A stretch of DNA of 64,000 bases from Selaginella tamariscina (taxonomy: Eukaryota; Streptophyta; Lycopodiopsida; Selaginellales; Selaginellaceae), in the NCBI GenBank assembly GCA_003024785.1, contig PUQB01000105.1, positions 62,001 through 126,000 on the forward strand, read 5' to 3'. Position numbers and translations under genes: made by a program. Of this stretch, positions 1 to 64,000 are shown piece after piece (within the stretch, counting starts at the first letter, position 1; each line of letters starts with the position of its first letter). The notes under the pieces were generated by a model. The model had not been told where the DNA came from. It was given only the letters and a program-made list of their open reading frames with translations, and searched no databases.

Positions 1-1445
1 CTAAAAAGATTATCCTTCAAACCTTAGAGGATAACCCAAGTAGACCTTAGAATCATGTCCCAAAAGACCTAGACAGACTCATGTCCCAACCTTGCTGAGG
101 AGACATGCCTTGCACATACCCCTGTGATAGAGCCAAGGCATTGTGACTTATCCCTTGAGGAATCACCCTCATCATGGAGTACAACCCCGTTAGGGTGACA
201 AGGGGTGCCCTCAACCATGACTAACCCCTAAGGGTACCTTAGTCCTAGGGCTAATACTTAGTGAGGACACGAGTGTGCACCGTAAGCGAACACGAATGTT
301 CTGCTAAGTAAACTCCCCAAGACTAAGTTTGAATAACCCTAAGTACACAACCCCACAAGTGCCTCACATACTAACAAGCTTAGGTTGTTCAACCTCTAGA
401 TCCAAGGAGAACACCCCATAACTAAGTGTGCAATTAGCACACCTAGTTACGAGACCCAACCTCCCCTGAGCTAATGCCCAAGGCTTAACACCCTAATGAG
501 GACACAAACACGCCTGTTTATTAAAGTATCCATCCCCTCGATGTTAACCCCATAAAACAACCTCAAAAAGTGTGTCTTAGGTGTTGTATTGTGTGCTATT
601 TGGCCTAGTGTCACATCTTCATGTAACATTGTTTCTCATATGTGGGCCATTATGCCATAGCCCTTTAGATTCGAGAGTTGCACCAGGTGCCACAAATGTA
701 GCTCTCCAATGCCAACTCTAGAACCCCTCTATGATCCCTTACCTACTAGCCAAAGTCCCACGTCCACAGTTGGACAAGAACACGAACATGCCCTACTTAG
801 CTATGAGTGTTAGTCTTAACTTGACGTGGAGGAAGAGGTTGGAGATAAGCCTCAACCTTTAATTTTTAAAAATGTGAAGTCCGACAAGACCTCCCAGGCA
901 TAAATTCGCCAGCATTAAGGGTAGGCTACCTCAAAAGTGGGACGTACCCCTATTATTTGAAAGTTGAGGCAGCACAATAGAGGGTTATGCCTTGACGACA
1001 CAAGCTTGCACCGAGAGAAGAGTAATGACCTCAGTTATGAACCCAGGAATCCTCACTCTTACATACTATACCTTATTTATGTGACGGAGCTCCCCCCTTC
1101 TTTTCCTATATGTGTAAGTGGGCTGGCATGAAATGCCAACCCCTTAGTTAATTGAGATGAGTTTTAACTTAACTAACTCCTACCCCTAAACCTACCTAAG
1201 GGGGTGGGGATTTAGGATGTGGGTTAGGGAAACCCTAGGGGTGTTCCTAACCCTATTTAACATGCCAAACTCATCTGCATTAATTGAAAAACTTAACTGG
1301 GATGTCAAAATTAGGGTGAGGTTTTTTAAAAGGTAAGTGTTACCTTCGCTTAGAGTTTTTTGTGATATCTAAGGACAGCCAACTAGACTACCCCTAAACA
1401 CTTAAGTGCACTAAACAAGGCTATTTCTCACTACATCTAGGGTCC
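1..1445 (-). repeat. Degenerate repeat family R1, copy a
   Basis: No gene is visible. The stretch is the inverted counterpart of about 8545-9960: the segment near 180-310 (motifs such as GTGAGGACACGAGTG) and the segment near 1380-1480 both recur in reverse complement there, in matching order. Positions 1-310 also recur in the same orientation at about 10080-10372. No transposase or reverse transcriptase is recognisable, so the class is unknown. Old, non-coding repeat, seen by direct comparison. Confidence 0.6.
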
Positions 1446-1519
1446 GTCAACATAATATAGTAGGTAACAACAATCAACCTCCAAAGTAAAAGGTCGAGTC
1501 ATAGTAAAAACTATGACAC

Positions 1520-1734
1520 GTAACCTTTTGAACAATGCACCATTCATGATGCTAGAAGGTTGCAAGTTTGAGCCTCATTAAGATGAGGTTAATAATGTAT
1601 CTTAAAAACTCGCAACTTTTTGGGCCATGCACCCTTGGCACCGAGGATGGTGCATGACCTAAAAAGTTACAAGTTTGAACTTTGCTAGGGCAAAATTAAT
1701 ATTGTACCTTGAAATATTGCAACCTTTTGGGCCA
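1520..1734. repeat. Short hairpin-bearing repeat units
   Basis: Two to three degenerate units of roughly 100 bp. Each contains a palindromic core of the form GGCCATGCACC...TGGTGCATGACC, followed by an AAGTTTGAAC stretch and TTAATATTGTACCTTGAAA. The same units recur at 7753-8160 on the other side of the Gypsy insertion, so the element landed inside this array. Confidence 0.55.
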
Positions 1735-1739
1735 CTGTC

Positions 1740-2316
1740 TGTCAAGTCATGATCTAGGAACCAGGAAGAGAGTAGGGTTTCAAGAACAAGAAGGCTTGAC
1801 TCAGGAGCAAGACAAGAAGTAGGAACTCAGGAGCAAGACAAGGTGCAGGGCAGGATCCAGGAGCAAGACAGGAACATGATAAGATCCGGGAGCAAGACAG
1901 GAGCAGGATAGGAAGGCGCAGGACAGGATCCAGGAGCAAGACAGGAACAGGACAGGATCCTGGAGCAAGACATGAACAAGACAAGAACAAGAATGATCGT
2001 AGAATGACTGGTGTTGATAGTAACTAATTGTACAACAATTAGGTCAAAGCTTTTATGCTCACAACTCCAAGAGTTAATCTAGGCATGAGTGCTAAAAGTG
2101 GTTACATGCATCTAAAAGTGGCTATATGCATGCAGAGGCTAAAACGAGTCCACATGTCCCTTATCCTTTAGGCATATCCTGTAGTATATCCTGTAGGAAT
2201 ATCCTATAGGCATATCTTGTAAGAATATCCTGTAGGCATATCCTGTATTCCGTATCATGTATCCTGTATCCGAAATTCTGTATCTGAAATCCTATATCCT
2301 GTATCGGGTCGTGACA
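1740..2316 (-). repeat. Gypsy 3' LTR
   Basis: 577-bp repeat matching 7180-7747. It contains a minisatellite built on CAGGATCCAGGAGCAAGA (about 1800-1985) and a run of CCTGTA/ATATCCTGTAGG units (about 2165-2310). Ends are TGTCAAG and GTCGTGACA on the plus strand. Confidence 0.9.
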
Positions 2317-5300
2317 TCACCTCCTCCCTAAGGACAAGTTCCACGAGTCTTGGGACTTGGTTTAGCAGGATAATGTCGATGGAAAGCAGCAACTTTAGAA
2401 GAAACATGGAGTAAGTTGGATGCAGGTTCCCAAGTGTGATCAGTAGGCAAATAACCTTTCCAGTCCACCAAGTATTGAAGTTGGCAGCGATGAAGACGAG
2501 AATCAAGGATGGCTGTAACTTCGTACTCAGGTTCATCATCAATGACCACAGGAGGGGGAGGAGGAGAAGCACAACCAGGAAAAGAAGAAGGATGATACGG
2601 CTCCAACAAAGAGGTGTAAAACACAAGATGAAGTTTCACCGTAGATAGTAACTCGAGTCTGAAAGCTACAAGATTGACCTCCGCCGCAATCCTGTAAGGC
2701 TCCAATCGTTGAAAATCCAACTTAGAAGAAGGCCTGTTGGTGCGAATATATCGACAAAGAAGCCACACAAGATCATCAATCTTGTATGTAGATGCCGGTT
2801 GACGATGAGCATCAGCATGATGCTTGTACAGTTCCTGTGCCTACTGAAGATGAACTCGGAGATCCTTTTGTACCTGACAAAGATGCTGGAGACAATCCTG
2901 TACTACAAGAGCGGAAGAAAGAGAAGCAAGAGGAGCAAAGTCAAAACGTGAATGGTAACCTGTAAGAGTAAAGAAAGGTGTTTGGCCTGTAAATGCATGA
3001 ACGAAGTTGTTGGAGGCAAACTCCACCATTGGAAGAAGGTCCAACTAGTTGTCCTGTTGGTAACTGATGAAGCAACGAAGATACTGTTCCAAGGTCTGAA
3101 TTGTGCGTTCTGACTTGAATTGTGGACCTCGATCAGAAACAATGCTCTCAGGAAGACCATGGTGCTGGAACACTTCACGGATCACCAATTCAGTAGTTGT
3201 CTGGCCTGTAGCAGTCTTGTTACATGGTAGGAAATAAACCTGTTTGGTGAAACGGTCAACCATCACAAGAACTGCATTAAATCCACGAGAAGGAGGAAGA
3301 TCTGTGAGGAAATCCATAGAAATGGATCTCCAAGGAGCAGAAGGAACAGGAAGAGGATGAAGAAGACTAGAGCGCGCGTGACGAGGCATCTTCAACCTAT
3401 TGCGAGTGTCACAACTCCGTACAAACTTGTCCACAAAACCTCGCAACCCAGGCCACCAATAGTTGCGAGTCACCAACTCGACTGTCTTGGCCACACCAAA
3501 ATGTCCTGTAGCCGGGGTATCATGACAATCCTGTACCACATGAGTCCTGCAAACACCAACAGGAACGTACAGAAGACCTTCCCGGTATAGGAGTCCGTCC
3601 TGTATTCCTTACCAAGTCATCTGTAGCCAACTGCAAACGGATGTTCTGTAGAAGTGTTGAATTTGCTGGAACCTAATGAACCTGTAGTGCCGCAAGCCAG
3701 AAACGATCATGACCCAACAACACTTGCCTTTGACAATCATATGCAAGATCGCCTGGGGTCAGTGCAAGGTAAGAACGCCTAGACAATGCGTCCACCTTAC
3801 CATTCTGGAAATTGGGCCTGTAGACGATGACAAAATCAAAACGTGATAGGAATTTCGCCCACCTAGCCTGTCACCGACTGAAAACTCAAGCCGTTTGAAA
3901 AAACTCCAGGTTCTTGTGATCCGTAAGGACTTGTACATGATGCGCAGCACCTTCTAGGAAGTGCTGCCACTCCTCGAACGAATCCACAATGGCCTTGAGT
4001 TCCTTGTCATGAATCTCATAATTGATCTCTGCCGAAAGGAACTTACGAGAATGAAAGGCTACAGATGAGTAACTTGTCTTCTTCAACTTGTGATAGGATA
4101 GAACCTACCGCAAAATCCGAAGCATCTACTTCAACGAAGAAGGACGGAAGGATCAGATGTACTAATCGGAGCTATCGTGAAGGCGTCCTTGAGTGTGTGA
4201 ATGCATGTTCCGCCTTGTCGGACCAAGAGAAAACCTGTGCGCTTGGTGAGTTCCGTGAGTGGAAGTACACGCTTGGAGAAGTCCTGTATGAACCGCCTGT
4301 AGAAGTTTGCAAAGCCAAGGAAACATTGTACATCTCGTACAACTTGGGCCTCTCCCACTCCACGATGGTCTTCACCTTGTGCATGTCCATGGAAACGCCA
4401 GCAGGAGAGACGATGTAGCCCAAGAACTCCACAGAATCCCTGAAAAAACACTTCTCCAACTTCGCATACAGCCATGCTCGCGAAGCCGCTGTAGAACAAT
4501 CGTACATGCTTGTCATGTGCCGCCTGGTCCTTGGAGAAAATCAAAATGTCGAGGTAGATCACCACAAACTGGTCCAAGAAGTCACGAAAGATGTCGTTCA
4601 CCATGTGTTGGAACACGGCTGGGGCATTGGTAAGGCCGAAAGGCATCACCGTGTACTCAAAATGTCCATACCTTGTACGAAAGGCAGTCTTCCACTCATC
4701 GCCGGACGAATCCGTACAAGGTTGTAGGCCCCTCGTAAGTCGATCTTCGTGAACACCTTTGCTCCTCGCAGCCGATCGAGAAGTTCCGGGATCAATGGCA
4801 ACGGGTACCGATTCCGAATGGTGACTTGATTCAAACCCCTGTAGTCCACAACCAAACGTAATCCCATCCTTCTTCTTGACAAAGAAGATAGGTGCTCCTG
4901 CAGGGGACTTTGAGTGACGAATGAAGCCGGATGCCAAGTTGTCCTCGATGTACTGACGAAGAACCTCCAACTCTGTGGGTGACAATGCATAAATCGGTCC
5001 GAACGGTGGAGTCTTTCCTTCCGCAAGATCAATAGGACAGTCGTAGGACCTGTGAACAGGAAGAACTGCAGCCTTGTGCTTGTCAAAAACGTCCTTAAAG
5101 GAGTGATACTTGGATGGTAGGAAGAAGGAGGAGAAGGAGGAAGGAGAGAAGGAGATTGAAAAACAGGAGAGTCAGATACAGGAAAGGTAGAAGAGGACGT
5201 AGGAGTTACTTGAAAGGCAAAAAGGTGGAAAGGAGCAGGATCAGTGGCAAGTTCATGCATGGTAGTGGTAAGAACTCGGAGAGGAGAAGGAGGGAGCTGT

Positions 5301-7179
5301 GACTGAAAAAGAGGAAGGATCTTGGGGGTGGAACAGAAGCAGAGTAACAAAAGAGGCAGGATTGGGAAAAACCTGTGTGGATGTTGACGAGTGTACAGGA
5401 TTGGAAGAATCCTGTACAGAAGTCCGTGGTTACAGGAGTGAGGAAGCCTGCGAGTGTGCTGACGAACAACAGGAGGTGGATCCTGTTGAGGAGGAACCTT
5501 CGACACTGATACAGGATTGGAAGAACCCTGTACAGGAATCCGCAAACTTACAGGAGTGGAGAGAGCCTGCGGATGTGCTGAGGAACTGACATGAGGTGAA
5601 TCCTGTCGAGGAGGAGTCTTCAACACTGGTACAGGAACAGGCACGGTCAATCCTGTAGCTTGTACTGCCTCAGACTAAGGATGTATCCTGCACGCAGGAA
5701 GGTACAGGATTGATCCTGCTCGGAGAGGAAAACGTGAGCGTCCTAGACCTCCAGTCGATCTGCGGATTTGCAACAACGAACCATGGCATGCCCAAAATGA
5801 TGGGAGTCGACCGAGTCTTGATCAAGTTGAAGGAAATTGAACAGTTGAATGCCATGACTGCAAAGAGAGGTTGGTAGCATGGGTAACTGCGCCAGAAGCA
5901 ATCAGACGCCATCGGCCACCTCTACAGGAACTGCACGCTTCAACTTCACCACCGAAATGCCATGTTGAGTTGCAAAAGTGTCATCCATGAAGCATATTTG
6001 CACCAGTGTCTAACAGGGCAAACTCCTTGAGCTCTCGATTATTAGATGAATGTGTACAGGAAACTTGAGTGATGGAATGGTATGAGCAGCACCAATGGAG
6101 CCTGCACCTACGTCCAACTTCGCGGCTCCTAGACGAAGTGGACATTGAAGTTTTCCGACTGAACTTCAGCTTCAACTTCACGCGTCTTGAACTTCCTGGC
6201 TTTAATAGGACATTCTGCCACCTTGTGTCCTGCTTCACCACAATACAAGCATAGGTTCTCACTGCGACGACGTTGCTTCTCAGCAGCGGAAAGAGAGCCA
6301 CGCTTGGATTTCTCAACCTCCATAGGAACTACTCCAGAAGGTGTGCAGGAACATGTACCACATGCAGGATTGGTTTGCAGGAACTGCTGACGGATCTTTC
6401 CTGACGACGCTCGAACAAACGGTTGTCGCAGAAAGCTTGTTGCATGATCTCTCTAATGTTTGGGCATCCGGTAACGTAAGGAGAAGGTCCTTCACGTCAT
6501 CCCTCAACCCAAAACGGAAGTGTTCGATCAATGCAGTCTCGTCCCATGGAATGTTCGTGCAAAGTTGCTGAAATTCGGATGCATAACGGAAGCTGGTCGG
6601 GATCCTTGTGTGCTTCGTAACTTCGTGCATGCGGAACGTACTTCAGGATCTCCAAAGCAGGCTTCAAAGGCAGCCACGAAACCTTCAAAGTCTTCCATCA
6701 ATGGGTTGTCACGCTTCAGCAAGGGGGCAACCCAAGCCCGTGGAGATCCAATTAGTAAGGATGCCAAAAGGCCAACCTTTTGTGCATCAGTCGAGTAGCA
6801 TGGTTGCATGCAGATCAAGAGCCAGATCTGATTTAGAAACCTTGGAAATCGGCGCGATTGCCACTGAACTTTTTAACATGCTGATCTTCGGCTCCGAAGA
6901 AAAGTTTGATGGAGAGGAAACCACCGATGCTTGAGAGAGAGCCTATGCAGCAGCCTTGGAGGATGCATCAAGCAGCTGCATGCGCCGCATTGGTGGAACC
7001 TTGCAGATCGGTGACCACTTGGCGCAAAGTGGCCAGCTCATGAAGCAACATTTGGTGCTCGCGTTGAAAGTGCTCAAAATCAGCCATGATCTATGAAAGA
7101 AAAAAAAAGAGGAAAACGAAGAGAAAAATCAAGGAAAAAAAAGTACGGAACAAGAGCTATGAAAGAGTTACTATCAAAC

Positions 7180-7747
7180 TGTCAAGCCACGATCCAGGAA
7201 CCAGGAAGAGAGCAGGATTCCAAGAACAGAAGGCTTGACTCAGGACAGGACAGGAATAGGAACTCAGGAGAAGACAAGCGCAAGGCAGGATCCAGGAGCA
7301 AGACAGGAACAGGATAGGATCCGGGAGCAAGAAGGAGCAGGACAGGAAGGCGCAGGACAGGATCCAGGAGCAAGAAAAAACAGACAGGACAGAAGCAAAC
7401 AAGACAAGAACAAGAATGATCGTAGAAGACTGGTGTTGATAGTAACTAATTGTACAACAATTAGGTCGGAGCTTTTATGCTCACAACTCCAAGAGCTAAT
7501 CTAGGCATGAGTGCTAAAAGTGATTGCATGCATCTAAAAGTGACTATATGCATGTAGAGGCTAAACGAGTCCACATGTCCCTTATCCTTTAGGCATATCC
7601 TAGTATATCCTGTAGGAATATCCTGTAGGCATATCTTGTAGGAATATCCTATAGGCATATCTTGTAGGAATATCCTGCAGGCATATCTTGTATCCTGTAT
7701 CCGAAATCCTGTATCCAAAATTCTATATCCTGTATCGGGTCGTGACA
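7180..7747 (-). repeat. Gypsy 5' LTR
   Basis: 568-bp partner of 1740-2316, with the same minisatellite (about 7230-7400) and CCTGTA run (about 7600-7735). Followed by the target duplication CTGTC at 7748-7752. Confidence 0.9.
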
Positions 7748-7752
7748 CTGTC

Positions 7753-8160
7753 TTGGGTGTTGTTTAAACCTTGTTAAGGCGATGCTAATACTGTACTTTG
7801 AAAAAAGAATCAAACTCGCAACCTTTTGGGCCATACACAATGCATAGCCCATAAAGCTACAAGTTCAAACCTTGAACCTAATTAGGGTGGTGTTAATATT
7901 GTACCTTAAAAAAACAATCGAACTTGCACACCATTGATGCCAAGGATGGTACATGGCTCATAAGGCTACAACTTCTACCTCATCTTGTATGTTTCATACT
8001 TGGCACTAAGTGATGCATGACCTCAAAATTTTACAAGTTTTGTGCCAAAGATGGTGCATGGCCCTAAAAGGATGTGAGTTTTGCTTCATCCTCCATGTCG
8101 AGGATGGTGCATGGCCCTAATAAGGTTCAAACTCACAAACTTTTAGGGTTATGCACTGTC
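7753..8160. repeat. Hairpin-bearing repeat units, right half of array
   Basis: Continuation of the array at 1520-1734, interrupted by the Gypsy insertion. Units repeat GGATGGTGCATGGCCCTAA, GGGCCATACAC and TTAATATTGTACCTT with drift. No coding content seen. Confidence 0.5.
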
Positions 8161-8544
8161 CTCAACATCGAGGATAGAGATTAATTTTTAACAACAAAAT
8201 TCGACTACACATTGGTACATTCCACATCTTTGATATTGAGAATGGTTGATTAATTTTATGAAGTCCAATATAGGCTTCATATAGGTGCATACGTCATGCT
8301 CGATTTAGAACGCAAAACTTTATTTAAACAAACATGGAAATAGCGATAGTTAAGTTGATTCACTTCAAATATCATTCTATATATGCATTCTTTTTTATTT
8401 TTTTTCATAAAACAAATATACTCATGTGAAGTTCAATTCACCATATAAAATATCCTCGCCACCATAATATAATTGTGTAGTATATATTTCTACGCCATGA
8501 AGATGTCCTTGGCACTAAGAATGACTATTATAATTTTTACTATG

Positions 8545-9960
8545 ACTATACTTTCTATTAATTGTTGTTACTTATTGTATTTGTGTTGGACCTGGATGTA
8601 ATGAGAAATAGCCCCACTTAGTAAACTTAGGTCTTTAAAGGTGGTTTGACTATTTATTGTTAAATACCTCAAAAAACTTTAAGTAAAGCTGGAACTTATT
8701 GTCCAAAACTCTCTTTATTATTTATAATAAGGTGAGTTTAACAATTAGGAACACCCCTAGGGTTGCCCTAACTCTCCCAAGGTTTGGTTTAGGGCTAGTC
8801 TAAGTTAGGTTATTAAACTCACTAACATTTGGATTGACATTTCATACCATCCCACTCACACAAATAAGAACGGGGGGGGGGGGGAGCTTCGTCAAGGAAA
8901 TAAGGTAAAGTATAACTAGTAAGAGTCTAGGTGTTCAAAAGAGCCCTTTATTCTTTTACCGATGCAAGTTTAAACTTATGTCATCAAGACACAACCTATA
9001 TTATGCTACCCTAACTTATGGGTATGTTACACCCTAAGAGTTGTTCAATTCTTATCGTTGGTGATTCATGCATGCAAAGTCTTGTTCTTTAGTCCGGAGG
9101 ATGAGACTTGTCTCCGGCCTTCTCCTTCACGCCAAGTTAAGAACAACACTCACAACTAAGTAAGGCATGCATCATTACTTACAATGTGAGCATTGTTCGT
9201 GCCCTTATCCAATTGAAATTGGGATCTTGGTAGCTAGGTTCTCATTATCATGTTCCTTAAGAGTTCAAAAGAAAGGGGTTCCATGGTTGGCATATGTGAG
9301 CCACATTTGAGGTACCAAGTGTAGCTCTTGAGTTTGAGGGGCTATAGCAAAATATTTTATGTTTTAGGAAATAGTATTACATGAATATGTGACATTAGGC
9401 TAGATGGCACACAATACAATGCCTAGGGCACGACCTTTAGGTTTGTGTCATGGGTTTAAAGGTTGAGGGGTTGAATACCTTGGCAAGCATGCATGCTTGT
9501 GCTCGCATTAGGGTGTTAAGTCTTTTGGGCTTCCACTCAAGGGAGATTATGTCTTGTAACTAGGTTTGCTAATTAGCACACTTGGTTAGGGATATTCTTT
9601 TTGGGGACGTGTAAACATGTTTAGAGGTGAAATAATATAAGCTCATTAACAAGAGCCTTTTTGTGAGACACTCACGTGGTCACGTGCATAAGGTTATTCA
9701 AATCTAGTCTTAGGGGTTTTGCTTAGTAAAGCACTCGTGTTCACCTACACCACACACCCATGTCCTCATTAAGTACTAGCCCTAAGACTAGGGTATGACT
9801 TGGCCACTCAAACTCGAGTTAGTTGTGGCTTAGGGTACCTCTCGTTGTCCTAAAGGGGTTGTACTCTTGGATGAGAGTGATTCCTCAAGAGATAAGTCAT
9901 GATGCATTAATTATGTTATGAGGGTATATAACATGAAGGGCTAATACGTGGCAACACGTG
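8545..9960 (+). repeat. Degenerate repeat family R1, copy b
   Basis: Reverse-complement partner of 1-1445 and same-orientation partner of about 10875-12010. Shared landmarks are the GAGAAATAGCCCCACTTAG block, a G-homopolymer (8873-8884) followed by GAGCTTCGTC, and the CTTAGGGTACCTCTC block near 9830. No protein family recognised. Confidence 0.6.
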
Positions 9961-10079
9961 GCCGCCAAGTGGCCTTCTGATATCAATTCTCTGTGTGAGC
10001 AACGTTAAGTCTTCCAAGATGACCCCAAGAGTTTGACTTAGATGCCTAATTAAATAAAAGACTTAGAGTCCTACCTAAG

Positions 10080-10372
10080 TTCCCTAAAATGACCATCTTC
10101 CAAACCCTAAAGGATATTCCGAGTAGATTTTAGGATCTTATCCCAGTAATCCCTTAACTTCATCTACCTTATACATACCCTTGTGACAAAACTAAGGCAT
10201 CGTCACTTACCCCTTAAGAAATCACTTTCATTCGGGCATACAACCCCTTTAGAGTGACAACCCTGAACCACAACTAACCCCTAAGGGTTTGAGTATACCC
10301 TAGACCTAGGGCTAGTACTTAGTGAGGATACGAGTATGTGCCATAAGCAGACATGAGTGTTCTGCTACTCCA
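10080..10372 (-). repeat. R1 partial copy
   Basis: Matches 1-310 in the same orientation and is therefore inverted relative to the end of copy b (about 9660-9960), making a loose inverted pair around 10020. Confidence 0.5.
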
Positions 10373-10874
10373 TCGATGCATGGTCCTAGAAGTTTTCAAG
10401 TTTAAACCTTGAATGCCAAGAACATCTTCATAGGTGTCATTATTAAAGTTTTAACCCAAAAGGTCGACATATGGCTATTAAGTGGCCATCCAACGTTAAT
10501 ACCTTATGTAAGCAATACTAAATCTTTTAAAACGACCTCAAGAGTTTGACTCGAATGCCCAAATAGGCATGAGACTTACGGTCCTACCCCTAAAATGATT
10601 ATCCTCCAAACTCTAAGATCCTACCTTAGGAGACCTAGATAGGCTCACGCCCTAACCTCGCTAAGAAGACATGCCTTGCACATATATGTCATAGTTGTCA
10701 CAACTTTTCCCTCTCCCCTTATGCCAACTAGGCAAAGGGCCAATTGGTGTTTATGAGAGGGCCCCTGATCATGATGACCCAGTTATGCTTGAGTCTTTTT
10801 GCCCACATATCTCACAATCTTTACCCAGGTAGTCAACCCACCAGGTTAGAATTATGACTCCTCTTTACTTTGGA

Positions 10875-12010
10875 CGTTGACTGTTGTTACTTACTGAATT
10901 ATTGATAAGCCCTAGATGTATTGAGAAACAGCCCCACTTAGTGCACTTAGGTGTTTAGGGGTAGTTTGGCCAGTTGTCCTTAGATATTGTGAGAAATCTA
11001 AGCGAATGTAGCACTTACCTTCTAAAAAACTCTTACCCTCATTTTTTGTGTCCCGTTTGGGTTAATGGTTAGTTTTGGCAAGTTCAACATGTCGGATATG
11101 TTTATAAATACCCCTAGGTTTTGACAGGTTAGGGTTTAGGGGTCAATGGATCATTAATTAACTCACCAAGTATATTCCCTTTGGGAATGAGATTTCGTGC
11201 CAGCCCACTTATGTAAATAGGAAAACTGGGGGGGAGAGGGCGGGGGCGGGGGGGCTCTGTCACATATATTAAGTAGTACATGTGAAAACTCATGGGTTTA
11301 TGACTGAGTTCGTTGCTCTTCTGTCGGTGCAAACTTCCATTTGTGTCGTTAAGGTACAACCCTTTATTGTGCCACCCTAACTTCTAGATAATATGGGTAC
11401 ATCCCACCTTCAAGGTTGATCACCCTTAACGTTGGCAAATCCATGCATGGAAGGTTTCGTCGAAATGCACATTCCAAGAGGCAGAGGTTGAGGCTTGTCT
11501 CTAGCCTCCTCCTCCACATCAAGCTAGGTGAAGCACTCATGGCCAAACAAAGCACATTTGTGTTCTTGTCCAATTGTGGGCATGGGATCTTATTTGACAG
11601 GTTCACATTACCTAGTTCCTGAAGGTTCACTAAAGGGTTCTAGAGTTGGCATCTAGAAACCACGTTTGTGGCACTTGGTGTAACTCTTGAATCTAAGGCC
11701 ACATCGTGAAAGGCAGTGTCACATGGAGATGTGACACTGGGTTAGACGTCACACGATACAATGCTTGAGGCACACCCTTTGGGGTTGTATCATGGTTTTG
11801 TCGTCAAGGGTTAGATACTCTAGTAAACATGCATGTTTGTGCTTGCACTAGGGTGCTAAACCTTAGGCATCTAGGTTACTAGGTGTGCTTTGGCACACTT
11901 GGCTATGGGAGTGTTCCCCTTGGAATCAAGGGGTTGAATCACTTAAGCTTGTTAATAAAAGCCCTTTCATGAGGCATCATGTACTTAGGATTATCCAAAC
12001 CTAACCTTAG
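10875..12010 (+). repeat. R1 copy c
   Basis: Matches about 8545-9720 in order: GAGAAACAGCCCCACTTAG, a G-rich homopolymer block at 11228-11253, and the block ending near 12000. Non-coding. The G-tract lies at the same place in b and c, so it is ancestral to the family. Confidence 0.55.
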
Positions 12011-13370
12011 GGAGTTTGTTTAGCAATTAATTTTTAGAACATAAAATTCAGCTACACACTAGTGCATTTCATATTTTCAATGCTGAAAATAGTCAATTAA
12101 CTTTATGAAATAAAAAATGGGTTTCATATATAAGTGCATCCATCATACTCAATCTAGAACATGTGAATTTATTTTGTATACAAACATGAAAATAATGGTA
12201 TCGTAAAATAAAAGTTATTTTTGATTCATTTTTGTAAGTTTCTTTACAAAACAAATATACTTCTACAAAGTTCGTGAGTTTAAGGCCATGCAACACTAAG
12301 GACAGTGCATGGCCCCATAATATTTATATGGTGAATGCTTTTTGGGCAATGCACCATCCTTATGGTGCATGGCCCTAGTGAAGTTCAGCGATTTGTTTAA
12401 CCAACTAATCAATTCACAAAATCACACACACACACATATTTAGGATTCTATACATATTTTTATATAGCTTTCTAGCCCTTCAAACGCTTCTATATACATT
12501 CAAGTGTTGTGCATATACATACATATGTATATGGACACATGGACTGCAACATAACTTTAGTTAGGTCGATTATATAACTTTAGTTAAGTTGATTTCTTAC
12601 ACTCTTTATAAAATTGAATTATAAAGCATCTTTAAATAAATATGTCTATGTTTGTCTTTATTAAAATTTAGTTATTCTGGGCACCATGGATGTTTGGAAA
12701 ATATATATAACACAGTGATATAATTATGTAATAAATATTTTTATACCATGAACATGTCATGGACACCACCCAGGACAACATTTCTTTATAAGTGAAGAAA
12801 CAATATGGATTTTTATATGAAACTGTGACTTGTATATCACAGCCGATGGGTTCTTGTTGTTAACAACCTGCTTTGTTCTGAACATAAACTGCACTAACTA
12901 AATACATGTTCCAAGGGTTAGATAAAGGTCATATCTAAGTAAGACCTAAATCTGACCTTAATTAATATTACTTTATTGTTAATTTTAGTAAAACAATATG
13001 AGCCGCAGCAATATTGAACTCGACCAGGAATGCACACTGTATTTCACTGTGGCACGTGTAAGTCGACATCGGATTTAGAAGCCAAATACCATATGTAATA
13101 ATATGAAAATATAATAATAAGGGATGTTATGAAATATATTAGTAGAAATACAAATCTGAAGAGAAGTCCCTGTAATAAAATATACCCTTCTCAAACACAA
13201 ACCATAGGCGTAAACTCTATCGTCTCATACATATATATCTCTTATATGTTATATTAAATTGCGGTACACAAAATATACTTGAATAATCTAGTAAATAATT
13301 TAATAAAAACGTTAGACTTTTATGCTTAAACAGATTCGGACCTGCGCACAGTATTTTAGGGCTTAGATGG
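12011..13370. other. AT-rich intergenic DNA
   Basis: No gene, RNA or intact element is visible. Contains a short (CA)n at about 12424-12437 and another hairpin-type unit (GCACCATCC/GGTGCATGGCCC) near 12350-12375. The last part leads into the psaE promoter. Confidence 0.5.
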
Positions 13371-13373
13371 CAG

Positions 13374-13452
13374 GCACGTGGACCAATAAGATGCCGATAA
13401 GGCTACATCTCATCCGCAAGCAGGCACGGACCAACCGTATCCTGCCACGTGT
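13374..13452 (+). promoter_or_regulatory. Light-type promoter elements of psaE
   Basis: Upstream of the psaE ATG (13527) are two G-box cores CACGTG (13375-13380 and 13446-13451), a CCAAT at 13383-13387 and an I-box GATAAGG at 13396-13402. G-box plus I-box is the classic arrangement in nuclear photosynthesis genes. I see no clear TATA box. That these sites act on psaE is inference from position. Confidence 0.6.
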
Positions 13453-13526
13453 TAGAATCCTCATTCTTTCACTAACACAAATCCATTTACAGCGCGTTCC
13501 ACACACGCGCTCTCCCGAGAAGGAAG

Positions 13527-14062
13527 ATGGCATCAGCTACAGCATCGACCACAATCATCTCAGGGAGCAGAGCAAGCAGTCCTGCATCATGCTCAAGATC
13601 TTTCTCGCGAGTGGGAGCAACTAATGTGGGCTGGAACCGGAGGAGGGACTTGAGAAAGCTCGTCATTGTGAGAGCAGAAGAGAAGGCAGCCCCTGCAGAA
13701 GCACCTGCAGCCACCGAGGAGAAGAAGAAACCGGAGCCGGTCGGTCCCAAACGTGGAACCATGGTAAGTACATTTCATATTAGAATCTACCATTAGATCG
13801 ATCTACATATATAATATATACATCTGTGTTCTCACAGGTTAAGATATTGCGGCCAGAGTCATATTGGTTCAATTCCACAGGCAAAGTTGTGACAGTGGAC
13901 CAGGTAAGTTCTTAGAGTGCTAGTTTATAAAGATTGTATATTGATTTGAGTTTCGTTCAGTCTCCAAATGTATTGTACCCGGTTGTGGTAAGATTTGATA
14001 AGGTGAATTATGCTGGGAACTCCACGAACAACTACGCATTGGACGAGGTTCAGGAAGTATGA
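13527..14062 (+). CDS. psaE: Photosystem I reaction centre subunit IV (PsaE), nuclear-encoded
   Basis: Three exons, 13527-13763, 13838-13903 and 13961-14062, join in frame (405 nt) to 134 residues with GT-AG introns of 74 and 57 bp. The N-terminus is rich in Ser, Ala and Arg ([18 protein letters not shown]...) and reads as a chloroplast transit peptide; an Ala/Glu/Pro/Lys-rich linker follows (about 52-77). The C-terminal 60 residues hold the family core: [25 protein letters not shown], then [12 protein letters not shown] and NNYALDEV, an SH3-like fold. PsaE sits on the stromal side of photosystem I, helps ferredoxin docking and supports cyclic electron flow. Length is normal for the plant family. 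The start is the first ATG and gives the transit peptide. Confidence 0.95.
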
Positions 14063-14129
14063 ACATCTGTGGATCGTGTATCTGTAGAAACGCATATATT
14101 CAATTCAATGAAAATTTTATACATGAATA

Positions 14130-14202
14130 GCTCCCGTGGCCTAATGGATAAGGCATTTGACTTCTAATCAAAGGATTGTGGGTTCGAGTCCCACCGGGAG
14201 TG
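14130..14202 (+). tRNA. tRNA-Arg (anticodon TCT)
   Basis: A 73-nt cloverleaf. The acceptor GCTCCCG pairs with CGGGAGT (one G-U), the anticodon arm is TTTGA-CTTCTAA-TCAAA with TCT, and the T arm is GTGGG-TTCGAGT-CCCAC, with discriminator G. No intron. The A box (TGGCCTAATGG) and B box (GGTTCGAGTCC) are both present, and a TTTT terminator follows at 14206-14209. It starts 68 nt after the psaE stop codon. Confidence 0.95.
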
Positions 14203-14203
14203 C

Positions 14204-14503
14204 TGATTTTAGATTTAGATCTTGCTCGTGAGTTTGAATCCCGTTGCTTTCTTCTTTTTAGGTTACTTCGTGTTGTTATCTTTTTTTTAATAATGTGTGG
14301 CATAAATGACGCGGCAGACGGAAGGAGTTTAATTAAGGTGTTTAAGCAATTTTCGCTGATTTTAGATTTAGATCTTGCTCGTGAGTTTGAATCCCGTTGC
14401 TTTCTTCTTTTTAGGTTACTTCGTGTTGTTATCTTTTTTTTAATAATGTGTGGCATAAATGATGTGGCAGACGGGAGTTTAATTAAGGTGTTTAAGCAAT
14501 TTT
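14204..14503 (+). repeat. Tandem duplication of about 150 bp behind tRNA-Arg
   Basis: Two near-identical units, about 14204-14354 and 14355-14503, each starting CTGATTTTAGATTTAG and ending AAGCAATTTTC. They differ by a few substitutions and small indels (GACGCGGCAGACGGAAGG versus GATGTGGCAGACGGG). The first unit starts at the last base of the tRNA, so it carries the Pol III terminator. Confidence 0.9.
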
Positions 14504-15128
14504 CCGGTATTTAGCGGAGGTTAGTTTGCAGAATACGCCCCCTTTTATTCCCAAGGTTATTTAGGAGGGATTTAGGACACCGTGCGGTATGACATGAAAC
14601 AAATTTAATAAGATAAATTAAAAAACAACACCACATCCTTATTAAAAATTAGAAAATTAAAACGTAATACCCTTTACTGTTAATGCATTTCTGAATTAAT
14701 ATACTTTTTTTATTTAAATGCATTTATGAATGGATTTTTAGTGTATGTTATAGGCAAGAAACCCTGGGAATTAAGGTAAATATGAATTTTTCTTTTATTT
14801 TTTATACACGTCCTAGAGGGGGCCGTGTTCTGCAAGTGTCCCTTTAGCGGATATTAAACAGCAGAAAGATCGAAACGGAGATCGAATAACAGGTGCATGT
14901 AGATTAGGCCGAGGGTTTCGTAAAGACACCAAAACCACTACAAACAGAATTCACCATTACAAATAAAATTCAAATGAGCGAGTTATGTCAAAAACCGTCG
15001 CCCTAATGTTAGTTGGAGAAGGAATAAGTCATAAAAAGAATATTCTAGCATAAAGACCATCGAATCTCTTAGAATGTACGACGTATTGGTACTAAAAATG
15101 ATGATGACGTGGGAGAGCGAGATGTTGG
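14504..15128. other. Intergenic, no feature seen
   Basis: AT-rich spacer between the tRNA repeat and the first PEBP gene. No open coding region with recognisable homology and no repeat structure beyond A/T runs. Confidence 0.4.
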
Positions 15129-15154
15129 CACGTGGACACACACACGTATATATA
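15129..15154 (+). promoter_or_regulatory. G-box and TATA box of PEBP-A
   Basis: CACGTG at 15129-15134 and TATATATATA at 15145-15154, about 66 bp before the ATG at 15220. PEBP-B has the same pair in the same order (16767-16793), so the tandem copies share a promoter layout. Confidence 0.5.
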
Positions 15155-15219
15155 TACCCGTGGTAAAAATATATATATATATATCATCCTATTTACCCCA
15201 TTTCCCCTTGTTCATCACT

Positions 15220-16175
15220 ATGGCAGAATTTCTGTTGGTTTTTTTCATCATCACAGCAGCAATCTTTTCCACAGCTGGGGCAAGACCTGCATTCTACACT
15301 CGTGGTGTAATCCCTAATTGGGTTGGCTCGTATGGTTCTCCTATGGATGAATCTCCACATCTGGGGAGAAGACCTGTATTCAACACTCGCCTGGACGCAA
15401 ATCCTCAGGTTGCCAGCGTAATCCCGGATTGGGTTGATGCATATAACGTTCTTCGTCCATCTCTAGATGTTAAGTATGGATCTCAATCCATATCTGTTGG
15501 CATGTCTCTTCCTGGATCTGCAACCAGAGTGGCGCCTACTGTGAGCATAAGCGACCCAAGTTCCAAGCAAGGCGACCTGTTCACTCTTCTTATGGTTGAT
15601 CCCGATGCCCTATCTCCACAAAACCCCACTTGGAGGAACTACGTGCACTGGATTGTAACCAACATCCCAAATGGATCCACAGGTACTTTTGTCATTTTCA
15701 TGTATACCTTTGTTTTCCTTTCTTATATCTGTACTGGGTTAACAACACCACTGTGTGGAAGCCCTAGTTTAAATGTATATAGACGTCTATAGATATCACC
15801 TCCGTGCTTGCTGAAATGTGTACAACTTTCTTGTGTGACAGATGTGGCAAAGCAGGGTGCACAAGTTACTGACTATCTCATGCCTCAACCTCCAGTGGGA
15901 ACTCAGCGTTACTATCTACTTCTTTTCAAGCAGGTAATTCAAGACTTATATGTCATGATTCCTAGTATATGTTTATGTGTGTTAACTGTGTTAACCATCC
16001 ACTGTAGAAGTCCAAGATAACTGTTGATCCATTTACCGACCCTGGTAATGATAATGGACAGCCTTGGGCGACTCCTCGGCAAGGGTTTAGCGTTCGCTCT
16101 TTCTCGGACCACTATGAGCTGGGATTCCCGGTTGCAGGAACTTACTTCACTGTGACATCCCCCACAGTTCCATGA
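15220..16175 (+). CDS. Secreted phosphatidylethanolamine-binding (PEBP) family protein, copy A
   Basis: Three exons, 15220-15682, 15842-15933 and 16008-16175, join in frame to 240 residues. Residues 1-20 (MAEFLLVFFIITAAIFSTAG) form a signal peptide, unlike the cytosolic FT/TFL1/MFT group. Two related stretches follow (RPAFYTRGVIPNWVGSY and RPVFNTRLDANPQVASVIPDW), so the N-terminal region looks internally duplicated. The PEBP core shows SKQGDLFTLLMVDPDALSP with the DPD ligand-site motif, NYVHWIVTNIP, and a second motif GTQRYYLLLF where the family usually has G-x-HR; Gln replaces His. It ends with FPVAGTYFTVTSP. Secretion or vacuolar location is inferred from the signal peptide; a ligand cannot be named. 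Confidence 0.88.
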
Positions 16176-16766
16176 GTTAGAGTTTCTTATCCTTCCATGT
16201 GTTGATTCTTCTGGTTTTAATTAAATTCGCAATTTTATATGTATATCCATGTAGTATATGATATCGCAGCCTGTATATCTAAACTTTGTGTTATGTAAAG
16301 TGATTTCTTATATTTTTATATAATATATAGTTAAAACATAAATGAAGATGAACACTGAAGGTGGCAAATAATACTGTGTGAATGTTCAAAATGTTAACTG
16401 TTAACATGGCTAGGAGATCACATGCCACACAACACAATTGACAGCAGAACACACGCACGCGAACACACACGCACAAATACAGTTATTTTAACACGTATAT
16501 GTGAAAATTTGTGTGCTAGAAACAGACGTGTGCATGGTCTTCTCACCATATCCTAAGTAAGATTTTCCGAGCTATTCAGCAAATATTTCAACTCTTCTCT
16601 CTCAAAATATTTTTCATTTATGTAAAGACATATATTGTTATGCACACACGCACGCACGCACGACATGCATGCACGTAAGCAAACGTACATACACATGCAC
16701 GCACGCAGGGGCGCACGTGCATCCACGTATGGGTTCTAAATATAGTTACATTTTTGTGATTGTGTC
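16176..16766. other. Spacer between the PEBP copies
   Basis: Holds the 3' region of copy A, then CA-rich and CGCA-rich simple sequence (about 16450-16480 and 16640-16720). No additional gene seen. Confidence 0.4.
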
Positions 16767-16793
16767 CACGTGTCCTAAGTAAGCTATTTATAT
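16767..16793 (+). promoter_or_regulatory. G-box and TATA box of PEBP-B
   Basis: CACGTG at 16767-16772 and TATTTATAT at 16785-16793, about 50 bp before the ATG at 16844; same order as in copy A. Confidence 0.45.
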
Positions 16794-16843
16794 GCAAACC
16801 TAGGGTCATGATAGCAACCCCATTTCTTTCCTTTCTTAGCAAA

Positions 16844-17633
16844 ATGTCGTCCATTATGTTTGCGCTCTGCGTCTCAGCAATAATCCTGTCGTCAGCAGCA
16901 GGTTCAAGGTCGGGATTCTTCGATACCCAGCTGGACGTGACGCAGCGCACAGTGAAGCATTCCAGACTGTGATCGCGGATTGGGTGGATTCATACGACGT
17001 GCCATATGTATCTGTAAGTGTCAATTATGGATCCCAATCTGTCTCCGCAGGTATGTCTCTCTCCGAATCTGTCACCACAGCAGCGCCAACTGTGACCATC
17101 GACGATCCACATCCTAAGCAAGGCGACTTATACACGCTCCTCATGGTCGACCCAGATGCCGTCAGTCCTACAAAACCCATCTACAGGAACTACCTGCACT
17201 GGATCGTCACAAACATTCCCGCTGGAGCCACAGGTAACTGATTTCCATCTTCTCTGTACGCGTGTGTGTGCGTGCATGCGTGCGTGTGAGTGCGCGTGTG
17301 AGAGAAAAGGGAAATATACACAATCTAACTACTTGTTGGCAGATGCATTGAAGCAGGGCACAGAGGTTGTTGCATATTCCGGTCCATCTTCTCCAATGGG
17401 TGTTCATCGCTACTACCTCTTACTTTTTAAACAGGTAGCTGAGCACTCACATAGTTGACTGTTGACGGTATCTGATTGACTTTGACTTTGTACTGTTGAC
17501 TTTTGCAGAAGTCAATGCTGAGTATGCCCCCTATGGTAATAGGCAGCAGTTTAGTGTTCGCTCGTTTACTGAACAATTTGGGCTGGGTTACCCTGTTGGA
17601 GGAAGCTACTTCACAGTGCAAACGATCATGTAA
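16844..17633 (+). pseudogene. PEBP family protein, copy B, frame-disrupted
   Basis: Tandem paralogue of the gene at 15220-16175 with the same exon plan: exon 1 16844-17233, exon 2 17343-17434 (92 nt, as in copy A), exon 3 about 17509-17633. It has a signal peptide (MSSIMFALCVSAIILSSAAG) and the PEBP motifs HPKQGDLYTLLMVDPDAVSP, YLHWIVTNIP and GVHRYYLLLF; here the His that copy A lacks is present. Two frame changes break it: near 16932-16945, just upstream of VIADWVDSYDV, and at the start of exon 3, where the conserved end (QQFSVRSFTEQFGLGYPVGGSY) is in a different phase from exon 2. Either a recent pseudogene or assembly indels; splice sites and conserved residues are otherwise kept. Confidence 0.75.
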
Positions 17634-18245
17634 TTGAGGAAGATGTTAATTCAATAAAAATGTTTTTAATTTTTTAATATATCTATAGTCCAAAAAATGT
17701 TTTTTATTATGTATAAATTAAGTTGGATATTTTATGAACAGTTGTTGTATAAAACTATACTTGATTACAGTTGTTGTTGGCAAGACGGAGTTTCAAAACA
17801 CCAGCTTGAGTGGTTAAATTAAACCTTGGAATTCTGTAAGTAATGTGGTGTGTGTGTGTGTAAGGATACATATACACACATGCATAGGCGTGCTTATATT
17901 ATCGATTTACTTAATATTATTATATAGATCTGCCAACAACAGAGAGGTAATGTAAATTCACACACACACACACAACACATCCGGTAAAAACACTTGCGTG
18001 TGTCAGGCCATAAGTTACACATAATTACACTGTATTCGCTACTTATACTTCCACGTCGACCAACCACACAATAGCATATACGCACAAAACCATGCGTAGA
18101 AAGCGGTCAATAAAAAGTCCGTTTGTGCCAGAGTCTCTCCATCCTACCCGTCCATCGTGACACATCAACGGATACCACTTCACCAGGGATCACTGTGCAG
18201 TGCAAGCATCTGTCAACACAGACGAGAAAGAAAGAAGTAAATAAG
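17634..18245. other. Intergenic before PG-1
   Basis: AT-rich 3' flank of PEBP-B with short (GT)n (17850-17862) and (CA)n (17958-17974). TATATATATTATAAAA at 18246-18261 is a possible TATA region for the polygalacturonase. No gene seen. Confidence 0.4.
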
Positions 18246-18287
18246 TATATATATTATAAAAACACATAACCTATAGTGCAAAAACAA

Positions 18288-20335
18288 ATGGGGAAACATC
18301 TACAATTATTTCACATAGTTTTGCTAGTTTGTATTCAATTATGGAGGATTGCAATGTCCAGTTCCTCTTCCTATGCAAGCCATGGATGCTCTCTTGTACA
18401 GAGCAGGATTACAGCTTCTCTGTTCAAAGAGAGGCCACATTCGGTCTCCATAGCCGAGTTTGGTGGAATTAACGATGGGAATACACTCAATACTCAAGCA
18501 TTTGAACGAGCTATTCAGCATATCAGTGCCTTTGCGAATCGAGGTGGTGCCACATTATACATTCCAAAGGGTCGCTGGCTCACTGGATGTTTCAATCTTA
18601 CCAGTCATATCACTCTCTTCTTAGAAGAAGGTGCTGTTATTCTTGCTTCACAGGTTAGTCTCACTCTTATATCTATATTGTATATACACAACATATGCGC
18701 TCGTGTGTGCGTGTGTTTGAGAGAGAGAACTTTTTAAAAGGACATTACATAGAATAAATTACATACAGAGCCCGTGAAAGTGCATATCTTTATCAAGCTG
18801 ACACTGCTGTTTTTTTTTATTTTTTTGTCACTTTCATCACGTGTTGGCGATGACACATAACATTGTGTGTGTGTGTGTACATAGATGGTAGCTATCCATA
18901 AAACCGTATATTATATTGCATATACTTTATATATAATAGTTTTATAGGACCCTCGAGATTGGCCTGTAATAGATCCTTTGCCATCTTATGGGAGAGGAAG
19001 GGAGCTCCCTGGAAAGCGATACACAAGTTTGATCCATGGACATACGGTAACAGACGTGGCAATCAAAGGCATGTTTAACAATGTGTGTGTGTGTGTGTGT
19101 GTGCGCGTGTACAACATATGATATATTAAATTTACATACATAATTGCAGGTAATAATGGGACTATAGATGGGCAGGGCCTGGTTTGGTGGACATCATTCC
19201 GTGGTAAGACACTTAAGTACACAAGAGGGTCGTTATTGGAATTTATGTATTCCAGTAACCTTCTCATACACAATGTAACCTTTGTGAACTCTCCATTCTG
19301 GACTATTCATCCTGTTTACACCAGGTAAAACATATGTGTGTGTGTGTGTGTGTGTGTGTTACATATGCATATGTTTATAAACTTTGATCCTGATATGTTT
19401 ATAGCAACATGCTGATCAAAGGAGTGACTATCTTGGCTCCTCATAAATCCCCCAATACTGACGGGATTGATCCAGGTAATGAAATAACTAATTATTATTG
19501 CACACACATACACACAGTGTGTGTGTGTAAAATGTGTGTAAAACGATGTAGATTCAAGTTTCAACGTGTGTATCCAAGACTGCTACATAAGCAACGGTGA
19601 CGATGCCGTGGCGGTAAAGAGCGGTTGGGATGAATACGGGCTACAGTATCACCGTCCTAGTCACGATATCTTCATACACAACGTAATAGTGAGTGGGTCG
19701 CATGGAATATCCTTGGGCAGTGAAATGTCTGGTGGCATCTACAGCCTCCATGTCGACAACGTGGCAATATCTGAAGCCGTTCAGGCTATCCACGTCAAGA
19801 CCTCCGCCGGTCGTGGCGCTTACATTGTCAATGCCACGTTTGCAAACTTTCAACTTTTCAACACAGGTGTGCGAGTGCGTTTTCTGCACGGATCCAATCC
19901 CCCCCCTCTCTCTCCCCCACGCGCACACGCGCACACACACACACACACACACACAGTTTAATTAGTAATTCACTGCTTGCTATAGGTGTGGCAATTTCAT
20001 TTACTGGCATATACGGTGACCACCCGGACAATGACTACGATCCAAATGCATTTGCGACAATCGAGAATATCTCCATTCAGAACATGGTGGGTTCCAAAGT
20101 AAATCGAGCAGGTGATTTTCGCGGTGTTCCACAGTCCCCATTCCGAAACATATGTTTGAGAAATATAAGTCTGGAGATTGAAGTTAAACCTCAAAGGGGC
20201 TGGAACTGCAGTTACATACAAGGCTATGCAGAACATGTGTCTCCAAAGCCATGTTCATCAATCGGGATTGGAACGGGTTCAAGTTGTTTCTATCCTTCTC
20301 AAGCTTCATCTGCAAGGAATTATAAGGGACTATAG
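18288..20335 (+). CDS. Glycoside hydrolase family 28 polygalacturonase (PG-1)
   Basis: Six exons, 18288-18653, 18948-19068, 19150-19324, 19405-19475, 19552-19866 and 19986-20335, sum to 1398 nt (465 residues) with consistent phases. A signal peptide (about residues 2-25) predicts secretion to the cell wall, where GH28 enzymes hydrolyse alpha-1,4 linkages of homogalacturonan. Conserved motifs: SIAEFGGINDGNT (start of the beta-helix), NTDGIDP with a catalytic Asp, GDDAVAVKSG with the Asp pair, SGSHGISLGSE with the catalytic His region, and HVKTSAGRG where most family members read RIKT. The overall form fits the plant 'probable polygalacturonase' clade. Intron 2 begins with GC (AAAG|GCATGT). Exons 4 (second half) to 6 and the downstream DNA are repeated at 35435 and 55699. 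Confidence 0.92.
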
Positions 20336-20569
20336 TAAACCTGTTTAAGGAATGTGTTTATGTGTGTCGTGTGCGTGTGCGTGTCTGAGAGAGATATGCA
20401 GCTGAAATATACTCTAATCCTCTAAATCTCTAGTATCCAAACTGTTAACATGCAAAACCCTAATTACATTATATATTAATCAATAAAGATTGTTAATTAA
20501 AATAATATTAACTTAGACAGGTTCCTTGCCTTGCTATCATTACTAAGAGTCGTCTTAAGAGCACTCTAA

Positions 20570-21021
20570 TTTTTTGTTATTGTCTTCTTTGTGTCTAGAT
20601 GATTGCAATACAACTTCCCGAGTGCTCTACCCATAAGGCGAAGAGCCTTGATGTTCTTTGCTTTCCAAACTTGTTTCTCCTCATTTGCACTAGGATTTGG
20701 CTCTTCATGATGCCATTGACAACATGGGAAAGATCTTTGTTCAGGAAGTAAAATTCCAATGACATTTACCATCCATGGAAGCTACTGCCATCATATACCT
20801 CAACTTGGTCTTGAGTTGTAGTTGCCATCTTTATTGTTGTGGCTCTGGTGCCTTGAAGATGCTCTAGCACTGCTATGCCTTTAGTTTGGCACATCTATGT
20901 TCAGGTCACAAGCTCACAACCTTGATATTGCTTGTTCACAGCACTTTGGACCCTTCTGGTGCTGCTGGTGTGTGCTGACTGCCTAGGATAAAACCATACA
21001 CTCTAGTACCACGTTAGAAAT
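20570..21021 (-). mobile_element. Copia-4: 5' gag fragment (fossil)
   Basis: On the minus strand, a tRNA-Met-type primer site (TGGTACTAGAGTG, about 21004-21016) follows the LTR-like end ATTTCTAACG and precedes a Gag N-terminus (VEVYDGSSFHGW..., HVVNG, LRLMGRALGKLY). Only the 5' end of a Ty1/Copia element remains. Broken; the copy at 36650-37170 shows it was there before the segmental duplication. Confidence 0.65.
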
Positions 21022-21179
21022 ATAAGAGATCTCAGGAAAGTCACATGACTACTTCTTGATTTAATGAACTAAACACAAACAGACACCACTACTAAAGCTT
21101 TGTTCTTTCAACTTATCTTCCTGTGACTGTTCAGCTCCATCTTCTTGTGACTACTCAACTCCATTTTCCCAAATATTAC

Positions 21180-21322
21180 CTAGACTGTTTCTTCACTGCC
21201 CCGAAGGAGCGCGGGATGAACGGACCGGGGCAAGTTTTTCCACATCTTCACATCCTCTTCCGAAATTTTCATACATGACCTCCAGTTCGGAGCAGCCTTC
21301 CTCAATCGATCCTTATCCGTTT
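21180..21322 (-). other. Exon-like coding stretch of unknown gene
   Basis: On the minus strand, an acceptor-like TTTGTTTATAG precedes an open stretch reading ETDKDRLRKAAPNW, CMKISEEDVKMWKNLP and SVHPALLRGSEE, ending at a TAG (21180-21182). The counterpart near 37375-37499 keeps the frame over most of its length with few changes. I do not recognise the protein. It could be a captured or relict host exon; a chance open frame is possible. Confidence 0.3.
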
Positions 21323-21540
21323 CTATAAACAAAATCATCAATTTTGTATGTTTTGTGAGCTAAGCTGAAAAGTACAAACAAGAAGCTGCTGCAAAGTTGG
21401 GACCTGATAAGTACAGGATCTCAGAGATGAGGGTGTCAAACTTCTGTTTCTAAGCCCACAGAAAGTGTGAGTAACAACAAACAAACATGTGTGTGTGTCA
21501 TTTCTTGATACAAGGTAAAAATGCTGACCGCACACACACA

Positions 21541-22213
21541 CACACGTGTGTGTGTGATTTTAATATATAAGACGATTTTTGCCTTGTAGTAATATTTGTG
21601 GCAGATGGAGCTTAGTCGAGAATAACTTTAGAGGCGAGTAGGAATATTATTATATTTTCTGTTCAAATTTTATGAGAGAAAACAAAGATTCATATGTTCT
21701 CACTGAAAAAAGGAAAAAAGAAAAAAATCATATCTTTTAACTTCATGTACATGTTAAATGTATATTAAGTATTATATACTTTAAATGGATTTATTAAGTA
21801 TACGTTAATACAGCTTATATACTATTAAGTATATTTAGATACTTTATATATGTGTATAGCTAAGTATTAAGCTATATTACCCTTTAAGCATATTAAGTAT
21901 ACAAATCTAAATGAGACATATACCTCATTATTTAATATTATTTTATATATATATATATATTATAAATTTGTTTTATATAATAAATATTTGTAGGATAATA
22001 TAGAAATATACGTAAGCATTCTATTACATTTATTCATGTTTATTAAACCCTAAACCCTTTCATTCATGTTGCCAAGTGTCACGAAGGGATTGTGGTTTTT
22101 AAAGTCAAAAGTGCCGTATAAAATTGACTTTACGTGTTCTAGTCATAAAAACGTGGTTGTCTCTTACAGTTGAACGACGGGCATCATTTCAGAATTGTAA
22201 TCCAGATGTTAAG
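21541..22213. other. AT-rich upstream region of LecRK-1
   Basis: (CA)n/(TG)n at 21531-21557, then AT-rich DNA with repeated AAGTATATT/TTAAGTATA words (about 21740-21900). Conserved in the second unit (43150-43817), where a (TC)n(TA)n microsatellite has been added at 43550-43606. No extra gene seen. Confidence 0.45.
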
Positions 22214-24093
22214 ATGGAGATAGTAGCAATTCTTTTCTGCTTTGCACTCTTGTACACTGGCGAGGCACAAGCTGAATTGTCTATTTCAGGCATATCATTA
22301 TCCGAGAAGGACATGTTTTTCCAAGGTGCACACTACCAAGGGAACACAATCGTAATGAGTCAGGCAAGTAACAGTAACTCAAGTCAGGCATTTTATATTA
22401 GAAATGTTGCCACAAACAACATCCCATTCTCATTTAACACAAGCTTTGTGTTTGATATGGAATTTAACACGCGTTTCATGGCCTTTGCCTTGGTTGGAAC
22501 AAGCTATAACTTCCCAAGCTGTGATGCAAATGGATCTTCAATTGCACCAGACTTGTACTCGTGTGACGCCTTCTTCATCGCCTTCCGCTGGGCCGACCAT
22601 GTCTCTAATAACCTCGAGGTGCGTCTGGGTTTCCTCAGCAAGAATATCATACTTGCAAACTCAACTCTCACTATGACGAGTAGCAACATCACACTCAAGG
22701 CTTGGATTGAATATCGAAATGGGATACGAGTCTGGGCTGCACCCAATGGCAGCTCTCGCCCTGTTTCTCCACTAGCTCAACATAATGTCTCATTACAAGG
22801 CCCATACTTCTTTCCGGGTTTCTCAGGTAGTTGTGATGTTAACACTAGCTGTACCCAGAGAATCTACTCTTGGTCCTTTGTAACTCTTGTGAGTCACTCG
22901 AAGAGGACGAAGCGGGCATGGATTGTGGGGTTCGTCGTAGCTGTGTCTATCTTGCTACTTGGGGGATTGTTCTACATGACAAAACGGATAAAGAAGCAAC
23001 GGAGGAAACACAACGTGTGGAGGAAACAAGCATTAGTAGCATCGAATGCCTTAATCAACTATTCATACAGAGATTTGAAGTACATAACCAAGAACTTCAA
23101 GGAAGTGATCGGCAAAGGGGGCAGTTGTATTGTGTATAAGGGATGGTTAGAGGTAAGCTTTAGCTTTGGGTTCTCCATGTGTGAACAGCTAAGCTTGTGT
23201 TGTAGATGAATCAAGAGGAGGTCGCTGTTAAGGAGTTGAACGAAAATGCTGCAGCGGAGAATCAGTTTCTTGAGGAGCTTAACATAATCAGCAGGGTGAG
23301 GCACCACTGCCTTGTCTCGCTAAGAGGCTGGTGTCAGGAGAACACCAAGTTGTTCCTTATCTATGAAATGATGTCTAATGGAAGTTTGGACAAACACCTC
23401 TTCTCAGCAGGATCGAGTGACGTTCTGAGTTGGAAGCAGAGGATGGAGATTATTAAATCTGTTGCAGAGGGGCTCGCTTATTTGCATGGAGGGTTAGAGA
23501 GGAGGATTGTTCATCGAGATATAAAGGCTGCAAATGTACTACTGGACGAGAAGATGAATACCAAGCTTGGTGATTTCGGTCTAGCAAGATCAATGCTCAA
23601 CACCGTTGGTGATCAAACTATGACTAAGGCTGGGACACTGGGTTACATCTCTCCGGAGCTGGCTTACACTGGCAGGGCAACTGAGAAATCAGATGTCTAT
23701 AGCTTTGGTGTTTTAGTTCTTGAGATTATCGCTGGGAGAAAGTGTTTGGAAGACCGGTTTGCTGAAGTTGACGATGATAAGGTTGTTCTTGTGAATTGGG
23801 TATGGAAAATGTACCAAGCTGATCAACTTGCTAGTACTGTTGATCCAAGATGCGTAGATGTAGACATCGACGAAGCTGTGAGAGAGATACGGTTAGGGCT
23901 GTTGTGCTGCTCAGTCGATTCTGGGGAGCGTCCGACCATGAAAGTCTGCTGCCAAATACTAAGTGGAGGCTTTGAAGTTCCACCACTTCCAGCGAACCAA
24001 AAGCCGGCTGCACAAATGTTTGGGATACTCAAACTGGCCGAGTCAACCGGCTCTTCTGCATCTATAATTTCTACATTCTCGTCTTTAATCTAA
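22214..24093 (+). CDS. L-type lectin-domain receptor kinase, copy 1 (LecRK-1)
   Basis: Two exons, 22214-23152 and 23206-24093, split by a 53-bp phase-0 intron; 608 residues. Signal peptide 1-20 ([20 protein letters not shown]). The ectodomain (about 21-250) has legume-lectin features: [43 protein letters not shown] and a closing IYSWSF, with many N-x-S/T sites. One membrane helix ([20 protein letters not shown], about 258-277) and a basic stop-transfer follow. The Ser/Thr kinase (about 300-580) is complete: [12 protein letters not shown] loop, VAVKEL lysine, [33 protein letters not shown]. Predicted plasma-membrane receptor kinase; the ligand is unknown. The upstream ATG at 22124 is less likely because it would bury the signal peptide. 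Confidence 0.93.
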
Positions 24094-25074
24094 CTAGTCA
24101 CTATAACCATGTGTGTCCACATCCACATAACCACTCTATAGGGACTAAGGCTGTCATCCATGCTGCTGAGTGTTGTGAATGATTGACAGGTGTTACTTGA
24201 GTGCAGCCGTTGTTGTCATCACAACTACTAAGGAAACCTGAAAAGAAATACAAACATCTAAGGAAGCATTTTTCTTTCAGTACTTGGAGAGTTGTAAAAC
24301 CAGTTATAATGAATATTGTAATGCATATAATTCTGTTTCTTAATAATTAATAATTTTAATTATTTAATTAATATTTTTTAATATTAAAGAAATATTCTTT
24401 AGAATATATGTTTAAAGAAAAAATATTCTTTAGAATGTATGTTTAGAATTTTAATAATCAATACTTAAGTATTAATTAGTAATTTATTTTATATTTTCAT
24501 TTTCATACATCATTCCCATTTTAATTATAGCAGTCATAATTTAATATTAATAATTAAATAAAAAAGTTATTAAATTAAATTATTAAATTAATAATGATAG
24601 TAACCATTGACTCTAATTATAATTTATAATTAAATTAAATTATATATCTATCTATCTATACCGATATACCATAGCTCTTGGACTTTTCTCCCAATCGCTT
24701 CGTAACACTTGAAAAACACAACTTTAACATGTTGAGTCAAGCTCAGAGTTCATAGTGAAAGCATCCATTTTCTTTGTTGTGCATATGGAGTTGCATTGCG
24801 ACAAACAGTTTCAAAATGCTATAAACATCGCATGCAATCGCAATCCACAAGAACCTCGTATGTTTCCAGACAACTCAGGTTTTGAGTCGCATAAGATGTC
24901 CTAATGTCTCCATGTCATCCAGGAGATAAACAAAAACTGGTGGTACATGAAACACTCAAGTTCGAGACACCGTGGGAGGAGTGGAACATGAAGATAGACA
25001 TTTGCAAGAACCTGTTCGTTGTGTTTGAAATATTCTATACAAATAGACTAAAGAGTCCTATCAGTCCAACTGTT
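24094..25074. other. AT-rich 3' spacer of LecRK-1
   Basis: Non-coding, dominated by TTAATTAATAATT words, repeated almost unchanged at about 46020-46919. This side lacks the two MITE insertions present in unit 2. No gene seen. Confidence 0.45.
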
Positions 25075-25906
25075 TGTTAAAGTTGGAATGTCACGAGTCT
25101 AACAAGGAGATTATATATAAATAAAAAGGAGTAATTACTGTAGAGAGACAATAGCAAATAGATATGTTTATTTTGTTGTTTAAGCTTAACATGGTATTGA
25201 AGCAGGACCTCCACCGTCAGTCTTCCTTAACCTTGGAAGTGTTTGATGGTAAAGATTTTCAGTCGTGAAATACTAAAATGTAATTCTACTTCATAAAAAA
25301 GAATCTCTAAAGCGTGATTGAAACGGACTCAAGCCAAAGGACAATGCCTTGGAAAAAGGAGTGGACACGAAGAATAGCAAGGCATTAGGGAACCTAGGAC
25401 AAGGCATTGAAGTTACTTTGACATTGGCAAAACAGCAAAGGAAAACTGTGACACGGTGATTGATCCATGGTACAACCAGCAGAGTGAGATTGCTAGAACT
25501 CAAGCTCATGCTAAACAAATGCAAAGAAAGTAAGACATAATCTGTGAGTGATTTTGCTAGTGTTCTTTTGAACATCGCCAAGCAGATCAACACATTTCAG
25601 TTGAGGGAATTCGACAATGACAAGATGATCATAGTTTTCTTGGAGGGACTTAACGGGCTAATGCAACTCACAGGGTTGCATCATTTAAGTTCCAGTAACA
25701 CTTTTACTTAAATAGTAGCCTATCTGGAAGTAGTAAAATACGCCGTAGTAAAAAAAAACACTACAAATTAATACTTAAATTAGATTAATAATAAAGTTAT
25801 AAAATTAATCTAATTTAATTATGTTTTTACTATGGCATATTTCAAGTCCGGGTAAGCAAGGTCGAATGTGAAAGATTGGCACTCTTCCTGACGATCTGTC
25901 ACAATG
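25075..25906 (+). mobile_element. Copia-3 remnant, unit 1, left part (fossil)
   Basis: A 117-bp LTR (25075-25191, TGTTAAAG...CTTAACA) is followed by a primer site (TGGTATTGAAGC, 25192) and a decayed Gag region beginning LEVFDGKDFQ. The element is broken. The DNA transposon at 25907-34977 is inserted into it, and it continues at 34987. A second copy lies at 46920-55698. Confidence 0.75.
25737..25842. mobile_element. MITE-3, shared by both units
   Basis: About 106 bp with inverted ends AATACGCCGTAGTAAAAA and AATATGCCATAGTAAAAA and an AT-rich interior. Present at the same place in unit 2 (47581-47675), so it is older than the duplication. It lies within the Copia-3 remnant. Ends resemble the MITEs at 45742 and 45905. 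I could not define a target duplication. Confidence 0.55.
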
Positions 25907-26022
25907 GGGTTTGACATTTCCTCTTGCGCAGTTTGCCGAGCGTACGGATTTCCGTCATACCGGAATATTCCATTCCGTACAGAATATTCGTTTTTGCATA
26001 AAGAATATTCCGGTGCGGCGGG
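25907..26022 (+). repeat. Left terminal/subterminal inverted repeat of the transposon
   Basis: Starts GGGTTTGACATTTCC. It carries GAATATTC palindromes at 25963, 25982 and 26003. The block GAATATTCCGGTGCGGCGG (26003-26021) is inverted at 34755-34774 with one mismatch. The outer 35 bp match the right end only in blocks (GGG, TC--GCGCAG, CGAGC). Confidence 0.75.
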
Positions 26023-26209
26023 CGGGCAATTGTGGCGGCACGGTAATGGTGTCAAGTTTCACAAATTTGGGGGTTAATCTGACATACATATATATATTTT
26101 TATATTTATATTTTTATTTTTTAAAAAATTTATATTTATAACTATAATTATATTTTTATATAAATACCGCATCAAACTAAAAAAAATTTACAATATAAAC
26201 ATAACTCAA

Positions 26210-29200
26210 TCATGAAGACTCATTTCCACCATCCAGTGCCTCGTCGTTAATGAATGCATTATTACGGTGTCGTGAATGTTTTTCTAAAATTTGTCTGTCA
26301 TAAACTTCGAACTCTTCAACCATTTTCTTTGCCATCTGATTAGCGTAGTCTGGCAAGACAATACTGAAAACATGTTAAAGTTTAAAACCAAAGAAATGAC
26401 AAAACAAATCTCACTCATCATCTGATGACTCGTCTGATCTCTCTTCTGCTGACTCATCTGATGACTCATCGTTGTGCTCCACGGACTTCTTTGTAACAAC
26501 ATCCTCGTCGTTTCGAGAAGGCGGATCCTGGTCTCCATCGTTGTCGCTAGCCAAAGGCAAATCCTGTGCTTCTGTTTCCATGGCCCTCTTCCACTCATCA
26601 AAAGGAGTAATCATGGAAACAACTTGATCATCCCCACCACCTTCAACTGTTGTAACACCTGGAACGACCTTCCTAAAGACATCTCTGGCTACTAAAACTA
26701 GATCCTTGTTGATGTCGATTCCATAATCATGTCTCCCTGTGTGAAAAGCTGCAAGAATACTAGCACCGATTCCCACTGTTAGATCCACGACAGTTCCACC
26801 AGGCTTTGTGAGCTTCTCCACTAGCATCGCAAACAACTTGGGAGATTTCGGGCCAATTGAAATCCTGAAAGTTGCAATGTTAAAAAATGAGAAATAACAA
26901 ACAACATTGTACCATGGGAGTTGGAAATCTTCTGGCTCGTCAAGAAGAAGAGTGTAGCGAGTGTCCAGGATCTTCCTTGTTCTTGGCAACCTTAGAGTAG
27001 GGGGAACCAAAAATACACATGGCAATGATGCTTTCCTGAAAAAATAACATTAAAAAATGACATTCTCAAAAAGAAGAATTACCTTTCTAGAGAAACGGTA
27101 TCCCCATGACTTTGTGTGCACATAACTCATCTGCAGAAACTTTAGCTTGCAAGTTTCTGCAGTGTTCTTCAAAGCTGGAACATCATCCGGTAGCACAAAC
27201 ACACCACATGGCCAGCTCTGTCTAATATCCCGAAAGCAAGGTTCACCAAGTTCTTCAGCAAAGCATCCGAGAACTTCGTGTATTGATCCACCATCCCGCC
27301 TGCCTCAGCAACGCATCCGGTAGGCGGGTCGATGACAACGAGATCAACAGCTCCCTGGATGCATTTTGGTGGAGGCTTCGCACCAAACACATGAATAGTC
27401 CAACTTGACTTGTGACTCACGATCCAATCCTCAAGCTCCTTCAATCCGGGAAAAGGCCTTCCGGCTTTGAAGTACTGGACTGCAAGGTTCTCTGAATCTG
27501 CATGAATGATTTCCCAGCTTCCATTTCCCTTCTCAGGCATCACCATCCTCAACATATCATCTTCTTCCAATCCAGCCGAGATGAAGGATGGGGCTGAAGA
27601 AGAAGCTGTCCCTTGCTGACCTTGCTCGCCGATCTAGCATACCTGATATCCATCTTCACATGGAGCTTCCTTGCAGCACTGTCGTTCTTCCATAATAGCT
27701 CTCGCCGATCATCCTTGTGTATCTTATAGCTGGCCATCTCCCATTCGGGACAGTCACCAGGAAGGAAATCCAGCCAGAAAGGACAGTGTTCCACTTCGTA
27801 ATCACTGATATCACGTAACAACCGGCTCCACATGCTAGAATCCTTGGTAACATCCATCCACTCTTTGAAATCTTCAGGGAGTGCATCGTTTTTCCATTTT
27901 AAAAACCTGTAAAAATAGATAAAAATCTGTAAAGAAACAAAAAAAAAAACTTGCCTGAATGCCATTCTTTTTGCAGATTTTTCCAGCTCAAATAGTCGAG
28001 AGGTGGAATTGTCGCACCGAACTCCTTGTTCTCGAGCATGTTCTGGTACATATCCAACTTAATTTCATTGTGCATCTTCGTATACCATCATGAACTCCTC
28101 TACATGCTCGAACCAAGCTCTTTAGCTGCCTCCCGACCTGGCACGATAAAACGAATAAAAATGAAAAATATAAATATTAAATTACCTGGAACCAGTAAGT
28201 AAAGATGTGCAAAAACTTGATGAAGTCCTTGTCAGGCCAGCCGGTGACACCTTCCTTCTTGTCTTTCTCCGTCATGTTCACCAGCTTCTCAAGAACGCCA
28301 CGTTCTTGAATGTGCACAAGCTTTCCAAGGATATCAACCTTGACGTTGGAAGGAAGCTGGGACTTCGCGAGCATTTGAAGCTTCTCCAGAGTTATTTGCT
28401 TCGTTGATGGTTTGATAGTGATATCTGTGATCGCCTTGAACCAATCTTCGCCGACCGCCGGATCAGCAATGGTGAGGAATTTGTTCATCCGAACTGTGAA
28501 TGTCTTGTAAACGCTGGAGAGGATCTAGATTCTGTCTGGTTTGGTTTTCTGTTCGCAAGTTTTGTAGCGATTTGTCGCTTCAGTTGATTCTGCAAAAGAA
28601 ACCGAAAATCAAAAAACAATCAAAAGAAGAAGAAAAGATTACCTCCCAAAAAATCTTCACCAATGTCGTCTTTGGATACTCGTACCAAACGTCTTCTTTT
28701 CTGTTCGATCTCCACACTTCCACAGCTTTTCTATCTTCCTCCGGCATCCCGCGAAGAACATGATCGGTAGAAAGATCTGCAGACTTCACAACAATTCCGT
28801 AAGAACTGCAAGGTGTGAATGATTGTTGTAGGAACCACACGAGCAGTTGCTCTGCAAAACAAAACAACATTTATTTAGTATTTAAATAATGAAACAAACA
28901 AGTCACTTACTCATTCAACCGATTGCAAGCAGCGATTAGTCTCTCTTCCTGCCTGTGGATGCTATGAGTGTTGCACGTACACGCAAAGTCCATTTCAAAC
29001 CTGGCTCTTCAGCAAGCAAAGTGTTCAAAGCAACCCGACGATGATTCCCATCCCACACCAGAAACTTTGCATCTTTCAAAATCGATACCACGCAGAAAAT
29101 GCTGGCTTATGCAAATCCGCTTCAAACTCTCTATCGACCTGTGCTTCTGACTCATTCCAACTTCGGCGTTCGTCTGCACTCAGCTGTGGTCCGAAAGATA

Positions 29201-29821
29201 AGGTGAACACTGACGTCTCCTGGTAAAATCCTTCAGCTCTAATCCATCCAACAAGGTCTTTCACGCCGTCCTTAGTGACATTCCTCAAACGTTGGTGTGG
29301 GAGCAACCTGTGAACCGGGATACGCGGAGGCTCACCAAGCTCAACTGGAACGTAGTGGTCTCGTCCTTGTAGCGATGTGTCAATATCGTGTCATACCGAA
29401 TAACAAGATCCCGAAGAAGCTTGGATGGAGCCTCAAGTGTCAGCCGCTCCGGAATTGCATATGATTCGGCAACATCCTCAGGAGCATCCAGTTTCCTCTT
29501 CTTATTGAACTTTACTACCAAGATCAATGTCCGGTACTTCCTCTGCATTACCGTGTTCTGCAGAGCTTCCTGCGATCTCCCTATTTCTAGGCATCCATTC
29601 ACTCACCACAGCATGTTCATCAATGACTTGCGAACTATCCACAGGTTCATTGTTCGTCGGCATCATCTTCTCGTGTCAGTTGTTGCTTGGCGCCTCGGCC
29701 TCCTTTCTTGCCACGAGGTTTTGGAGCCATATCTGCAAGAGCTTCTTGGACGATATGTTCCTGAAGTGTCAAAGTCTTGTATTTATCTCGCAGTCTCTTA
29801 CTCTGCCTTTGCCTCATTCTG
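26210..29821 (-). CDS. ParB-like domain plus beta-class DNA amino-methyltransferase, transposon-borne, frame-disrupted
   Basis: Multi-exon minus-strand gene; the first recognised exon opens after an acceptor (TTGTAATTGCAG) with MRQRQSKRLRDKY at 29821. The N-terminal part (about 29500-28930) looks ParB/Srx-like: IPVHRLLPHQRL, VKDLVGWIRAEGF, then FLVWDGNHRRVALNTLL with a GNHRR core. The middle (about 28850-27600) is Lys/Glu-rich and unassigned. The C-terminal part shows methyltransferase motif IV as VDLVVIDPPTG (about 27330), VFVLPDD, then KSPKLFAMLVEKLTKPGG (motif X) and VVDLTVGIGAS...YGIDIN (motif I, about 26790-26720): the IV-TRD-X-I order of beta-class m4C/m6A enzymes. An acidic Ser/Asp tail and a last exon ending at 26210 follow. 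Clear introns: 28642-28590, 27080-27033, 26915-26868 and one near 26402-26341. Frame changes fall near 29640, 29400, 29070, 28480, 27560, 27200 and 26955. Target base unknown. Confidence 0.7.
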
Positions 29822-31349
29822 CAATTACAACAACTGATAAGAGTGTGTGTGTGAGTTTTTAATTTATGGACACACATTTACTATATATGTATACCTATCA
29901 ATATATATAGACACGCACACACACACATATTTGTTACATGTTGTTTGTGTGTGTGCTCACTATATAATGTTCCTTGTGTGTGTATGTGTGTAATGTTGCT
30001 TGTGTGTGTGTGTGCAATGTTGTTTGTGTTTTGTGATGTGTCTGTGAGAGAGAGAGAGGTATATTCATATCTCTTCACATGTATATACAGACAAAAAGTC
30101 ATCTCATATATAAGTCTTAATTCATATACTTATACATATATATTATAATATATATATATAAGATTTTATTAAAGATACTAAGACTATATATATTATATAA
30201 ACAAGTCTTTTTAATATGTATTATATATATATATAAACACACACACACACATGTATACAATCTAATGTTTGAATAGTGTAAAATGTTGCTTGTGTGTGTA
30301 TGTGTATGATGTTGCTTGTTTGTGTATGTGTAATGTTGCTTGTTTGTGTATAGCTTGTGTGTGTATAAATGTTATTTGTGTGTGTGTGAACACACACACC
30401 ACACACACACACACACACAAATTCCTGCAAATTGGGCAGGAATTTCTGCCGCCCGGATGGTGCGGCGGCCGCACCACCTGGGCGGCAGGATTTTTCCTGC
30501 CCAATTCGGCAGGTGTTGTGTGTTGTGTGTGTGTGTGGCAGGAATTTGTGTGTGTTCGTGTGCTGAAACAGCCGCCGGAGAGGTGTGTGTGTACATGTTT
30601 GTGAATATAGAGAAATCCTAGTGAATTCGCACATACATACACAGAAATTGCTATTAAATTTGCACACACATATATAAGATTTTACCTGTAGCCATGTCGC
30701 CGTGACGTTCACACTAGCCTCCTATCGCCACAAATGGAGAATAAGAGCGGCCACAAAAAGAAGAACAAAAGTGCCTTCTCATTAATGGAGAATGGAGAAG
30801 AAGAGTGGCCGACCCTAAACCTTTAATTAAAACCTAACCCTTAACCCTTTGACCCTTAACCATAAAATTGTGTTTAATACAATACTTGCAATAAATAACG
30901 TACTATACAAAATGATACAAATATAAACACATATTTAAGTAAAGATTTGTATGTTAAAAAAATATATTATTATATAATTAAATAAATATTCGTGTAAAAA
31001 TATGTATTTATAATATCTACAATAGTACATATTTATATAAAATACTGGTTCAAATGGTTATATAATTATAGTAAATAAAGTAATAGAATATAAACAAGTC
31101 ATAAATAAATATGGCAGATGAATGTAGATTAGACACGCATTTATTTAAATGATAATAAAGATTGCTCTATTTCTACGTGAAGTGCTATCCTATATTAACA
31201 TCTAAGATCTATATGTTTCCTTGAATTAAATATCCGCCCACGTTGAGTCATGATTGTGAATTCTTGGAACGGTAATATCTGATATTTACCAAAAGGTGAT
31301 TAGGTAATGCTGTTGTTTTTCTATCACGTTTGTGGTAACTGTTTGCACA
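29822..31349. other. Divergent intergenic region of the transposon
   Basis: Contains (TG)n/(CA)n runs, TATATA tracts (30140-30235), the palindrome at 30424-30513 and an AT-rich half (30880-31240). It lies between two genes transcribed away from each other and so should hold both promoters; no exact start site can be named. A 5' exon of the methyltransferase gene may lie here. Confidence 0.5.
30424..30513. repeat. Large GC-rich palindrome in the divergent promoter region
   Basis: Arms of about 42-45 nt centred on 30467 (GGTGCGGC-G-GCCGCACC). Outward the arms keep GCCGCCC/GGGCGGC, CTGCC/GGCAG and AATTGGGCAGG/CCTGCCCAATT with a few mismatches and a one- to two-base indel. It is extended on the left by (CA)n (about 30390-30419) and on the right by (TG)n (about 30515-30537), which also pair. 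Strong potential hairpin or cruciform. Confidence 0.9.
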
Positions 31350-34300
31350 ATGGCCAGGATTGTTTACGGTAATTTGGATCATGATGTTCCTGTGATAGAT
31401 GGTGTTGGAATCGTTCTTACTAATCAGATCAGAAAGTTCTTTGGCATTTTTGATTGGCAAAGTGTTCGCCTTTTTAAACTTCTGCATGGGCAATCTGCTT
31501 TAGAGATCGAAATAAATGAGGACCAAGATGCTGGGGGAAGGATAATCCAGGATATATTTTGTTACCGGATGGAGGACCACTGTTTAAGCTTGTCGTTGCT
31601 TCTGACTCTGAATACTCAACGTTGAAGGACCTTTTCACTTCTAATACCTGCAAAAAGGGAAGAATTCTTATCGAGGGCTCCATGATCATTCATACAAATG
31701 AATTGCCTATTGCGTATGATGGGGATGTCATTTTTGAGCTCCCTCCTTCCGAGTACAAATACAAAGGAATGAATCGGAAAGAGGATGGACATACCTGGAC
31801 TGCAGGAATAACCAGCAACTGGAATTTCCAAGCGAGGGTGTCCAGGAGCAGATGTGTTGGGAGCCTTTGTTGTATCAACCCGGACTGCCCTGCTTCTAAG
31901 GCAGGATTTCCAAACTGCACTAAATGGAAAGGATGTATTGTTTCCCCACCTTCAATCGACAAACTGGCAAAAGGATTGACATGTTTTTTCTGTAAAGAAA
32001 ATCCACTGTGCCTTGAAGTTTGTCCTGCTGTGGTTTCTACGTTTTCCCAAACGACATAACCAAGACTAGATTGTTTATCCACCAGGGAAAACATTCACAT
32101 CCAGTGGGTGATGGTGTTTCTGCATCGAGCAAAGAAGAACTGCATCTGGCGGTCCAGAATGCAACAGAAAGAACTCCCAGAGCTAGTCCAAGAGTCATCA
32201 AAATGGCAGCATGTAAAGATGCTATCTTTGGTTTCCTATTAGATAATTCTGAACCTGGAAGTTGGGATAAGCTGATGGATCACTTGCAGCCGTTATCAAA
32301 TAATCGAAGGTACAATTAGAGTTTTACTTTGTGTTGAGCATTCTTTGATAATACCTTTGATGCAAAGTTCGTCAATGGGTAGCGTCCGCAAAGAGAACTG
32401 CTGCTGAAATGCCAGAGAATATTGATGGATTGTTAGAGCTGAAACGAAGGTTGTCTATCCCATTCATCCATGTCATTCACTATCCTGGGATGAATTTCCA
32501 TGGTTCAGACGACCAAGCATTAGTTTTTAAAATGACGGTTTCAGGGCCAGGTTCTGGAATCGATTACGTAAGGATGTGCCAACCTCCTCTTGGCCGTTTG
32601 CAGAAGAGTTGGGTTCTACTTGATCACACACACCGTGTTGTTGATAAGTGGATCACTCTGGCTTTGCACGTTTACGACCCAAAGTAAGATGTTATCTTTT
32701 TGTGGTTTGCTTAACTCTTTAATTATTTTATTTGTGGTTTGCTTAACTCTTTGATTATTTTATAGTGTGCGTCGACTATCCACCATTGCTTATGGTGACA
32801 TGAAGAGACAAACGGCTGGAGCTGTAGAGAAGTTTTTTCGTGCTATGTTGGATGTTTGTTCAGAGAAGGGAATATACAATGTAGTTCGCTGGGTTTATGT
32901 CTGATGAAGCAGGAGCGATCTGGCAAGCAATCAGAAGTGTGTTCTTTAATGGCCAAGAAATTCCTGGACGTGAACGGAACTGTATCTTTCACTATGAACA
33001 AGCCATACAACGTGTGACAAGGAAGTGGGTCCCTCTTGAACATCAACAACAACATCTTCAACTTTTGAGATCCTGGCCAACAGCCACATCAACAACTGAT
33101 CGTGAAGAAATTGAAAATAATCTTTTCCGCTTTTGGAATGAAAATGTGCAGGATGTTGGAGTTATGCGGACGTGGTTTTCATGGTGGGAAAGACAGAAGA
33201 ATCATATTTCAAATGTTGTTCTTGAAAGCATGCCGGAGAATGCTGCAAGGGTTGTGCCCATGACAAACCAGTCAGAGTTGTTCACGGAAGATGGAGGAGG
33301 GCTAGAGATTCAAAATATATTTCATTGTACCAAGCTACAATCCACGACCTGACTGAATCAGTGCGACAATGTGCTCTTGTGAAGGCTTTTAGAGATGGAA
33401 GGTATAGTGGTTCCGGGCGACTTCAGAGGAGCTCTCGGCAAGGTTCAAGAGAAGAATGTCAAATGCTAACTCAACAACAGCTACAGCAAAGGTTATCATC
33501 GACTTAGTTGAAGATGTTGCTCCATCAAGCATGCAGGATATTGCTTTTGTGGCTGCCACGAATGTTGAACATCGCACTGTCCAAAGAAATATGGGGTCAG
33601 AGGCTGAACGATCCCACCGACCGGACATCTTCTATAGCGAACAGGTTATTCCAACACAGTGTAGACGGAAGCGACGGTTGGATTTTCATGTTGCAGAAGA
33701 ACATGAAGAATATGTTCTGGTTGAAGAACAAGATGTTACACCTGGACAATGGGCGATTAGAAGATGCGGTGAAAGAAGTTCTGTGAAATGTCTAGCAGGC
33801 TTTCCCTCTTCAGGAGGTCAGTGGAGTGCTTGTGACAAAAAGATCAGTCCTAGTGGTAATCGAGTGGCTGCTCCTTGTTTTTTCGGAAGGATCAGATACA
33901 ACGACAAAGAAACTGGTGAAGAATGCTTTGCTCACAAATGATGTATTTTTGTCCAACAAACATGCTCTGCAACAGACATCCAAGACCAACTATTGTTTCT
34001 CCACCAGCTTCTACCTCGGTTTGGAAAGTTCAAGTGGGCACGAAGCTGATAGCGGTGGAGATCAATGATCTGGCAAGATCGGTTTATGCTAGCTGGGCTT
34101 CCTTCAGCTCATGCAAGAGTGCCAGGTTTTTCAACACCTCATGTTCCTTCAGTTCCTGTTGGAGTCACTGGATTTTCAACGCCCCCTGCACAATTTCGTG
34201 GACCTCCTGTTCCTACAAGTGGTCGTGCAACAAGAACACCTTCAGGGATGTCTAAGAAACACAGGTAAGTTTTGAAGCATGTTTGACGTTGGAAGCATAT

Positions 34301-34588
34301 GTCGCAGAAGTTGACGTGGTTGATCCTCCAACATGCATTCGCTTCAGAGTATGTGACAACGACCATACATCTGCTTGGGTTGTCATTTGTAGCGCACCAT
34401 CTTGTTCATGCTCGGAGTTCTGCAATGGTCGTCAGTGGGTGCCTTGTAAACATATGTATTTTGTTTACAAGCGTGTATTGGGAGCTGATCCTCGAGTTGT
34501 CAAGCATTTGCAACGCCGTACACTTGCACCCCGTGAACTGAGTTCTTTATTGATGCTACCAAGGAACCTCCATCCTCCATCTATTTAG
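31350..34588 (+). CDS. Mutator-like DDE transposase with Cys/His finger and SWIM domain, frame-disrupted
   Basis: Exons about 31350-32309, 32368-32683, 32766-34264 and 34308-34588, with GT-AG introns of 44-82 bp. The N-terminus (MARIVYGNLDHDVPV...) is unassigned. A Cys-rich block (CCINPDCPASKAGFPNC...CFFCKENPLC, about 31860-32020) followed by GKHSHP suggests a WRKY/GCM1- or FLYWCH-like DNA-binding finger. The catalytic core reads LLDHTH (about 32620, first Asp), AYGDMKRQTAGAVEKFF, MSDEAGAIWQAI (32899, second Asp), FHYEQAIQR, and MTNQSE (about 33275, likely Glu). A Pro-rich linker precedes the SWIM finger CSCSEFCNGRQWVPCKH (about 34400-34450). It should cut and join the element's ends in the nucleus. 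Frame changes occur near 31555, 32040, 32380, 32890, 33340, 33940 and 34060, so this copy is unlikely to be active. Confidence 0.82.
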
Positions 34589-34751
34589 TGTGTTTGGTTT
34601 ATTTTCAAACAGCTTCGGATTTATATTTGTTATTTCAAACTTATAATTTTCAATATAAATTTTAATGGTAATTTTATGCTTAGCATATTTTTAAATAATT
34701 TAACATATATTTCCTTCAAATATAACAGAAATATACTACCATATTTTGTAT

Positions 34752-34977
34752 GCGGCCGCCGCACCAGAATATTCTAGAATATTCTTAAAGATTTTGAAAG
34801 GTTCAATTGTGTGTACGGGTTTGACATTTCCTCGAGCGCAGTTTGCGTACGACAAATTTCCGTACAGAATATTTCGAGAATATCTAAACGGAAATACTAC
34901 GGAACAACAGAAATATTCCAAAATATTCCAAATCTAGGTCAAGCTCGTTGACCTGCGCTCGAATTTCGCCGTGCCCC
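34752..34977 (-). repeat. Right terminal/subterminal inverted repeat of the transposon
   Basis: Ends ...CGAATTTCGCCGTGCCCC against the target duplication. Contains many GAATATTC/AATATTCC words (34768-34788, 34868-34880, 34911-34931) and the inverted CCGCCGCACCAGAATATTC block. It also holds a direct-orientation copy of the left tip (GGGTTTGACATTTCCTC at about 34819-34835), so a terminal segment is duplicated internally. Confidence 0.7.
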
Positions 34978-34986
34978 GTCACAATG

Positions 34987-35434
34987 TAGGACCAACAAGT
35001 GAGAAAAGTTTAAAAAGAAAAAGAAAAGTGATCTTTGTAACATTTGCAAGAAATTAAGACACTGGACAAGAGCCAGTGAAAGAAGACACGTCAGTCTCTA
35101 TCGACTCAACGCCTATGTAGTGCAACCCTAGAAAGCTCTCTTTGCAAGGACAAAGAAAGCAGTGGACCTCTAGATGAGGCACATGAGACTTGGCCACACA
35201 AACCTACAGGATGCTAAACTAAAGAACTAACAATAAGAGCGATGGTAAAAGGTTTGCATCTCCTCGTTATGTGCAATGAGGTTTCGCAAGCCGTGTGCAC
35301 TCAGTAAACACCACTGGCTACCTTTTCCACGTATAGCCATTAACCGTGCCAAGGAAACTCTAGCACTATTTCATTTTGATGTTTCTGGAAACATGTCCAC
35401 ACTTTCCAGAGACAAGAAAGCTATACTTTGCCAT
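34987..35434 (+). mobile_element. Copia-3 remnant, unit 1, right part (fossil)
   Basis: Continuation of the element at 25075-25906 beyond the transposon: Gag knuckle region (CNICKK-like), then a pre-integrase stretch (MRLGHTNLQD..., NRAKETLALFHFDVSGNM). It is shorter than the copy in unit 2 and broken. It ends where PG exon 4 begins (CCCAATACTGACGGG at 35435). Confidence 0.75.
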
Positions 35435-36305
35435 CCCAATACTGACGGGATTGATCCAGGTAATGAAATAACTAATTATTATTGCACACACACACACACT
35501 GTGTGTGTGTAAAATGTGTGTAAAACGATGTAGATTCAAGTTTCAACGTGTGTATCCAAGACTGCTACCATAAGCAACGGTGACGATGCCGTGGCGGTAA
35601 AGAGCGGTTGGGATGAATACGGGCTCGTCCTAGTCACGATATCTTCATACACAACGTAATAGGGAGTGGGTCGCATGGAATATCCTTGGGCAGTGAAATG
35701 TCTGGTGGCATCTACAGCCTCCATGTCGACAACGTGGCAATATCTGAAGCCGTTCAGGCTATCCACGTCAAGACCTCCGCCGGTCGTGGCGCTTACATTG
35801 TCAATGCCACGTTTGCAAACTTTCAACTTTTCAACACAGGTGTGCGCGTCGTTTTCTGCACATACTACACAGATCCAATCCCCCCTCTCTCTCCCCACGC
35901 ACGCACACACACACACACACACAGAGTTTAATTAGTAATTCACTGCTTGCTATAGGTGTGGCAATTTCATTTACTGGCATATACGGTGACCACCCGGACA
36001 ATGACTACGATCCAAATGCATTTGCGACAATCGAGAATATCTCCATTCAGAACATGGTGGGTTCCAAAGTAAATCGAGCAGGCGATTTTCGCGGTGTTCC
36101 ACAGTCCCCATTCCGAAACATATGTTTGAGAAATATAAGTCTGGAGATTGAAGTTAAACCTCAAAGGGGCTGGAACTGCAGCTACATACAAGGCTATGCA
36201 GAACATGTGTCTCCAAAGCCATGTTCATCAATCGAGATTGAAATGGGTTCAAGTTGTTTCTATCCTGCTCAAGCTTCATCTGCAAGGAATTATAAACCTG
36301 TTTAA
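35435..36305 (+). pseudogene. Polygalacturonase 3' fragment (PG copy 2)
   Basis: Begins inside exon 4 (NTDGIDPG) directly after Copia-3 sequence and has no exons 1-3 or signal peptide. Exon 5 (about 35534-35839) carries an extra base in GACTGCTACCATAAGC and lacks bases in GGGCTCGTCC relative to PG-1. Exon 6 (35956-36305) is open and nearly identical to PG-1, ending ARNYKPV. Non-functional as an enzyme. Confidence 0.88.
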
Positions 36306-36649
36306 GGAATGTGTTTGTGCGTGTGCGTGTCGGAGAGAGATATGCAGCTGAAATATACTCTAATCCTCTAAATCTCTAGTATCCAAACTGTTAACATGCA
36401 AAACCCTAATTAGGAGGTTATGTTATATTTATATGCCCATTATATATTAATCAATAAAGATTGTTAATTAAAATAATATTAACTTAGACAAACCTGTTTA
36501 AGGAATGTGTTTATGTGTGTGCGTGCGTGTCTGTGTGTGTGCGCGTGTGCGTGTCTGAGAGAGAGATGTAGCTGAAATATACTAGTCATGACAAATCGCT
36601 AGTATCCAAACTGTTAACATGCTAAACCCTAATTGGGAGGTTATGTTAA
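36303..36649 (+). repeat. Tandem repeat of the PG 3' flank in unit 2
   Basis: The flank beginning AACCTGTTTAAGGAATGTG occurs at about 36296 and again at 36491, each followed by TG/CG-rich simple sequence, a GAGAGAGAT stretch and CTAGTATCCAAACTGTTAAC. Unit 1 has one copy (20336-20460). Unit 3 (56571-56720) matches the second repeat (CATGACAAATCGCTAG). Confidence 0.7.
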
Positions 36650-37170
36650 TTTACTAAGAGTCGTCTTAAGAGCACTCCAATTTTTTGTTATTGTCTTCTT
36701 TGTGTCTAGACGATTGCAATACAACTTCCCGAGTGCTCTACCCATAAGGCGAAGAGCCTTGATGTTCTTTGCTTTCCAAACTTGTTTCTCCTCATTTGCA
36801 CTAGGATTTGGCTCTTCATGAAGCCATTGACAACATGCGAAAGATCTTTCTTCACAAAGTAAAATTCCAATGACATTTACCATCCATGGAAGCTACTGCC
36901 ATCATATACCTCAACTTGGTCTTGAGTTGTAGTTGCCATCTTTGTTGTTGTGGCTCTGGTGCCTTGAAGATGCTCTAGCACTGCTATGCCTTTAGTTTGG
37001 CACATCTATGTTCAGGTCACAAGCTCACAACCTTGCTATGCCTTTAGTTTGGCACATCTATGTTCAGGTCACAAGCTCACAACCTTGCTATTGCTTGTTC
37101 ACAGCACTTTGGACCCTTCTGGTGCTGCTGGTGTGTGCTGACTGCCTGGGATAAAAACATACACTCTAGT
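36650..37170 (-). mobile_element. Copia-4 gag fragment, unit 2 copy (fossil)
   Basis: Paralogue of 20570-21021, minus strand, with the same primer site and Gag N-terminal region. It contains a 52-bp tandem duplication (about 36980-37085) that unit 1 lacks. Broken. Confidence 0.6.
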
Positions 37171-37739
37171 ACCACGTTAGAAATATAAGAGATCTCAGGA
37201 AAGTCACATGGCTACTTCTTGATTTAATTAATAAAGATGAACTAAACACAAACAGACACCACTTCACACCCTGTACTAAAGCTATGTTCTTTCAACTTAT
37301 CTTCCTGTGACTGTTCAGCTCCATCTTCTCGTGACTACTCAACTCCATTTTCCAAATGTTACTGTTTCTTCACTGCCCCGAGGGAGCGTGGGATAAACGG
37401 ACCGGGGCAAGGCTTTCCACATCTTCACATCCTCTTCCGAAATTTTCATACATGACCTCCAGTTCTGAGCAGCCTTCCTCAATCGATCCTTATCCGTTTC
37501 TATAAACAAAATCATCAATTTTGTATTTTTTGTGAGCTAAGCTGAAAATGTACAAACAAGAAGCTGCTGCAAAGTTGGGACCTGATAAGTACAGGATCTC
37601 AGAGATGAGGGTGTCAAACTTCTGTTTCTAAGCCCACACAAAGTGTGAGTAACAACAACAAACAAACAAAGAGCAACACTTAGTTAAACTTTTGGGGCTG
37701 TATTTTGTGCTCGTTCCACACTATACTTCATCTCGAGGT

Positions 37740-37949
37740 TGTTTGAGTACGCTGTCCACCTGGCACAATATGTTGTTTAACCTGGTGGCCAACATAGCGA
37801 GGAGGTGCGAATCTACCAAGTTATGTTGGTGGCCCAAGTGTAGGTTTCTTAGTTTTTTCTTTTACACATACTACTGTCCTGTATCATTTGTGATCGGACT
37901 GTTTCATATGTGAATAAAAGTGCCGGGCCTCGAGCCCGGCTTATCAACA
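37740..37949 (+). repeat. Copia-1 5' LTR
   Basis: 210 bp, TGTTTGAGTACG...CTTATCAACA. Contains the palindrome CCGGGCCTCGAGCCCGG near the 3' end. Confidence 0.95.
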
Positions 37950-40553
37950 TGGTATCAGAGCAGGTTAATTAGGGCACATATTCTTGATTCTTGTTTCTTG
38001 GGCGTAGTGTTCACTGGCGAAGTAGATAGTATGAGAGATGGCCTCGTCCTCTTTGACTAAAGAATTAGAGGTCTTTGATGGCAGTAATTTTCCTCAATGG
38101 AAGGAGCGTGTGATCTTTTGGTTTATGAGATGGGGCTTGTGGCCTGTTGTATCAGGAAAGAGCAAGTGTCCCTCTGAGACAGCAAATGCTGATGGTTATA
38201 AGGAGTGGGTTGACTTAGACTCACGAGCTGTGGGTGCCTTAGGCGGTGGATTAGGTCCATTGTATTCAGTTCATGTCGATGTTGAGAAAGATGCGGCAAC
38301 AAATTGGACGAATATATGTGAAATCATGGGCACTCAAGCTACACAAGAATTGATGTTATCATAAAGAAGAGTGAGTTGTATGCGATGGAGCAGCAGCAAG
38401 ATGAGACGGTGGAACGATTTTTACATCGTTGAAGCATAAGGTTGCAGAGATTCGAGTAGCTAATTCCAATGCAGAAGTTACAAAGGATGAGTTCTTGGCT
38501 GTGCTGTTTAAAGGCTTATGGAATCCAACACTGAAATCCCATTTGCGTATGCTGAGGAAGCAAGATTTGAAGCATGAAGAGCTGTTGAATGAGCTTTCAT
38601 AGTTTGAGAAGTCAATGAGTATTACATCTCGTTCAGGTCCTGAGCGTGGTTTGTCAATGATGACTCGGAGCTCAGGAGGAACAAGCAAGGTAGAAAACCT
38701 GTTTGGGAGCGTCTCGAATTCAAGGGACGTTCACAATCAACACGGCCAGCTTCACGTGGCAATGATGCAAGTCAACGTCTGAGGGCCGGCGTGAATTTAA
38801 CTTGCGTTGTGGAACCTGTAAGAAGGTTGGACACCTGAGTAGGGATTGTCCTGTAGCAGCAACGAAGAGAGGCTCGTCAGCAAACTGAACAACAGACTTC
38901 TTCTTCTTACTCAAATAAGAGCAAGTTTCGTCGTCGAAGTGAAGACGATGAAGATGAAGAAGAAGGAGAACGTAGGTTGCATGGTTAGCAGGAAAACCAG
39001 TCCAAATGGGTTAGCTTGGATGACAAGAGCTATGGACATGAAGTCTACGTTTTATGCTCTCTGGTTGGATTGTGCTGCGAGTAACCATTCAACTTACATA
39101 AAGCAACTATTTGTCTCTTTTGAACCATGTAATGGACAAGTGTTGCTGACAGATAATAGGCTCTCCATGTGAGGTGTTGGAACCATTGTTGTGGAGCTTC
39201 CTAGTGGTGTCCAAGTGCATGTAAAGAATGTCTGGTATGTTCCAGATTCGGGACATACACTCCTTTCTGTTGGACAGATGGTGGAACAAGGATATAACTT
39301 GCAGTTCACCAACGAGGGTGTGGAAGTTGAACACACAGAGTTTGGTTTTCTGGCCACTGCTACAAAAGTTGGTCAACTATTCCAAATGGATTGCATTGTC
39401 AAGTTTCCAACGAGCACGATGGTGACACTAGTTGAGGATGTTACTAATTCAAAAGGAGAAGTAGATATTCAAACATGGCATAGGTGGCTAGGTCATGTGA
39501 ATCTGAAGATGATTCACCAACTTCAACAACAGAAAGTGGTGGATGGCTTGAGTATAAAGCCTTCCAAGATGCCTCTCTGTGAGCCATGTGTAATGGGGAA
39601 ACAACACCGACAAACTTTCAATTCTGGAGTTAGTTCTTGAGCACAGAGACTATTGGAATTAGTCCACTCGGATGTGTGTGGACCTTTTCAGGTGCAAACA
39701 CAATGAAGGAAGAGGTATTTTATCACTTTCATTGATGATGCAACAAGATATGTTGTGGTGAAGTTCTTGGTAGCAAAGGCTGAGGCACTGCAGGCTTTTA
39801 AAATGTTCAAGTTAGAAGCTGAGAACCAGGTTGAAGCCACTATTAAGATTTTACGTTCAGATGGTGGTGGTGAATTTGTATCTGACAAGTTTGTTGAGTT
39901 TTGTGAACAAAATGGTATTCGAAGACAATTTTCTGTACCATATACTCCTAAGCAGAATGGGTGCAGAGAGGATGAATCGGACTTTGGTGGAACTTGTCCG
40001 CACAATGCTACATGACTCAGGCTTGCCTTCTTCCTTTTGGGATCATGCTATAGCTATAGCAGTTTTTGTTAGGAATCGGATGTTGACTGCTGCACTACTA
40101 GACAAGACTCCATATGAAGCATGGACAGGTCAGAAGCCAAACATGCGTCACAGAGATGTGTGTTTATAGGCTATAGCGAGCATAGCAAGGCCTATCGGCT
40201 GTTGCATTTGGATAATTGGCGAGAGTTTCTGAGTAGAGATGTCATTTTTGATGATTCTCGAGTTTATTCTCAGAGACATGAAGAACCAACACAAATTATT
40301 TCATCTTCAGGCATCACGATTGGTGACTACAAAATAAGAAAGATGATGAACTTGTCAAAGTACAGGAGAATGACACATAAATCCTCTGGGGTTTCAACAT
40401 TAGAAGATCTCAACTTTTGGTGGGTGTTCAACTTCAGGGGGAGCTGGAACATCACAACCTGAGCCGGTAATGAAACATCAAAACTTTCAGGAGAAAGATG
40501 AAGTACAAGTTTATGTTGAACCAGGTCTATTAGATAACCTCAATCTGTAGACA

Positions 40554-42338
40554 TTGACAACTCCTCCTGTTGCTGACCAAGTTCATCAGTCCAGTACAAC
40601 TCCAACCTCTGGGCAACTTCTTTGCCGATCTACACGTCAAGTTCATTTCACTGAGAAAGGTGCAGAGTATCAGAGAGAGCTTGCTGAGAGGAGAGTTCGA
40701 CATCAAGCTCGGCTTGCCTACAATCCAAAGAGATCTATGTTTACAGCTTCTGAGATCGAGATTCCTTCTACTATTAGACAAGCTCAGAGGACTCCTCACT
40801 CGGTTCAATGGGCAGCTGCTATCGCTGATGAGTTGGAGTCTCACACAAAGAATAAAACATGGTATATTCCTTCTCAAGTACCACGTGGAGCCAACATTGT
40901 GACCACCAAGATTATTTTCTGTGTGAAGACTGGTTTACGAGATGAAGTACTCCATTTTAAAGCTCGCTTGGTGACTAGGGGATTTCAGATTCAAGGTGTT
41001 GATTTCACCGAGACATTTTCTCCAGTTGTAAAGATGGCTTCTATTCGCTTGTTGTTAGCTTTAGCTGTTGAATACACTTTCATCGTGGAACAGATGGATG
41101 TAAAGACAACGTTCTTAAATGGTGAGTTACAGGAAGAGGTGTATATTATGTTACCAGTGGACTTAGACCCTCAGCAGAATGTTTATCATCTCAAGAAAGC
41201 CTTGTATGGCTTGAAACAATCTCCACGAGTCTGGTATGAAAAGATGGACAGGTTCTTAATTTCACTTGACTTTCATAAGTGCACTGCTGATTCAAACGTT
41301 TATTTGAAGGCCGTGAATGACTTTATAGTCATCATTGGTCTTGATGTGGATGACTGCATTTTTCTCTCTAACGATCGTAACTTTCTAGCTGAGATTAAGC
41401 AGAAGTTGGCTGAAAAGTTCGAGATGACAGATTTGGGCCCCATAAGTAAGTTCTTGGGTATTCAAGTGCAACTACAGCATGGTGTGGTGATGTTGTCTCA
41501 ACAAAGCTATGTGGAAGACATATTGCGACGTTTCGGCTTTGATTCAGTCAATTCAACATCGACTCTAGTCCCGGCCAATCACCATCTTTCTCAAGATATG
41601 TCCGCAAGTACTGAGCAGCAACTGCAACAGATGGTCAATGTACCCTATCGACAGGTAGTGGGCACTTTGATTTATCTTGCTGTGTGTACAATACCGGACA
41701 TAGCTTATGCAGTCGGTGAGGTTGCTAAGTTTATGTCAAATCCAGGCTGGGAACATTGGCTAGCTGTAAAGAGGATAATAAGGTACCTGTGTGGAACAAC
41801 AGATTATTGTCTAGTGTATCGACAAGCAGATGTAGCTAAGAATTTCCAGCTTTTCGGTTGGGCTGATGCAGATTATGCTGGGGATATAGATAATAGGAAG
41901 TCCACTTCTGGATATTGCTTTTCAATGGGAAGTGCGGTAGTTACATGGTGCAGTAAGAGACAGCCAGTTACTGCACTTTCAAGCACAGGAGCTGAGTATT
42001 TGGCTTTGACATTATCTGCACAGGAGGCCATTTGGTTACCAGACTTGCTAGCTGGCCTTAATATCCCACAAGTGGCTCCTACTTTGATCTATTCAGATAA
42101 CAAGAGTGCTATTGCATTGTTGTTGAATGCTCGCACTAAGCACATACAGATCAAGTACCATTTTATTAGAGAGCAGGTTTCAGCACAAGTTTTGGCACTT
42201 GAGTACTTACCGACAGCAGAACAGATGGCTGATATATTTACCAAGCCTTTGCCACCAGTTTCCTTTCTCAAGCATCAGGCTGGCTTGGGCCTTACCAGGA
42301 TTTCAGATGTTCAGTTTGGAAGTGATATTCCAGGATGA
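40554..42338 (+). CDS. Copia-1 reverse transcriptase-RNase H region
   Basis: 594-residue open frame within Copia-1. Landmarks: FKARLVTRGFQIQGVDF, MDVKTTFLNGELQEEVY, YGLKQSPRVWYEKM, GLDVDD (RT active site region), YLAVCTIPDIAYAVG and an RNase H end (STSGYCFSMGSA, ALSSTGAEYLAL, TKHIQIKYHFIRE). Part of a broken fossil element; described only as a component. Confidence 0.9.
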   Translation: MTTPPVADQVHQSSTTPTSGQLLCRSTRQVHFTEKGAEYQRELAERRVRHQARLAYNPKRSMFTASEIEIPSTIRQAQRTPHSVQWAAAIADELESHTKNKTWYIPSQVPRGANIVTTKIIFCVKTGLRDEVLHFKARLVTRGFQIQGVDFTETFSPVVKMASIRLLLALAVEYTFIVEQMDVKTTFLNGELQEEVYIMLPVDLDPQQNVYHLKKALYGLKQSPRVWYEKMDRFLISLDFHKCTADSNVYLKAVNDFIVIIGLDVDDCIFLSNDRNFLAEIKQKLAEKFEMTDLGPISKFLGIQVQLQHGVVMLSQQSYVEDILRRFGFDSVNSTSTLVPANHHLSQDMSASTEQQLQQMVNVPYRQVVGTLIYLAVCTIPDIAYAVGEVAKFMSNPGWEHWLAVKRIIRYLCGTTDYCLVYRQADVAKNFQLFGWADADYAGDIDNRKSTSGYCFSMGSAVVTWCSKRQPVTALSSTGAEYLALTLSAQEAIWLPDLLAGLNIPQVAPTLIYSDNKSAIALLLNARTKHIQIKYHFIREQVSAQVLALEYLPTAEQMADIFTKPLPPVSFLKHQAGLGLTRISDVQFGSDIPG

Positions 42339-42351
42339 CATCGAGGGGGAG

Positions 42352-42549
42352 TGTTTGAGTACGCTGTCCACCTGGCAGAATATGCTGTTTAACCTGGTGA
42401 GGAGGTGCGAATCTACCAAGTTATGTTGGTGCCCCAAGTGTAGGTTTCTTAGTTTTTTCTTTTATACATACTACTGTCCTGTATCATTTGTGATCGGACT
42501 GTTTCATATGTGAATAAAAGTGCCGGGCCTCCAGCCCGGCTTATCAACA
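42352..42549 (+). repeat. Copia-1 3' LTR
   Basis: 198-bp partner of 37740-37949, followed by the GAGGT duplication. Confidence 0.95.
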
Positions 42550-42554
42550 GAGGT

Positions 42555-43130
42555 ATTTTAATCTCTGTAAATAAGTTAAATATCCCTCTAATTTAAAAAA
42601 TTGATATCTTCTGTACCATCGGAATGACGAAATTAAAAAAAAAAGAAAAGGAACTCATTGGACAATCATCAAAAAACTATTCGTTGCAGTTTTCACCAAG
42701 GGGTGCCCGTGAATCGCCTGAGGTGCAAAACGATGTTTCACGATGCTCTAACCTGTCCGACCGAAGAATTAAAGATTTATTTCTAGTTTTCCAGAAGTTT
42801 CTCCATTGTTGAAGCATCTGCTGCATCAAGGTAAAGCACCCAACAATCACAAGCAGTGTTGTCCCAAAAAACCACTTATAAGTGATACTATGGGCATTGG
42901 TAAGACGACGTTACTTTTGGAAATAGTTTTACCTTGTGTGCGGGACATCAAACTCCTTCATCTTTACTCCGTTCTCTTAGGAAGATCAGAAGTAAACCCC
43001 TTGGCTCCTATATAATAGAGTGCCGTAGACCGCCCCAGCACTCAATCCCGTAAACGTAAATTGATTCCTCAACCGCGACCCTGACTTCAAATGTGACGGT
43101 CAGCATTTTTACCTTGTATCAAGAAATGAG
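42555..43130. other. Segment unique to unit 2
   Basis: Together with 37675-37739 this makes about 640 bp absent from unit 1. No convincing gene; one frame reads MGIGKTTLLLE (42891), resembling a P-loop, but nothing supports a protein around it. The last 31 bp (43098-43128) are the reverse complement of unit 1 positions 21499-21529. Confidence 0.55.
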
Positions 43131-43172
43131 ACACACACACACACACACACACACACAGTGTGTGTGTGTGTG
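43131..43172. repeat. (CA)n(GT)n microsatellite
   Basis: Back-to-back CA and GT runs at the start of conserved LecRK upstream DNA; potential hairpin. Confidence 0.9.
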
Positions 43173-43545
43173 TGTGATTTTAATATATAAGACTAATATT
43201 TGTGGCAGATGGAGCTTAGTCGAGATTAACTTTAGAGGCGAGTAGGAATATTATTATATTTTCTGTCCAAATTTTATGAGAGAAAACAAAGATTCATATG
43301 TTCTCACTGAAAAAAAGAAAAAAGAAAAAAATCATATCTTTTAACTTCATGTACATGTTAAATGTATATTAAGTATTATATACTTTAAATGGATTTATTA
43401 AGTATACGTTAATACAGCTTATATACTATTAAGTATATTTAGATACTTTATATATGTGTATAGCTAAGTATTAAGCTATATTACCCTTTAAGCATATTAA
43501 GTATACAAATTTAAATGAGACATATACCTCATTATTTAATATTTG

Positions 43546-43549
<4 letters not shown>

Positions 43550-43606
<57 letters not shown>
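43550..43606. repeat. (TC)n(TA)n microsatellite
   Basis: A TC run followed by a TA run upstream of LecRK-2. Unit 1 has only a short TA run at the equivalent place (about 21944-21962). Confidence 0.9.
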
Positions 43607-43817
43607 AATTTGTTTTATATAATAAATATTTGTAGGATAATATAGAAATATACGTAAGCATTCTATTACATTTATTCATGTTTATTAAACCTTAAACCCT
43701 TTCATTCATGTTGCCAAGTGTCACGAAGGGATTGAGTGATAAAAACGTGGTTGTCTCTTACAGTGTCACTAAGTTGAATGATGAGCATCACTTGGGAATC
43801 GTAATCCAGATGTTAAG

Positions 43818-45694
43818 ATGGAGATAGTAGCAATTCTTTTCTGCTTTGCACTCTTGTCCACGGGCGAGGCACAAGCTGAATTTTCCATTCCAGGCATATC
43901 GCCCGAGAAGGACATGTTGCTCCAAGATGCACTATACCAAGAGAATACAATCATAATGACTCAGGCAAGTAACAGTAGCACAAGTCAGGCATTTTATATT
44001 AGAAATGTTGCCACAAACAACATCCCATTCTCATTTAACACAAGCTTTGTGTTTGATATGGAATTTAACACGAGTTTCATGGCCTTTGCCTTGGTTGGAA
44101 CAAGCTATAACTTCCCAGGCTGTGATGCAAATAGATCTTCAATTGCACCAGACTTGTACTCGTGTGACATCTTCTTTATCGCCTTCGGCTGGGCCGACCA
44201 TGTCTCTAATAACCTCGAGGTGAGTCTGGGTTTCGTCATGAAGAATAACACACTTGCAAACTCAACTCTCACTATGACGAGTAGCAACATCACACTCAAG
44301 GCTTGGATTGAATATCGAAATGGGATACGAGTCTGGGCTGCACCCAATGGCAGCTCTCGCCCTGTTTCTCCACTAGCTCAACATAATGTCTCATTACAAG
44401 GCCCATACTTCTTTCCGGGTTTCTTAGGTGGTTGTGATGTTAACACTAGCTGTACCCAGAGAATCTACTCTTGGTCCTTTGTAACTCTTGTGAGTCACTC
44501 GAAGAGGACGAAGCGGGCATGGATTGTGGGGTTAGTCGTAGCTGTGTCTATCTTGCTACTTGGGGGATTGTTCTACATGACAAAACGGATAAAGAAGCAA
44601 CGGAGGAAACACAACGTGTGGAGGAAACAAGCATTAGTAGCATCGAATGCCTTAATCAACTATTCATACAGAGATTTGAAGTACATAACCAAGAACTTCA
44701 AGGAAGTGATCGGCAAAGGGGGCAGTTGTATTGTGTATAAGGGATGGTTAGAGGTAAGCTTTAGCTTTGGGTTCTCCATGTGTGAACAGCTAAGCTTGTG
44801 TTGTAGATGAATCAAGAGGAGGTCGCTGTTAAGGAGTTGAACGAAAATGCTGCAGCAGAGAATCAGTTTCTTGAGGAGCTTAACATAATCAGCAGGGTGA
44901 GGCACCACTGCCTTGTCTCGCTAAGAGGCTGGTGTCAGGAGAACACCAAGTTGTTCCTTATCTATGAAATGATGTCTAATGGAAGTTTGGACAAACACCT
45001 CTTCTCAGCAGGATCGAGTGACGTTCTGAGTTGGAAGCAGAGGATGGAGATTATTAAATCTGTTGCAGAGGGGCTCGCTTATTTGCATGGAGGGTTAGAG
45101 AGGAGGATTGTTCATCGAGATATAAAGGCTGCAAATGTACTACTGGACGAGAAGATGAATACCAAGCTTGGTGATTTCGGTCTAGCGAGATCAATGCTCA
45201 ACACCGTTGGTGATCAAACTATGACTAAGGCTGGGACACTGGGTTACATCTCTCCGGAGCTGGCTTACACTGGCAGGGCAACTGAGAAATCAGATGTCTA
45301 TAGCTTTGGTGTTTTAGTTCTTGAGATTATCGCTGGGAGAAAGTGTTTGGAACACCGGTTTGCTGAAGTTGACGATGATAAGGTTGTTCTTGTGAATTGG
45401 GTATGGAAAATGTACCAAGCTGATCAACTTGCTAGCACTATTGATCCAAGATGCGTAGATGTAGACATCGACGAAGCTGTGAGAGAGATACGGTTAGGGC
45501 TGTTGTGCTGCTCAGTCGATTCTGGGGAGCGTCCGACCATGAAAGTCTGCTGCCAAATACTAAGTGGAGACTTTGAAGTTCCACCACTTCCAGCGAGCCA
45601 AAAGCCGGCTGCACAAGTGTTTGGGATACTCAAACTGGCCGAGTCAACCGGCTCTTCTGCATCTATAATTTCTACATTCTCGTCTTTAAGCTAA
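43818..45694 (+). CDS. L-type lectin-domain receptor kinase, copy 2 (LecRK-2)
   Basis: Paralogue of 22214-24093 with the same plan: exons 43818-44753 and 44807-45694, 53-bp intron, 607 residues. Signal peptide, lectin-like ectodomain, membrane helix and complete kinase ([39 protein letters not shown]) are intact. Changes against copy 1 cluster in the first 40 mature residues (about a dozen substitutions and a one-residue deletion) and at SLGFVMKNNTL versus [11 protein letters not shown], while the membrane and kinase parts are almost identical (for example E/H, V/I, G/D, N/S, M/V, I/S late in the kinase half). Both copies appear functional on sequence grounds. Confidence 0.93.
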
Positions 45695-45741
45695 CTAGTC
45701 ATTGTAACCATGTGTGTCCACATCCACATAACCACTCTATA

Positions 45742-45858
45742 GCAGTGATATATGCGTAGTAATAAAAACTGTTACAGATTAATAATTAAATTAAATTAAT
45801 AATTAAATTAATAATTAAATATTTCTGTAACATTTTTGGACTACATATTTAATCATTG
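45742..45858. mobile_element. MITE-1, hAT-like
   Basis: Ends CAGTGATATATGCGTAG and (reverse complement) CAATGATTAAATATGTAG, with inner TGTTACAG on both sides. Flanked by CTCTATA (45735-45741 and 45859-45865; 7 of 8 if 8 bp are counted). Absent from unit 1, which has the plain site ACTCTATAGGGAC near 24133. The CAGTG tip and 8-bp target suggest a hAT derivative. AT-rich interior, no coding. Confidence 0.8.
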
Positions 45859-45904
45859 CTCTATAAGGACTAAGGCTGTCATCCATGCTGCTGAGTGTTG
45901 TGAA

Positions 45905-46002
45905 CAGTGATATATGCCATAGTAAAAAAATGTTACGGATTAATAATTAAATTAATAATTAAACATTTTCGTAGCATTTTTTAACTATGGATTTAATCAC
46001 TT
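45905..46002. mobile_element. MITE-2, same family as MITE-1
   Basis: About 98 bp, CAGTGATATATGCCATAGT at one end and its approximate inverse at the other, flanked by TTGTGAA (45898-45904 and 46004-46010). The empty site is in unit 1 near 24173-24183. Lies 46 bp from MITE-1. Confidence 0.8.
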
Positions 46003-46019
46003 ATTGTGAACGATTGACA

Positions 46020-46919
46020 GGTGTTACTTGAGTGCAGCCGTTGTTGTCATCACAATTACTAAGGAAACCTGAAAAGAAATACAAACATCTCAGGAAGCAT
46101 TTTTTCTTTCAGTACTTAGAGAGTTGTAAAATCAGTTATAATGAATATTGTAATTAAAATGGGAATGCATATAATTCTGTTTCTTAATAATTAATAATTT
46201 TAATTATTTAATTAATATTTTTTAATATTAAAGAAATATTCTTTAGAATATATGTTTAAAGAAAAAATATTCTTTAGAATGTATGTTTAGAATTTTAATA
46301 ATTAATACTTAAGTATTAATTAGTAATTTATTTTATATTTTCATTTTCATACATCATTCCCATTTTAATTATAGCAGTCATAATTTAAATATTAATAATT
46401 AAATAAAAAAGTTATTAAATTAAATTATTAAATTAATAATGATAGTAACCATTGACTCTAATTATAATTTATAATTAAATTAAATTATATATCTATCTAT
46501 CTATACCGATATACCATAGCTCTTGGACTTTTCTCCCAATCGCTTCGTAACACTTGAAAAACACAACTTTAACATGTTGAGTCAAGCTCAGAGTTCATAG
46601 TGAAAGCATCCATTTTCTTTGTTGTGCATATGGAGTTGCATTGCGACAAACAGTTTCAAAATGCTATAAACATCGCATGCAATCGCAGTCCACAAGAACC
46701 TCGTATGTTTCCAGACAACTCAGGTTTTGAGTCGCATAAGATGTCCTAATGTCTCCATGTCATCCAGGAGATAAACAAAAACTGGTGGTACATGAAACAC
46801 TCAAGTTCGAGACACCGTGGGAGGAGTGGAACATGAAGATAGACATTTGCAAGAACCTGTTCGTTGTGTTTGAAATATTCTATACAAATAGACTAAAGAG
46901 TCCTATCAGTCCAACTGTT
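46020..46919. other. AT-rich 3' spacer of LecRK-2
   Basis: Near-identical to 24180-25074. Non-coding TTAATTAATAATT-rich DNA. Confidence 0.45.
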
Positions 46920-47580
46920 TGTTAAAGTTGGAATGTCACGAGTCTAACAAGGAGATTATATATAAATAAAAAGGAGTAATTACTGTAGAGAGACAATAGC
47001 AAATAGATATGTTTATTTTTGTTGTTTAAGCTTAACATGGTATTGAAGCAGGACCTCCACCGTCAGTCTTCCTTAACCTTGGAAGTGTTTGATGGTAAAG
47101 ATTTTCAGTCGTGAAATACTAAAATGTAATTCTACTTCATAAAAAAGAATCTCTAAAGCGTGATTGAAACGGACTCAAGCCAAAGGACAATGCCTTGGAA
47201 AAAGGAGTGGACACGAAGAATAGCAAGGCATTAGGGAACCTAGGACAAGGCATTGAAGTTACTTTGACATTGGCAAAACAGCAAAGGAAAACTGTGACAC
47301 GGTGATTGATCCATGGTACAACATCAGAGTGAGATTGCTAGAACTCAAGCTCATGCTAAACAAATGCAAAGAAAGTAAGACATAATCTGTGAGTGATTTT
47401 GCTAGTGTTCTTTTGAACATCGCCAAGCAGATCAACACATTTCAGTTGAGGGAATTCGACAATGACAAGATGATCATAGTTTTCTTGGAGGGACTTAACG
47501 GGCTAATGCAACTCACAGGGTTGCATCATTTAAGTTCCAGTAACACTTTTACTTAAATAGTAGCCTATCTGGAAGTAGTA

Positions 47581-47675
47581 AAATACGCCGTAGTAAAAAA
47601 AAACACTACAAATTAATAAATTAATTAGATTATAAAATTAATCTAATTTAATTATGTTTTTTACTATGGCATATT
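47581..47675. mobile_element. MITE-3, unit 2 copy
   Basis: Counterpart of 25737-25842 with the same inverted ends and a slightly shorter interior. Confidence 0.55.
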
Positions 47676-47917
47676 TCAAGTCCGGTAAGCAAGCTCGAAT
47701 GTGAAAGATTGGCACTCTTCCTGACGATCTGTCACAATGTGGGACAAACTAGGACCTGCAAATGGTTAAGGCAATACCAACAAGTGAGAAAAGTTTAAAA
47801 AGAAAAAGAAGAGTGATCTTTGTAACATTTGCAAGAAATCAAGACACTCAACAAGATACTGCATGGACGAAGAGGTCAAGAAAGAAATGGAGACTTGAAA
47901 AGTTAAGGCAAAGAAAG

Positions 47918-48068
47918 TGTTCAGAATTAAGTCACGGTCACACCGAGATTAAACCTCGACTCTGGCGGATAGTACGCGCTGCACAACGGCTCACATTCGT
48001 GTTGGCCAAGAACCCTAAAATAGGGGTCTGAGCCCTAGTATATTGGAGCATCAGTTTATGTCTCAACA
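47918..48068 (-). repeat. Copia-2 3' LTR
   Basis: 151 bp, TGTTCAGAATTAAG...GTCTCAACA on the plus strand. Confidence 0.93.
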
Positions 48069-51000
48069 CTCCCCCGTAAACTGGTGTTCAAAAGACTTTG
48101 AGGCCCCTCGGAACAAAGTGAACTTGGTCAGGCCCAGCGGTTTGGTGAGCACATCTGCCACCATCTCATCTGCAGAAGAATGAGCCACCTTCACCAAACC
48201 GCCTTCTAGAAGCTCTCGAATGTAATGAAACTGAATGAGCACATGCTTGGTCCGTCCATGATAGACGGGGTTCTTGCTCATAGCAATGCTACTCTGATTG
48301 TCACACCAGCTGAGCATGGGGGTTCGTTGCACTGCTCCAAGCTCCTGTAAGAGTCCCTGCATCCATATAAGCTCCTTGCATCCAGAAGTGAGGGCAATGT
48401 ACTCAACCTTTGCAATGAAAGGGCCACCACACTCTGCCTCTTACTCCCCCATGCAATCGAGGCCCCGCACAATTCCAAAGAATAGCCAGTGGTGGACTGA
48501 GCTCCTTTGTTTGTCCCCCAACTTGCATCAGTGTAAGTGACCAGCTGAGTGTCACGGCCTGAGAAGCATAGGCCGAGGTGAGGCGTTCCCTTTAGGTACC
48601 TGAGTACATGTTTGGCAGCCTTCCAATGGCACAACTTGGAGCAGATCCAAACTGGCTAAGCAGCACAGTGGCATATGCTATGTCTGGTCTAGAGGAAAAC
48701 GCCAGAAACATCAAGCAACCTATGAGGCTGTGGTACGGAATCTCAGAATCACATATCTCTCCTCCCGTCTGAGGCGAGTTCGGATTGACAGCACCGACGA
48801 GCATGGGAGTTTCAACTGGACGGCAGTTCTGCATACCAAATCGAGAGAGAAGAGATTGCACATAGTGCTGCTGTGAATCTTCAAAGTCCAGCCTGCATAT
48901 CCCGCTCAATTTGTAGGCCCAAGAATGTCTTCACCTCTCCCATGTCCTTCATCCGAAACTGTTGTGCCAAACTTGCTTTCAACCTGCCAATCCCGTCTTC
49001 ATCACCTCCAGTGATGAGAAGATCATCCACATACATGGCAACAATGATCCGTCCACGACCAACTCCTCGCACATAGACATTGGAATCACTGTGTGTTCTT
49101 CGAAAGCCTTGTCAACGCAAAGCTTCATCAAACTTCTGGTACCACACCCGATAAGCTTGCTTGAGACCATACAAGGCCTTTTAAGGTGCCAGGCTCGAGC
49201 TGTGTCCCCATGCCTGGGAAAGCCTAGGGGAATGCGCATGAAGATCTCCTCATGCAAATCCCCATGCAAGAACGTGGTCTTCACATCCATCTGGTGCACT
49301 TGCCACCTCCTGCGTTAGCAAGTGCCAAGAGTGAGCGGACACTAGGCAACTTCACCACATGCGAAAATGTCTCCTCATAGTCAACTCCTCACACCTGGGT
49401 GAAGCCTTTTGCCATGAGTCTAGCTTTGTGTCTAACATCCCCAATCAGGGATCCACTGTCCGTTTGAAGACCCACTTGTAGTCAACAAGTCGACGTTGGT
49501 GTGGGGCAGCACACTCCTCGAATGTGCAATTCTACACTTGTGCATCCACTTCGTCCTGAATGGCCACTTCCACTCAAGAGACTCCGCTCTGGTCACTGCA
49601 TCTTCAAAGGTGGAGGGAACCTTCTCATCCACAAACATGCACATCTCAGCTTCCTCATCAAGTAGAGAAGTGGCATCTTCCAACACCTTGCAAGAAGGCA
49701 CTCTCGTGTGTGGTCTGTCTGGAGCTACCACAGGATCTGGCATGCCTCGCCGACGAGGGACATGAGGAGGCCGATCAACATGCTGCTCTGGCTGCTCAGG
49801 TGCCAGCTACTCATGAACATCAACTGGTTGCTCCGGCTGTGCCTGCCGCTCAGGCTGTTCAGGTGCCAGTTGCTCATGGACATCAGCATCACCTTGATCA
49901 CCTCGAGCATCACCTGGCAGTTGCTCCCCCAGGGCATCAAGGCCATGGTCTTCCCCTATGTCCACAAAACCAACTGGGATTAGGGGAGCCAACAAGTCAT
50001 CGTCAATGAAGGAGTCCACAAGTTGTTTCGTGGAACGACACCATGTGAGGTCATCCTCAATAAACACCACATCTGCTGATGATGGTGCATTTGTCCATCA
50101 GGTTCCATAGCCTGTATGCTTTTGACGCCGTTCATCATCTTGTGCATAGCCAACAAAGATCAACTTCTGGCTCTTGGGTCCAACTTCTTCCGCAGCTGGT
50201 CAAAATATGGGCATACGCTGTGCAACCAAACACCCCGAGATGGGATACATCAGGCTTCAGACCCGTCCATGCTTCCTCAGGTGTCTTGCCTTTCAATGCT
50301 ACAGTTGGCGACCAGTTCTGAACATGCATGGCTACGCAATAGCCTCATGCCAAAACTCCTTGCCCAAGTGTGCATGAGCAAGAAGGCTGCGCGCTGCATT
50401 CAGCAGCGTCCGGTTCTTCCTCTCAGCCACACCATTCTGTTGGGAGGTGTACTGAGTGGTGACGTGGTGTTGAATACCGGCATTCCGACACAACTCTTAC
50501 ATGGTGGAGTTAAGGTATTCCTTGCCACCGTCCATGCGCAAGGCCTTAAGCTTCTTGCTAACTTGAGTTTCCACCGCAGCTCTGTACACGGAAGGCCTTC
50601 ACCATCTCATTTTTACGATGTAGGAAGAAAAGTTTGGTGAGACTGAAGTCATCAATGAATATAAGAACGTAACGTGCGCCAAAATGACTCGGGACGTCCA
50701 TGGGCCCACAGGTCGGAGTGCACCAACTCCAAGAGCTCTGAAGAGTGGTGCTTTGAAGATCCAAAACTTCGGCGATGATGTTTGCCCAACACACATGACT
50801 CACAAAATGCATGTGAAAAACCAGCCCTTCCACCATGCAGTTGGACACAAGCTCGTGCAGTGCCTTGTGATTTGCATGACCCAACCGGCAATGACACAAA
50901 TAGGCATCTGCACTAACGACGTTCTCAGTGGCTGCAGCAAGATGAGGGTGTGAGAGAATCTCATACAAGTTTCCACGTCGCCTGGCGTGGAGAACTTTCC

Positions 51001-51234
51001 TCCCAGTCACACGGAAATCCAACTTGTCATATAAATCTGCACCATGACTAGTAAATACAATCGACTTTTCGTCGTTACACAACCTTGCCACCGACATAAG
51101 GTTTTTCTGCATGCCTAGGACGTGCAAGGCGTCTTTGAACATCATCTTCCACCGTCCTGAAGTGGGAGTGTCAAAGTGCCTCGACCAACAATGTCCAATC
51201 GGGCATTGTTCCCCAACACCACACCACTACTTCT

Positions 51235-52362
51235 TTAAACTGGGATATACTGTTCAAACATCAATTTGTTATTAGTCATGAGGCTAGTACAACCTGAATC
51301 AAGCACCCAAGAGTGCATCTTTCCACTGCTCTCAGCATTGAGGGACTCCTCCACTACGAAGGACTCTTCTTCCCATTCACCTTCTTCACTTTCAACACTG
51401 ACATTAGCCTTCCCATCTGCATGGGGGTAGTCCCTACCCCAGTGTCCAAACCCTCGGCATATCTTGCATTGGTCATGGCCAAGCCGACCTTCGCGTCCTC
51501 GACCTCTGCGTCCTTGTGCACCCTTCTCCTTCTCCAGTTCCCCTTTGAAAGCTGCTTGTCCACGTCCACTGCGGCCAGCCCAAGCATTGCCTGAACCGTG
51601 GGCTAGAGGCGGCAAGGGTGCAACAGCATCACATCCACCGCAGCCAACCCAAGCATTGCCTGAACCGTGGGCTAGAGGCAGCAAGGGTGCAATAGCATCA
51701 CATCCACCGCAGCCAACCCAAGCATTGCCTGAACCGTGGGCTAGAGGCGGCAAGGGTGCAACAGCATCACGTCCAACCAGCTCATGCTTGGGAACCCGTC
51801 GCTTGGCATACATGACTTCATGCAAAGCATTGGTTTTGGCCTTCTCCTTGCGGAGCAAGGCTATGGCCACAAGCTTGGCCATTGCTGTTTCAAATGTGAG
51901 ATTGTCCTCACGATTAAGAGCCTCGACATCCCTGTCCCACTGAGCAGGGAGGGATCGGTAGAGCTTCACCTTTTGCATGGAATCTGGGATGATATGCTTG
52001 TCCCCTTGAGCAGCAAGTTTAGCAAAGAGCCGACTCAACTTGTCCGCATGCTCCTGCATGTCTCCATCTTCGTAGACACAAGCTGCAAGCTCCGAGTAGA
52101 TCCGCATGACTTCCATATCGGTCTTTTTCCCGTAGGTGTCCGACAGCCACTTCCAAACTTTAGCAGGGGACTTGTCAATATCCACCTTGAGCATAATCCC
52201 CAGGCTGAGGTAAGTGCAGATGCAGCCCACGGTGTGCTCAGCCCGCACTTTCCACTCTTGATGGATTCTAAGGGTCTCATTGGAGTTGCCTTCCAGCGGC
52301 TCCGGGTCAGTCCCACGAACGAGCCCAAAAACTCCTTTGACACAAAGTCGAGTCGCCAACAA
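51235..52362 (-). CDS. Copia-2 Gag region
   Basis: 375-residue open frame of the fossil element. It holds a UBN2-type Gag (ICTYLSLGIMLKVDI..., WKWLSDTYGKKTD), a triplicated 23-residue stretch based on PLPPLAHGSGNAWVGCGG (about 51780-51570), a CCHC knuckle and the start of the protease domain (WVLDSGCTSLMT). The triplication is perfect enough to be recent. Confidence 0.88.
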   Translation of the reverse strand: MLATRLCVKGVFGLVRGTDPEPLEGNSNETLRIHQEWKVRAEHTVGCICTYLSLGIMLKVDIDKSPAKVWKWLSDTYGKKTDMEVMRIYSELAACVYEDGDMQEHADKLSRLFAKLAAQGDKHIIPDSMQKVKLYRSLPAQWDRDVEALNREDNLTFETAMAKLVAIALLRKEKAKTNALHEVMYAKRRVPKHELVGRDAVAPLPPLAHGSGNAWVGCGGCDAIAPLLPLAHGSGNAWVGCGGCDAVAPLPPLAHGSGNAWAGRSGRGQAAFKGELEKEKGAQGRRGRGREGRLGHDQCKICRGFGHWGRDYPHADGKANVSVESEEGEWEEESFVVEESLNAESSGKMHSWVLDSGCTSLMTNNKLMFEQYIPV

Positions 52363-52440
52363 CTTCTTTCATAACAGAAAGTTCTGCCCCTTGGGCTTAC
52401 TCCCACACGAGCTTCCAAAGGAATCTTCACCAGATTCAGC

Positions 52441-52690
52441 CATGGCCTCCCACTAAGCTACATTACACATTGATCCTTACAAGATTCAATCATGGCCTCC
52501 CACTAAGCTACATTACACATTGATCATTACACATTGATCCTTACCAAATTCGATCATGGCCTCCCACTAGGCTACATTACACATTGATCCTTACTAGATT
52601 CGGTCATGGCCTTCCACTAGGCTACATTACACATTGATCCTTACCAGATTCGGTCATGGCCTCCCACTAGGCTACATTACACATTGATCC
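52441..52690 (-). repeat. Tandem repeats in the Copia-2 leader
   Basis: Five degenerate copies of a 50-60 bp unit containing CATGGCCTCCCACTA-GCTACATTACACATTGATCCTTAC, between the primer site and Gag. Confidence 0.9.
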
Positions 52691-52720
52691 TCGCCCAAAT
52701 TAGAAGCGGCTCTGATATCA

Positions 52721-52871
52721 TGTTCAGAATTAAGTCATAGCCGCACCGAGATCAAACCTCGACTCTGGCAGATAGTATGCACTGCACAACGGCTCACATT
52801 CGTGCTGGCCAAGAACCCTAAAACAGGGGTTCGAGCACTAGTATATTGGAGCATCAGTTTATGTCTCAATA
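52721..52871 (-). repeat. Copia-2 5' LTR
   Basis: 151-bp partner of 47918-48068, followed by the GAAAG duplication at 52872-52876. Confidence 0.93.
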
Positions 52872-55057
52872 GAAAGCCAGAGAAGTCAGCCAATTTTGCT
52901 AACACAGTAGAAAGTAGTGAGAACGATGAGCAAGAGGACATGGTCGACCATGCATCTTGTTCATGGCCATTAGTATCCAGCAGGTCACAAAGAACACTCA
53001 TGGCACAGCAACAAAAGTTATGTACCTTGACACATGACATACCTTAGGGAATTTTTCACTATGCTGAAAAAGGTTCTACGACACTTTCTTGGTGGATTAT
53101 TCCTACAAGGTGGATGGAGTTCGCACAATTGACATCAAGTTGCCAACAAGAAAGATTGCTAGTGTCAAGAATGTTTACTATGTTTGAAATGCTCTTCTTT
53201 GTTGGGAAGATATTTGATTGTGACTTGGAAATCACCTTCATGAAGAGGATGTGTGCAATCACTGACATGAATGAAAATGGAATAGCCAGTGGAAGAAGAC
53301 ACGTCAGTCTCTATCGACTCAAAGCCTATGTAGTGCAACCCTAGAAAGCTCTCTTTGCAAGGACAAAGAAAGCAGTGGACCTCTAGATGAGGCACATGAG
53401 ACTTGGCCACACAAACCTACAGGATGCCAAAGAACTAACAATAAGAGCGATGGTAAAAGGTTTGAGCATCACCTCGTTATGTGTAATGAGGTTTCGCAAG
53501 CCATGTGCACTCAGTAAACACCACTGGCTACCTTTGTTAGAAAAAAACCGGATCTCATACTTGGGATTTGGTTGTACTTCCAGCAAGTCGCAAGCTGGTG
53601 AGTACTCGGTGGTTGTTCAAACGCAAGCTGGATGCTCAGGGAGAGATTCTCAGGTACAAAGCCAGGTTTGTGGCTAGAGGATTTTCCCAGCTTGCAGGTG
53701 TGGATTTCTCGGAGACATTTTCACCAGTGGTAAAGATGACTTCGTCTCCTTCTTCGACTTGCAACCAGCCATGACTTGGAACTCCACCAGCTCGATGTGA
53801 AGACCGCTTTCCTGTATGGGAAGCTTCGAGAGGAGGTATACACCTCTCAACCTGAAGGTTTTGTTCAGCCAGGACAGGAGGACAAAGTTTGTCGTCTTCG
53901 ACGAGCCTTGTACGGGCTCAAACAGTCCCCGAGAGCATGGTACGAGCACGTGGATAGTTTTCTCATCTCTATTGGTTTCAGGAAAACTTCTGCGGATGGG
54001 AACATATATGTTTTACACCATTGCTCGGCATTTGCGCTTCTAGCCTTATATGTGGATGACAACATAATGGCTGCTAGTGAGATTGGTTTGGTTCAGTATA
54101 TTGAGCAAGCTTTCCACTCACGATTTGAAATCTCAGCAACTGGAGCACTGTCCTTTTGCTTGGGGATTCAGATCATCCGAGCTCGTGCAACGGGATCATT
54201 CAACTCTCTCAGAAGCACTACGTAGAGGAGGTTCTTCACAAGTTTTCCATGCATGATTGCAAGCCAGTCAGTACTCCCATGGAAACCAACGTTCAGCTCA
54301 GTCATTTGCAGCAGCCGCAGTCTGAGGAGGAGAGGTTGGAGATGGCCCAAGTGCCCTATCGACAGGCAGTCGGGTGTTTGATTTATCTAGCCATTTCCAC
54401 GAGGCCAGACTTGGCATTTGCAGTGGGAGTAGTCTCCAGGTTTCTGGAGAATCCAGGAGCAGCTCACTGGTCTGCAGTGAAGCGAATCATGAGGTACTTG
54501 CGAGGTACAACAAGCTTCAGTCTCACGTATGGAAGAGTCAACCGTGGTCAACTAAGTTTGACCCAAGAGATGGAGCTGTTTGGATTCACCGACTCTGACT
54601 GGGCTGGAGACAAAGACTCAAGACGATCAACCTCAGGTTATTTGTTTTTCCTAGATAAAGGCTTGATCAGTTGGAGTAGCAAGAGACAAAGCATTGTTGC
54701 TTTGTCGTCCACAAAGGCTGAGTATATTTCAGCCCACAGTAGCAACTTAGGAGGCAGTGTGGCTTCAAGAGTTGCTGAAGGAGATGAAGTTCAAAATCAG
54801 CAAGCCACTGGTTCTATACTGTGATAACAGGAGTGCAATTGAATTGTCAAAGAACCCAAAGTTCCATGGGAGAACCAAGCATTTTGAGATCAAGGTTCAC
54901 TTCATCAGGGAGCAGGTTCTAGCAAACAAGATTTGGCTCAAGTATCTTCCCACAGAGGAGATGACTGCTGATATCATGACCAAGCCTTTGACCAGGGACA
55001 AGTTTCAGCTGCATCGGGAGAAGATGAAGGTTCAAGACTCTCACGGCTGAGTGGGAG

Positions 55058-55157
55058 TGTTGAGAAACCAGCCTCGAGTCTAGTTGGACTCGGGGAAAAA
55101 TTATATATAGTATATATAGAAAATACAAAAAAATAGTTTGTAGGGTTTTTTCTAACA
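55058..55157 (+). repeat. LTR-like segment of the chimeric insertion
   Basis: 100 bp, TGTTGAGAAACC...GGGTTTTTTCTAACA, preceded by a purine tract (GAGTGGGAG) and followed directly by TGGTATCAGAGC. Confidence 0.7.
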
Positions 55158-55246
55158 TGGTATCAGAGCTATGGTTGGATGGCCTGTGGTAGGCCCGGAC
55201 TGGCAGGTAGGGTAGGGATGTGTGCTGTGTTCAGCTTAGGGGGGAG

Positions 55247-55584
55247 TGTTAAAACTAAGCTGAATATACACACAACCCGGGCAGGTAGCTCAGTGGTAGA
55301 GCACCTCACACCGGTGTGAGAGGTCCCAGGTTCAATCCCCGGCATGTCCAGATCCACTTGTCCAAAAAGCTTGTTCCTTCTAAACTGTTCCACTCTTTTG
55401 GAGAGACACGTTGCATGCTAATGGGGGGGCTTTGAACATTGCATGCTAATGGGGGGAGGCTTTGAACAGGCTTTGAACATCGGAGAGACACGTTGCATGC
55501 TAATGGGGGAGGCTTTGAACACCGCAGGTTATATAAGAAACCGTCTTCCTTCATCGAGTTTAAAGCATCCGGTTTTTTCTAACA
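55247..55584 (+). repeat. Second LTR-like segment, with tRNA-like core and tandem repeats
   Basis: Preceded by the purine tract TTAGGGGGGAG; runs TGTTAAAACTAAGC to GGTTTTTTCTAACA. Contains the tRNA-like sequence at 55279-55350 and about four repeats of GTTGCATGCTAATGGGGG-GGCTTTGAACA (about 55405-55520). Confidence 0.6.
55279..55350 (+). other. tRNA-like sequence, probably not a functional tRNA
   Basis: 72 nt with a good A box (TAGCTCAGTGG), B box (GGTTCAATCC) and a four-base-pair D stem. The acceptor arm has one mismatch and one G-T pair, the T stem one mismatch, and the anticodon stem CTCAC/GTGAG closes a six-base loop instead of seven. It resembles a tRNA-derived (SINE-like or captured) sequence within an LTR-like segment. 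Confidence 0.55.
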
Positions 55585-55698
55585 ACCTTTTCCACGTATA
55601 GCCATTAACCGTGCCAAGGAAACTCTAGCACTATTTCATTTTGATGTTTCTGGAAACATGTCCACACTTTCCAGAGACAAGAAGCTATACTTTGCCAT

Positions 55699-56570
55699 CC
55701 CAATACTGACGGGATCGATCCAGGTAATGAAATAACTAATTATTATTGCACACACATACACACTGTGTGTGTGTGTAAAATGTGTGTAAAACGATGTAGA
55801 TTCAAGTTTCAACGTGTGTATCCAAGACTGCTACATAAGCAACGGTGACGATGCCGTGGCGGTGAAGAGCGGTTGGGATGAATACGGGCTACAGTATCAC
55901 CGTCCTAGTCACGATATCTTCATACACAACGTAATAGTGAGTGGGTCGCATGGAATATAAATGTCTGGTGGCATCTACAGCGTCCATGTCGACAACGTGG
56001 CAATATCTGAAGCCGTTCAGGCTATCCACGTCAAGACCTCCGCCGGTCGTGGCGCGTACATTGTCAATGCCACGTTTGCAAACTTTCAACTTTTCAACAC
56101 AGGTGTGCGAGTGCGTTTTCTGCACGTACTACACAGATCTAATCCCCCCCTCTCTCTCCCCCACGCACAACACACACACACACACACAGTTTAATTAGTA
56201 ATTCACTGCTTGCTATAGGTGTGGGCAATTTCATTTACTGGCATATTACGGTGACCACCCGGACAATGACTACGATCCAAATGCATTTGCGACAATCGAG
56301 AATATCTCCGTTCAGAACATGGTGGGTTCCAAAGTAAATCGAGCAGGCGATTTTCGCGGTGTTCCACAGTCCCCATTCCGAAAGATATGTTTGAGAAATA
56401 TAAGTCTGGAGATTGAAGTTAAACCTCAAAGGGGCTGGAACTGCAGCTACATACAAGGCTATGCAGAACATGTGTCTCCAAAGCCATGTTCATCAATCGA
56501 GATTGGAATGGGTTCAAGTTGTTTCTATCCTGCTCAAGCTTCATCTGCAAGGAATTATAAGGGACTATAG
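55699..56570 (+). pseudogene. Polygalacturonase 3' fragment (PG copy 3)
   Basis: Third copy of PG exons 4 (part) to 6, again joined to Copia-3 on the left. Exon 5 (about 55798-56102) has lost the bases coding the conserved SLGSE stretch (GGAATATAAATGTCTGG). Exon 6 (from about 56219) has extra bases in GTGTGGGCAATT and CATATTACGG. No exons 1-3 or signal peptide, so not functional. Confidence 0.87.
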
Positions 56571-56795
56571 TAAACCTGTTTAAGGAATGTGTTTATGTGT
56601 TGTTTGCGTGGTGTCTGTGTGTGTGCGCGTGTGCGTGTCTGAGAGAGAGATGTAGCTGAAATATACTAGTCATGACAAATCGCTAGTATCCAAACTGTTA
56701 ACATGCTAAACCCTAATTGGGAGGTTATGTTAATTATATATTAATCAATAAGATTGTTAATTAAAATAATATTAACTTAGACACGTTCCTTATAT
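55699..56795 (+). repeat. Segmental duplication unit 3 (truncated)
   Basis: Covers the PG fragment and its 3' flank; similarity to units 1 and 2 stops near AACTTAGACACGTTCC (about 56775-56795). No kinase copy follows. Confidence 0.85.
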
Positions 56796-56984
56796 GTTAT
56801 ATTGTTCAACGACTGTACACTGCTGCTTGTGTTCCCCAAACAAAATATCCTTATGGTAATAACTCAGAAGACATCTTTCCTTGTTATGAGGGTCCAATCT
56901 TATCAGTTAACTTATATTGCTATTTAAATACAAATTATAAAAACTGCATACTTTATACAGACTGATTATTCACAAATATCCATT
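56796..56984. other. Spacer between converging PG copy 3 and PG-4
   Basis: Non-coding; 3' flank of PG-4. No feature seen. Confidence 0.4.
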
Positions 56985-58325
56985 CTACATCCCCTTGTGC
57001 ATATCCCCATCTCTAAAACAAACTACACTCTCATGTTTACCATCAAGCTCTAAACATGGTAAAGGCTTTACCCAGTTTGAGACTCCATACACATTGGAGC
57101 AGTTCCACGCTCCAGAGTTTACCTTGAGCGTTACATTTGCAAAGCATATTTTCGAAATGGAGCATTTTCTAAACCCACTATACTCCCAGCCCATCCTATG
57201 GAATATCCCACCACATTTCTAATGGATATTCCGTCTATTACAGGTAAAGCTTCTGGATCGTATCTATCATCTGGATGACCACCGTATATCCCTGTATAAT
57301 CAAACCCCACACTAACGTTAACTAGATTAAGGTTAACTACAGATATATTAGATATAAGCACCCCGTCCAGGCCCAGTTTTGATACGTATACCGCTACGTG
57401 AGTTTGATACGGACATGTCGTATACATACACGTCGTGTATGCCTCCTGACATCTCGCTGCCCAATGCGACTCCTGCACTTGTCGGGTCTGACCTGTCACC
57501 CTGACTATACATATATTTGAGCTTGGAATACCGTATTTTATACCGTATTCATCCCACCCGCTTTTGATGGATATAAGATCGTCTCCCACAGATATGTAAC
57601 AGTCTCGAATACACACATTTGTTGACGAGTCTGCTGGTCCACGTATAAGACATGTGTGCGTGCGTGTGTGTTGTGTTGTGTGTGAGAGAGAGAGAGTTAT
57701 ACCTGGATCGATCCCATCCACATTTGGAGAGTAAGGAGGTGCTAGGATTGTAACATCTTGTATTAAGACATTGCTAGAAAGAACAAACATGAAGAATGAC
57801 AGACATATGCATGTATATATACATATAAGACATATATATACGTATAAATACCTGCAATATACGGGATGTATTGTCCAGAAAGGAGAGTTTGCAAATGTAA
57901 CATTTGATATTGTGATACGTTGCGAGTTAATAAACTCCACAAGATGGCCTCTAGTGAAATCCAATGTTTTATTACGAAACCAATCCCACCACACGGAGCC
58001 TTGTCCATCTATTGTTCCATTTGCACCTGTTATATTAAAACTAATTAAACCAACTAATTAGTTTAATAATCTTACCTGTTATAACCACGTCTACTAAGTT
58101 TTCTCCATGTATAAGACTTATATGTCTCCCTCCAGCAAGCTCTCTTCCTCTTCCATATGAAGGCAATGGAGGAATCACAGGCCACTCTAAAGGATCCTAA
58201 CAAAACACATGTGTGTGTGCGTGTGCGTGTGCGTGTGTGTTTTGACTTTATATTCATCTTTCATGACAGGTGTGATATGAAAAGTATCTTGGTCCCTCTA
58301 GATCATGCATATCTGCACATATGAA

Positions 58326-58362
<37 letters not shown>

Positions 58363-58677
58363 GCACACACACACACAAACACACATGCAACACACAAGTA
58401 GTATTAGCAAGAAAACACAAGAATATACCTGTGATCCAAGGATAATGGCCCCTTGTTCAAGATAGAGTGTGAGATGACTAGTAAGATTGAAGCTCCCAGT
58501 GAGCCACCTGCCTGCAGGAACATAAAGCTGGGCGCCTCCCTTGTTCGCGAACGACTTCAAGTAGAAGATTGCGTTCTGAAAAGCCAGAGTGTTGTGCACA
58601 ATCCCATTCCCCACGGCCCCGAAATCAGCAATGGAGACAGTATGCGCCTCTTCGGTGCGGTATGAACCGCACAACAC
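56985..58677 (-). pseudogene. GH28 polygalacturonase PG-4, inverted paralogue, frame-disrupted
   Basis: Minus-strand PG with exons 58677-58429, 58196-58076, 58026-57852, 57773-57703 and 57630-56985. Exons 2 to 4 have exactly the lengths of PG-1 exons 2 to 4 (121, 175 and 71 nt); exons 5 and 6 are fused, so intron 5 is absent. Motifs: SIADFGAVGNG, NVDGIDP, GDDLISIKSG. Problems: upstream of 58677 a signal-peptide-like MWVVLSTLLLLRIC is followed by an in-frame TGA and three TAGs. Near 57485-57495 the frame changes, so GSEMSGG and GIRIKTGPGRG lie in another frame, and it changes back near 57355. A third change near 57150 puts the conserved end (KICFANVTLKVNSGAWNCSNVYG) out of frame. Probable pseudogene, unless several are assembly indels. 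Confidence 0.8.
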
Positions 58678-58811
58678 ATGCTACTACTACCACTGCTGCC
58701 AGTTGCTAATTCATCCAATCCACCTACAGATCCTCAGTAACAACAGTGTGCTAAGGACTACCCACATTTCCAAAATCTCTTCACATCTTCACATATTATA
58801 TATGTAAAATT

Positions 58812-58856
<45 letters not shown>

Positions 58857-59330
58857 CTTTCTTTTTACTGAGTTAAGCTCCACTCCCAATGCGTTCTCGG
58901 TTCAATTTCCATGCCTCAATTGACCAAAAACAAGATGCTGCCTGGTCCGTACACGGTACAGGAGGTGTTGTACGGGGCTTTGTCCTGGTATAGCTAGCAT
59001 TCACATGTACAAAATGGACCACGAACCAAGTATGTCGTTGTTGCTTGTGAAGGAAACTTGTTGATGTTGGTCCATCCCAGTACATCCATTTTTGTACTTC
59101 TGCTTTGATCACAAGGCACTATTCGCTATCAAATACAGCCATATATATGCATGTGAATGTGTGTGTGTGCGCGCGCGCGTGAGAGAGAGAAATGCATAGT
59201 TACCTACATAAAATACACTTGTATGTGTGCGTGTGGAGGTGTGTATACGCATATAATATTTCCATGTGAAGGTGGCTAAAGTCAAAAGTCCAAGTGAGGT
59301 ATATGTTTATTACTATTTACCTGCATAGGC
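58678..59330. other. Bidirectional intergenic region
   Basis: Between head-to-head PG-4 (minus) and NodGS (plus). Contains (TA)n at 58818-58852 and a GC/GT-rich run at 59157-59180. A 79-residue minus-strand open frame (59112-58873) has no recognisable family and is not called. Confidence 0.45.
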
Positions 59331-59682
59331 ATGGCGGACGGAGCAATGGATAAGATCAGAGATGCAGTTGCATCAACGGCGCTCGTGGATGCTCATGCTC
59401 ATAATCTGGTGGCTATGGATTCCGGAATTCCATTTGAACAAGCGTTTTCTGAAGCCCGTCACGATGCCCTTTTTCATTTTGCATCCCACACCCTTTCCTT
59501 TAAGGTAATCTGAGTTAATTGCTATATCTGCTTACATATAATGTACATATACATACATGTGTGTGTGTATCTATATCTATATATATGCTGTGTGTGTATG
59601 TGTGTGAGATTGTACACAGTTATACAGAAACATGCAATGTATAAACATACTAGCAATAGACTTTGATATATAGATATATTTG

Positions 59683-59765
<83 letters not shown>

Positions 59766-60609
59766 GAATATGGTAAATGTTTTTTTTTTAAGATTTAACT
59801 TCAAGATCTTATTTACAGAGGAGTTTGAGGGATTTAGCGCAGTTGTATGGAATAGAGCCGTCACTGAAAGCCATATCAGCTCACCGGCAAGGGGCCGGTC
59901 TAGAAGAAATAGTCGGAAAGTGCTTCAGTGCTGCCGGAATATCGGTTTTGCTCCTTGACGATGGTCTCTCCATGCATAAAATTCTGCCACTAGATTGGCA
60001 CTCAAGTATATTCCGGCAGTTCATAGAGTCTTGCGTATTGAGACTATTGCAGAGGCCATACTCAAAGAGGTATATACACATACACTAATATCATATACGT
60101 ATATATAATGCTTATGTTGCTTAAATTTAGATATACACGATCAGATAGGGTGTACCTCTCTCTCTCACACGCACGCACGCACGCTGCTAATTTAGAATAG
60201 ATATATGTCATATGGTTATTTGCATTATTAACTAATCAAAACTTTTCAACAGGGGCTTTCAGGTGGTCTACATTGGACGCTTGAGAGCTTTGCTGGGAAA
60301 TTCATAAACATTCTACATTCATATCCTTTATATTGTTTGTCTGTGCGTGCGGTGTGCGTGCGTGCGTGTGCGTGTGTGTGTTATTTGATGGTTTTTTTGC
60401 CTTAACACTTAAACGCACGCTTTGTGAAGGAATAGTTGCATTTAAGAGCATTGCCGCATATCGAAGTGGTCTTGATATCAATCCCAATGTTTCCCGTCAA
60501 GATGCTGAGCGAGGACTCATGGAGGATTTGTGTAAGAATTTATTCTAATTTATATATTTATTCATAGTTGTCTTATTTATATGTACAGCAGATTTAGCTA
60601 CGTCCACGG

Positions 60610-60655
<46 letters not shown>

Positions 60656-61213
60656 CATGTGTTTTATTTATTTATTTTATAACTAAACGCATAATTAATC
60701 CGTATAATTCCAGCTAAAACTCCATTGCGAATCACCAATAAGTCACTTGTGAGTTTTGTATTTGTGCGAGCTCTTGAGGTCGCGTGTACGTATGATTTGC
60801 CAGTTCAAATACATTCCGGGTATACTGTATATATATATAATATATATATTAATAAGAAAAGTATTTACATATTAACTTATATTTGTTTATTTCAGTTTTG
60901 GGGACAAGGATTTGGATTTACGTTATGCAAATCCATTACATTTGCGAGCAGTATTAGAAGATGAGAGATTTTTAAACTGTCGAATAGTTTTACTTCATGC
61001 GTCATATCCATTTACACAAGAAGCATCATATTTAGCCAGTGTTTATCCACAAGTAAATAACCGTGTGTGCGTGTTAATATTTACTAATCTGTTATAAATC
61101 TAAAACTAAACAGGTTTACCTTGACTTTGGACTTGCAATACCTAAGCTCAGTATCCATGGAATGGAGAACACTTTAAGCCAGCTTCTAGAGCTTGCACCT
61201 CTTGAAAAGGTGT

Positions 61214-61244
<31 letters not shown>

Positions 61245-62906
61245 GGTTGTGTTTGTGTTTGAAAGAGAGGAGAGAGGTAAGCATACATACATGTATATAT
61301 AGTACTGCTATGGGAGTGCATATTTATGTATATGGATATGTATATTTGCACACACACATATACGTATATCAGGTACTCATACATACATGCACATGAAGTG
61401 TGTATGGTTGTATGAATGGAATAATGAAAGAGAGAGAGAGAGGAGTAAGCATACATACATGTATATATAGTACTGCTATGGGAGTGTGCATATTTATGTA
61501 TATGGATATGTATATTTGCACACACACACCACACAGAGACGTATATCAGGTACACATACATACATGCACATGAAGTGTGTATGTCTATACGAGGTTGTAT
61601 GAATGGAATAATACACACACACCACAGAGTAATATTTTAAATCTTGCAGGTGATGTTTAGTACTGACGGATATGCTTTTCCTGAGACTTACTATCTCGGT
61701 ATTTAAATTATAATTTAAGTTTGATAGTTTTACTGGTGTGTGTGTGTGCGTACGTACATACGTACATACACACACATATGTGTTTATAATGTACTAAGTT
61801 GTTTTCACATGTATAAGGTGCAAAATGGAGCAGGGAAGTTCTTACGAAGGTTTTATACAAAGCATATACCGATGGCGATCTTACTATTGACGAGTGCATC
61901 ACAGCCGTCAAAAATATATTACAAAAGAATGCACTTTCGTTTTACAAACTTGATACTCAGCTCCCAAATGTTAACAAGGCTTCCCATAGTCCTTCAGGTG
62001 CTTCGATTAAACAAATGGTATATTCCGATAATAAAGAGGCATCGAAGATTAAACATGTTCGATTATTATGGGGTGATGGCTCCGGCCAAAGACGCTGTCG
62101 GGTACGATATATGTATATGTATGTATATGTACATAGCTTAACTCACACACACACACCGAGAGAGAGAGCAGACATGTATATAGTTGGTTCCATATAAAAT
62201 AGGTGGTACCTGTGAAAAGATTCGAGGAATATGTGGTGAAGAATGGGGTTGGTCTTGTGGAATGTGCCATGGCACTGCCTTCTGGTATGGATGCTCCTGC
62301 TGAGGGGTCTGGTTTAACTGCAGTTGGAGAAATTAGACTAATACCCGACTTAACCACGAAACATCAATTACCTTGGTAAATTAATTACTTATTACTTTAA
62401 TCGTTTATTTAGTTATTAATTAATGATAGGTGTCCAACACATGAGCTTGTACTTACAAACATGCATGTGTGTGCCTGGTACTACATGGGAGTATTGTCCG
62501 GGGTACCCTACAAAAGACACTGAATATACTTCAACAAGAGTTTAATCTGGTACTTATAAATTCTAATTTGTACGTGCGCGTGCTTGTGCGTGCGTGCATA
62601 TGTGTGTATTTATCTCACAGGAAGTACGAGCTGGATTTGAAAATGAGTTTTATATGCTGTCAAAAACGTACGTTATATACCACACACACACACACATTAT
62701 GTGTATATGTAAGTTAAGTTTTATGTTTTCCAGGGGACCTTTGAAATGGACGGGCTTAGATTGCACTAAATATTGTTCAGCTATATCGTACGATGGATCT
62801 TCACATATTATGGACGAGATATACGACTCATTAACATCATTAAACATTGAAGTTGAGCAGGTAAATCCTAAGTTTAATTATGTTGTGTGTGTGTGTGTGT
62901 GTGTGT

Positions 62907-62944
<38 letters not shown>

Positions 62945-63750
62945 ATTTTACACATCATTTAACTTTTGATTTCATTTTTAGATGCATACTGAATCTGGAG
63001 CAGGCCAGTTTGAAATCTCTCTTAACCATTACCCAGCTATAACTGCAGCAGATAATGTATTAATCCTCCGGGAGACAGTTAAATCCATAGCTAATAAGCA
63101 TAATGTTCTAGCCACATTCTTACCAAAGTAAGTCATACATATGTATATGTATACACATATACATATACATACGTATGTATGTGATGTGTAGGTATTTTGC
63201 GAATGATATTGGATCAGGTTCACATGTTCACTTAAGTATATGGCAAGGTGGTGTTAACAAATTAATGGCGGATCCTAATGAGGAAGCTGTTAATGGCATG
63301 TCATCAATTGGTGAACAGTTTCTTGCTGGTGTCCTTCACCATCTTCCCTCCATTCTAGCCTTTACAGCTCCACATCCTAACAGGTATGTGTGCATATATA
63401 TACATGTGAATCTCTCTCTCTCTCTCTCTATGCACACACACACACACACAGAGGGAGAGGGAGATGGCTATAACCATAACACACGCACACACACAAATCT
63501 TGCGTACTATGTATGCAGTTATGTACGCCTTGTTCCGAACACGTGGAGCGGGGCATTTCAGTGCTGGGTCACAGCAACAGAGAGGCTGCAATACGCACAT
63601 TGAGCCCCGTAGAAATGGCCGGGAATGCAGTTAGCAATTTCGAGTTGAAAGCTTTTGATGGATTCGCGAATCCCCATTTAGGATTAGCAGCTATTATAAC
63701 TGGAGGTATCGATGGCCTACGAAAGCAGATGGTCCTCCCCAAAGGCATCG
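59331..63750 (+). CDS. NodGS/FluG-type amidohydrolase-glutamine synthetase fusion (3' end outside window)
   Basis: At least 16 exons; first 59331-59504, last in window 63519-63750, with the following intron running off the edge. Exons 1-9 encode an amidohydrolase-like half: LVDAHAHNLVAMDS, FKSIAAYRSGLDI, DLPVQIHSG, FGDKDLDLRYANPLHLR, CRIVLLHASYPF, VYLDFGLAIPKLSIHGM, MFSTDGYAFPETYYLGAKW. Exons 9-16 encode a glutamine synthetase half: RLLWGDGSGQRRCR, GEIRLIPDL, AGFENEFYML, NIEVEQMHTESGAGQFE, DIGSGSHVHLS, VPNTWSGAFQCW, NPHLGLAAII. This is the plant NodGS layout, linked in Arabidopsis to root development and flagellin responses; plant NodGS is generally thought to lack glutamine synthetase activity. 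Single-base frame changes occur near 60012, 62470, 62502 and 63566 (GGGG shortened to GGG), so the gene is either decaying or affected by assembly indels. Confidence 0.88.
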
Positions 63751-63888
63751 GTACGTGTGTTGTACATGAATCAATACATATACATATACATAGATATGTA
63801 CGTACACATGCAATATAATTATATACATACTTCATGAACTTACACATATGTCGAATAAGATATTTATAGTATTTTTTATATTTATGTG

Positions 63889-63962
<74 letters not shown>

Positions 63963-64000
63963 TGCATACTAATAATAACATTTTAACTAACGGTGATACG
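63751..64000 (+). other. Intron of NodGS, cut by window edge
   Basis: Begins GTACGTG after KGIG and runs through (TC)n(CA)n (63892-63952). No acceptor before 64000. Confidence 0.75.

What the first reader, a model, noticed from the sequence alone, without database searches (positions are those of the whole stretch)
25907..34977. DNA transposon carrying a ParB-like/DNA-methyltransferase gene divergent from its transposase
One precisely bounded 9.07 kb insertion holds two spliced, divergent genes: a Mutator-type transposase and a protein with a ParB-like GNHRR region followed by beta-class methyltransferase motifs. ParB-methylase pairings are familiar from phage and bacterial modification genes; I know of no described plant Mutator family with one. 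If real, the element may methylate its own DNA or ends, to mark them, regulate transposition or evade host silencing.
Basis: partly seen in the sequence, partly recalled or inferred. Interest (0 to 1): 0.92.

Follow-up and report, generated by a model that had tools for sequence, protein, structure and literature searches.

The report
Plant transposon carrying a DNA-methyltransferase gene
A family of near-identical jumping genes, in what looks like a plant genome, carries beside its jumping enzyme a bacterial-style DNA-methylation protein of a kind lately described in algal transposons, which may let it mark its own DNA.

Summary
Window 25907-34977 is one DNA transposon with a perfect 9-bp target duplication; a paralogous site in the window lacks it. 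Two spliced genes diverge inside it. It belongs to a family: the methyltransferase-like gene and the transposase each have 40 scored places (capped lists), and the gene lies beside the transposase in 35 of 40 transposase places. Ten of 19 copies whose ends were read have perfect 9-bp duplications. The window copy is frame-shifted, but another copy encodes an unbroken 1,042-aa protein in seven exons. It passes Pfam's cut-off for N6_N4_Mtase and has beta-class motif order. Caveats: the ParB label rests on a motif and sub-threshold DndB matches; Mutator type rests on duplication length and motifs, not a profile; the catalytic motif is DPPT in all five copies read, without the usual aromatic residue. 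The kind is already known: a 2025 Ectocarpus paper describes a 1,104-aa ParB-like/DNA-methyltransferase gene opposite the transposase of a Sola element, cites green and red algal cases, and proposes self-modification. This is a further member, apparently in a land plant and another transposon superfamily. Methylation is untested.

The parts
25907..34977 (.). whole element, 9,071 bp in this copy
   Evidence: 9-bp target duplication, paralogous site without the element, other copies with the same ends
25898..25906 (+). left target-site duplication GTCACAATG
34978..34986 (+). right target-site duplication GTCACAATG
25907..26075 (+). left end, begins GGGTTTGACATTTCC
   Evidence: its first bases were found by a loose pattern in 17 of 19 copies whose ends were read
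34757..34977 (+). right end, finishes GCCGTGCCCC; holds a direct copy of the left 30 bp at 34817-34846
26411..29817 (-). methyltransferase-like gene, frame-shifted here; seven exons and 1,042 aa in the copy on contig C608
28939..29366 (-). ParB/DndB-like region
   Evidence: weak DndB matches; conserved with fern protein P0001
29035..29058 (-). VWDGNHRR motif
   Evidence: in 5 of 5 copies read, 4 distinct sequences
27313..27339 (-). motif IV-like VVIDPPTGC (DPPT, no aromatic residue)
   Evidence: in 5 of 5 copies read, 4 distinct sequences
26759..26785 (-). motif I-like DLTVGIGAS (SAM-binding); after motif IV, so beta-class order
   Evidence: PF01555 34.2 bits in the unbroken copy
31350..34585 (+). 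transposase gene, frame-shifted here
   Evidence: 40 scored places in the genome
34403..34453 (+). CxC-x11-CxH, SWIM-like zinc-finger pattern
   Evidence: sequence; no Pfam SWIM match
47640..47860 (+). paralogous site without the element

Best explanation
A recently active, Mutator-type DNA transposon family whose larger copies carry two divergent genes. SHOWN: the family, 9-bp target duplications, the standing pairing of the two genes, and, in an unbroken copy, a 1,042-aa protein with a beta-class amino-methyltransferase domain towards its C-terminal end. INFERRED: the plus-strand gene is the transposase; the N-terminal DGNHRR region works like ParB/DndB proteins as a DNA-binding or targeting module; it brings the methyltransferase domain to the element's own DNA, where it writes or reads an amino-methyl mark (6mA or 4mC) that protects the element from host silencing or tunes transposition. 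This is the role already proposed for the ParB-like/methyltransferase partner genes of algal transposons, and comparable to VANC in VANDAL elements and TET/JBP in fungal transposons.
For: Divergent pair at 1.3-1.5 kb spacing in 17 of 40 transposase places by list linkage. The gene's 5' part lies at the expected place in 18 of 20 further transposase places tested (the script's own tally was 16, two more overlap the gene by more than 500 bp). Right end at matching distance in 19 of 40 gene places. Perfect adjacent 9-bp duplications in 10 of 19 copies. Contigs C1 and C608 identical over 3,726 bp. The C608 copy gives an unbroken 1,042-aa frame with six short introns. PF01555 3.3e-8, 34.2 bits against a cut-off of 26.7. 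PHROG 67 DNA methyltransferase 2e-10 over residues 638-966. In the phage search with the methyltransferase piece, 21 of 25 listed records (98 in all, E 9e-3 to 0.5 among those listed) are annotated as methylase or methyltransferase. A fern protein shares the N-terminal half at 26% identity, pairwise E 8e-18. Published parallel: a 1,104-aa ParB-like/DNA-methyltransferase gene on the strand opposite the transposase of Sola1-1_Ec32 (PMC12477816, passages).
Against: DPPT replaces the usual [DNS]PP[YFW] in 5 of 5 copies read. No Pfam MULE, SWIM or ParB match; the PDB search with the ParB-like part found no ParB. Structure predictions failed (pLDDT 31.1 and 41.5). No transposase relative at E <= 1e-3. 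In the capped lists 15 of 40 gene places have neither a transposase nor a right end in place. No expression, methylation or binding data. The window copy is frame-shifted, and the C1 transposase first exon also loses frame.
Confidence: 0.55

Rival explanations
1. The methyltransferase domain is catalytically dead and serves as a DNA- or SAM-binding scaffold; the protein is a sequence-specific binder that blocks silencing or represses the transposase, functionally like VANC.
For: DPPT without an aromatic residue in 5 of 5 copies read. In the bdelloid enzyme, changing SPPY to APPA (both Ser and Tyr) abolished activity (PMC8885841, passages). VANC in VANDAL elements induces loss of methylation and is bound to specific motifs (PMC5735166, abstract and section headings).
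Against: Motif I is well kept and PF01555 is over cut-off. The domain order and size fit an enzyme.
Confidence: 0.25
2. The gene regulates transposition chemistry: methylation of the ends, or of hemimethylated DNA after replication, times excision, as Dam does for bacterial IS10 (recalled).
For: Standing pairing with the transposase and recent activity.
Against: No site preference or methylation data. The ends are short and divergent.
Confidence: 0.1
3. The gene is a passenger once captured from a bacterium, phage or host and now hitch-hiking without a function for the element.
For: MULEs are known to capture genes (recalled). The nearest profiles and sequences are phage and bacterial.
Against: Open 1,042-aa frame kept. 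Paired with the transposase in 35 of 40 transposase places. Similar partner genes are reported in other transposons.
Confidence: 0.08

Closest known systems
ParB-like/DNA-methyltransferase accessory gene of Sola1-1_Ec32, Ectocarpus (PMC12477816, passages read)
   Same: Large protein (1,104 aa) with a ParB-like and an N4C/N6A DNA-methyltransferase domain, on the strand opposite the transposase; self-binding and self-modification proposed there
   Different: Sola element of 21.5 kb in a brown alga; here a 9-kb element with 9-bp duplications (Mutator-type by inference) in an apparent land plant, DPPT motif. The two proteins were not compared.
[quoted passage not shown] 2011; Petroll et al.; neither read)
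   Same: Described there as similar proteins in transposons
   Different: Superfamilies and sequences not seen by me
VANDAL MULEs with VANC anti-silencing protein (PMC5735166, abstract and outline)
   Same: DNA transposon with a second gene that counters silencing
   Different: VANC is a sequence-specific binding protein; here the partner carries an amino-methyltransferase domain. VANC homology was not tested.
TET/JBP-encoding DNA transposons of fungi, and SET genes in HarbingerS and Phytophthora MuDR (PMC12730594, passages read)
   Same: DNA transposons that carry an epigenetic enzyme gene
   Different: Dioxygenase or histone methyltransferase instead of a DNA amino-methyltransferase
Bdelloid rotifer N4CMT (PMC8885841, passages read)
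   Same: Bacterial-type amino-methyltransferase in a eukaryote, tied to transposon control
   Different: Host gene that silences transposons, SPPY motif, chromodomain
Phage DNA methyltransferases, PHROG 67
   Same: Closest profile to the methyltransferase half (2e-10)
   Different: Phage proteins; similarity covers residues 638-966 only

Membership tests
ParB-like/DNA-methyltransferase accessory genes of algal transposons | amino-methyltransferase domain in a ~1,100-aa protein, on the strand opposite the transposase | tested here: met
   1,042 aa, PF01555 over cut-off, divergent from the transposase
ParB-like/DNA-methyltransferase accessory genes of algal transposons | ParB-like DNA-binding domain | tested here: inconclusive
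   DGNHRR motif and sub-threshold DndB matches only
ParB-like/DNA-methyltransferase accessory genes of algal transposons | sequence homology to the algal proteins | not tested
   No algal sequence was compared; the protein search with the window version found only a fern protein among 7,992 scored candidates
Mutator-like elements (MULE) | 8-11 bp target-site duplication | tested here: met
   9 bp perfect and adjacent in 10 of 19 copies; 1 more 8 of 9; 3 with six bases; 3 none; 2 left end not found
Mutator-like elements (MULE) | MULE/DDE transposase profile | tested here: not met
   No Pfam MULE match with the conceptual protein or the C1 exons; D, D, C..H and E motifs seen by eye only
Mutator-like elements (MULE) | SWIM zinc finger | tested here: inconclusive
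   CxC-x11-CxH pattern present at 34403-34453, no Pfam SWIM match
Mutator-like elements (MULE) | terminal inverted repeats | tested here: inconclusive
   Ends GGG...CCCC; best inverted alignment of the outer 300 bp scored 58 against a shuffle maximum of 56; a 23-nt subterminal inverted repeat, 91% complementary, at 26002-26024 and 34753-34775
Beta-class DNA amino-methyltransferase | N6_N4_Mtase profile | tested here: met
   34.2 bits, cut-off 26.7, over profile positions 165-218 of 221
Beta-class DNA amino-methyltransferase | motif IV before motif I | tested here: met
   VVIDPPTGC precedes DLTVG.GAS in 5 of 5 copies read; PHROG 67 match spans residues 638-966
Beta-class DNA amino-methyltransferase | catalytic [DNS]PP[YFW] | tested here: not met
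   DPPT in 5 of 5 copies read, 4 distinct sequences
ParB/Srx superfamily | PF02195 match | tested here: not met
   0 matches in the whole genome, six frames without introns, none in Pfam scans
ParB/Srx superfamily | DndB-like DGQHR-type region | tested here: inconclusive
   PF14072 E 0.0012 and 0.0056, TIGR03233 E 0.0076, all under cut-off
ParB/Srx superfamily | ParB fold | tested here: inconclusive
   Models of pLDDT 31.1 and 41.5 are unusable
VANDAL/VANC | VANC homolog as second gene | not tested
   No VANC sequence was compared
TET/JBP-positive transposons | TET/JBP dioxygenase gene | tested here: not met
   No such Pfam match at E <= 5 in the proteins scanned

The most novel reading that the evidence does not exclude
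A ParB-like amino-methyltransferase module, known so far from algal transposons, has become a standing partner of a different kind of transposon in a land plant, and writes 6mA or 4mC on the element's own copies (or, with its DPPT site, a changed activity), letting it evade or edit plant silencing: a transposon-borne counterpart of phage self-modification.
Probability: 0.35. Interest if true: 0.87.

Novelty: new member of a known kind. Interest (0 to 1): 0.64.

Why it matters
Similar partner genes in brown, green and red algal transposons are already reported; finding one in an apparent land plant, with a transposase of another kind, would suggest that the module is mobile between transposon superfamilies or very old. 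Many near-identical copies make the proposed self-methylation directly testable with native long reads, and would give a natural source of 6mA or 4mC in plants. If the DPPT site is dead, it would be a methyltransferase turned into a transposon regulator.

Tried and rejected
One-off capture: rejected, since the gene accompanies the transposase in 35 of 40 transposase places. The other 5: contig C336 has the gene about 7.8 kb away; contig C158 has it in another orientation; contig C1154 was not tested; the stretch L059 matched only the spacer, so it does not decide; L063 matched nothing of the element.

PMC12477816 stood in the listing, and its passages describe the same layout in algal transposons. 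I lowered interest and novelty for this, and raised the confidence of the best explanation a little.

Pseudogene relic: rejected for the family. Frame breaks in the window copy go with an excess of small indels also seen in neighbouring repeated DNA (substitutions to gaps 10:13 and 13:13 in two stretches, but 53:3, 9:0 and 4:0 in three others) and in another copy (C452 against C1: 2 substitutions, 8 gaps). I take them mostly for assembly errors; this is inference.

Bacterial contamination: rejected (introns, copies on many contigs).

Led nowhere: structure predictions. The alignment-based protein search returned nothing, not even the known fern relative, so it is uninformative. No transposase homologs among 7,994 candidates. 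Viral contigs, no relative. PDB sequence searches: weak; 5 of 11 matches of the methyltransferase half are beta-type methyltransferases at E 0.087-0.82; nothing useful for the rest. Phage search with the ParB-like parts: 9 and 1 records, no ParB annotation. Left-end copy search did not complete. Seven 10-kb stretches, three of the window's own contig and four from elsewhere, held no DNA match to the element; one protein match at E 0.72. Paper searches: 137 papers, 25 listed; 0; 4; 95, 8 listed; 97, 8 listed; beyond PMC12477816 I saw no such gene in the listed titles and abstract starts.
Full report
THE ELEMENT. The window holds one insertion at 25907-34977, flanked on both sides by GTCACAATG. 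The window also contains a tandem segmental duplication: 22158-25909 matches 43764-47743 at 97-98% in two long blocks. The second copy of that segment has a single GTCACAATG and no element, with a short indel just after the site. It shows what the site looks like without the element.

THE FAMILY. The window lies in a 300.7-Mb assembly of 1,391 contigs. The minus-strand gene region has 40 scored places among 167 candidates, the window copy included; 37 of the 40 are full or nearly full length in one piece, most at 97-98% identity. The transposase region has 40 scored places among 156 candidates, most at 95-96%. The right end has 40 scored places among 179 candidates, 39 of them at 80-82%. All three lists are capped, so they are lower bounds. 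In 19 of 40 gene places a right end lies in the expected orientation, giving spans of 8.2-8.8 kb. In 17 of 40 transposase places the gene lies divergent, 1.3-1.5 kb away. Against this, 15 of 40 gene places have neither a listed transposase nor a listed right end in place; the lists are capped, so this does not show that they lack them. Of the 23 transposase places without a link I fetched the expected gene position for 20. The script counted 16 with the gene; two more (L058, L064) overlap the gene by more than 500 bp and were missed only by its cut-off, so 18 of 20 carry it. The pair is thus present in 35 of 40 transposase places.

THE ENDS. I examined both ends in 19 copies (17, plus the window and contig C1). 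Ten have perfect, adjacent 9-bp duplications (window, C1215, C1026, C975, C646, C1097, C536, C560, C882, C535); in C536 this counts two G's that could belong to the element's G run. C1124 matches at 8 of 9. C484, C1 and C452 share six adjacent bases. C608, C481 and C923 show none. In C604 and C930 the left end was not found. The ends begin GGGTTTGACATTTCC and finish GCCGTGCCCC; the inverted similarity between them is weak, with one better subterminal inverted repeat of 23 nt.

RECENT ACTIVITY AND FRAME BREAKS. Copies on contigs C1 and C608 are identical over the 3,726-bp gene region. C452 differs from C1 by 2 substitutions but 8 gaps, C336 by 20 substitutions and 16 gaps, and the window copy by 66 substitutions and 18 gaps. 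Nearby duplicated DNA in the window shows the same indel excess in two of five stretches. I infer that much of the frame-shifting in the window copy is assembly error in repeated DNA. The C1 copy has a 614-aa open last transposase frame, but its first exon loses frame, so a fully intact transposase was not demonstrated.

THE SECOND GENE. The C608 copy splices into seven exons with six introns of 47-59 bp (five GT-AG, one GC-AG) and gives an uninterrupted 1,042-aa protein. It matches Pfam N6_N4_Mtase at 34.2 bits, above the cut-off of 26.7, over the SAM-binding part. It matches PHROG 67 DNA methyltransferase at 2e-10 over residues 638-966. Motif IV (VVIDPPTGC) precedes motif I (DLTVG.GAS), the beta-class order, in 5 of 5 copies read, which are 4 distinct sequences. 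In 5 of 5 the catalytic motif is DPPT. Reported motifs are SPPY, DPPY, NPPY, DPPF and DPPW (PMC8885841, passages), so an aromatic residue is missing and activity is open. The fern protein P0001 (Adiantum nelumboides) is the only relative found, among 7,992 scored candidates. It shares EFEADL, VW.GNHR and TLEKL stretches with the N-terminal half; by eye it has DLPF in its C-terminal half, perhaps the counterpart of DPPT.

THE ParB QUESTION. The N-terminal half carries VWDGNHRR in 5 of 5 copies read. It gives only sub-threshold DndB matches and no PF02195 match. Two structure predictions failed for want of an alignment. By my own tests it is ParB/DndB-like, not proven; the published two-domain layout in an algal transposon speaks for it.

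THE TRANSPOSASE. No Pfam match to MULE or SWIM and no homolog at E <= 1e-3. Evidence for a Mutator type is the 9-bp duplication, a CxC-x11-CxH pattern, and motifs that I recognise from memory (LLDHTH, MSDEAG, CIFHYEQ, TNQSE). The assignment is provisional.

WHAT IS KNOWN. [quoted passage not shown] 2011 and Petroll et al. (neither read by me), and that they may bind and modify their own transposon. The present element fits that kind. What differs: an apparent land plant (small introns, fern relative, plant-like neighbouring genes recognised by eye), a 9-kb element with 9-bp duplications rather than a 21.5-kb Sola, and DPPT. Other transposons with epigenetic helpers are VANDAL with VANC (PMC5735166, abstract and outline), and SET and TET/JBP carriers (PMC12730594, passages). 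In five paper searches (listings only, capped) I saw no land-plant or Mutator-type case; the library lacks most subscription papers.

MECHANISM. Most likely the second protein binds the element's DNA through its N-terminal region and either writes an amino-methyl mark or acts as a non-catalytic binder, protecting the element from silencing or controlling transposition. The family, pairing and domain are shown; the rest is inferred.

Noticed in passing
22158-25909 and 43764-47743: Tandem segmental duplication at 97-98% with kinase-like reading frames (recognised by eye); the element sits at the edge of one copy only
   Followed up: partly
34817-34846: Direct copy of the element's left 30 bp (93% identical) inside its right end, a possible second transposase-binding site
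   Followed up: no
26002-26024 and 34753-34775: Subterminal inverted repeat of 23 nt, 91% complementary, inside the two ends
   Followed up: no
30441-30493: GC-rich near-palindrome between the two divergent genes, amid TG/CA and TA repeats; a possible shared regulatory region
   Followed up: no
24173-25909 and 35320-36295: Excess of 1-bp indels against paralogs (10:13 and 13:13 substitutions to gaps), pointing to unpolished repeated DNA in this assembly
   Followed up: yes
34757-34977: The other 39 scored right ends match at only 80-82% and most are some 23 bp shorter, so the window copy may belong to a separate subfamily
   Followed up: partly
14130-14202 and 55279-55350: tRNA matches (Rfam)
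   Followed up: no
whole assembly: Assembly size and contig number recall Selaginella tamariscina; from memory, not confirmed by any search (one search did not settle it)
   Followed up: no
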